From IMG/VR virus record IMGVR_UViG_3300046001_000987, positions 1 to 37,556 of that record: a DNA stretch of 37,556 nt; one strand, written 5' to 3'. The stretch comes from a virus. A program made the translations under genes and the position numbers. Positions 1-37,556 of the stretch are shown here, piece by piece. The notes beneath the pieces are model-generated. The model did no database searches. It was given only the letters and a program-made list of their open reading frames with translations, and was not told the origin of the DNA. Position 1 is the stretch's first letter; every line of letters starts with the position of its first letter.

Positions 1-126
1 TATGGGTGTAGTAACACTAGTAGAAGCCGCAAATGTTGTAACGCCCGTAGTTGCACCTGTATCGTTAATTGTGACTACAGAGTTTTGAATCAGCTTGCCG
101 GTAACGCCATCAAACCGCGCAATAGC
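1..126. repeat. Left copy of terminal direct repeat (circular overlap)
   Basis: Bases 1-126 are identical to bases 37428-37553. The repeat lies in the middle of an open reading frame that continues in the same frame across both copies, so it is best read as the overlap of a circular (or circularly permuted) assembly and not as a biological terminal repeat. Confidence 0.93.
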
Positions 127-774
127 GTTATCAGTTGAGGACGCTGGCCCTGTGACATCTCCACCGGCGTTTGTCGTCCATGTGGGCACTCCAGCGCCAT
201 TGCTGGTCAGAACTTGTCCTGCTGTGCCTGCCGCAGTGAAGGCATACGCTGTACCAGTACCATAGGCCACAGCGCCCGCTGTAGGAGCCGCAGAACCGTT
301 TGTTCCGCCGTTGGCAATGACCAAGGTGCCTGCAAGGGTGATAGCGCCTGTGGTGGCCGTTGCTGGCGTCAGGCCGGTCGTGCCGCCTGAGAACGACAGC
401 ACACCAGTGTTGGTTATGGTTACGTTGCCTGTTGCGCCAGACACTGATATGCCTGTGCCTGCAATGTTTGACAGCACACCAGTGTTGGCCAGCGTGATTG
501 TGCCGATGCCGTTGGTGACCGAAATGCCTGCGCCGACCCCCAGTGTGTTTAGGGTATACCCTGTACCGTTACCAATCAGCAGTTGACCATTGGTTGGGAT
601 AGTACTTAGACCCGTGCCGCCGCTGGCAACTGGAATAATGCCTACACCGCCGCCAACAATGTTGTACAAACTGTAAAACCACCGATACCATTCCCGCGAC
701 ACCGCACCAGTGCGTTCGTCAATGATCGGCACCCGTGGAGGCGTGATTTGGGTGGCGTTCGGACTGGTTGCCAT
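1..774 (-). CDS. Tail fibre protein, N-terminal part (gene split by window ends)
   Basis: The frame reads leftward from an ATG at 774 and is open to base 1 with no stop. It continues in frame at 37427 (circular numbering) and ends at 36564, giving about 545 aa in total. The N-terminus (MATSPNATQITPPRVPI, then TGAVSREWYRWFYSLYNIVG) is the virion-anchoring head typical of many phage fibres. After it come low-complexity Gly/Thr/Val repeats such as VASGGTGLST and GQVLTSNGAGVPTW, then a segment IARFDGVTGKLIQNS. The gene begins 2 nt after the gp10-like gene, the position that the tail needle gp26 occupies in P22, so it may be a tail-tip fibre (inference). Function is assigned from composition and context only. 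Confidence 0.85.
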   Translation of the reverse strand, partial: MATSPNATQITPPRVPIIDERTGAVSREWYRWFYSLYNIVGGGVGIIPVASGGTGLSTIPTNGQLLIGNGTGYTLNTLGVGAGISVTNGIGTITLANTGVLSNIAGTGISVSGATGNVTITNTGVLSFSGGTTGLTPATATTGAITLAGTLVIANGGTNGSAAPTAGAVAYGTGTAYAFTAAGTAGQVLTSNGAGVPTWTTNAGGDVTGPASSTDNAIARFDGVTGKLIQNSVVTINDTGATTGVTTFAASTSVTTPI

Positions 775-776
775 AG

Positions 777-2420
777 TCAGGCATTGGTCGGGCTTATGAT
801 CAATTCGGCCCCCATGATGGCTATTTTGTTGGGATCAGTGCCTGAAAGCTCATACACACGGTCGCGCAGCTTGAGCGTCATGCCCAACCGACGCCAAAAG
901 GTTCGTTGGCCATACGCGCCAATCTTGCCAAGCGGTGACCAATGCTCGTTTGACCAAGTATGGCCACCATCATCTGACCAGCGCAACATGACCGCAGGGT
1001 CATATCCTGGCGCAGCAAGGTATGAGTTAGTGACTAAGTTATATCCAGTGATGTCAATGTCTGATAATTCGTATTGCCCCAAAGGCTCAAAATCATCACC
1101 TGCTTCGGTGGTTAATGTAACGCCTGATTGAGTGGCTAAAAACGTTTGTACGTATTCGGCCACAAGGTCTAATCCTGATTCAGTGTCGATGTTTTCACTG
1201 TCATACGCAGGGTATAGATTTAAGCCTACGCCTGCCTCACAATCCAATTGCAAACTGTGGTGCGCTGTGCGTTTAAGATTGTTTTGGCCGGTTGGCAACG
1301 CTCGCCAGCTCCGCAACCACTTCTGGATACCGCCATTGTCAGCGTAGATGTCCAAGTCAAACGTGTAAATGTTGCCGTTTTCAAAGTCGCCAACAATGAT
1401 GTTGCCGCCAAAGTTGCACTGGCAATTGCTGCGGTGCCGCATAAATTCACCGTTGTCAAAGCCAGCCCGTTCATGCCATGCTTGGGTGGACACGTCGTAA
1501 ACCCAAGTAGCGTTGCCGCTTGGAAACGTCAGCACATAGAAGGCATGGCCTTCTTGCTGGTACGTGTAGGCAATGGCGTCCGAGATGTTGCCGTACTGGG
1601 CAATGGCGTACTCAATGGCGTGGGTGGAGATACGAACGCCGGTATAGCCATTGGCGCGGTAGACGATACCTTGGCCACGGGCGTCGGTGCCCAACCAAAA
1701 CAAGCCGTTGTCCATTTTGGCAATGGTGTACGCAGACACACAGCCGATCTCATTGAAAGCGCCTTGAATGCGGGTCAGAGGGAAGTCAGCAGCGCCTGAG
1801 TCATACCAGACTTCGACCGAATCGGTGCCAAACACCCATAGCTCACGGTGATCGGCAATGATGCCTACCACGCCGTCGGGTGAGCCTTCGGCACTGGCAA
1901 AGTCCAACGGATCGACTGAAGTGCCGTCCAGCAATTGCGACACCCAAATGAATTGGCTGTTTGGCTGGTTAAAGACAAAGTAGCCGTCAAGGTACGCCAC
2001 CGTCACAGCGCCAGCAAAATCAGGGTCGGTGATCTGGGCAAATACGTTGGTGACTTCGTTGTAGATGTAACCGTCAGGGTTGCAGGCAAAGAAGATTTGC
2101 GTTCCGTTGTCAGCAATAGACACGGGGCCGGTGCCGGACACAGTACCCAAGAATTGCGGTGTGGCAGTCAGGCTGGTTAGTTTGTAGACTTGCTGGCCGG
2201 ACACGACGTAGATGTCGCTGCCATTAGTCTGGTGTGCCCACAAGGCGCGGATGGGGCCTGTGCCCACGGTTTGCAAAAAGTTAAGGCCAGGGGCACGGTT
2301 GAGAAAGCCAGGCTCCTTGCCGCCTTCGGGGATGACTTCGGGAAACAGATTGACCATGCGGTTGTCCGCAGCGTTGATACTGCGAGCAACGTAGGCCGAC
2401 CCAAGAATCGGCGTTTTCAT
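777..2420 (-). CDS. Packaged DNA stabilisation protein, P22 gp10-like
   Basis: This 547-aa protein resembles the phage stabilisation family (P22 gp10), the tail hub that plugs the portal after packaging and carries spikes and needle. It opens MKTPILGSAYVARSINAADNRMVNLFPEVIPEGG, followed by the PGFLNRAPGL segment and repeated beta-propeller-like strands (NGSDIYVVSGQQVYKL, ADNGTQIFFACNPDGYIY). It is somewhat longer than P22 gp10 (472 aa). The ATG at 2420 is chosen because it overlaps the upstream stop as TAATG. A start 13 codons earlier would extend into the upstream gene. It lies after the gp4-like gene, with one fibre gene between, matching P22 order. Confidence 0.85.
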   Translation of the reverse strand: MKTPILGSAYVARSINAADNRMVNLFPEVIPEGGKEPGFLNRAPGLNFLQTVGTGPIRALWAHQTNGSDIYVVSGQQVYKLTSLTATPQFLGTVSGTGPVSIADNGTQIFFACNPDGYIYNEVTNVFAQITDPDFAGAVTVAYLDGYFVFNQPNSQFIWVSQLLDGTSVDPLDFASAEGSPDGVVGIIADHRELWVFGTDSVEVWYDSGAADFPLTRIQGAFNEIGCVSAYTIAKMDNGLFWLGTDARGQGIVYRANGYTGVRISTHAIEYAIAQYGNISDAIAYTYQQEGHAFYVLTFPSGNATWVYDVSTQAWHERAGFDNGEFMRHRSNCQCNFGGNIIVGDFENGNIYTFDLDIYADNGGIQKWLRSWRALPTGQNNLKRTAHHSLQLDCEAGVGLNLYPAYDSENIDTESGLDLVAEYVQTFLATQSGVTLTTEAGDDFEPLGQYELSDIDITGYNLVTNSYLAAPGYDPAVMLRWSDDGGHTWSNEHWSPLGKIGAYGQRTFWRRLGMTLKLRDRVYELSGTDPNKIAIMGAELIISPTNA

Positions 2421-3154
2421 TAAGCGACTACCGCACCACGCAACCCAACGACCCACCAATCAGTTCCAGCAAACTGGAGCGTTACTGAATCACCAACTGC
2501 ATTAAATGTGATTGTGGTTGCACTGCCAAGATTGCTCGGGGTCAAAACACCAGTATCACCACCAGCGGCTTCTGCAACATAAATAATTGTCTTGAGTTGG
2601 CCTTGTGCGCCATCTGCAAGTGTTAAAGCATTACCAGTAGCAGTTGACGTAAATGCAGTCGCAAGACTTGTGATATTTACTACGCCTGCGCCACTTAATG
2701 ACTGAACTGCACCTGATGCACCAGTGCCACCATTTGCAACTGGCAAAGCACCAGTCACGCCAGTCGTAAGCGGCAAGCCAGTGCATGAGGTAAGCACCCC
2801 AGAGGTCGGCGTACCAAGAATCGGGGTTATCAATGTGGGCGTATTGGCAAATACTGCTGCCCCTGAACCTGTTTCGTCTGTCAGTGCTGCCGCCAAGTTT
2901 GCGCTTGATGGCGTTGTCAAAAATGTTGCCACATTTGAACCAAGGCCCGATACACCAGTTGCAATCGGTAAATTCGTGCAATTGCTTAATACGCCAGAAA
3001 TTGGCGTGCCAAGCGCAGGCGCTACCAGTGTTGAATTGGTAAACAATAGTGTATTGGTAACTTGTTTTGTTGTGCCCCCTTGGACAATAGGCAAAACGTC
3101 GGTTGTAGCCGCAGAGGTGGCTACAGGAAGGGCTGAAATTGCAATGGTGGCCAT
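2420..3154 (-). CDS. Tail fibre-like structural protein with repeated Gly/Thr-rich segments
   Basis: The 244-aa product has no enzymatic motif. Residues 1-35 (ISALPVATSAATTDVLPIVQGG) form a short module also present at the N-terminus of the 455-aa protein at 9128-10495. It is followed by two copies of a T-P-x-x-GVL-x-(N/S)CT repeat (ALGTPISGVLSNCT and ILGTPTSGVLTSCT) and the fibre motif PVANGGTGAS. The C-terminus (VTLQFAGTDWWVVGLRGAVVA) resembles a small beta-structured tip domain. The position between gp4-like and gp10-like genes suggests a virion fibre or hub-associated protein. Specific function unknown. Confidence 0.8.
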   Translation of the reverse strand: MATIAISALPVATSAATTDVLPIVQGGTTKQVTNTLLFTNSTLVAPALGTPISGVLSNCTNLPIATGVSGLGSNVATFLTTPSSANLAAALTDETGSGAAVFANTPTLITPILGTPTSGVLTSCTGLPLTTGVTGALPVANGGTGASGAVQSLSGAGVVNITSLATAFTSTATGNALTLADGAQGQLKTIIYVAEAAGGDTGVLTPSNLGSATTITFNAVGDSVTLQFAGTDWWVVGLRGAVVA

Positions 3155-3155
3155 G

Positions 3156-3872
3156 TTAGTAGTTTCCTGCGTAAATGTTAAAACGTTGACGGGATGACAC
3201 GATAGCGTAAGGCATTGACATGATGTCGTCAGGGTTGTTGATGCGCTTCAAATTGCGTTTGCTGGTCATGGCAATGCGTTGCACTTGGGGACTTGGCTCA
3301 ACGCCAAACTCAGGGGCAAACTCCATTGCCAAGTTGTAGACAAACGCCCGCAAATAGCCTGGCGGAAACAGAATATTTGTTGCCAAATTAGCAGGCTGGG
3401 TCAGTTCTTGAACTGATATGAAGTGCCATTCCAAGTCGCGTGTGGGGCGTGGGTAAATGTACATTTCAACATCAGGGTAGGTCATGTTGACAAAAATGAC
3501 CTGCGGGTACGTGCTGGTCACAGTCTTGACTGCAATGCCGTTGTACTGTTGTTGATTGATAAATTTGATACCGTAAGACACGTTGGTGCCTGGATCGCGG
3601 TAGTAGGTAGCATCATCCAACAGCACAGGACGCAGACCAACAAAGTTACCTGACGGGCCTAGTGTGCGTTTAATTTCACCGGCAGGCCAAGTAAATATCT
3701 GATCTTGAGTGCTAAAAACCGATAGGCGTTCAGTGTTCCATGAATCAATCATCTGATTCAGCGCCATCAAAGCGTCTTGGGACACGGACGCAGAAGGTGT
3801 TTCACCTTCAGCCAACACGCCAAGCAATCGTAATGCTCTATTGATTTGATCGCCAGCGGTATAGATGGCCAT
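3156..3872 (-). CDS. Head-to-tail adaptor, P22 gp4-like tail accessory factor
   Basis: This 238-aa protein matches the gp4-like adaptor family, which binds below the portal ring and is required to close the head after DNA packaging. The helical N-terminus (INRALRLLGVLAEGETPSASVSQDALMALNQMIDSWNTE) is the family hallmark, followed by FPPGYLRAFVYNLAMEFAPEFG and a C-terminal ISMPYAIVSSR-like tail. It is longer than P22 gp4 (166 aa). It precedes a fibre gene and the gp10-like gene, in agreement with P22 order (coat, 4, 10). Confidence 0.85.
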   Translation of the reverse strand: MAIYTAGDQINRALRLLGVLAEGETPSASVSQDALMALNQMIDSWNTERLSVFSTQDQIFTWPAGEIKRTLGPSGNFVGLRPVLLDDATYYRDPGTNVSYGIKFINQQQYNGIAVKTVTSTYPQVIFVNMTYPDVEMYIYPRPTRDLEWHFISVQELTQPANLATNILFPPGYLRAFVYNLAMEFAPEFGVEPSPQVQRIAMTSKRNLKRINNPDDIMSMPYAIVSSRQRFNIYAGNY

Positions 3873-3874
3873 GT

Positions 3875-4066
3875 TTATGCTCCTTGTTCGACCACCTCTG
3901 GTGATCGGCTACGACGACGTTTGACTTCCAGTTCGTTGACGACAGGAGCCGCCTCAACAGGCGTGTCTAAAGTATATCGTACCCAGCCATTTTTTTCATC
4001 AAACTCAGCTTCCATTTCAATGTAAGCTATTTTTCGACCGTGAATTTCATGCTGAAGATAAATCAT
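3875..4066 (-). CDS. Small hypothetical protein (63 aa)
   Basis: Unrecognised. The product is acidic in its first half (IEMEAEFDEKNGWVRYTL) and has a basic patch KRRRSRS near the C-terminus. It ends 2 nt before the gp4-like gene, so it is in the head-completion part of the late operon. No clear Shine-Dalgarno precedes the ATG at 4066; the upstream sequence is pyrimidine-rich and follows a GC hairpin. It may be a minor head protein or an assembly factor (inference). Confidence 0.65.
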   Translation of the reverse strand: MIYLQHEIHGRKIAYIEMEAEFDEKNGWVRYTLDTPVEAAPVVNELEVKRRRSRSPEVVEQGA

Positions 4067-4073
4067 AAGAAGA

Positions 4074-4092
4074 AGGGGGTGATTAGCCCCCT
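4074..4092 (-). terminator. GC-rich hairpin upstream of 63-aa gene, possible weak terminator
   Basis: Read leftward: AGGGGG, a 7-nt loop, CCCCCT, then TCTTCTT. The stem is 6 bp with an imperfect U-tract. It lies between two co-directional late genes and could attenuate transcription after the head genes. Confidence 0.45.
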
Positions 4093-4099
4093 AGTTGGT

Positions 4100-4420
4100 T
4101 TAAGACAACAAACCAAGAGTTTGAAGTTTAGTTTCTAATTGCGTTACGCGGGCTTGCAAATTTGCAATCACCGCCAACACTGAGTTACCCTCATCTTTGG
4201 TAACAAAACCAAACGGGGTTGTTTGAGTCAAGTCTTGGATTGCAAAGTCTGGCGTACCAGGTGCAGTAGACGTGATTGTAGTTAAAGCAGCGGTGTTAGC
4301 CGCAGGCTTAGTTGTCGGGTTAGTACCGTAGAAACCAGCAGTTCCTCCAGCTTTACCCATGATTGCGCCATCAAGTTGTGCATCTTCAAATGCAACACCT
4401 ACAGCTTTTGTATTTGGCAT
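4100..4420 (-). CDS. Hypothetical head-region protein with C-terminal coiled coil (106 aa)
   Basis: The N-terminal half is Gly/Ala/Thr-rich with little secondary-structure signal (AGGTAGFYGTNPTTKPA). The C-terminal third, NSVLAVIANLQARVTQLETKLQTL, has a leucine heptad pattern expected of a short oligomerising coiled coil. It lies downstream of the coat gene, separated from the preceding gene by a strong terminator-like hairpin, with AAAGGA upstream of the start as ribosome-binding site. Probably a minor virion or fibre-type protein (inference from context). Confidence 0.72.
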   Translation of the reverse strand: MPNTKAVGVAFEDAQLDGAIMGKAGGTAGFYGTNPTTKPAANTAALTTITSTAPGTPDFAIQDLTQTTPFGFVTKDEGNSVLAVIANLQARVTQLETKLQTLGLLS

Positions 4421-4432
4421 GATGTTTCCTTT

Positions 4433-4458
4433 AAAAATAGGGGCCGAAACCCCTATTT
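4433..4458 (-). terminator. Rho-independent terminator after the 142-aa head protein gene
   Basis: Read leftward: AAATAGGGG, loop TTTCGG, CCCCTATTT, then further T residues (T-run 4437-4433). A 9-bp perfect stem plus U-tract just after a stop codon is a textbook intrinsic terminator. It probably acts partially, because late genes continue downstream. Confidence 0.8.
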
Positions 4459-4462
4459 AGGT

Positions 4463-4891
4463 TTAAGACACGCGATAAATTGAATACGCTGCGTCACCTG
4501 TTTTGCGGAAACGGAACGTGCCAGATGTGTTGTTGGTTTTAGTAACCGCATCTTGGATCACGTCGTTACCGACTAGGGTGTTGCCCGTGCCAGCAGTAAA
4601 GGTCACGTCATTTGCTGCGTTGTCACCAATGTTGATGAATGAGCAATCAAATGTCGAGCCAACTTTAAGGCTAGAGAATGCAGCGTCAAGCAACGCACCT
4701 GTTGGAAACACATAGGTGCCTGCGTCTGTGCCGCCGGAGTCCATAGTGCACACACCAGCAGCCAAATTCTCTGCGGTGATAGTGACAGACGCGCCAGCCA
4801 ATGCGACGGGTGCGCTAGTGTTGTAAAAACTGATTTCGCCAAGATTGCCGTCACCAACTTGGTAACCGCTTGCGCCATTAGGTAATGCCAT
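4463..4891 (-). CDS. Probable head decoration or minor capsid protein (142 aa)
   Basis: A small beta-rich protein encoded directly after the coat gene. It has the alternating Gly/Thr/Val/Ala composition of capsid decoration or stabilisation proteins, for example LAGASVTITAENLAAGVCTM and a C-terminal GTFRFRKTGDAAYSIYRVS. It has no signal peptide or membrane segment. AAGGAAA upstream of the ATG at 4891 is a good ribosome-binding site. Placement between coat and the gp4-like gene, flanked by hairpins, suggests expression at a level near that of coat. The decoration role is inferred; it is not recognised from a specific family. Confidence 0.75.
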   Translation of the reverse strand: MALPNGASGYQVGDGNLGEISFYNTSAPVALAGASVTITAENLAAGVCTMDSGGTDAGTYVFPTGALLDAAFSSLKVGSTFDCSFINIGDNAANDVTFTAGTGNTLVGNDVIQDAVTKTNNTSGTFRFRKTGDAAYSIYRVS

Positions 4892-4923
4892 GATAAATTT
4901 CCTTAAAAAGAGTTACGAAGACA

Positions 4924-4939
4924 GGGGGTCAAAGCCCCC
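4924..4939 (-). terminator. Hairpin just after the coat gene stop, possible attenuator
   Basis: Read leftward: GGGGG, loop CTTTGA, CCCCC, then TGTCTTCG. A 5-bp all-GC stem lies 8 nt downstream of the coat stop. It lacks a true U-tract, so mRNA 3'-end protection or attenuation is as likely as termination. Confidence 0.4.
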
Positions 4940-4946
4940 CATCAAT

Positions 4947-6158
4947 TTAGCCCCACATGCGGCAGGCCATTTGTGGACGGATTGTGCTGAAGCCATACAG
5001 AACGTCAATACGGCAAGGCATACGGTCGTTGTTGATGTCGTACTGACGAACAACGCGCAAGCTGATACCGTTATGAACTGCGCGAGCAGCCATATCGACG
5101 CCTTGAGGCAACAACAAATCGGCGGTCGCAAAAGTGATTGCGTCTTTGTGGTAGATCAAGTTCTGAGCGTAAGCTGTAGAAGCCGCACCCACGAAGGTCA
5201 CAGTTCCACCAGTTGCAGGCAACACATCCATAGTGGCCAATGCGTGAGCGGCTGAGTACATAGGCGCGACAGTCACAGTCCAAGTGCCAGCCACAGCAGT
5301 GGCGGTAGTCAAAGCCACAAACTGGAACAAAGAACCTGTGGTTTCACGGGTCTGTGGGTTAACAGCATTGCAACCGCTGATAGTGAACACGTCACCAGCA
5401 TTGATTGTTGTAGTTACAGAACCTTGTTCCAACAGAATGGTCGATGAACCTTCGGAAGTAACACCTGGTGTCTTGACCAATGTAGACGCGGACGCGCTAC
5501 GTGAGCCAGTGGTGTGTTGCTTGATTGACTGAGACATGTTGATCTCGTCAAAGCCCAACACGCCAGTGCCCATCATGCCGTTCTTGAACTGCTTGCTGAT
5601 GGTGTCGGTGGGGTTGAACAAACCTTTCATGCCTTCGACCAAACCAGCGTTAGCGGCGGGGTTGACGGTAGCGTAACGTGGTGACATCACGGCAGCGTTT
5701 TCGTTCAGCTTCTGTTGGGCTTGCAACAAGACCAAAGAAGTAGAAGGAGTGGTGCCAGGGGTGCCAACGGTGTTACCGATGGTTTTGTATGCGTTGGCAA
5801 CGTCAGCATCAATGCTGGAGGCCAACTGGCTGATACGAGGCTTCAACACACGCTCTGCGAAGTCGTCCAATTGCATGGTCAATTCAGCAGAGGTGAAGTT
5901 CACGCCGATGTGCTTTTGTGAAGCAACAGTCAAAGTGGTGAACTGTTCGTTGTCGTCCTGAACTTGCAGGGCGGCACCGTCAGTTACTAGAGCGCGGTCG
6001 GGTAAACGGATACGCAGTGTAGAACCAATCTTGGCACCTTCAACAGCAAAGCTGTCGTCGTACTGACGGTTTACGTTACGGGTGAGCACCAGGTTGTTCT
6101 CAAGAATCTCGAGAGCTTTGCGGGTGATCATGTCGATCGTTAAGATACTATTAGACAT
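4947..6158 (-). CDS. Major capsid (coat) protein, P22 gp5-like
   Basis: This 403-aa protein resembles the P22 coat protein family (HK97 fold with an inserted domain; P22 gp5 is 430 aa). Family-typical segments are the N-terminal helix ITRKALEILENNLVLTRNVNR, the turn GSTLRIRLPDR, the spine-helix region (QLASSIDADVANAYKTIGN) and the P-domain-like stretch ATVNPAANAGLVEGMKGLF. The C-terminus has the interior beta-strand section (GISLRVVRQYDINNDRMPCRIDVLYG). It directly follows scaffold, as in P22. This is the best marker for classing the phage as P22-like in head structure. Confidence 0.92.
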   Translation of the reverse strand: MSNSILTIDMITRKALEILENNLVLTRNVNRQYDDSFAVEGAKIGSTLRIRLPDRALVTDGAALQVQDDNEQFTTLTVASQKHIGVNFTSAELTMQLDDFAERVLKPRISQLASSIDADVANAYKTIGNTVGTPGTTPSTSLVLLQAQQKLNENAAVMSPRYATVNPAANAGLVEGMKGLFNPTDTISKQFKNGMMGTGVLGFDEINMSQSIKQHTTGSRSASASTLVKTPGVTSEGSSTILLEQGSVTTTINAGDVFTISGCNAVNPQTRETTGSLFQFVALTTATAVAGTWTVTVAPMYSAAHALATMDVLPATGGTVTFVGAASTAYAQNLIYHKDAITFATADLLLPQGVDMAARAVHNGISLRVVRQYDINNDRMPCRIDVLYGFSTIRPQMACRMWG

Positions 6159-6181
6159 GGAAAAAATCCTTCAAAAATTGT

Positions 6182-6970
6182 TTAGCGGTTGGCTTGCGCT
6201 TGCCACTTTTTCATCTGTCGTGCTCTTTCAGCTTCAATCCACTGCGAATCCGTCATGGTCTTGGTAGACCGTGGATCAGTAGTGTCATAGGCTGGGCCTC
6301 CAGAGGAGCGAGCAGTGACAGGCGAAATCGGTGCTGGCGCAGACGTGGTTCGTTTCACGGGAGGATCGTTGGCCATCTTGGCCTCAATTCTCCCAATTTC
6401 TTTAGCCTGCACGATAGGCGCAAGACGAGAGATTCGTTCCGCTTCCTTGGGGTTGGCACCGAGGTAGTAAGCTACTTCAGGGCCTATGTCCGAGGCTCGG
6501 ATCGACTCAGCCATCACGTCAGTAATTGGAAGTTTCGGGTTGTAGGCGACTTGTTCAAAATCGTCGTACTTACTTCGAGCTTCTTCTTCGCGTTCGTGAT
6601 AAGACTCAAGAATTGCAGATTGCTGCCTTGCTTGTTCTCGCTGGGCAAGCAGTTGTTCAGCTTTCTGATAGGCCAATGCGTCTGCATAGTCTTCAGGGCT
6701 GTCAAACTGATCGACTGGCGGGATCGTTGCTGGCGCTCTCAGCGTCTGGGCTTCCGCTTGACGTTGAGTCTGCTCTCTTTCCCACTTACGTTGTTCTCTT
6801 GCAAGCCTTTTGCCAATTGCTGCATCAAGTTCTTCTTGGGTAAAAACCCGTGAAGGCTCTTTTGCCTCATCAGCGACTTCCGGCGTTTGAGTTGCTTCCG
6901 GAGTGGCCGTCACTTCTGGAGCTGGCGCGGAGTCTACTTCCGCTAAGGGTTGTTGGACTTCTTCAGTCAT
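6182..6970 (-). CDS. Scaffolding protein
   Basis: A 262-aa, highly charged, mostly helical protein located immediately upstream of coat, the conserved scaffold position. The first 40 residues are Pro/Ala/Glu-rich and disordered. The centre (EELDAAIGKRLAREQRKWEREQTQRQAEAQTL and DYADALAYQKAEQLLAQREQARQ) is a long coiled-coil tract. The C-terminus is short and basic (ARQMKKWQAQANR), like the helix-loop-helix with which P22 gp8 contacts coat. P22 gp8 is 303 aa. The product acts transiently inside the procapsid. Confidence 0.85.
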   Translation of the reverse strand: MTEEVQQPLAEVDSAPAPEVTATPEATQTPEVADEAKEPSRVFTQEELDAAIGKRLAREQRKWEREQTQRQAEAQTLRAPATIPPVDQFDSPEDYADALAYQKAEQLLAQREQARQQSAILESYHEREEEARSKYDDFEQVAYNPKLPITDVMAESIRASDIGPEVAYYLGANPKEAERISRLAPIVQAKEIGRIEAKMANDPPVKRTTSAPAPISPVTARSSGGPAYDTTDPRSTKTMTDSQWIEAERARQMKKWQAQANR

Positions 6971-7021
6971 TTTTGAATCCTACGATTCCCTGGTGAACGC
7001 ACCAGTACGGTTTTTGCGATC

Positions 7022-7321
7022 TTACATTAAAACAAAACCAAAGGCTACTCCAATTGGCGCAACCAAATTCCAAAACCATGAGTGCGTGTCCCACACCCGT
7101 TTGTCAAAAGCGTTCCACCATTTCATGTTGGCACGTTTACCATCACCGTAACGCTCAATCCACTTGTACTCAGCTTGTGCGTATTCCCGTCCTGCAAAGA
7201 ATCCAGAAACAAGCACAGCACCGACAAGACTTAGCCCGAACTGATCGAAGACCAGAACGGTAATTAAAGCCGCAATGGAATGGACTAGGTTAAACATCAA
7301 TTTGGGTGAAACAGTAATCAT
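7022..7321 (-). CDS. Small membrane protein of unknown function (99 aa)
   Basis: Two hydrophobic segments are visible: about residues 9-42 (MFNLVHSIAALITVLVFDQFGLSLVGAVLVSGFFAG, possibly a hairpin) and about 83-99 (FWNLVAPIGVAFGFVLM). Between them is a charged, Trp-rich stretch (YKWIERYGDGKRANMKWWNAF). It lies between the tail spike and scaffold genes, an odd place for a membrane protein. A superinfection-exclusion or host-envelope role is possible, but nothing in the sequence proves it. Residue 9 is an alternative start. Confidence 0.72.
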   Translation of the reverse strand: MITVSPKLMFNLVHSIAALITVLVFDQFGLSLVGAVLVSGFFAGREYAQAEYKWIERYGDGKRANMKWWNAFDKRVWDTHSWFWNLVAPIGVAFGFVLM

Positions 7322-7322
7322 C

Positions 7323-8924
7323 TTACGTTAGGTTGTTTGTGTTGACGTTATTTGTTGCTGTAATCGATATTGGTGTTGTTGCCGTTTTAATTACGTTTCC
7401 AATTATTACAATGTCTTCTTCATTAGTTCCGCGAATTCCAAACGTCCCAGTTCCGTTAATTACATTGCCAGTCATAGAAATTTTTGACATGTTACTGTCT
7501 GTGGTTGCGCTAACAAATATGCCACGGTCATATGTAGTTGAGTTGAGTATATTATTGGAAATAATTAACCCAGTAAAAGTTGAAGTAGCATCATTCACAG
7601 CCATTACAATTGATCTATACGCTACATTATTAATTGTATTATTAGTAACTACACAGTTAGTTATAACATTAGTGTATCCGCTATCAGTAGTAACTAAAAT
7701 TCCAAAATCTAACGCAACATTGTTGTTTTTAACATTATTACCACTAATAACTATATTATTAATGTTTCCTTCGTGTTGTTTTTCAATAGAAATACCTCTT
7801 TCGTTTGAGAGGATAACTGTGTTTCCAGTAATAACATAGCCACCCGTGGCGCCAGTTACGTTGTTCAACACGTTAATACCAATACGCCCTGCCCCAATAA
7901 TAATGTTGTCTGTAATTGTTGCGTTGATGCTACGCCACAAAATACCGTCAGATACCGCAGACGTTGAATCACATTGAAACGTGTTATTTGAAATTACACA
8001 TAAATCGCCCGCAGTATGCGCGTCCATACCAGCTTCGCGGCACAACGTAAAGTTGTTGCTGTCAACAACAATGTAACGGTTTGGCCCACCAGTATCACCT
8101 AACGTGACCCCGTGCCTACACTCAAAAAAATTGTTGTCGGAAATTTTTCCGTTAATTGAAGCATCAGCAATAGCTACACCATAAGCAAGCCCTGTTTTAT
8201 AGGCTTTTCCAAATGTACTGTTAACAATTGTGAAATCAATGCAAGTGGAAATGCGGATACATCTATTGTCAAACTTGGTAAAATTGCAGTTGTCAAGAAA
8301 CAAGTTTTTGCAATAGGTAAGTTGAGCGCCTTCTTGATCGCCTGCGGCTCCAGCACCAGAACCGTAGGCACGAATGTCGCGCAATACCAAATTGTCCAAC
8401 GTAGTCAATTTTTGAATAGTTGGAGTAGTCGGCATTGCATAAAGAATTGGGTCGTATAAAGTAATACTGTTTCCAACAACAGATTTAATTTTGTGGGTTT
8501 CTGCCATGATGCAGAGATCATCCCAGTTGTCCCAAAAGTCTGCGCTTTTGATATAAACATAATCATTTGCAGAAAAACCAGCGCCATTGGAAACAGTAAA
8601 TGTTACCTGACCTACGGTCAGCCCTGCTGAAATAGAAATTGCTGTGCCAATAGACCCAGACGCAACAAGTAACTCAGCAGAATTACCAGCAGTAGAAAAA
8701 TCAAAAACAAAATTTTCTAGCGTCATGTTTGCTTTTAAAGTCAATGAGCTAGTAATTAAATAGGTTGATCCATTACCGTTTAATGTTTGTCCTGCGGGAA
8801 GCGCGTTAATTGCAGCTTGAATTGCAGCAGTATCATTTGTTATCCCATTACCAACAGCACCAAAATCCACCACGTTTAATGGGGCACCATCAATCATTGA
8901 GTAAGAAACTTTTGTAAGAGCCAT
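7323..8924 (-). CDS. Tail spike with pectate-lyase-like right-handed beta-helix
   Basis: This 533-aa protein starts MALTKVSYSMIDGAPLNVVDFGAVGNGITNDTAAIQAAINAL, the signature of the pectate lyase superfamily found at the start of phage tailspike beta-helices. The remainder is a succession of roughly 22-25-residue rungs rich in Asn, Ile, Val and Thr (ISNNTFQ, ITGNTVI, ISGNNVK, ISNNILN, MTGNVING). Such spikes bind or cleave surface polysaccharide at adsorption. The ATG at 8924 is preferred over one 7 codons earlier because AAGGA lies just upstream. No catalytic residues can be assigned by eye. AT-rich relative to neighbouring genes, suggesting separate acquisition. Confidence 0.9.
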   Translation of the reverse strand: MALTKVSYSMIDGAPLNVVDFGAVGNGITNDTAAIQAAINALPAGQTLNGNGSTYLITSSLTLKANMTLENFVFDFSTAGNSAELLVASGSIGTAISISAGLTVGQVTFTVSNGAGFSANDYVYIKSADFWDNWDDLCIMAETHKIKSVVGNSITLYDPILYAMPTTPTIQKLTTLDNLVLRDIRAYGSGAGAAGDQEGAQLTYCKNLFLDNCNFTKFDNRCIRISTCIDFTIVNSTFGKAYKTGLAYGVAIADASINGKISDNNFFECRHGVTLGDTGGPNRYIVVDSNNFTLCREAGMDAHTAGDLCVISNNTFQCDSTSAVSDGILWRSINATITDNIIIGAGRIGINVLNNVTGATGGYVITGNTVILSNERGISIEKQHEGNINNIVISGNNVKNNNVALDFGILVTTDSGYTNVITNCVVTNNTINNVAYRSIVMAVNDATSTFTGLIISNNILNSTTYDRGIFVSATTDSNMSKISMTGNVINGTGTFGIRGTNEEDIVIIGNVIKTATTPISITATNNVNTNNLT

Positions 8925-8938
8925 TTTTAATCCTTTGG

Positions 8939-9118
8939 TTACCAACCAGCCATTGCTGTGTATTTAGTGCCGCCTTCAACGTCAGCTTCAAACTCGTCTT
9001 TTTGATCTTGCGAGTAGTTGCGGCTTTTTACGCGCTTAAGTTCTTCTCCAACAAGCTCAAGCCAAGTAGCTTCTAGCGTGTTTGATTGAATGTCGTGGGT
9101 CACAGTTGCAATGTACAT
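8939..9118 (-). CDS. Small conserved-looking protein between two fibre genes (59 aa)
   Basis: The frame begins MYIATVTHDIQSNTLEATWL and ends TKYTAMAGW with TAA. A good Shine-Dalgarno (AAGGA) lies 5 nt before the ATG, and the gene is spaced 9 nt from the upstream fibre and 14 nt from the spike, which supports it as real. It is acidic and soluble, without a membrane segment. Location among receptor-binding genes suggests a fibre chaperone or spike accessory (inference). Confidence 0.75.
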   Translation of the reverse strand: MYIATVTHDIQSNTLEATWLELVGEELKRVKSRNYSQDQKDEFEADVEGGTKYTAMAGW

Positions 9119-9127
9119 CTTGATCCT

Positions 9128-10495
9128 TTATGCGGTTACTGCTTTGATGACCGCAAAATTGAACACGGGCTGTTCGACTGTTATGCCGCCTGTTGTAGCA
9201 AAAGTTATCCGAAAGCTACCCGCAGCGGTAGCGGTGACAAATATTTGATACAGATCAGTACCTGATTTTTGCGTTACATGAACAACATCAGTAGCCGCTA
9301 CGGTTGAATTGGTAACGGTAAAACTTTGAAAAGTTGCAAGGCCAGCGGCAGAAAAAAGTGTGATAGCACCATTGGTCTTGTTCAACGTCACGCCAGTTGT
9401 ACGGGATGTTCCTTGGGTAACAGTGCCGCCAGAGCCTGTGGTGTAGCCCAAACCGCCTGCGCCAAAAACAAGCACATCACCAGAAAACAAATTCTGTGCA
9501 GTTCCAGCAGCGTAGAAGTTATATCTGTTGGCTGCGGAAGCAATTGCGCCGTAAAAGCCGTAGTTGTTTGTTGCGCCTGTAAGTCCACTATCGGCATGGA
9601 AGCCGTACTGGTTGGTAACGGTTGATCCTGCGCCTGGAGTTGAACCAGCAGCACGAAAATGATGAAGAGTGCTAAGTGTAAAAGAAGCTGCTGCTGTATT
9701 TACTTGCGAAAAGAAACCATAGCCGTTGTTAGTGACATTGCTAGGTATAGTTGCATCCGAAGAAACACCTATGCCAGTCGTGCCTGTTGTTTCAATAGTG
9801 CCACCAACACGGAGGCGATAGCCAACTAAAGATGTTGAACCTATGCCCACCCGACCTGCGTTATCAATCCGCATACGATCAGTCGGCGAACTTGCACCGT
9901 CAGCCGTGGTGCTAAACACCAAACGGCCAGGCATATCGTTTGTGCCTGGTGTGCCGTCTACTGCGGCTGAAATTGATGCAGCTTGAATACCTGCTGTCCC
10001 ATCCGCGCCATACCAGTTAATTGAACCCAATCCATCACCAGAAGCAACAACATCAAATGCACCGATAGTTGCCCCACGGCTTTTTAAAAAAACAAAAGCG
10101 TTTGATCCAGTGTCGGCGCTAAACCTAGAAATACCCATTTGTTCAGCGCCAGCGTTATTAACTTGAAGTTGTGGCACTACGCCAGACGCATAAGTAAGAG
10201 CCGTGTTATTTCCAACAATTACTTGACCACTTGCATCAATTACAAATGGCGTTGCATCAGGACTTGAGCTATCTTCTACTGTTAAAGCATTGCCAGCGCC
10301 AAGTTGTGTAATGCGTACAGCAGATGTTGCAGAATTTGCATCAACAAATAGACCAGAAGCAGAAACATCACGCCCTGCGGTTAAGTTGGCAACAGACACT
10401 TGTTCTGTAATGCCGCCTTGAACAACAGGCAATACCTCAGTACCCGCCAAAGGCGTAGTAGCTGACGGTAATGCTGATATTTTGCTGTTGGCCAT
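9128..10495 (-). CDS. Long tail fibre protein with repetitive beta-structure (455 aa)
   Basis: The first about 40 residues (ISALPSATTPLAGTEVLPVVQGG) match the N-terminal module of the protein at 2420-3154, so they are probably a shared anchoring domain. The middle contains the fibre motif DRMRIDNAGRVGIGSTS and repeated NQYGFHADSGL / NNYGFYGAI / NRYNFYAAGTA segments. These are characteristic of long trimeric phage fibres and precede a compact C-terminal beta domain. No catalytic motif. It is one of three receptor-type proteins inserted between portal and scaffold. Confidence 0.85.
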   Translation of the reverse strand: MANSKISALPSATTPLAGTEVLPVVQGGITEQVSVANLTAGRDVSASGLFVDANSATSAVRITQLGAGNALTVEDSSSPDATPFVIDASGQVIVGNNTALTYASGVVPQLQVNNAGAEQMGISRFSADTGSNAFVFLKSRGATIGAFDVVASGDGLGSINWYGADGTAGIQAASISAAVDGTPGTNDMPGRLVFSTTADGASSPTDRMRIDNAGRVGIGSTSLVGYRLRVGGTIETTGTTGIGVSSDATIPSNVTNNGYGFFSQVNTAAASFTLSTLHHFRAAGSTPGAGSTVTNQYGFHADSGLTGATNNYGFYGAIASAANRYNFYAAGTAQNLFSGDVLVFGAGGLGYTTGSGGTVTQGTSRTTGVTLNKTNGAITLFSAAGLATFQSFTVTNSTVAATDVVHVTQKSGTDLYQIFVTATAAGSFRITFATTGGITVEQPVFNFAVIKAVTA

Positions 10496-10497
10496 GA

Positions 10498-10998
10498 TTA
10501 GATGTACATGACTTCAATGGAAGAATTTAAAGGTGGTGCTGTTGAAAATGTCAAAGTTGTGTTTGATACGGTGTATGTATTTTTTTGTTGGTATACGCCG
10601 TTAATATAGACAGACGTAAAATTTTCGCCTGCTGAAGCACTGTTTAATGTAAAGATAGTTTGTGATCCAGTACCTGTAAAGTTTTGAACATTATTTTGTA
10701 TTGCGCCAATACCTACAATGTTGTCATAAGTTGCAATTAAAACATCTGTTGATGTATTTAAAACAAATTTATACGACACTGCGGTTAACCAAATTTCACC
10801 CCCTGGCACTCGGCCTGCGGAGTCCAAAATAATTGGGTTGGCGTGCGCCGTTGCACCACTGGAGGATGTATATGTGGTTTGAGGTGTAGTTGTACCAGCC
10901 GCATAAGAATACAGCTTGCCGCCAGACAAAATTACACCGTTGTTGGTAAAAAACTGGGCCGCTGCGCCGCCCACTGGGGAGAGAAAGACGACGGCCAT
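10498..10998 (-). CDS. Tail fibre or spike adaptor with head-binding-like domain (166 aa)
   Basis: Residues about 20-85 (GGKLYSYAAGTTTPQTTYTSSSG, then NPIILDSAGRV and EIWLTAVSYKFVL) match the layout of phage head-binding or spike-anchoring domains, with the G-K-L-Y, P-x-x-x-Y, L-D-x-A-G-R and W-L positions visible. The second half (FTGTGSQTIFTLNSAS, then VYINGVYQQKNTYTVSNTTLTF) is a beta module common in phage fibres. There is no enzymatic domain, so it may be an adaptor on which other fibres assemble (inference). Confidence 0.82.
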   Translation of the reverse strand: MAVVFLSPVGGAAAQFFTNNGVILSGGKLYSYAAGTTTPQTTYTSSSGATAHANPIILDSAGRVPGGEIWLTAVSYKFVLNTSTDVLIATYDNIVGIGAIQNNVQNFTGTGSQTIFTLNSASAGENFTSVYINGVYQQKNTYTVSNTTLTFSTAPPLNSSIEVMYI

Positions 10999-11007
10999 GA
11001 TTAACCT

Positions 11008-11277
11008 TTATTCGTAAGCAACAGTAAACGCAGCAGAAGTACCCGCCAGCACAATGTACAACCCTTTGTTAAAGAACAGACCCGCTGGAATATTCAAGTA
11101 GGTTGTGCCTGCTGACACGGCAATGGTGTCTGAAATCTTAGGATCACCAGTGCTAGAAGCACTAGAGTCATAGATGGTCAAAGTGCCGCTTGAAGATGCT
11201 GACACAAAGATGCCGAACAGCTTGCCAGCCCCAACTTTGACTTGTGTCGTTGCAGCGGCTTGGGTGTAATTTGCCAT
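11008..11277 (-). CDS. Small beta-sandwich virion protein (89 aa)
   Basis: Short, uncharged, Ser/Thr/Ala-rich protein with alternating beta strands (GKLFGIFVSASSSGTLTIYDSS, then GLYIVLAGTSAAFTVAYE). Such small proteins commonly occur near portal and fibre genes and are probably virion-associated, but no specific role can be assigned. GGAAAC upstream of the ATG is a plausible ribosome-binding site. It forms part of the accessory cassette between portal and scaffold. Confidence 0.72.
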   Translation of the reverse strand: MANYTQAAATTQVKVGAGKLFGIFVSASSSGTLTIYDSSASSTGDPKISDTIAVSAGTTYLNIPAGLFFNKGLYIVLAGTSAAFTVAYE

Positions 11278-11286
11278 GATGTTTCC

Positions 11287-11649
11287 TTATGCCAAAAAGC
11301 GGAGTTTGTAGAGGGTTCGCAAATAAATCTCAACGATATTATCAATCAATTGCTGGAGCGATGAATCAGTTTTATCGCATACATCGTAACGAGCGCCTTC
11401 AATTTCAGCAAGCGAGTCTTGCAAAAATTCAATGATGTTAGATGTCTTTTTTGCTGAGTTCAATGTGATAGGGCCAATCAAACCATATCGACCTTGGTAC
11501 GCTTCAGCAAAATCATCCGCCGCACCAATGATGCGCTCATAGAAGATGTTAAGTGCTGTGTGTTTGCTAAAGCTGCGAGTATTCAAATGCACAGAATGTG
11601 CAACATCCCGCGCCAAGAACAGTACGCCTAAAAATTCATTTGCTTTCAT
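11287..11649 (-). CDS. Dps/ferritin-like helical protein (DUF5856-like), 120 aa
   Basis: An all-helical protein with a His/Asp/Glu pattern reminiscent of ferritin-like Dps proteins: ARDVAHSVHLNTRSFSKHTALNIFYERIIGAADDFAEAYQGRYG in the first two helices and LAEIEGARYDVCDKTDSSLQQLIDNIVEIYLRTLYKLRFL at the C-terminus. I recognise this as a phage family with a predicted four-helix bundle, provisionally DUF5856. The candidate metal ligands (H17, H21, H30, E39, D46, E50) are inferred from spacing. The start overlaps the portal stop by 4 nt (ATGA), so it is translationally coupled to portal. Confidence 0.78.
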   Translation of the reverse strand: MKANEFLGVLFLARDVAHSVHLNTRSFSKHTALNIFYERIIGAADDFAEAYQGRYGLIGPITLNSAKKTSNIIEFLQDSLAEIEGARYDVCDKTDSSLQQLIDNIVEIYLRTLYKLRFLA

Positions 11650-13838
11650 TGAGGCATTCCTTGTGGTGGCATAGGTTCCATTTCCTGTTCAGGGGGCATC
11701 ATTTCAGGCTGCTCACGCATTTCAGGCATTTGGTTCATCATGTCTTGCGATTCCATCGCCGCAGCAACTACGCCCATAGCAATATCTTGAATCTGTTGCT
11801 CAGTCATGCCAGCCTGCACCGCAGCGATCCGCTTGGTTTCGGCTTCGTACATCTTAACTTCAGCTTCAAAATCTTTGCGCTGCATATCCTGCATTTCAAT
11901 CGACTTGCCAACGTTTTGAATCATCTGGTGCATCTGTTCCATCTCTTGGCCCATTGCTTGGATTTGCTGTTCCGCTGCCTGCAACTCTGGCGGCTTGTCG
12001 CCGTCTTCCATGAGCTTAGGATCGATGGTCTTGGCAAACCGCTTGGCCATCTCTTGGGCACCTGGCCAGTCCATGTTCTTCACAAACAGGTCACCGGCAA
12101 CAGCCCACAAACTAGGATTGCCCTGCAACAGTTGGGCCATGGCTTCCAAGGCTTCTTGGCGCTTGGTCGCATAACCTGGGCCGGTGGCCACCACCACGTC
12201 GTACTTGCCGACGTTGGGGTTGTAAATTTTGTCAATAACGATGTCAGGGTTGTTCTGATCGGTAATTTTGCGAACTGCTTCAGGTTGGTCAGGGTTTAAT
12301 TTGACCATATTGGTTTCGCCGTCTATACCGATGATGCGGGCCACGCGCTGGGTGTCGTACACCTTGGGGATTAAGTCCACCAACTGGCGCACGATGTGCC
12401 GTACACCACGGGCCAAGTTGTCACCGTAGTGGTAAGTGCCCACATCACCTTCGCGCTGGCGAGCCAAAATGGCTTTGCCGCTGCGCTCGTTGGACGACAT
12501 GCCCAAAGATGCGTTGTATTGGCCAGTAGATGCTTTGATGTCTTCAGACGCGCCAGCTTTGGCCTGCAACAGACCGCTGGAAGCCATCGGTGGTTGCGCC
12601 CGTGCAGGCAACGGCAACACCGCGCCTTGGCCGTCGGTGACGTCTGGGTTGACTTCCAAATACGGCCAGTTGGTCGTGTTGGCTGTCTTCCACTGGTTTT
12701 CATAACCTTCAAACTGGCCACCGTAACCAATGAACGGCGCTTTCGGTGCAAGGGCCAGCATCTCTGCTTCTTGGCTTACCCAGTAGTTGTACATGCGCTG
12801 GGCATCCTTGGCGTTACGCACAAGGCCAGACACGTACAAGCGACCATCGACTTCAAATTCATTGCCAACGATGCGGACTACGGGGATGTATTTCCCCGCC
12901 CAATCGCGTTCTTCAAGAATTTCATAACCGTTAATCTTGCAGTATTTAATTTTGACACGATCAGATTCACGAGATTTTTTAGGTTTTCCATAGATTTCTT
13001 TCAGTTGTTTGTCCTCTAGGGTGCCGTCAAATGCGGTCACGTTCCCAGGGTACAGGTTAAGCGTTGCTCGGTCGTAGTCTACGTAGTAGTAATCAGCAAT
13101 GCGAACAGTGTCTTCAGTGAGCCACTGGCTCAAATTTTGGTCACCCACACCCAGCGTTTGCAAGGTGGTGATGGGCGCAGAATCGGGATACATCCGCGCG
13201 TATTCGTCTTTGGTGATGTCTTCAGTGACAAAACACCACTTGGCATCTGCGCCAGTTGGGTCTTGGATGGTTGGATCCATGTAGACCGAGAAGCTGTTGC
13301 GTACACGGCCAATCTTGATGTCTTGGTCAAACGTGTTTTCGTCGCAGTATTCGGTCAGGATGCGGATGTAACCTTCGCCGTAGGAGACTTGGTTTTCACA
13401 CGCTGTATCGTACGCGACGTCAGCGTCGCTGATGTATTCGATGTGTCTGACCATGCCGTTGAAGATTTCGGCGACTTCGATGTCTGCGTGGTCGTCGGCT
13501 GGAATAACCTTGCCACTTGGGCGGTTCTGTCTTTGGTCATTGGTCACCTGCCTTACGTGCTGCGGCAATTTGTTGATCGTCAGACACGGCCTAGCGTTGA
13601 TCGTCTGGCCTTGCACAGAACCACGGGTGGCCAACACGTCCGCAGGCCACTGCCAGCGGTTGTCAGGTGAGCCAGCGTAGAACTTTAAATCGTCAATCTC
13701 ATCTTCACGGGATTCAGACAACGCGCCAATCGCCATGTTGAGGCGGTCGCGGGCGGTCGCCAGAATACCCGACTCAGTCTTCTTTTTACCGCCGTTGGCC
13801 ACAGCACCGGCTGCGGCGATGCCTGTGTAATCTGCCAT
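11646..13838 (-). CDS. Portal protein, P22 gp1-like
   Basis: This 730-aa protein closely matches the length of P22 gp1 (725 aa). Features include the wing/stem region with DNRWQWPADVLATRGSVQGQTINARPCLTINKLPQHVRQVTNDQRQNRP, the SVYMDPTIQDPTGADAKWCFV segment typical of P22-like portals, and MSSNERSGKAILARQREGDVGTYHYGDNL. The C-terminal 150 residues are a Gln/Met-rich helical barrel (AAEQQIQAMGQEMEQMHQMI and PEMREQPEMMPPEQEMEPMPP). It forms the dodecameric DNA channel at the head vertex. The ATG at 13838 overlaps the stop of the upstream 50-aa gene as TAATG. Confidence 0.93.
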   Translation of the reverse strand: MADYTGIAAAGAVANGGKKKTESGILATARDRLNMAIGALSESREDEIDDLKFYAGSPDNRWQWPADVLATRGSVQGQTINARPCLTINKLPQHVRQVTNDQRQNRPSGKVIPADDHADIEVAEIFNGMVRHIEYISDADVAYDTACENQVSYGEGYIRILTEYCDENTFDQDIKIGRVRNSFSVYMDPTIQDPTGADAKWCFVTEDITKDEYARMYPDSAPITTLQTLGVGDQNLSQWLTEDTVRIADYYYVDYDRATLNLYPGNVTAFDGTLEDKQLKEIYGKPKKSRESDRVKIKYCKINGYEILEERDWAGKYIPVVRIVGNEFEVDGRLYVSGLVRNAKDAQRMYNYWVSQEAEMLALAPKAPFIGYGGQFEGYENQWKTANTTNWPYLEVNPDVTDGQGAVLPLPARAQPPMASSGLLQAKAGASEDIKASTGQYNASLGMSSNERSGKAILARQREGDVGTYHYGDNLARGVRHIVRQLVDLIPKVYDTQRVARIIGIDGETNMVKLNPDQPEAVRKITDQNNPDIVIDKIYNPNVGKYDVVVATGPGYATKRQEALEAMAQLLQGNPSLWAVAGDLFVKNMDWPGAQEMAKRFAKTIDPKLMEDGDKPPELQAAEQQIQAMGQEMEQMHQMIQNVGKSIEMQDMQRKDFEAEVKMYEAETKRIAAVQAGMTEQQIQDIAMGVVAAAMESQDMMNQMPEMREQPEMMPPEQEMEPMPPQGMPQ

Positions 13839-13990
13839 TATTTTTTCTTCGCGGTTTTAGCTGACTCTTTGAAATCTTTGGCCGTTGGCGCATTCTTGCT
13901 GCCAGGCTTGTTCATCTTCTCGCCAGAACCCGCTTTGATACGGGCCTGTTTTGCGTGGATGTTTGCGTAAAGTCCAGGTTTGGTAGCCAT
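13838..13990 (-). CDS. Small basic protein upstream of portal (50 aa)
   Basis: MATKPGLYANIHAKQARIKAGSGEKMNKPGSKNAPTAKDFKESAKTAKKK: lysine-rich, no hydrophobic core. Small proteins of this type recur next to P22-like portal genes. Start 13990 is preferred over an in-frame ATG 15 codons upstream because that one would overlap the preceding gene, while 13990 begins 1 nt after its stop. The strong positive charge fits nucleic-acid contact or a packaging accessory role (inference). Confidence 0.7.
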   Translation of the reverse strand: MATKPGLYANIHAKQARIKAGSGEKMNKPGSKNAPTAKDFKESAKTAKKK

Positions 13991-13991
13991 A

Positions 13992-14249
13992 TCAACACTT
14001 CCATCTTTTAAGGGCTGCTTTGGCACGTTCGCCATCTTTGGCGTTGGCCGCTACAGCGCCCATTCTTGCACAAAATGAATCCTTGCGGCCTTGGTCTGCC
14101 TTGGTCTTAGGGTTCGGTGCTGGCGCTTTAAGGTTAGAACCCGTCGCCGCATTGTACTTCTCGCGCCCTTTGGCCGTCAAACCAGCGCCCTTGGACGTGG
14201 GCAGTTTCTCGCCTCGACCTACTGACAGAGATACGCCCTTTTTGGCCAT
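13992..14249 (-). CDS. DUF6321-like small basic protein (85 aa)
   Basis: The sequence GLTAKGREKYNAATGSNLKAPAPNP followed by RKDSFCARMGAVAANAKDGERAKAALKRWKC resembles a phage family I recall as DUF6321, often found beside terminase and portal genes. It has conserved Cys residues at the FCARM motif and at the C-terminus, and a high Lys/Arg content. Function unknown; possibly packaging-associated or DNA-binding (inference). Confidence 0.8.
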   Translation of the reverse strand: MAKKGVSLSVGRGEKLPTSKGAGLTAKGREKYNAATGSNLKAPAPNPKTKADQGRKDSFCARMGAVAANAKDGERAKAALKRWKC

Positions 14250-14250
14250 A

Positions 14251-14589
14251 TTATTTCCTTGTTATTGCGTTAAAAACGCGCAATCCAATAGGAAATGGCC
14301 CTTCTGGAGGTATTTCTTTAGCTTCCTGCAAAAATTTTAATTTAGGCGGCAGCATTTGCGATTTATTTGACGGGTCACCGCCGGTTAAATGACTCATGCT
14401 GGTAAGCATTGCTTTTTCAATTTCTTCGTCATACTCTGGATTTTTCATGGCAGACATCCATGATTGACGAGCAGTTGGCGCGTCGTATTTAGCGCCGCTG
14501 CCCTCCCACCCAGCAAAACCAATTCCGCCTGGCATACCAGACAAAAACGACATAATTTCTGCTTTACTATTTTTACTGAAATCTGGCAT
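14251..14589 (-). CDS. Hypothetical protein between terminase and portal (112 aa)
   Basis: Unrecognised. The N-terminal helix (MPDFSKNSKAEIMSFLSGMPGGIGFAGWEG) is followed by an acidic helix (NPEYDEEIEKAMLTSMSHL) and a Pro/Lys-rich tail. The start at 14589 is chosen because GGGAG lies 7 nt upstream. An ATG 6 codons earlier would overlap the terminase gene and has no ribosome-binding site. The 2-nt gap to the TerL stop indicates operon membership. Confidence 0.72.
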   Translation of the reverse strand: MPDFSKNSKAEIMSFLSGMPGGIGFAGWEGSGAKYDAPTARQSWMSAMKNPEYDEEIEKAMLTSMSHLTGGDPSNKSQMLPPKLKFLQEAKEIPPEGPFPIGLRVFNAITRK

Positions 14590-14591
14590 AA

Positions 14592-16115
14592 CTACGCTCC
14601 CATCCATGATGCGTTGACTCCATTGCCTTGCGCGTTCACGCGGCGGCTTGGTTCAACATATTGTCGATGTGCTACAGGAAACGCAAATGTAACAGCAATT
14701 GCGTCGGCTGCGTCAGGAGACGCCAACCCACGCGACTTCATGTCTTTTTTGCTTTCCAAGAAGATCGTCCCTTTCGAGTCAGGCTTCATCATAGGCGAAA
14801 TCAAGTCCGTTTTCAAGAACCTGTCGTTTGGAATCGCCGCCGTCTTCAGCCACTCCCGCATGTCGCCCCACATCTGCGCCCGCATGTTGCCGTACATGAT
14901 CGGGTTCTTCGCCTTATTTCCGAAGTTCACGCCCTTGATCTTGTACCGCTGCTCCTTCAACCGATCCACGATGCCAGCACCCAACCCACCTTCGTCGATC
15001 ACCGTGAGCGTTGGTTTAAATTCCTCAATCGCTTCAATCACGTGCCCGACCACCGTCATGGTGTCGTCGCCTCTGTGGCGCATGATCTTCACAATATCCC
15101 GACCTTGGCGCACCGCGATGACCGTGGCATCCGCTCCAAACCGTGCGGGGTCTACCCCGATCACGATTGGCGCTGACTGATCCTGATACTTATTACGTTT
15201 CATTGCGTCGTCCACGATGTCAGCCCCGATGAACTGGTCATCGCCCGCGTTGGGGAACTGACCGTACACCTCGACGTGCGCCTGCGCCGAGTCTGGCCCA
15301 TATTCCGCGATGATCCGCTCGTAGACCTGCTTGTCGGTGCCCTCGACCGTGCGGGCGTCCACCACTTTCGTGCGCCAGAACTCTCTTTTGCTGTTAAACG
15401 CCTCGTAAAAGTACCCCGTATTGCGACGCGGGTTGCTGAACGCCAGCCAGAAGCGATTTGGCGTGTTTTCTGTGAAAAAACCACCCGTCACCGCCCAAAT
15501 TGAGTCGTCAATACCACTGGCCTCGTCAAAAATCACCAAAACACCGTCGAAATTGTGCACACCAGCGTACGCGTCGGGGTTTTCCGCTGACCACAGCCTG
15601 CCTTCAACGCCCCAATATCTGGTGCCCTTCTTCAAATCCCGCTCCACCAACTCGGTCAGCCACTTGGCGGGCATTACCCGGGTGGCCGACACCTCAAACC
15701 AGTGGCTGTTGATGGCCATGGCCAGCCACTTGGTGATCTCGGCCCATGTGATTGAGCGTAGCTGGGATTCACTGTTGGCCGACACGATGGTCGTGGAGCC
15801 AATCCGCGTGGAGATCATCCAGATGACAAGCCATGACACTAAGGCCGACTTGCCAATACCACGGCCAGACGATATTGCCTCTTGCAGTACGTCAAAGTCC
15901 AGCTTGCCTTGGTTGAGTCGGATGTGTTCGGCGATGTCCAACAGCACCTCGCGCTGCCATTTGCGTGGGCCAGCGAAGTTTTCCAGTGGTGTACCTTTAA
16001 CTTGCCATGGAAACGCAAACATCACAAACGCCAGCGGGTTGTCCTTGATCTGGGGCGACCATAGCCGCGCCATCAATTCTGTTTCGTCTTCAGCGCTGTA
16101 TATGGTGTTCTGCAT
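14592..16115 (-). CDS. terL: Terminase large subunit (ATPase-nuclease)
   Basis: This 507-aa packaging motor has an ATPase domain with Walker A SSGRGIGKS (about 82-90) and Walker B VLVIFDEAS (about 192-200), and an RNase H-like nuclease domain with DPARFGADAT (D322), TVIDEGG (D374) and SPDAADAIA (D468/D471). P22 gp2 is 499 aa. It pumps DNA into the procapsid through the portal and cuts the concatemer. The start overlaps TerS by 26 nt. No truncation or missing catalytic acid is seen. Confidence 0.95.
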   Translation of the reverse strand: MQNTIYSAEDETELMARLWSPQIKDNPLAFVMFAFPWQVKGTPLENFAGPRKWQREVLLDIAEHIRLNQGKLDFDVLQEAISSGRGIGKSALVSWLVIWMISTRIGSTTIVSANSESQLRSITWAEITKWLAMAINSHWFEVSATRVMPAKWLTELVERDLKKGTRYWGVEGRLWSAENPDAYAGVHNFDGVLVIFDEASGIDDSIWAVTGGFFTENTPNRFWLAFSNPRRNTGYFYEAFNSKREFWRTKVVDARTVEGTDKQVYERIIAEYGPDSAQAHVEVYGQFPNAGDDQFIGADIVDDAMKRNKYQDQSAPIVIGVDPARFGADATVIAVRQGRDIVKIMRHRGDDTMTVVGHVIEAIEEFKPTLTVIDEGGLGAGIVDRLKEQRYKIKGVNFGNKAKNPIMYGNMRAQMWGDMREWLKTAAIPNDRFLKTDLISPMMKPDSKGTIFLESKKDMKSRGLASPDAADAIAVTFAFPVAHRQYVEPSRRVNAQGNGVNASWMGA

Positions 16116-16539
16116 TTACCTTGTGTTCCAGTGTTGGACTTGGTTCGTTGGCGATTACATCAATAACCCGTGACTCCGCTTGGCGCAACGCGCCGATGAT
16201 GCTGATGCGCTGATCGACATCAATGCTGATGGACTGCTTGGCCACCCAGCCGTGTGAGTGCTGGAGGATCGCCAGCGCCGCTTTGGCGTCGCCTTCCTTG
16301 GCTGCCTTGTGCAGGCAGGTGGACATCTCCAGTTCACCGTCGGCCTTGCCCTTAAGCGCCGCCATGTCTGCGATGGGGTCAAGCTCACACAGTTGCCGGT
16401 ATTCTGTTGGCAACATGCCGGAGGCCAGCGCCAATGCGTCGCCTTTGAGGCCGAGCTTGGCGGCTTCGTAGATTTTGTTTAACCGCGCTTCGGTCGCAAC
16501 GATCTTGCGCGGCTCAAATGGAAGGCTGTGGAACGTCAT
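16090..16539 (-). CDS. terS: Terminase small subunit (DNA recognition)
   Basis: A 149-aa helical protein immediately upstream of terL and overlapping it. The segment EARLNKIYEAAKLGLKGDALALASGMLPTEYRQLCELDP fits the N-terminal helix-turn-helix of small terminases, which recognise the pac site. The middle (ALKGKADGELEMSTCLHKAAKEGDAKAALAILQHSHGWVAKQ) forms the oligomerising core. It is the first gene of the leftward late operon and faces the non-coding hub, where its promoter and perhaps pac lie. No strong Shine-Dalgarno precedes the ATG. Confidence 0.88.
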   Translation of the reverse strand: MTFHSLPFEPRKIVATEARLNKIYEAAKLGLKGDALALASGMLPTEYRQLCELDPIADMAALKGKADGELEMSTCLHKAAKEGDAKAALAILQHSHGWVAKQSISIDVDQRISIIGALRQAESRVIDVIANEPSPTLEHKVNAEHHIQR

Positions 16540-16554
16540 GTGCGCGAGTGTAAA

Positions 16555-16572
16555 TCATGTGGGTCATGTGGG
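16555..16572. repeat. Two tandem copies of TCATGTGGG upstream of terS
   Basis: The 9-mer occurs head to tail at 16555-16563 and 16564-16572, next to an AT-rich inverted pair (CAATTTT at 16573-16579 and AAAATTG at 16590-16596). The location 16-33 bp upstream of the terS start suggests a regulatory or leader element for the late operon. The role is not established. Confidence 0.5.
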
Positions 16573-16652
16573 CAATTTTAAAAAATAAAAAAATTGTTCG
16601 TGAAACCTCCGTCACCGTATGGCCCAGGCCGTCGGCCCTACCCCCACCCCCT

Positions 16653-16853
16653 AAGTTAGTAAGCACTTACTTACAGCAGCTAAGTTAGTGAGCACTTACT
16701 TACAGCAGCTAAGTTAGTGTTTACTAACTTGTCAAATTTATATGTTAGTGCGTACTAACTTAAGCGAAGTGAGTGCTCACTAACTTAGCCTCGGGGTTGG
16801 TGTTAGTGGTCACTAACATGGCCATGTGGCCATATGTTAGTGGCCACTAACTT
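16653..16853. promoter_or_regulatory. Array of seven 20-bp palindromes (AAGTTAGT-N4-ACTAACTT)
   Basis: Copies lie at 16653-16672, 16682-16701, 16711-16730, 16742-16761, 16767-16786, 16800-16819 and 16834-16853. Each has two 8-bp inverted half-sites around a 4-bp centre. Copy 3 is perfect and the others carry one to four arm mismatches. Centre-to-centre spacing is 29, 29, 31, 25, 33 and 34 bp, and the first two lie in a 29-bp tandem direct repeat. The design fits sites for a dimeric helix-turn-helix regulator or an initiator (iterons), between divergent terS and early genes. The binding protein is unknown. Confidence 0.9.
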
Positions 16854-16860
16854 ACGTGCG

Positions 16861-17081
16861 TGTGGACATTGTGGACAATGTGGACAACTATTTTGCGATT
16901 GACAGTCCGTCGCTAAACGTGCGTACCAATGAAACCACATTCCACCATATGAAATATGGTATTTTTTTTTTGACCTTTAAAAACCCATTGTCCACATTGT
17001 CCACAATGCCCATTCAATCAGGCCGTGCATGGTTTTCTTGTGGACATCACCCACTATCCACATTTTGGGCACATGTCCACA
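16861..17081. other. Putative replication origin: eight DnaA-box-like 9-mers
   Basis: Copies of TGTGGACAA/TGTGGACAT lie in direct tandem at 16861-16869, 16870-16878 and 16879-16887. In opposite orientation, TTGTCCACA lies in tandem at 16988-16996 and 16997-17005. Further sites are TGTGGACAT (17039-17047), CTATCCACA (17054-17062) and ATGTCCACA (17073-17081). TTGTCCACA differs by one base from the E. coli DnaA box TTATCCACA and equals the actinobacterial form. Bases 16867-16887 and 16988-17008 are a perfect 21-bp inverted repeat. Between them lies a small hairpin (ACCATAT-GAA-ATATGGT, 16944-16960) and a run of ten T, a candidate unwinding element. No protein-coding gene is credible here. Confidence 0.75.
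16944..16971 (+). terminator. AT-rich hairpin with T-run inside the origin-like region
   Basis: ACCATAT, loop GAA, ATATGGT, one A, then ten T. It could act as a weak intrinsic terminator for rightward transcripts or as an easily melted element of the origin. The low stem GC content favours the second reading. Confidence 0.4.
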
Positions 17082-17158
17082 AAGTAGGGTAAACACCTAT
17101 AGATTTATGCAAGTGAATCCCTTACATTAATATCACTGGCCGCGATATTGCAGCCAGG

Positions 17159-17182
17159 CAATCAACTAAACGAAAGTAAGAC
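17159..17182 (+). repeat. Repeated translation leader, copy 1
   Basis: A 24-nt sequence containing AACTAAACGAAAGTAAG is placed directly before the ATG of the first early gene (ATG at 17184). An identical copy precedes the second gene (17419-17442), and a diverged copy (ATCAACTAATCGAAGGGTAA) precedes the third (ATG 18270). GAAAG or GAAGGG acts as the ribosome-binding site. Confidence 0.85.
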
Positions 17183-17183
17183 C

Positions 17184-17387
17184 ATGAACACACTAAACAA
17201 AAGCCAGCAGCGCGACATTGCGAAAATTATCGTTAACAGCGCCGCGCTGGGTGACGACTATTTGGCGCGTGGATTGTCCGCGCTGTACCGCAGCGCGTTA
17301 AAAACAAGCCAGCAAAATACAATTCTCGGCCTAGCCATAATTTACAAAGTCGCGTCAAACCCCGAATTTATCACCGGCCGCCGTTAA
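17184..17387 (+). CDS. Early small protein, unknown (67 aa)
   Basis: MNTLNKSQQRDIAKIIVNSA, then DYLARGLSALYRSALKTSQQNTILGLAIIYKVASNPEFITGRR. A helical, soluble-looking protein and the first gene of the rightward early operon. The ATG at 17184 is chosen because it follows the repeated leader; a TTG 12 codons upstream would read through that leader. No family recognised. First position downstream of the origin hub suggests early, high expression and perhaps a host-takeover or regulatory role (inference). Confidence 0.72.
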   Translation: MNTLNKSQQRDIAKIIVNSAALGDDYLARGLSALYRSALKTSQQNTILGLAIIYKVASNPEFITGRR

Positions 17388-17395
17388 TCAACCCA

Positions 17396-17416
17396 GCGCG
17401 GCCACACCGGCCGCGC
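17396..17416 (+). other. Intergenic GC hairpin, loop ACACC
   Basis: GCGCGGCC, loop ACACC, GGCCGCGC: an 8-bp perfect stem directly before leader copy 2, without a U-tract. A sister hairpin with nearly the same loop lies at 18207-18227. Likely an mRNA stabiliser or processing element, not a terminator. Confidence 0.7.
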
Positions 17417-17418
17417 GT

Positions 17419-17442
17419 CAATCAACTAAACGAAAGTAAGAC
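17419..17442 (+). repeat. Repeated translation leader, copy 2
   Basis: Identical over 24 nt to 17159-17182 and ends immediately before the ATG at 17443. The near absence of other similarity between the two genes suggests a duplicated expression cassette. Confidence 0.85.
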
Positions 17443-18195
17443 ATGACAAAAATTCTAGGATATATCGCATATGAGGGCCCGAGCGTTATCGACGGCGCGC
17501 CTATCGTTGTTATTGTGAATAAGATCAACGGCGATTCTAAAAACGATAAAACCGGCGCGATCGTACAAACCTTTATTATCCGCTCCGATATTGCACCCAT
17601 GGCCGCGCTGCAAAGCGGCGCGGATGAGTCAATATGCGGCGATTGTGAGCACCGGCCAGTACTGGCCAAAAAAACCGGCAAAGTACCTTGTTATGTACAA
17701 GTAGGCAAATCGGTGCAAAGTGTATTCCACGCATACAAGCGCGGCCGGTATGTCAAAGCCGATCCGGCCACAATTGCAAAAGCATTGCAAGGGAAAATCG
17801 TTCGCTTAGGTACTTACGGGGATCCATTCGCCGCGCCTGTAGGCATGTGGTTAAAAATTTTGCGTTATGCAGCCGGTCATCGCGGATATACCCATCAGTG
17901 GCAGCGCGCCGATTTTGACGCGGCCGCCTGGGCTCCGCTTGTTATGGCCAGCGCCGATTCAATCGATCAAGCGGCGCATGCTAATTTGCTCGGCATGCGC
18001 GTTTTTCGCGTGTCGATCGGCGTAGATAAACAAGCGGGCGAAGCGGTATGTCCAGCGAGCGCGGAGGGTAATCGCAAATCGACATGCGCGAAATGTACCC
18101 TTTGCGCGGGCACGTCGATTCAAGCGCGCGATGTAGTTATCGCCGATCATGCGGCCGGACATGCGCGCCGCGTGATAGCTATTGCCACTGCCTAA
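17443..18195 (+). CDS. Cysteine-rich early protein with possible metal/Fe-S site (250 aa)
   Basis: A protein seen in phages of several proteobacteria and provisionally matched from memory to DUF7227. It opens with ILGYIAYEGPSVIDGAPIVVIV, and GAIVQTFIIRSDIAP follows. There is one CGDC pair (about residues 65-68) and a C-terminal cluster CPASAEGNRKSTCAKCTLC with four cysteines. The centre has RLGTYGDPFAAPVGMW and a GHRGYTHQW motif. The paired Cys clusters suggest zinc or iron-sulphur binding, and the GDP and H-x-W motifs could belong to a catalytic pocket. No reaction is known to me. Largest gene of the early operon, with its own hairpin and leader. Confidence 0.85.
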   Translation: MTKILGYIAYEGPSVIDGAPIVVIVNKINGDSKNDKTGAIVQTFIIRSDIAPMAALQSGADESICGDCEHRPVLAKKTGKVPCYVQVGKSVQSVFHAYKRGRYVKADPATIAKALQGKIVRLGTYGDPFAAPVGMWLKILRYAAGHRGYTHQWQRADFDAAAWAPLVMASADSIDQAAHANLLGMRVFRVSIGVDKQAGEAVCPASAEGNRKSTCAKCTLCAGTSIQARDVVIADHAAGHARRVIAIATA

Positions 18196-18206
18196 TATTC
18201 GACTGT

Positions 18207-18227
18207 ATGCGGCCACACTGGCCGCAT
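18207..18227 (+). other. Intergenic GC hairpin, loop ACACT
   Basis: ATGCGGCC, loop ACACT, GGCCGCAT: an 8-bp perfect stem with no U-tract, located between the 250-aa gene and the diverged third leader. It has the same design as 17396-17416. Confidence 0.7.
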
Positions 18228-18269
18228 GCGGGCGCATGTTGCGTCGATCAACTAATCGAAGGGTAAATT

Positions 18270-18479
18270 ATGGATATCGTAGACAAAAACAATCTAGCCA
18301 GCGCGTACGCGGCCGCATGGCTGGCCGTTAAGAATCGGCCCGCGACCGTGACAGTCGATCCGCATGGATGGTTCACCGTTAATAAAGGGCTCGGCAGCCC
18401 CCAGCGCGTACGCGCCAGCGCGTTGATCAAAGGGCTGGCCGTGTTGACTTCGCGCATGGTCGAAGGGGTTGCACGATGA
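18270..18479 (+). CDS. Early small protein, unknown (69 aa)
   Basis: MDIVDKNNLASAYAAAWLAVKNRPATV, then a short beta/turn region (VTVDPHGWFTVNKGL) and a helical C-terminus (RASALIKGLAVLTSRMVEGVAR). GAAGGG upstream of the ATG is a good ribosome-binding site within a diverged copy of the repeated leader. The stop overlaps the next ATG (ATGA), starting a chain of coupled genes. No family recognised. Confidence 0.7.
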   Translation: MDIVDKNNLASAYAAAWLAVKNRPATVTVDPHGWFTVNKGLGSPQRVRASALIKGLAVLTSRMVEGVAR

Positions 18480-18757
18480 TAAAAATTATGCTTGCAAAAT
18501 ACAAGGGTATCGATGCGAAAACCGGTGGCCCGATCCGGCCAGGCGATGAGATAGCCTATGACACGGACACGCGCCGCGCATGGATCACGGACGAAGACGA
18601 ATACCGGCACGCGGAGCCCGAGCCCGAAGAGGTTTATTTAACCCGCGCACGGGGTGCATACGTGTCTCACCTATGGAACAACGGGGGCCGCGAATACTTT
18701 CAAAATAAAAAGGGCCGGTGCATCGACGCGCCATGCTGCGGGTGCTGCAATATATGA
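18476..18757 (+). CDS. Early small protein with C-terminal Cys cluster (93 aa)
   Basis: The N-terminal half (YKGIDAKTGGPIRPGDEIAYDTDTRRAWIT) reads like a small beta-barrel with a KOW/SH3-like GDxI turn. The middle is Glu/Pro-rich (EPEPEEVYL). The end, RCIDAPCCGCCNI, has five cysteines in eleven residues, probably a metal-binding knuckle. Coupled by ATGA at both ends. Function unknown. Confidence 0.72.
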   Translation: MIKIMLAKYKGIDAKTGGPIRPGDEIAYDTDTRRAWITDEDEYRHAEPEPEEVYLTRARGAYVSHLWNNGGREYFQNKKGRCIDAPCCGCCNI

Positions 18758-18885
18758 AAACAATATTTATTCTTAGGACCGGCCAGCGCGTGGCCGTTGA
18801 TCGGTTTATGGCCGGACCGGCTTTGACGCGTGGCTATTGGTGGTGGCGGACCGGACACCGGACATGGTCCGAGGTGCCCGTATGA
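18754..18885 (+). CDS. Very small basic protein (43 aa)
   Basis: MKTIFILRTGQRVAVDRFMA, then GPALTRGYWWWRTGHRTWSEVPV. It starts in an ATGA overlap with the preceding stop and ends in an ATGA overlap with the next start, which is the main evidence that it is translated. Trp/Arg-rich C-terminal half. No family recognised. Confidence 0.6.
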   Translation: MKTIFILRTGQRVAVDRFMAGPALTRGYWWWRTGHRTWSEVPV

Positions 18886-19037
18886 CCTACTACAAAAGCA
18901 AAGCGGCCGCGCAAGCGCTGGCCGATGAATTGACCATGCAAGACCGCGACGCGTGGAGCTATGAGGTGCACGGGAGCCCGCGCGGGTTTTACGTGGTGGT
19001 TTTTGATGCTGACTTTCACTTTTTGGGGATCTTATGA
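18882..19037 (+). CDS. Small conserved-type phage protein (51 aa)
   Basis: MTYYKSKAAAQALADELTMQ, then DRDAWSYEVHGSPRGFYVVVFDADFHFLGIL: an N-terminal helix followed by three beta strands, a compact fold seen in many small phage proteins of unknown role. The ATG at 18882 (ATGA coupling) is preferred over an in-frame start 15 codons upstream. Confidence 0.7.
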   Translation: MTYYKSKAAAQALADELTMQDRDAWSYEVHGSPRGFYVVVFDADFHFLGIL

Positions 19038-19120
19038 CTAAACGACAATTTTTTGACGCGCTGGGCTTTGCGTTTTTTATCGCACTGCCTTTTGTTTTAT
19101 ATTTTTGGGAGCTGACATGA
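19034..19120 (+). CDS. Single-span membrane peptide (28 aa)
   Basis: MTKRQFFDALGFAFFIALPF followed by VLYFWELT: a positively charged start, about 17 hydrophobic residues and a short tail. ATGA overlaps at both ends place it in the coupled chain. It may be a small inner-membrane effector. The translation evidence is architectural only. Confidence 0.5.
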   Translation: MTKRQFFDALGFAFFIALPFVLYFWELT

Positions 19121-19401
19121 AAACTATCACATTGGGGAAAACCCGTTACACCGTGCGCGACGGCCGCGACGACATTATGGCCGCGCATGCAAAGTGCACC
19201 GGCAAGCATAAGGTTGTAAAGTCTAAAGGGGCCGAAAAACGGTTCTACCCTTTGTACTGGGCCGAGACGTCAACGGCCGATTATGTGGCCGCATATGAAA
19301 AGTTGAATTCTAAAATTATGCCTTGGGACTGGCAGCCACTGCGGGCCGAGCCCTGCCTGCTACCCGTGGGCGAAGATAGCATGTGGGAGGTGGCCGAATG
19401 A
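19117..19401 (+). CDS. Early protein, unknown (94 aa)
   Basis: Starts MKTITLGKTRYTVRDGRDDIMAAHAKCTGKHKVVKSKGAEKRF, a basic N-terminal half with two or three beta strands, then YPLYWAETSTADYVAAYEKLNSK and an acidic end. The ATG at 19117 is chosen for its ATGA overlap; a TTG four codons upstream is possible. No recognised family. Confidence 0.7.
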   Translation: MKTITLGKTRYTVRDGRDDIMAAHAKCTGKHKVVKSKGAEKRFYPLYWAETSTADYVAAYEKLNSKIMPWDWQPLRAEPCLLPVGEDSMWEVAE

Positions 19402-19616
19402 ACCCGATTTTTGCTCAGGCGCTGGCCCCTTGGACGCCGCCACCCACACCCACACCGACTGACCTTGTGACACGGGCGCTGATTATGGGGCTCACTGCGC
19501 CGGACGCCGCACGGGCGCAAGAATGCGCCGATCTGGCCGAGCACTGGGCGCAAGGGCTCACGGAGGCCGAGGTTGAAGCCTGCAAAGCGGAGGCGATGCA
19601 ATATGAACCTAAGTGA
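19398..19616 (+). CDS. Early protein, unknown (72 aa)
   Basis: MNPIFAQALAPWTPPPTPTPTDLVTRALIMGLTAPDAARAQECADLAEHWAQGLTEAEVEACKAEAMQYEPK: a proline-rich linker followed by an acidic helical hairpin. ATGA-coupled to the upstream gene and overlapping the next gene by 14 nt. Probably a protein-interaction module (inference). Confidence 0.68.
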   Translation: MNPIFAQALAPWTPPPTPTPTDLVTRALIMGLTAPDAARAQECADLAEHWAQGLTEAEVEACKAEAMQYEPK

Positions 19617-19824
19617 CTTTTGCGCGATACCGCGCACAATGGCCGAAATAGAAAATGAGGGGTTTACCCGACACCAAGTCTACGGCGCGGTCAAGCGCGG
19701 CGAGTTGGTCAACCAGAACCGCAAAGACGCATGGGGGCGCATTAGGCGCGGGGCGGGTTTGTTTACTGTTGCCGCCCCTGCCCCTACGTACGATGCCGCC
19801 GCGCTGGTGGATGTATGGCGGTGA
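19603..19824 (+). CDS. Small helix-turn-helix-like protein (73 aa)
   Basis: Residues about 11-35 (RTMAEIENEGFTRHQVYGAVKRGELVNQNRK) fit a winged or MerR-like helix-turn-helix, with the recognition helix around TRHQVYGAVKRGEL. The C-terminus (GLFTVAAPAPTYDAAALVDVWR) is a short beta hairpin plus tail. It is the last well supported gene of the rightward early operon. It is a candidate for the factor that binds the palindromic array at 16653-16853, though a 73-aa protein would have to dimerise (inference). Confidence 0.72.
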   Translation: MNLSDFCAIPRTMAEIENEGFTRHQVYGAVKRGELVNQNRKDAWGRIRRGAGLFTVAAPAPTYDAAALVDVWR

Positions 19825-19874
19825 TATGCGCGGCCATCATTGCCGCTATACTTGCCGTGCTGCTGAATTTGTAG
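19815..19874 (+). CDS. Possible 19-aa hydrophobic peptide
   Basis: MAVICAAIIAAILAVLLNL followed by TAG, overlapping the preceding gene by 10 nt and ending 19 nt before the operon terminator. Almost entirely hydrophobic, so it could be a single-span membrane peptide. It has no clear ribosome-binding site and may be chance. Confidence 0.3.
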   Translation: MAVICAAIIAAILAVLLNL

Positions 19875-19893
19875 CAGTTGCCTAGAACTTAAC

Positions 19894-19921
19894 AGGGCCC
19901 CATAATCGGGGCCCTTTTTTT
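19894..19921 (+). terminator. Strong rho-independent terminator of the early operon
   Basis: AGGGCCCC (19894-19901), loop ATAATC, GGGGCCCT (19908-19915), then seven T. A perfect 8-bp GC-rich stem with a U-tract, in the gap between the rightward operon and the converging leftward replication genes. Confidence 0.95.
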
Positions 19922-19950
19922 ATGTCGACGCCGTAGGCGGCGGCATTGCC

Positions 19951-22215
19951 TTATGCCTCTACCATGCGGCGAAGGTCTGACTTCGACATGTCCACCATGT
20001 CACGGACGCAAAAAACGTGCTTTTTGCTGTCATAGTCGCGCGACTTGATTCGGCCCATGTCCACCCATCCGGCCTCCTTAAGTGCATGTAAGAGCGCGGC
20101 CTGCACAATCTTGGTGCCTGCGGGAGCCTGGCCCTGCAAACGGTCGCAGATGGCATGGAACGGGCCACCGACCACGCCACGGGAGAACTCGCCAGCGCGG
20201 CGGCGCATAAGGTCAACCAAAAACGACTCGGCGGTGCTCATGCCGTGCTCGACCATAATGGCCTTGGCCTCAGTCATTGGGGGCGGCGCGGTCGGGTTCC
20301 ACGCTGACACGTCACGGGTGTGCAAGTAGTTGGCGACGGCCTCAAAGCCGCCACGGTGCTGATACCAATTCCACAAGCTCACCGCCTGAGCCTCTGGCAG
20401 TTTAGATGCCTCGGCCCAGATCACGAACCACCGGCGGTCTTCGCTGGGAATACTGATCGCCACGCGCTCATTACTGAACGCGACCACGAAAACGCGGTTC
20501 AGGGCGTAGTAGGGGTGCAAACCCTTACGGTTGACCATCAGGTATTCAGGGGGCGCTGCAATAATGGGCTTTAGGTGGTTTTCCAATGCGCGGCGGTCTT
20601 TGGCCTCTGCTTGGCGTAGCTCGGCGATTTCCATCACTTCGCATTCCAACCCGTAGCCCCACTGGGATGTCAGGTCTTCGTTTTTGATGATGCTGCAATT
20701 GATCTTGGCGCGGCCACCAATGGCCCAAAAGAAGGGGGCGAAAAGGGTGTCTTTGCCCGACCCGTGATTGCCACCCATTAGGATGGCGTGGTTGATCTTG
20801 TGTGTGGGGAACTGCACTTTATGGGCCAAGGCGTTCAACAGGTGCTCACGCTCGAACTGCTCAGGAACCATGCGCTCGACGTGCGCCAGCCACGGGCTGA
20901 CGTCACCGGCCACCGGCTGCGGGCGGGCATCGCGCCAACGGTTGCCGTAGACCATGCCGTCACGGGCGACCAAGACCGACTCACCGGCGGCGTAGGTGAC
21001 ACCGACCAAAGCCTTGGCTCCCTTGGCTTGGCGTAGCTCGTCAAACGACGTGGCGGCTTCAATCCGACGTTTCACATTGTGAACTGACTTGCAATCGATG
21101 TGCCGGAATAAGGCGTTGAATGTGTACCGACTGATCTCGCGGCGGTCTTGCATGTCGAAGAACGCGTCATCTACCTGTATGTACGCAAACCGGCCCCACC
21201 ACTCGTTCTTCTCAATGCGGCCAAGCTCTTTACGCTCGACTTCGGCGATGACAGCGGCGGCGGCGTCGGGGTACTCAGGCGTAGGGGTCAGTTTGGACAA
21301 TGCCGAGTCCATGGCCTGCGCGAGCAATTCCTCACGCAAGCCTGGGGTGTGCGCTGGGCCACCATTGTCGGTGACCCACTGCAAGAACATGCGCGAATCA
21401 AAGTCCACGCAGTGCGAATGCAGGCAACAATATGCGCGGTTGGCGGGCATGTACCGGCCTTCGGGGTTGCCGTCGGTGTGCTCTGCACCGTTGGGACAGA
21501 TCACGCCTGCCCAGCCCTCGCCGTTGGGTTTGGACAGTAGCAGACCCTGCTCGGACAGCCACGCCATCACGTCATCAGCGCCGTCGTCGGACAAGCGGAT
21601 CGGGCGCAAGGTGAGTGAGTCGGCCTCGACCGGCGTCACGCCAAGGGCATCACATATTTGTTGTAGGGTGAACTCACGGTCGGGGTGGAACTCGACCAAG
21701 CGCGACGCAAAATTGTTGCGGTCGGGCTTCAAGTTGACCGAGCCAGGCAGTCGGAAGTTGCGAACGGGGTTGCAGGCCCCAGGGTCGGTGTAGCCTGCGT
21801 CGGCAATGGCGCGGATCGCTGCGCTGAACTCAGCCTTAGTCGGTTGGTCAACGAAGGCGTAGCCCCACTGGAATGAACCCTCAGACGTTTCCATGATCCA
21901 CGTCGGCTCAATCGGGGGCGTCTTGGATTTGGTGCCAATATCGTCCAGCATCATCACAAGGATGTACTCGCAATTGGCTGCGGACGCTGACACGCGGCCA
22001 TCAACGAAACGGTCAACAATGAAGCTGGCGGTGTTGCCGTACCACGCTTGGCCAGCCTTGACGCCTTTGCTGGGTAGGTGCGCTGGCCATGTGCACTTGA
22101 CTGCGCCGTCAGCATGTAGCTGGATCGCGCCGTCTTTCAGTTGTGGTTTTTGGTGCACAATAAGTGCTGTCTCGCCAGTTGGTGCGAGATTTGTGATAAA
22201 GTCCAGAAATTCCAA
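19951..22215 (-). CDS. Phage primase-helicase (prim-pol plus DUF5906-type SF3 helicase)
   Basis: About 754 aa in a phage primase-helicase arrangement. The N-terminal third carries a primase-like acidic motif (EYILVMMLDDIG) and RNFRLPGSVNLKP, typical of plasmid or phage prim-pol proteins. Near residues 240-270 a Zn-ribbon-like set is visible (CPNGAEH, then CCLHSHC). The C-terminal domain has Walker A ILMGGNHGSGKD around residue 480-490 and a GYGLECEVMEIAELRQAEAK region typical of the SF3/DUF5906 group. The start is taken as TTG at 22215 because GGGAG lies 7 nt upstream; an in-frame TTG at 22233 would start in a hairpin. It should unwind and prime the origin. Confidence 0.87.
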   Translation of the reverse strand: MEFLDFITNLAPTGETALIVHQKPQLKDGAIQLHADGAVKCTWPAHLPSKGVKAGQAWYGNTASFIVDRFVDGRVSASAANCEYILVMMLDDIGTKSKTPPIEPTWIMETSEGSFQWGYAFVDQPTKAEFSAAIRAIADAGYTDPGACNPVRNFRLPGSVNLKPDRNNFASRLVEFHPDREFTLQQICDALGVTPVEADSLTLRPIRLSDDGADDVMAWLSEQGLLLSKPNGEGWAGVICPNGAEHTDGNPEGRYMPANRAYCCLHSHCVDFDSRMFLQWVTDNGGPAHTPGLREELLAQAMDSALSKLTPTPEYPDAAAAVIAEVERKELGRIEKNEWWGRFAYIQVDDAFFDMQDRREISRYTFNALFRHIDCKSVHNVKRRIEAATSFDELRQAKGAKALVGVTYAAGESVLVARDGMVYGNRWRDARPQPVAGDVSPWLAHVERMVPEQFEREHLLNALAHKVQFPTHKINHAILMGGNHGSGKDTLFAPFFWAIGGRAKINCSIIKNEDLTSQWGYGLECEVMEIAELRQAEAKDRRALENHLKPIIAAPPEYLMVNRKGLHPYYALNRVFVVAFSNERVAISIPSEDRRWFVIWAEASKLPEAQAVSLWNWYQHRGGFEAVANYLHTRDVSAWNPTAPPPMTEAKAIMVEHGMSTAESFLVDLMRRRAGEFSRGVVGGPFHAICDRLQGQAPAGTKIVQAALLHALKEAGWVDMGRIKSRDYDSKKHVFCVRDMVDMSKSDLRRMVEA

Positions 22216-22232
22216 GTTATTGCTCCCGTTCA

Positions 22233-22256
22233 AGCCCGCCTGCCAGCGGGCTTTTT
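22233..22256 (+). terminator. Intrinsic terminator-like hairpin between polymerase and primase genes
   Basis: AGCCCGC, loop CTGCCA, GCGGGCT, then TTTTATTT on the + strand; the T-run overlaps the polymerase stop. It would stop rightward (antisense) transcripts. Leftward reading has the same 7-bp stem but no U-tract, so it is a possible attenuator between polymerase and primase. Confidence 0.6.
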
Positions 22257-24192
22257 ATTTGCCATATCGCGACATGATCGCCACCTCTGCGCCAAGGGGC
22301 AAGCCCTTAGCCCATTCGGGCGGCGTACACATCACACGTTCCAGTTGTTCGGCCATTTCCTCTGGCCGGTCGGTTTCTAACACTATCTCGTCATGCACAT
22401 GCAACACCACGTCATCAAGCTGGCGCAGTGAATGGCGCAGCAGATCGTTGGCGGTGGCTTGGGTGATATTCTCACACGCCAACCCTTTCCAAAGCCTTGC
22501 GCGTGGCCATTCGGTCGCGTCTGCTGCCGGTTTCCAAGCGGCCTTGGCGTAGGTCACGCCATCGGCTTCCAGCTTGGCAAAAGGATAGCAAAGCACACGT
22601 CCAGAGGGCAAAGCATACCAAAGGTGCTGGCCGTCATATAGATAGGTAACCCGCCCCACGCTGAACTCATGGCCTTTATTTCGCATGGCGCGGGTGTAGG
22701 CTTCTTCTAGTTTTTGCCAATAAGGTACAGACCACGGATTTGCGCGACGCCAAGCATCCACCATACGTTTAGCGACAGACTCAGGCAAAGAAATGCCGTA
22801 AGCGCGCCCCATAGCAGCGAAGGCACCAATTCCGCCGGCAAAGCCACACGCCAACTCTTGCACTTTGCCGATCTGGCGCTGGTCGTTGGTAACTTCTGAA
22901 ACTGTTGTGCCAAAGGTTGATGCCGCGTTAACTTTGTAAACATCTTCACCATCCTCAAATAATTTAAGTTTTGCATTGCCTGCGGGGCAGTTGGACAGCC
23001 ACGGGGTGGCGCGGGCTTCGATGGACGACCAGTCGGCCACGACTAGGGACTTTCCCTTAGCCGGTATCAGTGCGGGCCTGAGCATTCCTTTGAGGACATC
23101 AGTAACGCGCTTTCCAAATTGTGGAACAATTGAATGGCCTCTGACCATTGCAGTTCTAACGTCTTCGGGCGATTTGGCGCACTGGCGAGCAAAATTGTGA
23201 ACTTGGGCTCCGTAGCTTGAAGCTCGTCCAGTGGCAGACCCTCCAGCAAAGACAAAAGCGCCTCGGACTCGGTTGTCCTCGACGTCTGCGAGGCTTGCAA
23301 GGCGGCTGAACTTAGCAACCGAAGACGCCCATAGGTCGTCCGCGCATTGGATAACCTCGGCAACAGCGGGCGGTATCTCATCTGGGTTCTCCATCGCAAG
23401 CAGATTCGCTCGCACAGTTTTGTCAATTGAATATTTCTTCTCGCCGTCCTTAAAGGTTTCCATGAGCTTCAAAGCCTGTGGCCCTACGCGGTCGATCACC
23501 CACTGGCGCATCTTAGGTGACCGGACGCTGGTGATTGCGCCTTCGGTCACCTCGGCCACGATGTCTTGAATCTCGGCCAACTCATCGCTGGCAAACTTGA
23601 TGGCGGCGTCGCACAGCGGCACGTCCACCAACACGCCACGGTCGTTGATGCGCTCGTTGACGTGGTAGTCGGCCAGTTCCTCTGCGGACAGCGGGCGCAG
23701 GGCTTTGCTGATTGAACGCATGGCCCGCACGTCTTGCTCGCAATAGTCAATCATCTCAGCCATGAGCGCAGGGTCTTCCCTGAACGTGCCGTCGGCCTGT
23801 GGGATTGACAGCAAGCGGATCAGTTGAGCGCCTCGGTGATCTTTACGCATGGACGCGCCAGCAAAGCGGCCAACGTCTTCTAGCTTGCCAGGCGCACAGT
23901 TGGCGCGGGCTTGTGTTGCAGTGCAGTAGAACTGCTCCAACTTGAAGTTGATCTGCAAGACGTACCAAAAGATCAGGCGTTCAAACGCCGCGTTATGGGC
24001 GTAAATCTGACCTGTGTACGCTTTTACTTTTTCAGGAAAGAGTTGGCTAGGCAACCATGTCTGCACGTCCTCGTCGTCAAACGCATACGACATGCACAGC
24101 ACCTCAGTGCTGGGGTCTTGCGCGTAGTTGTAAACGCCCGCAACCATCAGGTTGCAGGCGCTACGGGTCTCAAAATCAACCCAAAGTGACAT
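22255..24192 (-). CDS. Family A DNA polymerase with 3'-5' exonuclease (Leu762 type)
   Basis: This 645-aa protein has an intact exonuclease domain (DFETRS at 6-11, AHNAAFE at 65-71, YCEQD at 150-154) and the polymerase motifs A (VVADWSSIEAR, D387), B (RQIGKVQELACGF, R439 and K443) and C (LHVHDEI, D601). There is no 5'-3' exonuclease domain. Where E. coli Pol I has F762 the residue is L447 (R-x3-K-x3-L-x3-F), and the Tyr766 position is Phe. It should replicate the phage genome with the primase-helicase. The start overlaps the upstream stop by one base. Confidence 0.95.
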   Translation of the reverse strand: MSLWVDFETRSACNLMVAGVYNYAQDPSTEVLCMSYAFDDEDVQTWLPSQLFPEKVKAYTGQIYAHNAAFERLIFWYVLQINFKLEQFYCTATQARANCAPGKLEDVGRFAGASMRKDHRGAQLIRLLSIPQADGTFREDPALMAEMIDYCEQDVRAMRSISKALRPLSAEELADYHVNERINDRGVLVDVPLCDAAIKFASDELAEIQDIVAEVTEGAITSVRSPKMRQWVIDRVGPQALKLMETFKDGEKKYSIDKTVRANLLAMENPDEIPPAVAEVIQCADDLWASSVAKFSRLASLADVEDNRVRGAFVFAGGSATGRASSYGAQVHNFARQCAKSPEDVRTAMVRGHSIVPQFGKRVTDVLKGMLRPALIPAKGKSLVVADWSSIEARATPWLSNCPAGNAKLKLFEDGEDVYKVNAASTFGTTVSEVTNDQRQIGKVQELACGFAGGIGAFAAMGRAYGISLPESVAKRMVDAWRRANPWSVPYWQKLEEAYTRAMRNKGHEFSVGRVTYLYDGQHLWYALPSGRVLCYPFAKLEADGVTYAKAAWKPAADATEWPRARLWKGLACENITQATANDLLRHSLRQLDDVVLHVHDEIVLETDRPEEMAEQLERVMCTPPEWAKGLPLGAEVAIMSRYGK

Positions 24193-24830
24193 CAGGCAGA
24201 CCGGCGACGACGACCTGTTGCGGGCGCTGGTGTGTCCTCAACCTTGGGGGCTTCGGGCTCACCGTCCATACTTACCCACTCAATCACCTCAAACACTGGT
24301 GTAAATATCTTACCATATGATTTATGGGCGTAGTGGTCTTTGCGAAGACGCACAATAGCCACCGGCTTGGTTTGATCTTTCTCGACCTGCTCGGCCAAAG
24401 CGACTGCAATGGCTTGAACCGCTTTCTTACCGCCCACTGACGTGGTGGTGTATCGCGCTTCCATTCCTTTGTCTTCACCGCTGATGCACTTCAGTGACAG
24501 GCCGACTTGTGTCTCCCAACCCTTCTTGGCCCCAGGCGGGGCTTCGTCGAGTTCGGGCAACGGCTGGCTGACACTGGCCATCTTCTCGGCCAACACCTCA
24601 CCATCACCCCAAGCAATGAAGCCGTGGACAAAGGAGAAGGGGTTGATCGCCCACTTGCTGTCGTCTTCGACTTCGGTCTGATCGGCACCGAAGACCCAAT
24701 GGCCAGTCTTATCCATTTTGAGGATAGCTGTACCGGCTGGGCCGACATCGGATTGGATCGCCCGCAGGGCAGATGACAGGGTGGATACTGCTGGCAAGCC
24801 AGCTTGAGAGAACGCTACTAGATTGGACAT
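24192..24830 (-). CDS. Possible ssDNA-binding protein (212 aa)
   Basis: No family recognised by motif. The protein combines a beta-rich core (TAILKMDKTGHWVFGADQTEVEDDSKWAINPFSFVHGFIAWGDGEVL) with a long variable tail ending in ATGRRRRSA, and has no catalytic signature. Its position between an Fe-S nuclease and DNA polymerase, with a one-base overlap to the polymerase, matches phage ssDNA-binding proteins, which often sit there. The SSB role is inferred from context. Confidence 0.7.
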   Translation of the reverse strand: MSNLVAFSQAGLPAVSTLSSALRAIQSDVGPAGTAILKMDKTGHWVFGADQTEVEDDSKWAINPFSFVHGFIAWGDGEVLAEKMASVSQPLPELDEAPPGAKKGWETQVGLSLKCISGEDKGMEARYTTTSVGGKKAVQAIAVALAEQVEKDQTKPVAIVRLRKDHYAHKSYGKIFTPVFEVIEWVSMDGEPEAPKVEDTPAPATGRRRRSA

Positions 24831-24839
24831 GATTTTCCT

Positions 24840-25961
24840 TTATTGGAGTTTAGAAAGGGCAGCGGTTAATTGCTTCCCGATTTGCAACACTGCTGGGCGC
24901 GGGTCATCCGCGCTTGCCAATGTTGTGCCTGAAGACACTGACACGACAAGATCGTCGGGCAATGTCATCTTGCGCTTTTTGAGTTCCTTCTCCGCTTGCG
25001 CTGGAGAAACCAACTCAGGTTCTTTGTATGGGTGGACATTTAAATAAATCAAAGCATTTTTAGCTTTTTCATCATCCACCCACTGACGTGTGCCACGCTT
25101 GGCCACCAGTTTATACCCAGGCACTGGTGCACCGCTGTCCAAGATTTGGTGCGCCAGCGCACGAAGGTCTTTGATCCAGTCTTCCAGAATATCAGCGTTA
25201 GCCAAGTACGAACCCAGCGTCTGCACGTCAATGGATTCAACCTGTGTCTTCAAGGCACGATCAACAGCGCCGGTCATCTGCGGGCAAACGGGCTTGGCCG
25301 CGCACCAACGGCAATGGTCACCGACTTTGAGTTCGGCGTTGGGTTGCTGCGCCAGCTTGACAGCCTTCACTAAGTCCTTCTCAAACTGAGCGATGCGAGC
25401 CGGTGTGGTCACCCAACGCTTGACCGCTGGCGGCTGCACGATCACCATTTCAATTTCTTCAACGTCTTTGAACGCCCACTTGGCTTCTTCGGTACGCATG
25501 GCCGCAGCGGCGTAAAACATCAGTTGCGGGTTCTCCTCTACCTCAACAGCCACGCCGTCACCGAATTTCCAATCCAGTACGACAGCACGGCTACCAATGC
25601 GCCCAATGAGGTCAGTGCTGCCAAAAACACCAGGCAACAGGTCACCAAAACCAACGCGAGTTTCAGCTTCAATTTCCATCTCCTTGTTGGGGTCGATCAC
25701 GTCAAGCGCCGCCAAAGCAGGCACCAGCTTATTGTCGATCAAGTCCAGCGTCAGCACCTGATCGTTGTAGGTGGTGCCAAGGAATTCTTCGGGGTGTTTG
25801 TCTGACATCACCACTTCAGCGATGACGTTGTGCAACAGCGTACCCTCGTCGGCGTACTTGCTGCTGGGCTGGGGCGGCATCTTCTGCACCAAGGCTACAG
25901 AGCCTGGGCAGTTCATAACGCGCTTGGCGGTTGAGCCGCCGACTATCTTACTGTGATCCAC
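24840..25961 (-). CDS. PD-(D/E)XK nuclease with Fe-S cluster (DUF2800, Cas4/AddB-like)
   Basis: This 373-aa recombination nuclease matches the DUF2800/Cas4-type group. The RecB-like catalytic elements are H44 (in GTLLHNVIAE), D117 (GSTDLIG), D130-x-K132 (VVLDWKFGD) and Q146. Four cysteines are arranged as in iron-staple nucleases: C18 near the N-terminus and C217, C220, C226 (CRWCAAKPVC) near the C-terminus. Start is GTG at 25961, with AGGAG 6 nt upstream. It is the first gene of the leftward replication operon, behind a promoter with an extended -10. Confidence 0.88.
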   Translation of the reverse strand: MDHSKIVGGSTAKRVMNCPGSVALVQKMPPQPSSKYADEGTLLHNVIAEVVMSDKHPEEFLGTTYNDQVLTLDLIDNKLVPALAALDVIDPNKEMEIEAETRVGFGDLLPGVFGSTDLIGRIGSRAVVLDWKFGDGVAVEVEENPQLMFYAAAAMRTEEAKWAFKDVEEIEMVIVQPPAVKRWVTTPARIAQFEKDLVKAVKLAQQPNAELKVGDHCRWCAAKPVCPQMTGAVDRALKTQVESIDVQTLGSYLANADILEDWIKDLRALAHQILDSGAPVPGYKLVAKRGTRQWVDDEKAKNALIYLNVHPYKEPELVSPAQAEKELKKRKMTLPDDLVVSVSSGTTLASADDPRPAVLQIGKQLTAALSKLQ

Positions 25962-25990
25962 TGAACTCTCCTGTAGTTAATTGAGACTGA

Positions 25991-26020
25991 ACTATAGCAC
26001 AGAAAATAAAACTGTGCTAA
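25991..26020 (-). promoter_or_regulatory. Leftward sigma70-like promoter with extended -10
   Basis: Read leftward: -35 TTAGCA (26020-26015), 18-nt spacer, then TGC preceding -10 TATAGT (25996-25991). It would start transcription about 20 nt before the GTG of the Fe-S nuclease gene, leaving room for its AGGAG site. Confidence 0.65.
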
Positions 26021-26023
26021 ACT
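25995..26023 (+). promoter_or_regulatory. Palindromic operator-like site and overlapping rightward promoter
   Basis: TAGCACAG (25995-26002), 9-nt A-rich spacer, CTGTGCTA (26012-26019): an 8-bp perfect inverted repeat that contains the extended -10 elements of both directions. The rightward -10 would be TGC-TAAACT (26018-26023), placing the transcript start at or next to the ATG at 26031 (leaderless). This fits the lack of a Shine-Dalgarno there. A single bound dimer could shut both promoters (inference). Confidence 0.55.
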
Positions 26024-26030
26024 TTTTGAC

Positions 26031-26318
26031 ATGAAAGAAAAAATAGTTGAAAATCATTTCGTTTGGGCGGTCGAGCGTATTGGTGGCAAGACGTACAAGT
26101 TCACGTCACCAGGGCGCAAAGGGGTATCAGATCAGGTTGCGTGTCTGCCTGACGGCAGCACATGGTTTGTGGAATTGAAGACCAAGGGCGGCAGGCTGTC
26201 AGCGTTGCAGAAGATGTTCATGTCGGACATGACGCTGCTGAATCAGAACTATGCGTGTTTATGGACAACAGAACAAATTGATGAATTCATTAAGACCCTA
26301 CCAAGACGAAGCCGCTGA
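26031..26318 (+). CDS. VRR-NUC domain nuclease (95 aa)
   Basis: A minimal stand-alone VRR-NUC protein with the complete catalytic set: GVSDQ (D34), VELK (E48, K50) and Q60 in SALQK, together with the early GGKTYKFTSPGRKG segment. Stand-alone phage VRR-NUC proteins are thought to act as Holliday-junction or branched-DNA nucleases. There is no purine-rich ribosome-binding site upstream, and the start may be leaderless. Overlaps the helicase gene by 38 nt. Confidence 0.92.
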   Translation: MKEKIVENHFVWAVERIGGKTYKFTSPGRKGVSDQVACLPDGSTWFVELKTKGGRLSALQKMFMSDMTLLNQNYACLWTTEQIDEFIKTLPRRSR

Positions 26319-27606
26319 CTTCTTGTACGAGCGCGACCGTGCCATGATCTTGGCACCTGTGGGCGCTGGTAAGACAGCCATCACCTTGACGGCCATGCAA
26401 GACATGCTGGCCAACGGTGTAGCCAAGCGGTTCCTCGTCCTCGCACCCAAGCGCGTCTGTACCGACGTGTGGCCAGTCGAGCAACCCAAGTGGGCCTTTG
26501 CCGTGCCGGTGGCCGTGGCTGTGGGCACACCCAAGCAACGCACAGCAGCCTTGCGCTCCAAGGCGCAGATTGTGGTCAGCAACTACGACAACATTCAATG
26601 GCTGGCCGAGCAGGCGCTGGACTTTGACGCCATCGTGTTTGATGAGTTGACACGCTTGAAGAACCCGTCCGGCACACGCTTCAAAGCGTTGCTGAAGGTG
26701 CTGGAGCCCATGCGTGTTCGTTGGGGCTTGACGGGCTCCTTCACCAGCAACGGCTTGGAAGATGTGTTTGGCCAGTGCAAGATCGTTGACCAAGGCTTGC
26801 TTGGCCGTTCCAAAGGCGCGTTCATGCAGCAGTATTTTGTGTTGATCAACAAAGAGTTTGGCGAGTGGGCACCGCGTGTGGGTGCCTTGGCCAAGGTCAT
26901 GGAGCGCATCAAACCGGCCACCTATGTGTTGGAAGCTGGCGAGTACGCCGACAAGCTGCCGCCGCTTCATGTGATCGAGGTGCGGTGCGATCTGGACGAC
27001 CGCAAGCCCTACGAGAAGATGAAGAAAGATTTTCAGGCGCTGGACGTCACTGCCATCAACGCGGGCGTGGTGACGGGCAAGTTGCAACAGATGGCCAGCG
27101 GGTTTGTGTACGACACACGCAAGCAAGCGTCTGACGCGCCAGGGAAGTTCATCGTGACACAGACGCCAGTGTGGTTTAGCAGCCATAAATTTGACCGACT
27201 TGAGGAGTTGTTGAATGAGAATCAGAGGGCCAATACGATCATTGCTTACACATATCAAGAGGAGTTGGCAGAGCTTAAGCGCCGCTACCCCCACGCCCAA
27301 ACTCTTGACGACAAAGATGCCATTCAACGCTGGAACGCGGGGCGAGTTGAGCTTTTACTGGTGCATCCGAAGTCCGCTGGCCACGGGCTCAACCTTCAAT
27401 TTGGCGGGTGCAAAATCATTTTCCTGTCCCTGCCTTGGTCGTTGGAACTGTACGAGCAGACCATCGGACGTTTGCACCGATCAGGACAAAAGCACGACGT
27501 CTGGTGTTACGTCATGCTCACAAACAAAACCATAGATGAAAAAATTTGGGGCGCGCTACACGACAAGCGCGCGGTGTCGGATATTGCAATGGAGGAGTTG
27601 AAATGA
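26281..27606 (+). CDS. SNF2-like DEAD/DEAH-box helicase
   Basis: The 441-aa protein has helicase motif I APVGAGKT (25-32), motif II VFDELT (119-124, DELT in place of DEAH), motif III LTGS (150-153) and motif VI QTIGRLHRSGQ in the second RecA-like domain. Such phage SNF2-type proteins remodel DNA or protein-DNA complexes during replication and recombination. Start 26281 (MNSLRPYQDEAADFLYERDR) is preferred over one 10 codons upstream because it sets the Q-motif at the N-terminus. Overlap with the VRR-NUC gene suggests coupled synthesis of a helicase-nuclease pair. Confidence 0.92.
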   Translation: MNSLRPYQDEAADFLYERDRAMILAPVGAGKTAITLTAMQDMLANGVAKRFLVLAPKRVCTDVWPVEQPKWAFAVPVAVAVGTPKQRTAALRSKAQIVVSNYDNIQWLAEQALDFDAIVFDELTRLKNPSGTRFKALLKVLEPMRVRWGLTGSFTSNGLEDVFGQCKIVDQGLLGRSKGAFMQQYFVLINKEFGEWAPRVGALAKVMERIKPATYVLEAGEYADKLPPLHVIEVRCDLDDRKPYEKMKKDFQALDVTAINAGVVTGKLQQMASGFVYDTRKQASDAPGKFIVTQTPVWFSSHKFDRLEELLNENQRANTIIAYTYQEELAELKRRYPHAQTLDDKDAIQRWNAGRVELLLVHPKSAGHGLNLQFGGCKIIFLSLPWSLELYEQTIGRLHRSGQKHDVWCYVMLTNKTIDEKIWGALHDKRAVSDIAMEELK

Positions 27607-27770
27607 GTGTACGTTTGAACAACTGGAAGACCCAGCTTAAGGCTGAGAAGTCTATTCAAAAAATCTATCAACGCGACTTTAATGCGGCTTGGCGCAAGTT
27701 GAGCAAGAGCATGGCGCTAACTAAAAAACTGGAGGACAAAGTTGCAACTTACTTGGCGAAAATTAAATGA
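27603..27770 (+). CDS. Small basic helical protein (55 aa)
   Basis: MSVRLNNWKTQLKAEKSIQKIYQRDFNAAWRKLSKSMALTKKLEDKVATYLAKIK. Start 27603 overlaps the helicase stop as ATGA and has GGAGTTGAA upstream. Lysine-rich with helical periodicity. Probably a DNA- or protein-binding accessory of the helicase module; no family recognised. Confidence 0.72.
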   Translation: MSVRLNNWKTQLKAEKSIQKIYQRDFNAAWRKLSKSMALTKKLEDKVATYLAKIK

Positions 27771-27933
27771 AGAACTCAAGACCTTTGACGAACAAAAGGT
27801 CTTGGAGATGCTGAACCATGAGCGGGCGAACGCCAAGCGTGTGGTGGTGCTGGAGCGACTGCACCAACGCTACACCACGCTACGGGCGTCGCGTGAACGT
27901 ATTGAACTTTTACAGGAAGCTAGACAGCCATGA
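27742..27933 (+). CDS. Conserved-type small helical protein with TTG start (63 aa)
   Basis: MQLTWRKLNEELKTFDEQKVLEMLNHERANAKRVVVLERLHQRYTTLRASRERIELLQEARQP. The start is TTG at 27742, supported by a strong GGAGG 6 nt upstream. The out-of-frame ATG at 27767 leads quickly to a stop. Charged amphipathic helices (residues 20-60) recall small phage proteins found after SNF2 helicases. Role unknown. Confidence 0.75.
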   Translation: MQLTWRKLNEELKTFDEQKVLEMLNHERANAKRVVVLERLHQRYTTLRASRERIELLQEARQP

Positions 27934-28151
27934 GTTTCAGAACCACCACCGTCAAATACATCAAAGAAGTGTTGAGGGCTAGGACGATTCACGAAGTCAT
28001 TGCCGCCGAACTGCGGGAAGCACACCTACGCAAGCTGGAAGCTGAGACTGCGGCTGAGTATGCCAATGCGGCTATTCAATACAACGAACAGCGCATTGCT
28101 CGGTTGATGGCACGATTGACTGAACACACAGAGGAGGGGGATTACACATGA
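27930..28151 (+). CDS. Small coiled-coil protein (73 aa)
   Basis: MSFRTTTVKYIKEVLRARTIHEVIAAELREAHLRKLEAETAAEYANAAIQYNEQRIARLMARLTEHTEEGDYT. Almost wholly helical and Ala/Glu/Arg-rich. ATGA-coupled to the previous gene and, at its end, to the next. No family recognised; likely an oligomerising accessory protein. Confidence 0.75.
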   Translation: MSFRTTTVKYIKEVLRARTIHEVIAAELREAHLRKLEAETAAEYANAAIQYNEQRIARLMARLTEHTEEGDYT

Positions 28152-28363
28152 CACAAGATGAAATCATTCGTTTTGCAATTCGGTGCCGCCTTGTGACAAG
28201 AGGTAATAGTGATGGCATATACATGGACGCATTAACTGACTTTGCCAAACTTGTAGCCGCCAAGGAAAGAGAAGCGTGTGCGAAGGTGTGTGACGACTGG
28301 CCCAATGGTCGGGATGATGTGTATTCAATTGCCGCCGCCATCAGAGCAAGGGGACAAGAATGA
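28148..28363 (+). CDS. Accessory protein with EREACAKVC motif (71 aa)
   Basis: MTQDEIIRFAIRCRLVTRGNSDGIYMDALTDFAKLVAAKEREACAKVCDDWPNGRDDVYSIAAAIRARGQE. The segment FAKLVAAKEREACAKVCDDW followed by AAAIRARG recurs at the end of many modular phage accessory proteins in Proteobacteria; the function is unknown. ATGA-coupled at both ends. Confidence 0.8.
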   Translation: MTQDEIIRFAIRCRLVTRGNSDGIYMDALTDFAKLVAAKEREACAKVCDDWPNGRDDVYSIAAAIRARGQE

Positions 28364-28794
28364 CACAAGAAGCATTGAAGTTGGCGCTTGAGGCGTTGGA
28401 ATATTGGGATGTGCATGGAAAGCTACACCAACCAACAGAAGAAGCCATCACCGCCATCAAAGAAGCCTTGGCACAGCCAGAGCAAGAGCCTGTGGCGTGG
28501 CTTATTACAGATGAAAAAATCAACAGCCTTCAAGTGGATTCAATTCAACGCTTGGTTGACCGAGCAAGACACGCACACATGACTGACATCAAGTTGCGTA
28601 TCAACGGTCAAGATGAGTGGCATCAGGCTGATTGGCTGAAGCATCTAACTCGCACCACCCCACCACAGCGCACATGGGTTGGGCTGACGGATGATGAAAT
28701 TGCACATGGCTGGAAAGAATCTTGGGTAACTGAGCAGGCGTGGCAATCGGCAGTTTGGTGGGCAGAAGCCAAACTCAAGGAGAAGAACACATGA
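28360..28794 (+). CDS. Modular phage accessory protein (144 aa)
   Basis: The N-terminus MTQEALKLALEALEYWDVHG and the motif AITAIKEALAQPEQEPVAWLI are hallmarks of a widespread family of modular phage proteins. The C-terminal part has RTWVGLTDDEIAHGWKESWVTEQAWQSAVWWAEAKLKEK. The modules are shared among prophages of enterobacteria and Burkholderiales, but no biochemical role is known to me. Probably an early/middle host-interaction protein. Confidence 0.82.
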   Translation: MTQEALKLALEALEYWDVHGKLHQPTEEAITAIKEALAQPEQEPVAWLITDEKINSLQVDSIQRLVDRARHAHMTDIKLRINGQDEWHQADWLKHLTRTTPPQRTWVGLTDDEIAHGWKESWVTEQAWQSAVWWAEAKLKEKNT

Positions 28795-29000
28795 TTGATC
28801 GGCTCATACTCAGCGTGGCGCTTATGGCAACAGGGTGGAATGGCTTGTTCCCCGAACCCACGCCGCCAGTGGAAAAAACGCTAAAGCAAAAAGCCAAAGC
28901 GCAACAGCAAAGTGAAATCTGTTTGAGGAAGAACAACAAACACCAAAGTGAAACGGTGAAACGTATGTGCAAACGATGGAAGGAGCAACAAGGTGCTTGA
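28791..29000 (+). CDS. Small protein with N-terminal hydrophobic segment (69 aa)
   Basis: MIDRLILSVALMATGWNGLFPEPTPPVEKTLKQKAKAQQQSEICLRKNNKHQSETVKRMCKRWKEQQGA. Residues 4-20 are hydrophobic (membrane anchor or signal peptide), followed by a proline linker and a basic C-terminal region with two Cys. Start 28791 (ATGA coupling) is preferred over an upstream in-frame start 17 codons earlier. Unknown function. Confidence 0.72.
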   Translation: MIDRLILSVALMATGWNGLFPEPTPPVEKTLKQKAKAQQQSEICLRKNNKHQSETVKRMCKRWKEQQGA

Positions 29001-29151
29001 AGCAATCAGAACATTCTTTGGCAAACGACGCGAGCGCGGTAGGACGGTCATGCAAGAAGGTCTTGTATGGCGGTGCAGTAACTGCTACCTTATTTTTCTA
29101 ACCAAATCAGCCGGAGATGAGCACAAATGCCAAGACCTAAAAGTGAATTGA
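28993..29151 (+). CDS. Small zinc-ribbon-like protein, GTG start (52 aa)
   Basis: The frame begins MLEAIRTFFGKRRERGRTVM and contains CSNCYLIFLTKSAGDEHKC, a Cx2C...HxC pattern expected of a small zinc ribbon. GTG at 28993 has AGGAG 7 nt upstream and overlaps the preceding gene by 8 nt. Likely a small nucleic-acid- or protein-binding factor. Confidence 0.72.
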   Translation: MLEAIRTFFGKRRERGRTVMQEGLVWRCSNCYLIFLTKSAGDEHKCQDLKVN

Positions 29152-29282
29152 CGACGAGTCAAAAGTGCGTAGGCGCAAAACTTACGCAGTGGCAGTATGA
29201 AGAATGGAAGCGGCTCGGCGCTTCAAAATGGCTGAAACAAATGCTGACCGAAAGTAGGAGACAACGAAATGCCAAACTTTGA
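29127..29282 (+). CDS. Putative ribbon-helix-helix-like protein (51 aa)
   Basis: MPRPKSELTTSQKCVGAKLTQWQYEEWKRLGASKWLKQMLTESRRQRNAKL: a short beta-strand-like segment (VGAKLT), then two helices (QWQYEEWKRLG and KWLKQMLTESRR), the layout of CopG/Arc-type repressors. Overlaps the preceding zinc-ribbon gene by 25 nt and the next gene by 14 nt. It is a candidate DNA-binding regulator in a phage without an obvious repressor. Confidence 0.68.
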   Translation: MPRPKSELTTSQKCVGAKLTQWQYEEWKRLGASKWLKQMLTESRRQRNAKL

Positions 29283-29418
29283 ATTGTGGAGCCAAGAGAA
29301 CTTGGCCAAGTTTGCTGTTGAATCGTACAAAAAGATGCAAGAGCAGCACGACCTGATCCAGCAATTGCAGAACGAATTGAAAGACGCCATCAAGGCATAC
29401 AGGGAGTTGAATAAATGA
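29269..29418 (+). CDS. Small coiled-coil protein (49 aa)
   Basis: MPNFELWSQENLAKFAVESYKKMQEQHDLIQQLQNELKDAIKAYRELNK. A single amphipathic helix with heptad Leu/Ile/Tyr. AGGAG lies 8 nt before the ATG, and the stop is ATGA-coupled to the next start. Likely an oligomerisation or anti-host protein; family unknown. Confidence 0.7.
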   Translation: MPNFELWSQENLAKFAVESYKKMQEQHDLIQQLQNELKDAIKAYRELNK

Positions 29419-30044
29419 GTTACATCGTGGCAGCATTGCCGCCAGTTAAATGTTTTGTCAAGCGTGAGTTCCTTTACAACTTCACCAAGGGCCACGGCGA
29501 ACTGGAGCCAGCCATTTGGGTCAGCCTCAAAGCGTTGCGTGGCCAAGTGTTCCGCATTGAGTCGTTGCTGCCCGCGTATGGTGCGCTGTACGACAAACTG
29601 CCCATCCATGCGTATGTGTGGAAGGAAGACGCCAGTGACCTGCCCATCGACACGCTACAGTTGTGGGACTGCATGGGTTACCGTTTCACCATCGTTGAGA
29701 AGATCGGCTTGCGTAACCTAGGCGTGAAGTTCTTAGGCAAAGACAAGCAGTGGCACTTTGGGCGCTACTTGTTTACGGTAGATTTTTGCGCTGATGAGTT
29801 GACGCTGGACACTGGTTTTACTGAGCAGGCCGAGGAACACAAGTCCTTCAACTGGATTCAGTTGGACAACGGCCAATTTGCTTGTCAACCCAACAACCGC
29901 TGCCTGTGGTATGACCAGAGCCTGATCCCCGCAGAGACAAAGTTTCCCGACTTTCAAGCCGCACAAACTTTTTGGACGGTAGACGGCACACGCAAGTGGA
30001 GCGCAGGGGACGATTGGTTTTACGACATCAAGGAGAAGACGTGA
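29415..30044 (+). CDS. Conserved-type hypothetical phage protein (209 aa)
   Basis: A mixed alpha/beta protein without membrane segments. Recognisable stretches are PPVKCFVKREFLYNFTKGHGELEPAIWVSLKALRGQVFRIESLLPAYGALYDKLPIHAYVW and a C-terminal FWTVDGTRKWSAGDDWFYDI. It resembles proteins I recall as conserved hypothetical in several phage genomes, with no assigned activity. ATGA-coupled to the upstream gene. The high number of aromatic residues and lack of low complexity suggest a globular enzyme or binding protein. Confidence 0.82.
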   Translation: MSYIVAALPPVKCFVKREFLYNFTKGHGELEPAIWVSLKALRGQVFRIESLLPAYGALYDKLPIHAYVWKEDASDLPIDTLQLWDCMGYRFTIVEKIGLRNLGVKFLGKDKQWHFGRYLFTVDFCADELTLDTGFTEQAEEHKSFNWIQLDNGQFACQPNNRCLWYDQSLIPAETKFPDFQAAQTFWTVDGTRKWSAGDDWFYDIKEKT

Positions 30045-30238
30045 TTGCAACCGTATTTGCGTTAGTTATAGGCGCAATCATTGGCGTTGGGACGTTAGTC
30101 CTTTTCGCTATGTTTTTGGCACACGTTCAAAATGTGGACAGTCCACCAGATTGGAGAAATTCCCGCCCCAACGATTCTTTGGGTGGAGACTCTCCCAATA
30201 CGCCCCAAGAGGCGCAAGAATCGCCTTATCCCAAATGA
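30041..30238 (+). CDS. Single-span membrane protein, GTG start (65 aa)
   Basis: MIATVFALVIGAIIGVGTLVLFAMFLAHVQNVDSPPDWRNSRPNDSLGGDSPNTPQEAQESPYPK: a long N-terminal hydrophobic helix (residues 2-28) and a Pro/Ser/Asn-rich polar tail. GTG at 30041 overlaps the preceding stop, with AAGGAG upstream. Its last 131 nt are antisense to the endolysin gene; no terminator separates the converging operons. The tail could be a by-product of that overlap. Confidence 0.6.
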   Translation: MIATVFALVIGAIIGVGTLVLFAMFLAHVQNVDSPPDWRNSRPNDSLGGDSPNTPQEAQESPYPK

Positions 30239-30452
30239 TCTTGCCGTCTTTGAAGAAGTTCAAATCAATGGCGCAGCGTTTGAGGTGGATGCTGTTCATG
30301 GTCTTGGAGCGGCCTGTCTTGAAGTAGATCGCTTGTTGTTCAGGCGTTCTGGCCAACTCACCGCCAGTGACTTTGAAGCCTTGGTCGGTTGCGTATTGAA
30401 TCAGTTTGCAGGCATCCAGCAAGAATGCGGCTTGTTCGTTAGATAGGCTCAT
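30108..30452 (-). CDS. Endolysin, M15 family peptidase (VanY-like)
   Basis: A single-domain 114-aa L-alanyl-D-glutamate or D-Ala-D-Ala-type peptidase with the M15 zinc site: H56 and D63 in SIHLKRCAIDL, and H107 in DCPHFE. GGELARTPEQQ precedes the metal motif. No signal peptide or cell-wall-binding domain is present, so it needs the holin to reach peptidoglycan. Overlaps the holin stop by 4 nt (ATGA). Last gene of the leftward late operon. Confidence 0.9.
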   Translation of the reverse strand: MSLSNEQAAFLLDACKLIQYATDQGFKVTGGELARTPEQQAIYFKTGRSKTMNSIHLKRCAIDLNFFKDGKIIWDKAILAPLGAYWESLHPKNRWGGNFSNLVDCPHFERVPKT

Positions 30453-30958
30453 TTCTTCCTCATGTCAGCAAGTTTTTCGATTGTTCTGCCGCCAAAGTAC
30501 GCGCCCATGATCAGCATACCCCAGTTGCCCAGCAAGGTCACATAGGATTCATTGGCGTTGTACCCGTAGGCAGACATCATGGCAAACAAGAAGTACCCCA
30601 GAAAGATGGCAATCAAGCTCATAGGGCGTATGTTTTTGGACAGCCATGAATCACTGGACATGTCTGCCTGCCAGCGGTCTGTGACGTTATCCGCGTCGCT
30701 TTGCGCGGCCTTGGCCAACAGATCAAGCTCGGCCAACTCCATCTTGGCCTTCTCAATCCCAAGCTCCAACAGGCGCTCCTCATGGGCGTACTGCAACTCG
30801 CGCAGCTTGCTGACGTCTTCTGGCGTGGGCGCGTCGGGGATCTTTACGCCTAACGTGTTCTCGACCACTTCCTTGCCCTTGGCCTGGATGGCGCTGGAAA
30901 GCAGGCCCAGGCCGTTTTGGGCCAGTGTGCCGAGCAGCGATGCAACGATGGGAATCAT
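30449..30958 (-). CDS. Holin, 3-TM (GTA-type holin) family
   Basis: A 169-aa holin of the three-TM family known from gene-transfer agents. There is a hydrophobic start (MIPIVASLLGTLAQNGLGLL), a charged helical middle (KLRELQYAHEERLLELGIEKAKMELAELDLLAK, a coiled coil) and two C-terminal TM segments (PMSLIAIFLGYFLFAMMSAYGY and YVTLLGNWGMLIMGAYFGG). The family motif DRWQADMSSDSWLSKNIRP is clear. It should form inner-membrane holes to release the adjacent endolysin. Confidence 0.9.
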   Translation of the reverse strand: MIPIVASLLGTLAQNGLGLLSSAIQAKGKEVVENTLGVKIPDAPTPEDVSKLRELQYAHEERLLELGIEKAKMELAELDLLAKAAQSDADNVTDRWQADMSSDSWLSKNIRPMSLIAIFLGYFLFAMMSAYGYNANESYVTLLGNWGMLIMGAYFGGRTIEKLADMRKK

Positions 30959-31239
30959 TTCTTCTCCTCAAGTTGGGTGATAAGGCGGCGAATAATGGCC
31001 TGATGCTGTTTGTTTTCTTGTTGCAACACAAGCATATCAAAGTACATTGACGCCATCAAGTACAAGAACAGCGGCAAAATCAGCATCACCGCAATCAGTG
31101 AAATCAAAAAAACTATTTGCCCGTTGTCATCTGCTTTATTGACCATAGGAGGAGGTGGAGGTATATAGTAAGCGTCAGAACTGCCCCGATTATTAGGGCT
31201 TTGTCGTGCAGATTGTTGAGCCTTTTTCTGCGTTGCCAT
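30955..31239 (-). CDS. Membrane protein in lysis cassette, spanin- or antiholin-like (94 aa)
   Basis: A polar, Gln/Asn-rich N-terminal 40 residues with PPPPPMVNKADDN, a TM segment (residues 42-65, IVFLISLIAVMLILPLFLYLMASM) and a coiled-coil C-terminus (MLVLQQENKQHQAIIRRLITQLEEKK). This layout fits an i-spanin or holin partner, but no lipoprotein partner is seen. Overlaps the upstream gene by 127 nt in another frame and the holin by 4 nt. An internal ATG at 31146 could yield a 63-aa form. Confidence 0.65.
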   Translation of the reverse strand: MATQKKAQQSARQSPNNRGSSDAYYIPPPPPMVNKADDNGQIVFLISLIAVMLILPLFLYLMASMYFDMLVLQQENKQHQAIIRRLITQLEEKK

Positions 31240-31628
31240 TTACGTTGCATCTCCAATTGGCGTTCCAGTTCAATCTGCCTTTCATTTTCCTCGTTCAGTT
31301 TCGCGTATTCTTCTTCAAACCTAGACCAGACGGCACCCAACGCTGGGTCTGTGTGGTAGATCAAAAACTCACGCAATTCTACTGACTGGCGTTCTAACTC
31401 GATCTGGTGGAACACGTTCTCAAGCGCCTGCGCTTTCATTGATTTGGTTTTGGGTGGGTCAAGTTCTTGGCGCTTGACTTCTTTTTTTATTTCTTCGTGC
31501 GAATCGAAGAATTGGCCGATGAACCCAGAGATTTCCTTGGTTATCTTGTAAAGGTCTGTACCAGCGGCCTTTGCGTCTTTGTACAGAGCCACACCTTGCT
31601 TAATTCCAGCAATTGCAGCCAATGCCAA
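31113..31628 (-). CDS. Coiled-coil protein with C-terminal TM anchor (171 aa)
   Basis: N-terminal amphipathic segment (LAAIAGIKQGVALYKDAKAAGTDLYKITKEISGFIGQFF), a long charged coiled coil (FEEEYAKLNEENERQIELERQLEMQRKWQRRKRL) and a C-terminal TM (ALIIGAVLTLTIYLHLLLWSIK). The call starts at TTG 31628, which lacks a ribosome-binding site. An ATT at 31643 would give a protein starting (M)EPITLALAAIAGI, like the M(D/E)PIT starts I recall in comparable proteins, and has GGGG upstream. Unknown function; probably virion- or lysis-associated. Confidence 0.72.
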   Translation of the reverse strand: MALAAIAGIKQGVALYKDAKAAGTDLYKITKEISGFIGQFFDSHEEIKKEVKRQELDPPKTKSMKAQALENVFHQIELERQSVELREFLIYHTDPALGAVWSRFEEEYAKLNEENERQIELERQLEMQRKWQRRKRLNNLHDKALIIGAVLTLTIYLHLLLWSIKQMTTGK

Positions 31629-31643
31629 TGTGATAGGTTCAAT

Positions 31644-31841
31644 TTACAGCCCCAATACTTTTTTGACCAACTCACCGGCAAAGCCTGGGCCGAGTAACAC
31701 AGCGGCAATCAACACGTAGAGCAGATACTCAATCCGCGTCATGCGCTTGTCGCCATCGACGAATGACTTCTCAATGGCCGCGTAGCGTTCAGCACAGACG
31801 GCCTCATGTACCGCGAGTTTGGTGGTGGTTTGTTCAGTCAT
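31644..31841 (-). CDS. Small single-TM protein, XhlA-like layout (65 aa)
   Basis: MTEQTTTKLAVHEAVCAERYAAIEKSFVDGDKRMTRIEYLLYVLIAAVLLGPGFAGELVKKVLGL. A charged N-terminal helix (HEAVCAERYAAIEKSF) is followed by a TM segment (residues 40-58, LLYVLIAAVLLGPGFAGEL) and a short basic tail. The pattern resembles hemolysin XhlA-type membrane-associated proteins that accompany phage lysis genes. Location between ejection proteins and lysis genes agrees. Confidence 0.75.
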   Translation of the reverse strand: MTEQTTTKLAVHEAVCAERYAAIEKSFVDGDKRMTRIEYLLYVLIAAVLLGPGFAGELVKKVLGL

Positions 31842-31843
31842 GG

Positions 31844-33688
31844 TTAATCAGGCCCAAAGCCTCTAATTTCAACTTTGAAGGGCTCCTCACTCAAAGCATT
31901 TTGGTTTTCTTGCGTGGGGGCCAAGGCATTCTGCGTTTGTGTGATGATATTCAGTTTGGTCGGGCTTAAATTAGCTTGGCCAAGGGCTCTTAGCACATCA
32001 AGACGTTGTGACGCAGGGACTTTTTTCATCAGTGTTTGAAAATCTTCGGCAGACGCAAAACCTTTTTCGAGCTCCTTCAACACGTTTGCGCTCATCTTGT
32101 CTTTTAAGATGTCCAGCATTTGATTCGTCACTGTTACTTTGACATCTAAAAAACTAGGCAAACGAAACTTGGACTGGTTAGCCTCCAAGATTATTTTCAT
32201 TGCATCTGCGCCAGCTTGAGTTTGGCGCACAACTTCAGCGTTGCGTTTCAATTCTGATTCAACGCCTTTGACAACGTTCATTTGCTGAGGCGACAATACT
32301 TGGCTCAAGTCATCGTATCTTGCCGCGCCAGTAGATTTTTTAAGCAGCGCTGTTTCGCCGCGTCCTAGCGCGGTCATGAACGGCCCCGCACGTTCACCCA
32401 CGCCAAGAGGCTGCGTAAGAACTTGTTGCATTGCGCCCAAGACTTTGGCTTGGTTAACTGGTGGCGACGCGGCAGCAAAAACTTTTTGCGCCTGTTGGTA
32501 GCCAGGCAACGCTTGTTCAATCGTACTCTTGACGTTGGTCAGATTCTTAACAATAAACTTATTGTCTTTGTTGGCAATCAAGTCTTTTAGATTGTCCAAC
32601 ACTGAAGACACTTGTTGCGCGTTTGTGCTGGCTTCTAAACCAGTCTTTACTTGGTTCAGCGCAGCCACCAGTTTGGCGTTACCTGGGTTTGCGGCAAGCA
32701 ACCCGTCAATCTGTTGCGTTAAAGGCAGCACATTGACGGCTGTGGTGGGCTGAGTAGCGGCGGTGTACAGCGGGCCGCTTACGTTGCCACGCATAGCTTC
32801 GGCAGATTGCAAGTTAGGCGTAACCCCTTGCAAACGCGCCATGCGCTCTGCTTCTTGCGCCTGTTGTACAGACAATGCACGGCCAGGGGCGGTCTTGGAC
32901 TCAACTGTTTGGCCAAGATACTGAACTTGAGGCGACGTCACATCGGCCAGTGCTTGCCGCACGGTCATGTTGGGCGGTGCGTTAGCCAACGCATTTTGCG
33001 CGGCGGCTAAATTTTGTGGCGCTCTGCCTTCTTCGGTCAGCGCGTTACGCACAATGTTGCCTGCACGAGCTGAAGCGCGTTGGCCGGTAATTGCGTCAAC
33101 CACGTTGCCTGCGCCTTTTGCGCCCAACGCCAACCCATAGTTAGCAGCGGTAGTGACGGGTAACAATGGGTTGGTGTATTTGCCAACAGCACCAATAACT
33201 TTTGATGTTGTAGGAGCTACGCGAGCAGTCGCCGCCGCGCCTCCAGTAAACAATGTGGATAGGTCAGCCGCTGCGCCCACAGGATCGGTTGCCAAAGTGT
33301 TTTTCAACGCTTCGACGCTGCCGTATCGGTCTTTGTACAGGCCACCAACAGCGTTGGCTGCGTCAACCGCACGTTTGGCCGCTTCGGGCTTGTTGTCAAT
33401 CTGGTTGACCAGATCAACAAGCTCTTTAGGTAACAAATTTTGTAGCGCGCCAGCGCCAACATCTAGCACACCCGACACTGTTTGTACGGGATTTGTAATG
33501 GCGGTTATTAGACCTTTGTAAAAATTGGCGGCGCTTGTACCTACGTTAGCTAACGCTTCTCCAGGCACATCTGAAAACGACCGGCGTTGTGCCGGAATAC
33601 CGCTACCACCGCTTGGCGCTGGCTTTGCAGTACTAAGATCAAATCCACCAGTTGCAACTGGCGCAGCGGTGTTAAGATCAAAACCCAT
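31844..33688 (-). CDS. Ejection (internal virion) protein, P22 gp16-like by position (614 aa)
   Basis: P22 gp16 is 609 aa, and this gene follows the 236- and 512-aa ejection proteins exactly as gp16 follows gp7 and gp20. It has an N-terminal Gly/Ala/Pro-rich region with a duplicated GFDLNTA / GFDLSTA motif, then helical Ala-rich segments (AAANYGLALGAKGAGNVVDAITG) and a long coiled-coil C-terminal half. No lysozyme motif is visible. It is probably released into the cell envelope with the DNA. Confidence 0.75.
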   Translation of the reverse strand: MGFDLNTAAPVATGGFDLSTAKPAPSGGSGIPAQRRSFSDVPGEALANVGTSAANFYKGLITAITNPVQTVSGVLDVGAGALQNLLPKELVDLVNQIDNKPEAAKRAVDAANAVGGLYKDRYGSVEALKNTLATDPVGAAADLSTLFTGGAAATARVAPTTSKVIGAVGKYTNPLLPVTTAANYGLALGAKGAGNVVDAITGQRASARAGNIVRNALTEEGRAPQNLAAAQNALANAPPNMTVRQALADVTSPQVQYLGQTVESKTAPGRALSVQQAQEAERMARLQGVTPNLQSAEAMRGNVSGPLYTAATQPTTAVNVLPLTQQIDGLLAANPGNAKLVAALNQVKTGLEASTNAQQVSSVLDNLKDLIANKDNKFIVKNLTNVKSTIEQALPGYQQAQKVFAAASPPVNQAKVLGAMQQVLTQPLGVGERAGPFMTALGRGETALLKKSTGAARYDDLSQVLSPQQMNVVKGVESELKRNAEVVRQTQAGADAMKIILEANQSKFRLPSFLDVKVTVTNQMLDILKDKMSANVLKELEKGFASAEDFQTLMKKVPASQRLDVLRALGQANLSPTKLNIITQTQNALAPTQENQNALSEEPFKVEIRGFGPD

Positions 33689-35226
33689 TATTTGACCTCT
33701 TTAAACGATTTACGATCTGGGCTAACCCATGCTTTGTTGCCTGCGGCGTCACTTTCAAATGTCCAATTAGCGCCGACGCCTGCTGGACGCGGCGCGGCGC
33801 TTTTAACAGCTGAAAGTGGAGGCACTGTAACTGGCTCAAGAGAAAGACCCGTTCCTTCAGTTGCCGATTTAGGTAGCTGCTTGGCGCGTTTGTTCCATGC
33901 CTCTGCGCTGCGGGTAGCCGCTTGATGCTGAAGCGTGGCTAACCGCGTAAGTGTTTGTGCGGTAAGGTCAATTGTGCCGCCTGCAACACCTTGCAAGAAT
34001 TTAAGATCTTTGTCGGTAAAACCTTGTCCTGTACCTAAGCCTGCACTCTTAATTGCATCCAAAGTGCTTTGGCCTGTAGCGGCAATAAGGGACTCAGTGT
34101 TGGCAATTTTTTCGTCGTTGCTTGCACCTGCCACATTCAACACACGTGCAATGTTCAACTTGACATCCGCAATTGGCCCTGTAAATATGTTGCCTTGGTT
34201 GACCAAATCAATAATTCGATTTGCGCTTGCGGCTAGTTCAGGCGCTTTTTCTGCCGCGCCCAATTTAGCGTCATCGCGGTCGGCCATTTTTCCAGCAAAT
34301 TGCTCACCGTATTTTTTCTCGGTGCTCATGGTAATAGTTGTCTTAGGTGTTGAGATAGCCTTAAAGTCGGCAAACGAACCTTTGTAATTGCCGCCTTCAG
34401 GTGTTTTTGCAAACTCAAAATTTTTCCGCAAATCGGTTTGAGTCACTTTTTCAGGTGCCTCAAAGATTGACTGTCCAGTGCCAGTTACCAAGTTTCCACC
34501 TACGGTATACAGTTTGCCAGCTTCTGTCAATTGTGCTTTGATTAAATCCATTCGATCTTTAACACCTGGCAAATCTGAAAACTCTGACAACTTTATGTAT
34601 TCATTCCGCAAAGCATTTACGTTTGCTTGCGGCGTAACAGGGGCAGGTGCCAATTGGTTAACAGGCGCTGGTGGAGGTGCCGCCATAACTGACGGCGTTG
34701 CCTTTGCTTGAGGTTCTACTGGTGTAGATACTCCATATGACGCCTGAGCCGGAAGTGGCTGATCAATAAATTGTCTGGGCGACAACATTGGTGGTTGACC
34801 CGTGTCAAATGTGCCCGAACCTAAAGCACCAGGCGCAGGTGCAACAGGTGAAATTTTTGGTTCAATTGCGCCATAAACACCGCGTTTTTTTGCTTCATCA
34901 ATGCGTTGCAAACTTTGCAACATTTGAAAACCTGTTGCTGAAACTTGAGGATTTCTATTGCCAGCCATTATTCTTGCGGCTTTCATCATGTCGGTTGGGC
35001 CGCCCTCTTTCCCTATAATTTCTGCCATTTTGGTTACATAATCTTCATCTTGTTGAATTTGACGTTGCGTCTGCGCCATTTGCATTTGCGCGGCTTGTTG
35101 CTGAGTTTCAGCGCCGCGCATTTGAGCTTGTGCGGCCAAAATATTTTGCGCTTGGCCATAACGCGCCAAAGGATTTTCAATTTGAATTGGCTGAACGCCA
35201 AGTGAAATTCTAGGATCGATAGGCAT
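33688..35226 (-). CDS. Ejection (internal virion) protein, P22 gp20-like by position (512 aa)
   Basis: P22 gp20 is 471 aa. The N-terminal 100 residues are a Gln-rich helix (QNILAAQAQMRGAETQQQAAQMQMAQTQRQIQQDE) and the next 150 are Pro/Ala-rich and disordered. The C-terminal half (YGEQFAGKMADRDDAKLGAAEKAPELAASANRIIDLV to ATLQHQAATRSAEAWNKRAKQL) is helical and fits proteins that form the DNA-translocating channel in the envelope. The start follows MPIDPRISLGVQPIQIENPL, typical of such proteins in related phages. Overlaps the next gene by 1 nt. Confidence 0.78.
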   Translation of the reverse strand: MPIDPRISLGVQPIQIENPLARYGQAQNILAAQAQMRGAETQQQAAQMQMAQTQRQIQQDEDYVTKMAEIIGKEGGPTDMMKAARIMAGNRNPQVSATGFQMLQSLQRIDEAKKRGVYGAIEPKISPVAPAPGALGSGTFDTGQPPMLSPRQFIDQPLPAQASYGVSTPVEPQAKATPSVMAAPPPAPVNQLAPAPVTPQANVNALRNEYIKLSEFSDLPGVKDRMDLIKAQLTEAGKLYTVGGNLVTGTGQSIFEAPEKVTQTDLRKNFEFAKTPEGGNYKGSFADFKAISTPKTTITMSTEKKYGEQFAGKMADRDDAKLGAAEKAPELAASANRIIDLVNQGNIFTGPIADVKLNIARVLNVAGASNDEKIANTESLIAATGQSTLDAIKSAGLGTGQGFTDKDLKFLQGVAGGTIDLTAQTLTRLATLQHQAATRSAEAWNKRAKQLPKSATEGTGLSLEPVTVPPLSAVKSAAPRPAGVGANWTFESDAAGNKAWVSPDRKSFKEVK

Positions 35227-35229
35227 GTT

Positions 35230-35940
35230 TTATCCTTGCATGGATGAATAATCGCCTGGCACTTGTGTGCCGTAGCCTGGTGGGGGAGCGCCTCCACCAC
35301 CACGATTTTGTAAAGAAGCAAGCAAATTTTGATTTTGGCTGTAATTCAAATACGTACCCAAACCGCCCGTCAAAGCGTTTGCAGTACCGACGTACCCAGA
35401 TGCTCTGGCCGCAGCCCCACTGCCAATTGCTTCGCCAACATTGGACGCCATAGTTTGCCCTGCGCCACCAAGTTGTTGCGCTGTTGTTTGGCCCATACCT
35501 GTCAATGATTGCAATGGGTTCAAACGAGCGGTACGTTCTGCTTGATACCTGTTGAAAGCGTTGGTGTACTCTTGGCTACCCATCTCTTGGCCGTAGCGTT
35601 GCGCGGCTTTCAAAGCCCCGCCAGAGATTAAACCCCCGCGAGCGGCTGCTTGGCGGTCAAGAGCTTGTTGGCCTTCCTTTAGCCGAAAAGCATATCCAGG
35701 GTCTTGTTGAAATTGTTGCATCGTAAACGGCGTGTACTTGGACGCTTTGACCAGTTCCGGCAACGCATTGACGCCAACGTCGTAGAAAGGCTTTTGCCTT
35801 TGAACGTCTTCTTGGTATTGTTTGTATTGCAAGTCTGAAGCACGATTCATTGCGTCAGCTTGCGTATCCGCAGCTTTACTTGCTGCGTATCCACCTATAA
35901 TTGCACTGCCAGCTACAGCTGCTGCTACCCATCCGGCCAT
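35230..35940 (-). CDS. Ejection protein, P22 gp7-like DNA transfer protein (236 aa)
   Basis: P22 gp7 is 229 aa. The sequence has an N-terminal hydrophobic AAVAGSAIIGGYAASKAADTQADAMNRASDLQYKQYQED, the family motif DPGYAFRLKEGQQALDRQAAARGGLISGGALKAAQRYGQEMGSQEY, and a Gly/Ala/Gln-rich C-terminus. Products of this group are packaged in the head and ejected before DNA. Order and size agree with gp7 heading the gp7-gp20-gp16 block. Confidence 0.85.
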   Translation of the reverse strand: MAGWVAAAVAGSAIIGGYAASKAADTQADAMNRASDLQYKQYQEDVQRQKPFYDVGVNALPELVKASKYTPFTMQQFQQDPGYAFRLKEGQQALDRQAAARGGLISGGALKAAQRYGQEMGSQEYTNAFNRYQAERTARLNPLQSLTGMGQTTAQQLGGAGQTMASNVGEAIGSGAAARASGYVGTANALTGGLGTYLNYSQNQNLLASLQNRGGGGAPPPGYGTQVPGDYSSMQG

Positions 35941-35951
35941 TTTAATTCTCC

Positions 35952-36560
35952 TTATAACACTAAGTTACATTTTGCTTGCATTCTACTTGCTACCAAAGCG
36001 CAAATATCTGGTGTCTTTTCCGGTGCCCCCACTGAAACGTCAAACATTTCATTAACTTCACCGTCAGTCATTCCTAAGCTATATAAGAAAGCGCGGTACG
36101 CAATTGCCGCTTTTTGTTCTTTGGTGCGACTGTCAGCCAAACCACAAGCAGGCACAATATACAACCTGTCTTCCAATATCGCAAGATCAGTGCAATTGTC
36201 TGGGTTAGCGTATATGTCTACCCAAACAACTTCTTCTTCAAACACTCGGCCAGCACGTTTTAATCCTGCACAAGCAGCAAATTCAAACGGGCCGGTAAAA
36301 GTTTTTACGCCGTCGTCTGTATTGACCGCAATCGTACCCTTTTCTAACCGCACGTGATAGTCAGTCTTATGTGCTGCGCCAGTCAAGACAGTCCAAGGCG
36401 GTATTGTTATCTTGCGCTCATAAACGCCAAGCATAAAGGTATGCTCGGTAATGATGTCGGCTTGCGGCATTTTTAAGAGTTCTGCTTCCAACGCTTGCAC
36501 CTTGCCCAACATGGACAAAGCTGGCGTAAGTTCAAATCCTTTACCGTAAGTGACTTGCAT
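35952..36560 (-). CDS. Conserved-type phage protein, gp14 position (202 aa)
   Basis: A beta-rich protein with a cupin-like middle (TDYHVRLEKGTIAVNTDDGVKTFTGPFEFAACAGLKRAGRVFEEEVVWVDIYANPDNC) and an AYRAFLYSLGMTDGEVNEMF C-terminal helix region. It follows the fibre gene and precedes gp7-like, where P22 has gp14 (172 aa). Equivalence to gp14 is positional only. The stretch GGCGTAAG-like upstream region is weak; ATG at 36560 is chosen, with a TTG directly before it also possible. Function unknown. Confidence 0.72.
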   Translation of the reverse strand: MQVTYGKGFELTPALSMLGKVQALEAELLKMPQADIITEHTFMLGVYERKITIPPWTVLTGAAHKTDYHVRLEKGTIAVNTDDGVKTFTGPFEFAACAGLKRAGRVFEEEVVWVDIYANPDNCTDLAILEDRLYIVPACGLADSRTKEQKAAIAYRAFLYSLGMTDGEVNEMFDVSVGAPEKTPDICALVASRMQAKCNLVL

Positions 36561-36563
36561 CAA

Positions 36564-37556
36564 TTATTCCAAAAGAAGAATGTTGTTAGGTATGTATTGT
36601 GTCATCAACCAGTTTGAGCCGTCGGACACCAAAGTCGTCTGGTCTCCTGAACTGGCCAACAGGATGGACGTACCCGTCGCCCCACCGGTCAAAGGTACCA
36701 CGTTCGACGACGCTGACACAACCGCTTGGACTTGGTAGTTCTGAAACCGCAAAACCCGACCTGACCAGCTTGAAGCTGTTGGCAAAGTCACCGTACAGGT
36801 TGATCCAGTCTTGTTGTTGATCAGCCAAACTTCAGTGTCCGCAACTGTGAAGTCAGCAGTCTTAGTGACAGGGGCAGACGGCGCAAAGTAGTCTGTGTTG
36901 ACCACCGCAGCCGAAATGGCCGTGCCGTTACCTTTTAAGATGCCACTGATGGTGGTCGATAGCGTCAGCGCAGGCGTTGCCCCTCCGCTTGATGTACCAG
37001 CAAAGCCATTAGCCGACACGACAGAGACAGCGGTGACAGTTCCTGTTGTTGGGGTTGTCCACGTAGGGGTCACACCTGATCCAGCAGATGTAAGTACTTG
37101 ACCTGCTGTTCCTTGTGCCGCATCAAAACTAAGTGTTCCTGTAACGCTTAAATCTACAAAATTTGCGTTTTTAGCAGTTGTAGCCCCAATAGTCATATTG
37201 TCAATTGTTCCCACATTAGTAGGAGCAATTTCAATAGAACCTGTACCACTAGGTTTTATGTGGACATGACCCGTACCTGTTGGACTAATATCAATTTGTG
37301 CATTTGCACCGTTTAAATTGGTAGAAACATTGATGGACATATTATCGCCACCGCCAGCACCAACACTCATTTGGGTTGTGCCTGACGCATTTTTAAGCGA
37401 TAAGCCAGCAGAATTTGATGCTTGAACTATGGGTGTAGTAACACTAGTAGAAGCCGCAAATGTTGTAACGCCCGTAGTTGCACCTGTATCGTTAATTGTG
37501 ACTACAGAGTTTTGAATCAGCTTGCCGGTAACGCCATCAAACCGCGCAATAGCCTC
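36564..37556 (-). CDS. Tail fibre protein, C-terminal part (gene split by window ends)
   Basis: Continuation of the gene that begins at 774; the frame is open upstream to the right edge. The section from 37427 down contributes about 287 residues: repeats of NDTGATTGVTTFAAST type, LDITGTGHVHIKP-like beta segments, GQVLTSAGSGVTPTWTT (a second copy of the GQVLTS motif of the N-terminal part), and a C-terminal beta domain (DTEVWLINNKTGSTCTVTLPTASSW, then GRVLRFQNYQVQAVVSASSNVVPL) that ends ILLASSGDQTTLVSDGSNWLMTQY. The C-terminus is a probable receptor-contacting tip (inference). Bases 37428-37553 repeat 1-126. Confidence 0.85.
   Translation of the reverse strand, partial: EAIARFDGVTGKLIQNSVVTINDTGATTGVTTFAASTSVTTPIVQASNSAGLSLKNASGTTQMSVGAGGGDNMSINVSTNLNGANAQIDISPTGTGHVHIKPSGTGSIEIAPTNVGTIDNMTIGATTAKNANFVDLSVTGTLSFDAAQGTAGQVLTSAGSGVTPTWTTPTTGTVTAVSVVSANGFAGTSSGGATPALTLSTTISGILKGNGTAISAAVVNTDYFAPSAPVTKTADFTVADTEVWLINNKTGSTCTVTLPTASSWSGRVLRFQNYQVQAVVSASSNVVPLTGGATGTSILLASSGDQTTLVSDGSNWLMTQYIPNNILLLE
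37428..37553. repeat. Right copy of terminal direct repeat
   Basis: Identical to 1-126. The following last three bases (CTC) differ from the bases after the left copy (GTT), changing one codon from Asn to Glu in the fibre. This is most simply assembly-edge error or strain variation. Confidence 0.93.

Follow-up and report, generated by a model that had tools for sequence, protein, structure and literature searches.

Nucleoid Occlusion and SlmA Binding Sites

SlmA is a bacterial protein that prevents division across the chromosome (nucleoid occlusion), and in Escherichia coli its sites crowd the chromosome origin. Small phage proteins that stop host division are also known. E. coli SlmA, a TetR-family FtsZ antagonist, binds GTGAGTACTCAC (PMC3116907), and two SlmA dimers occupy each of the 20-bp SlmA sites (SBSs) SBScons (GTAAGTGAGCGCTCACTTAC) and SBS17 (GTTAGTGACCATTTACTTAC) (PMC4423959). 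In E. coli with functional SlmA, a multicopy plasmid carrying two tandem SBSs blocks division, with lethal effect, as a result of the dispersal of SlmA-SBS complexes through the cell (PMC3573117; PMC4117426), with the caveat that SlmA was present at about four times its native level in the published experiments.

The window analyzed here is the whole of a 37,556-base record from an uncultured freshwater virus, to which no host is attached. The seven-site array that it contains is a real, conserved and widespread element, and comparison with published sites indicates that its partner is very probably SlmA, the TetR-family nucleoid-occlusion protein of the host.

A Seven-Site Array in the Non-Coding Hub

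The gene content of the window comprises a podovirus-type particle (portal, coat, and P22-like head-closure and terminase families) together with a replication module. A non-coding hub (16540–17183; no strand assigned), which holds both the array and a family of period-9 repeats, separates the divergent terminase (minus strand) and early (plus strand) modules. It is the sole real non-coding gap of more than 130 bp in the gene list, a nominal second gap (18758–19382) having short ORFs inside. On the minus strand lie terS (16090–16539), assigned from position and alignment as the gene for a 149-aa terminase small subunit, and the gene called as that of the large subunit, terL (14592–16115).

The array spans 16653–16853 and consists of seven copies of AAGTTAGT-N4-ACTAACTT, each with at most three mismatches, that start at 16653, 16682, 16711, 16742, 16767, 16800, and 16834 (steps of 29, 29, 31, 25, 33, and 34 bp) with no helical phase in their spacings. 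The initial annotation had reported seven 20-bp inverted-repeat sites in the gap between the divergent modules, and this description is confirmed: 0.11 sites (sd 0.31) are expected by chance, none of 100 dinucleotide shuffles reached seven, and no further match with up to three mismatches occurs outside the array in the 37,556-base window. When the window is scored with a matrix derived from other phage groups, the array sites take the top seven ranks (21.9–29.0 bits), the next-best place scoring 1.5 bits once overlapping registers of the array sites are set aside.

Perfect arms are found only in site 3 (AAGTTAGTGTTTACTAACTT, 16711–16730; like the other SlmA-type sites, without an assigned strand), the remaining six carrying one to three mismatches. 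Sites 1 (AAGTTAGTAAGCACTTACTT, 16653–16672) and 2 (AAGTTAGTGAGCACTTACTT, 16682–16701) each allow a second reading, as a 20-bp palindrome in two registers, GTNAGTNANNNNTNACTNAC, at 16655–16674 and 16684–16703, respectively, and the site 2 version (GTTAGTGAGCACTTACTTAC) is identical to SBScons at 17 of 20 letters. Site 5 (AAGTGAGTGCTCACTAACTT, 16767–16786) has the best score in the window and includes GTGAGTGCTCAC, which is one letter off the E. coli 12-mer, and site 6 (GTGTTAGTGGTCACTAACAT, 16800–16819) reads GTTAGTGACCACTAAC on the reverse strand, the published SBS17 starting with GTTAGTGACCA. Sites 4 (ATGTTAGTGCGTACTAACTT, 16742–16761) and 7 (ATGTTAGTGGCCACTAACTT, 16834–16853) are pattern matches. 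The 4-bp centre, earlier described as variable, is not free: across relatives it takes the form R-N-N-Y with GAGC/GCTC and GAGT/ACTC enriched.

The second repeat family of the hub is made up of period-9 GTGGACATT units at 16860–16890 and 16985–17085, with inverted copies at 16540–16580. Relatives keep its layout with different letters (GTGGGCAAT in L141, GTTGGCTAT in L155, TGCCAACAC in tandem in L165, GCCGACATA in L173, and GGGTCATTT in L184), and it is a candidate fast-evolving iteron-like element, apparently a better one than the palindromes, whose suggested role as iterons found no support. Between the array and terS are a promoter-like TTCACG-18-TAAAAT (16575–16604, minus strand), a consensus match of a kind found at chance-level frequency, and a G-rich block, GGGTAGGGCCGACGGCC...GGAGG, with a T-run after it (16577–16651, minus strand), which is strongly conserved in relatives with or without the array. 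Two relatives have a tRNA-Met (CAU) gene between array and terS (L134:2505–2579 and L152:7481–7555).

Conservation and Distribution of the Array

Eighty relatives were obtained from an IMG/VR search with the large terminase of the window. Close relatives keep five to eight sites upstream of terS, at steps of 23–47 bp with variable spacers, so that the loss of site number and spacing named by the initial annotation as counting against its reading was not seen, and other relatives, some of them as close by terL, have an absent or degenerate array. This pattern marks the array as an optional module; in the array-less close relatives L133, L146, and L149, other DNA fills its position. The two-register reading, with registers 4 bp apart, is frequent in relatives (e.g., GTAAGTGAGTACTCACTAAC in L014 and L125).

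The SlmA-type 20-mer GTNAGTGAGYRCTCACTNAC occurs in at least 120 stretches in IMG/VR, compared with one for the mirror pattern, two for same-arm palindromes with an AC/GT centre and none for those with an AA/TT centre, a specificity for the SlmA centre AG-YR-CT over other palindromes with the same arms. Sites are clustered (at least two per 400 bp) in 76 of the 114 matched loci, 49 of which have at least three. Gene content divides the array loci into eight groups or more, and the large terminases of these groups belong to different families, mostly with no more than 37% identity, the exception being the window and L079 (68%). Wherever a clustered locus shows terL (130 of 130), the array is found upstream of this gene, at distances of about 0.1 to 2.6 kb, and the site is likewise upstream in all 22 single-site loci with a terL (17 within 3 kb). 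This constant place suggests a function tied to it; position alone is no proof of a cis role because the window has no real non-coding gap longer than 130 bp besides the hub. No array and no convincing match were found among cultured phages in the collection searched, and plasmids likewise gave nothing convincing. Judged from these sequence comparisons, the earlier reading missed the identity of the motif, which is that of SlmA, and the presence of such arrays in many unrelated phages.

Palindromes of the form GTTAGT-YATR-ACTAAC are numerous and scattered in L020, L064, L076, L095, L109, L097, and L013, which have other gene content. In these palindromes the arms are as in the array and the centre is different; the highest number per locus is found in L109 (27 sites in 7.8 kb). 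The rumen-type phages (L020, L064, L076, L095, and L109; GTTAGT-N4-ACTAAC) form separate gene-content groups with the centre YATR and were set aside as an unlike phenomenon.

Identity of the Binding Partner

Five tests bear on the identity of the partner; they are unequal in strength, and matrix scoring and the IMG/VR 20-mer counts weigh most. The array sequence matches the published SlmA consensus, and in composition the free centre of the phage sites agrees with that of SlmA sites (GAGC/GCTC and GAGT/ACTC, i.e., AG-YR-CT). For scoring, the phage-trained matrix was built from arrays found by a pattern made without SlmA. Trained only on phages of the window family, it assigns SBScons 24.6, SBS17 13.2, and SBS12 7.5 bits (for the three published sites, p ≤ 1e-4 with random 30-mers as background and p ≤ 1e-3 with random palindromes), and the matrix from all arrays assigns them 24, 13, and 8 bits (p ≤ 2e-4 against random 30-mers). 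The control operators, nine from other TetR-family proteins plus matS, scored −15 to −45 with the phage matrix. A gene for SlmA or a homologue was found in none of 288 viral loci. The initial annotation had recognized a layout of the TetR-type dimeric kind with a partner that the phage does not encode, and had listed a host regulator as one option; it was right on these points, the best-supported partner of the array being host SlmA, a TetR-family protein.

Chromosomal Sites and the Host

Relatives of the window were binned with Rhodoferax, other Burkholderiales and Betaproteobacteria, and one Methylococcaceae metagenome-assembled genome (MAG); binning is weak evidence of host, and on it the host order is likely to be Burkholderiales. 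An SlmA gene is present in 86 of 120 genomes of this order, to which several of the binned relatives were assigned, and in five of eight tested MAGs with relatives, and the recognition helix of Burkholderiales SlmA (VSEAALYRHF) is as in E. coli.

Origin bias was tested on slmA+ chromosomes only, one complete (G082, a 1.9-Mb Burkholderiales chromosome) and one partial (G038, 800 kb). In G082, the top 25 matches to the phage-trained matrix average 271 kb from the origin, compared with 480 ± 60 kb for scrambled palindromic matrices, none of 200 being as close, and G038 has a like trend toward the origin (p 0.02–0.16). In G082, weak matches are in total as numerous as those of the mirror control, and the motif is distinguished only by its best matches and by where they lie, so that the G082 result rests on position.

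The sequence GTTAGTRNNYACTAAC is found in seven of 82 slmA+ and three of 272 slmA- genomes (p = 0.002), the mirror pattern having no association, and counts of the 20-mer relative to its mirror are 12:8 in slmA+ and 26:51 in slmA- genomes (p = 0.03). In the family of G471 the 20-mer occurs 77 times and the mirror 31 times. About a dozen genomes of that family share a recurrent GTTAGTNAGYGTTGACTTAC site, possibly one orthologous SlmA site or promoter. The search for the motif in related phages and genomes that had been proposed earlier yielded many phage arrays and no overall excess of exact-arm matches in 120 Burkholderiales chromosomes, most of which have none. The generic SBS core (a 14-mer) was found in four of 274 genomes of the class, with no excess over the mirror pattern, and the 16-mer gave no clear general excess in 48 slmA+ genomes.

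In G220 and G340, which make up a two-genome slmA+ family, exact phage-type sites lie between radC and coaBC (G220:C103:4056 and G340:C133:3738; L223 and L226), near slmA, before comF (bioB-comF), and before rimO, with none at a TetR gene. Such scattered exact sites, in one family, are supportive.

Proposed Function and Alternative Explanations

It is proposed that the array is a cluster of host SlmA sites through which replicating phage DNA probably activates SlmA off the nucleoid and blocks Z-rings. Each two-register site would bind two SlmA dimers, as in E. coli; replication of the phage would multiply the arrays, drawing host SlmA off the nucleoid and switching it on cell-wide, and SBS-bound SlmA would break FtsZ polymers, leaving the host with no Z-ring during phage maturation. 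A phage genome with about seven sites and many replicas should at least match the plasmid effect. Division arrest would then be the most likely main effect of the array, and if SlmA is the partner, the case that the block is also the selected function is evenly balanced. Against it, the close relatives L133, L146, and L149 live without the array, and the constant place of the array ahead of terL may reflect a role in cis. We lean slightly toward the broader view that many unrelated phages have convergently gained SlmA-site arrays in the hub before the terminase genes, as a DNA-encoded takeover of nucleoid occlusion that needs no phage protein or as a copy-number clock that couples late genes and host division arrest to phage genome number.

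The main rival is late-operon control, which, given SlmA as partner, is a tentative second choice; the two roles can both be true. That bound SlmA instead acts in cis, regulating either the terminase/late operon or the early promoter that diverges from it, seems rather unlikely. One version is a copy-number timer, in which a fixed SlmA pool is titrated by multiplying genomes until the late promoter is released or fired. Such control would fit the place of the array upstream of terL in every clustered (130/130) and single-site (22/22) locus ahead of terminases of mostly ≤37% identity, the activation of the Vibrio cholerae promoter Pchb by SlmA through a site that lies 167 bp ahead of the start (PMC5519180), and the promoter-like match between array and terS. 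However, matches like this one are as frequent as chance predicts, the lack of any other real non-coding gap of more than 130 bp may dictate the position, the distance to terL varies (about 0.1 to 2.6 kb) with site spacings out of helical phase, and E. coli SBSs placed upstream of a reporter promoter left lacZ expression unchanged (PMC3573117). A pure decoy, soaking up SlmA and so removing nucleoid occlusion or another SlmA function, would be numerically feasible, given about 500 SlmA dimers per E. coli nucleoid (PMC3573117) and, by our own arithmetic with an assumed copy number, seven sites in 100 genome copies, which exceed the chromosomal sites many-fold; it is nonetheless very unlikely, as SBS binding activates SlmA and does not silence it (PMC3573117; PMC4117426).

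As to the partner, another host TetR-family regulator with a near-identical operator would account for the absence of exact arm matches from most Burkholderiales chromosomes, and a similar operator, GTNAGTGAACGTTCACTNAC, does recur in genomes without slmA. This operator occurs 0 times in IMG/VR, however, the phages share the AG-YR-CT centre of SlmA sites, and the origin-biased matches in G082 are unexpected for an ordinary regulon, which makes such a regulator quite unlikely. A GTNAGTGAACGTTYACTNAC-type palindrome recurring in the slmA-less genomes G235, G247, G281, G351, and G391 is probably another TetR-family operator. Binding by a phage protein, whether TerS at a pac/cos-like site, a small regulator, or an initiator with the palindromes as iterons, is barely plausible. 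The array adjoins terS, and the presence of an array partly correlates with terS identity, but the same motif precedes unrelated terminases, and the helix-turn-helix region of TerS is identical or nearly so in array-less L133, L146, and L149; the array and the DNA-binding domain of TerS do not change together, and TerS at a pac site was therefore rejected. Small phage regulators at 19603, 29127, and 17184 were also rejected, having no link to array presence. Two of these had been put forward in the initial annotation: the 73-aa protein at 19603 is 77–83% conserved in array-less L135, L141, and L146 and absent from array-bearing L117, L123, L124, and L140, and the 51-aa protein at 29127 has one other match only (L046, 54%). 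In the stretches searched, no phage regulator accompanies every array, and no early protein near the hub, small ones included, is common to all array-bearing relatives.

If the division block by host SlmA is true, the phage DNA itself would carry an address label that switches on the division brake of the host, of which no report was found in the literature searched, and phage genome copy number would have a route of coupling to host division or late-gene timing. In addition, the arrays are a source of hundreds of naturally occurring candidate SlmA sites in uncultured lineages, and they offer a means of predicting whether the host of a phage bears slmA.

Comparison with Known Systems

The phage sites share with the chromosomal SBSs of E. 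coli and V. cholerae the 20-bp palindrome, the AG-YR-CT centre, the two overlapping dimer registers 4 bp apart and, for the best chromosomal matches in G082, the origin-proximal bias; in chromosomes each SBS stands alone and the set is spread over megabases, whereas five to eight phage sites are packed into about 200 bp. V. cholerae Pchb, with an SBS upstream of a promoter, provides the model for a cis role, although it has one site and another factor acts there, compared with the five to eight sites of the phages. Phage-encoded division inhibitors such as lambda Kil block host division during phage growth, which is also the outcome proposed for the array, but they are proteins that act on FtsZ/ZipA (PMC3961180), whereas the array, if the proposal is true, would be a DNA element acting via a host protein. 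The synthetic plasmids pUC-2xSBS and p2SBSK resemble the phage genome in being multicopy DNA with tandem SBSs, for which SlmA pull-off and a Z-ring block are predicted; they are laboratory constructs used with raised SlmA, whereas the array of the phage occurs naturally, with a larger number of sites, and is amplified by replication.

Follow-up and report, generated by a model that had tools for sequence, protein, structure and literature searches.

Locus and Gene Content

The window, that is, the whole 37,556-nucleotide stretch of viral DNA analysed here (an IMG/VR record), carries genes for a portal, terminase, DNA polymerase, primase, exonuclease and helicase. Our subject is the second gene in a plus-strand run of small genes, an ORF with an ATG start encoding 250 amino acids; its product is hereafter the "target protein" and its homologues the "target family". 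The 149-aa ORF beside the large terminase gene is probably the small terminase, as judged from its position and by analogy with phage DSL-LC05. The main features of the locus are as follows:

16540..19950, plus strand, cluster of small genes bounded by two minus-strand genes, the putative small terminase (ending at 16539) and the primase (starting at 19951)
17396..17416, plus strand, GC-rich hairpin without T-run, 5' of the target CDS (-18.8 kcal/mol, z -4.3)
17421..17439, plus strand, leader ATCAACTAAACGAAAGTAA directly before the target ATG (copies at 17161-17179 and, with 4 mismatches, at 18247-18265)
17443..18195, plus strand, target CDS, a seven-cysteine protein of PHROG 2554 (from ORF, translation, PHROG and homologue matches)

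The hairpin lacks a T-run and is thus not a terminator. The copies of the AATCAACTAAACGAAAGTAA leader (at 17161, and at 18247 with 4 mismatches) are each preceded by a hairpin as well, so that one module, a hairpin and then a AATCAACTAAACGAAAGTAA-like leader, stands before three successive genes (17128-17183, 17388-17442 and 18196-18269), and a similar module occurs in close relatives. The suggestion that the target gene has its own leader and hairpin, indicative of high expression, is therefore not supported, the module being common to three genes, and no strong private promoter for the gene was found in the window. A TTGACA-N16-18-TACA(A/T/C)T arrangement lies 34-65 bp before the gene in eight of 80 close relatives, vs. 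0.6% of random stretches.

Other repeats lie nearby. The gap between the small terminase gene and the plus-strand run holds at least seven palindromic repeats of the AAGTTAGTnnnnACTAACTTA type (16651-16859; 17-23 bp, spacing mostly 25-34), an array that may be operator- or origin-like, and adjoining it are TGTGGACAttGTGGACAA repeats arranged as 25-bp inverted arms, 100 bp apart (16861-17012). Downstream of the target gene, a 93-aa gene (18476-18757) ends in APCCGCCNI. The last 16-30 residues of its product match both phrog_2656 and phrog_5664, which corresponds to a common Cys-rich tail.

A Widespread Family with Seven Invariant Cysteines

The target protein contains seven cysteines in total (C65, C68, C83, C203, C215, C218 and C221). 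The CGDC (C65, C68) and C-terminal four-cysteine cluster of the original prediction are both present in the 250-aa ORF, as are GTYGDPFAAP (residues 123-132) and GHRGYTHQW (145-153). Combining alignment, profile comparison and structure model, the following elements can be distinguished:

17635..17691, plus strand, N-terminal three-Cys group C65-x2-C68-x14-C83-Y, after strand 1 (Cys invariant in the alignment; model)
17809..17826, plus strand, GTYGDP (residues 123-128), end of strand 2 (alignment, model)
17884..17895, plus strand, GYTH (148-151), strand 3, with H151 invariant (alignment, profile comparison)
17944..17958, plus strand, MASAD (168-172), strand 4, with S170 invariant (alignment, model)
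18049..18105, plus strand, C-terminal group of four Cys, C203-P...C215-x2-C218-x2-C221, lying between strands 5 and 6 and a candidate for an auxiliary cluster (alignment, model)
18148..18150, plus strand, H236, nearly invariant, end of strand 6 (alignment)

A target-family homologue was detected by tblastn in 148 phage records (32-58% identity among the matches listed), whose hosts include Mycobacterium, Gordonia, Klebsiella, Proteus, Microcystis, Roseobacter, Caulobacter and Bradyrhizobium, and many further members came from scans of IMG/VR and GTDB. Conservation was assessed on 71 diverse sequences (30-82% identity) from phages of many host phyla. All seven cysteine columns are invariant in this alignment, so this check does not speak against a metal site; also invariant are S14, N34, K36, T37, Q42, G66, Y84, R121, G123, Y125, G126, P132, H151, S170 and G223, with D127, P128 and H236 nearly so. 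Every one of the 181 near-full-length members, which span 37 clades, has both Cys motifs, the gap between the second and third Cys ranging from 6 to 24 residues. Given the 148 records and the invariant Cys columns, the target family is real rather than a product of chance; it is widespread in phages and uncharacterised, Pfam, PHROGs and NCBIfam giving no function, in line with what had been supposed from the DNA.

Some members stand apart. LUZ100 gp04, from a Pseudomonas phage, is a truncated remnant from which the Cys groups are missing, only the N-terminal 50 residues being left. In filamentous cyanobacteria (Calothrix, Richelia, Nostocaceae), the family copy sits within a conserved block of small unknown genes, and no obvious phage structural genes were seen near these copies. 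The genome of Calothrix sp. NIES-4101 encodes three paralogues, each cut at its 5' end by a near-identical unit which we take, from our own reading of the sequences, to be TnsB/TnsC/TniQ-like and which ends 140-350 bp upstream, as if a Tn7-like element had inserted repeatedly or in a targeted way. As this transposon unit cuts the 5' end of the three Calothrix copies, we rejected TnsB/TnsC/TniQ as a partner system. In neighbourhoods across clades, mainly an integrase, a terminase and a small regulator-like gene recur, hence no partner gene emerges for the target family.

Relation to DUF7227, GP88 and DUF5131

The target protein matches PHROG 2554, a group of unknown function, over residues 5-239 (E 3.1e-63). 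This group takes in both the target family and DUF7227, the latter illustrated by gene 1 of P-SSP7 (E 2e-64 against PHROG 2554). Against the Pfam DUF7227 model itself (PF23872), the target protein scores 25.3 bits (E 1.4e-5), below the cut-off of 27, and one target relative exceeds it with 29.6 bits. Profile-profile comparison (hhalign) of the target family with DUF7227 gave 91% (E 9.8e-7, 178 columns) with the Cys columns aligned, which indicates whole-domain homology, and on this sequence comparison we consider the target family firmly homologous to DUF7227. The two share PHROG 2554, full-length homology, the C-terminal CP...CxxCxxC, a similar HG ending and, in the lineage of the window, the same genomic place, but the target begins with a further beta hairpin and its N-terminal cysteines are spaced more widely (CX2CX14C vs. 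CX3CX6C in DUF7227).

A second link leads to GP88 (PF17338), the mycobacteriophage D29/Trixie type. DUF7227 and GP88 are collinear across 192 columns (hhalign 61%, E 8e-5), PHROG 2554 matches GP88 proteins at E 2e-6 to 2e-5, and the merged profile of target family and DUF7227 reaches GP88 at E 0.001. The direct comparison of target family and GP88 gave E 0.005 over 183 columns, reversed target-profile controls being at 0.07 or worse; a narrow GP88 subset gave no full-length match to the target family, whereas a broader GP88 set matched. No GP88 Pfam match was obtained for the target protein or for G000, and TM4 gp88 was rejected as a member of the GP88 family. GP88 shares with the target the collinear motifs, the seven-Cys plan and the predicted topology, but its N-terminal cysteines are spaced CX6CX3C, and the C-terminal CxxCxxC is missing from some of its members, such as Kampy gp87. 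A relation of the target family to GP88 through DUF7227 is thus supported by these profiles, if more weakly than that to DUF7227.

More distantly, the GP88 profile detects DUF5131 proteins (PF07505) at E 9e-4, while profile comparison of the target family with DUF5131 gave no direct link above controls. DUF5131, the Gp37/Gp68 three-Cys protein whose neighbour is the three-Cys-motif partner TcmP, resembles the target in a three-Cys motif ending CYA and in S-D, LTKR and SVE motifs, but is without the C-terminal CxxCxxC. Across these families the N-terminal three-Cys stretch, ending C-Y, takes the forms CX2CX14C, CX3CX6C, CX6CX3C and CX6CX2C, and is followed by a common plan of G-D or S-D, YT(H/R) or LTKR, S-x-D/E/N and then CP...CxxCxxC (the last not in DUF5131); GYTH of the target protein matches the YTH/YTR of DUF7227 and GP88. 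On these motifs and profiles, DUF5131 probably belongs to the same superfamily. It also matches the NCBIfam model "radical SAM mobile pair protein A" (E 7e-28), far under the equivalog cut-off.

Beyond these families the searches gave little. No NCBIfam profile relative of the target protein was found, the PADLOC anti-phage defence profiles gave no match to it and chance-level ones to its relatives, and PDB sequences held no relatives of the target protein, its profile, GP88 or DUF5131 (weak rows being due to chance). We found no literature text on DUF7227 or phrog_2554.

Predicted Fold and the Radical SAM Question

An AlphaFold2 model of the target protein, built from the 71-row alignment, is of high confidence (pLDDT 92.8, pTM 0.90) and shows a partial barrel of six strands, in which strand 1 is followed by the first Cys group. 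From the N-terminus, it consists of a beta hairpin, a strand (41-47), the three-Cys stretch, a helix (87-99), a strand ending in GTYGDP (119-125), a helix (133-139), a strand with YTH (145-150), a strand with MASAD (168-171), a helix (174-182), a strand (187-191), the four-Cys stretch, a strand (230-234), H236 and a last helix. This order of elements would correspond to a radical SAM partial barrel with an auxiliary cluster, in which GTYGDP may occupy the position of the GGE motif and MASAD, as the strand-4 S-x-D, that of the SAM-ribose motif. Judged by topology, the likeness to radical SAM enzymes (QueE, spore photoproduct lyase, and SPASM/twitch proteins such as SpeY and PqqE) would thus include the partial barrel, the Cys group after strand 1, G-D/E ending strand 2, the S-x-D of strand 4 and an extra Cys cluster behind the barrel.

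Structural searches with the target model returned no clear non-metal fold, the other result that could have spoken against the metal reading. Foldseek against the PDB gave nothing under E 0.001 (best radical SAM row E 0.44), and its ferulic acid esterase rows were rejected (TM 0.19). With VIA-align, six of the nine best rows were radical SAM enzymes (SpeY, MgmA, sactipeptide synthase, anSME, SkfB and GDGT-MAS), but at an insignificant Z of about 3. Against BFVD, the best named match was DUF7227 (E 1e-6), then a GP88 protein (E 0.016, probability 0.63). The GP88 model (pLDDT 82.7) has the same predicted topology as the target, and its nine best VIA rows in the PDB were all radical SAM, led by QueE (Z 8.2, 164 aligned, 3.9 A) and including spore photoproduct lyase (7.5-7.7), ChlB (7.5) and PqqE (7.2). 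A Z of about 8 is near background for this model, the tenth row being a GH18 chitinase at 7.0, and Foldseek ranked ordinary TIM barrels first, none significant. These matches are suggestive of a radical SAM fold in the GP88/target superfamily, not decisive.

In contrast to radical SAM enzymes, the target protein is without the canonical CX3CX2C, having CX2CX14C in its place, it has no Pfam or NCBIfam match to Radical_SAM (PF04055), and its direct fold score is weak; hhalign of the target family against a radical SAM alignment did not rise above reversed controls. Since canonical motif and profile are both lacking, the target protein is not a certified member of the radical SAM enzymes. The variable spacing CX2CX6-24C is likewise unusual for a radical SAM cluster loop and counts against that reading.

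Exchange of Three Homologous Families at One Genomic Place

Within the phage collection, DSL-LC05 alone shows near similarity to the window at the DNA level (amino acid identity of 75% for the portal and 67% for the large terminase), and its plus-strand run between terminase and primase carries a DUF7227 gene, not a member of the target family. The terminase-primase interval is present in 39 IMG/VR contigs whose terminase shares 85% or more identity with that of the window; it is occupied by the target family in nine, DUF7227 in 11, GP88 in one and none of these in 18, and in no case by two together. The occupant lies 1.0-1.8 kb from the terminase, for target family and DUF7227 alike. In one pair of contigs (L384 with the target family, L378 with DUF7227), the terminases are 99% identical and the DNA aligns on both flanks of the gene, but not inside.

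A comparable exchange is seen in cluster A mycobacteriophages, where GP88 has the same place as the target family, near the right end: Trixie gp93 (GP88) and Odin gp92 (target family) have matching genes on either side (Trixie 94 and Odin 96 on one flank, Trixie 90, 89, 88, 86, 85 and 84 and Odin 90, 91, 88, 85, 84 and 83 on the opposite one). No GP88 over cut-off was detected in 20 target-family records (window, phages and viral contigs). The target family, DUF7227 and GP88 are thus interchangeable at one genomic place. This swap among three homologous families is new and is our most informative new result; the original prediction held neither it nor the radical-SAM-like plan nor the relation to DUF7227, GP88 and DUF5131. 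The occupancy by one of the three, never two, suggests a shared early-infection job, and the 18 of 39 intervals without the gene suggest that it is accessory.

The sharing of this place could instead reflect a mere recombination hot spot for any early gene, which would be silent on function and compatible with every chemistry discussed below. Early regions are mosaic, nearly half of the intervals hold none of the three families, and the absence of overlap has a chance of 0.03 under independence, with relatedness ignored. Set against this, the three families are mutually homologous with the same seven-Cys plan, the exchange of GP88 and target family recurs at one place in unrelated mycobacteriophages, and the 20 target-family records lack GP88. 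We consider a simple hot spot rather unlikely.

Timing of Expression

Early action had been proposed from the sequence; it is favored by gene position and by analogy with relatives. The target-family gene lies at or near the genome end, in an early-type region, in S2B, CRP-403, Odin, Bongo, Anon and RhynO, and gene 1 of P-SSP7 is a DUF7227 gene. Kampy gp87 is a GP88 protein, and expression in Kampy at 5 min is largely of genes 82-88 only (PMC4626039), which suggests by analogy that the target gene may also act early. In L5, the early lytic promoter Pleft lies at the right end, directly before gene 89 (PMC5712189). The main text of a paper on mycobacteriophage toxicity (PMC7474061) names no relevant phage beyond one D29 citation.

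Possible Function

The metal or Fe-S enzyme first proposed is still the best reading, given the invariant cysteines and the lack of a clear non-metal fold; the iron and the chemistry themselves we infer. We put at about even the chance that the target protein is a divergent radical-SAM-like Fe-S enzyme, accessory and of the early region. As such, it would form a partial (beta/alpha)6 barrel in which strand 1 is followed by a metal site of three cysteines and strand 5 by a site of four, the two most likely holding two [4Fe-4S] clusters, the first of them open on one iron. As a highly divergent radical SAM relative, the protein would most likely use this cluster and S-adenosylmethionine to modify a host or phage molecule soon after entry, the substrate being perhaps a nucleic acid.

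The strongest competing explanation is a zinc protein, in which the Cys groups would bind structural Zn and the barrel would act as a non-redox binder or inhibitor of a host target. The second Cys group resembles a zinc-binding knot, the free gap between the second and third N-terminal cysteines is like that of structural sites, early phage proteins are often inhibitors, and the radical SAM fold matches of the target model are weak. However, a CxxCxxC motif more typically marks [4Fe-4S] sites than Zn sites, the invariant GxYGDP, YTH and SxD together with H236 lie at strand ends, as active-site residues do, and the related DUF5131 family matches a model named for radical SAM; zinc thus appears a minority possibility, if a serious one. 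Least probable is an Fe-S protein that performs no SAM chemistry and instead senses redox state or oxygen, or carries electrons, to switch early phage or host functions, as the early genomic region and the C-terminal four-Cys group, which we take to be ferredoxin-like, might suggest, but the conserved non-Cys residues at strand ends point to a substrate site and no DNA-binding domain is apparent in the model.

Returning to the radical-SAM-like reading, it is tempting to speculate, if with rather less confidence than for the protein itself, that the target family, DUF7227 and GP88 form, together with their bacterial cousin DUF5131, one divergent radical-SAM-like superfamily, swapped at one early-gene place among phages of many host phyla as an early take-over or counter-defence enzyme in the version that fits the host. 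Hundreds of phages with sequenced genomes, among them P-SSP7, relatives of D29 and many Pseudomonas phages, encode a protein of the superfamily, often in an early or terminal region and in all cases labelled hypothetical. One swapping superfamily of seven-Cys barrels would replace three unknown families with a single testable question (Fe-S? SAM? which substrate?), and with model phages in which to ask it.
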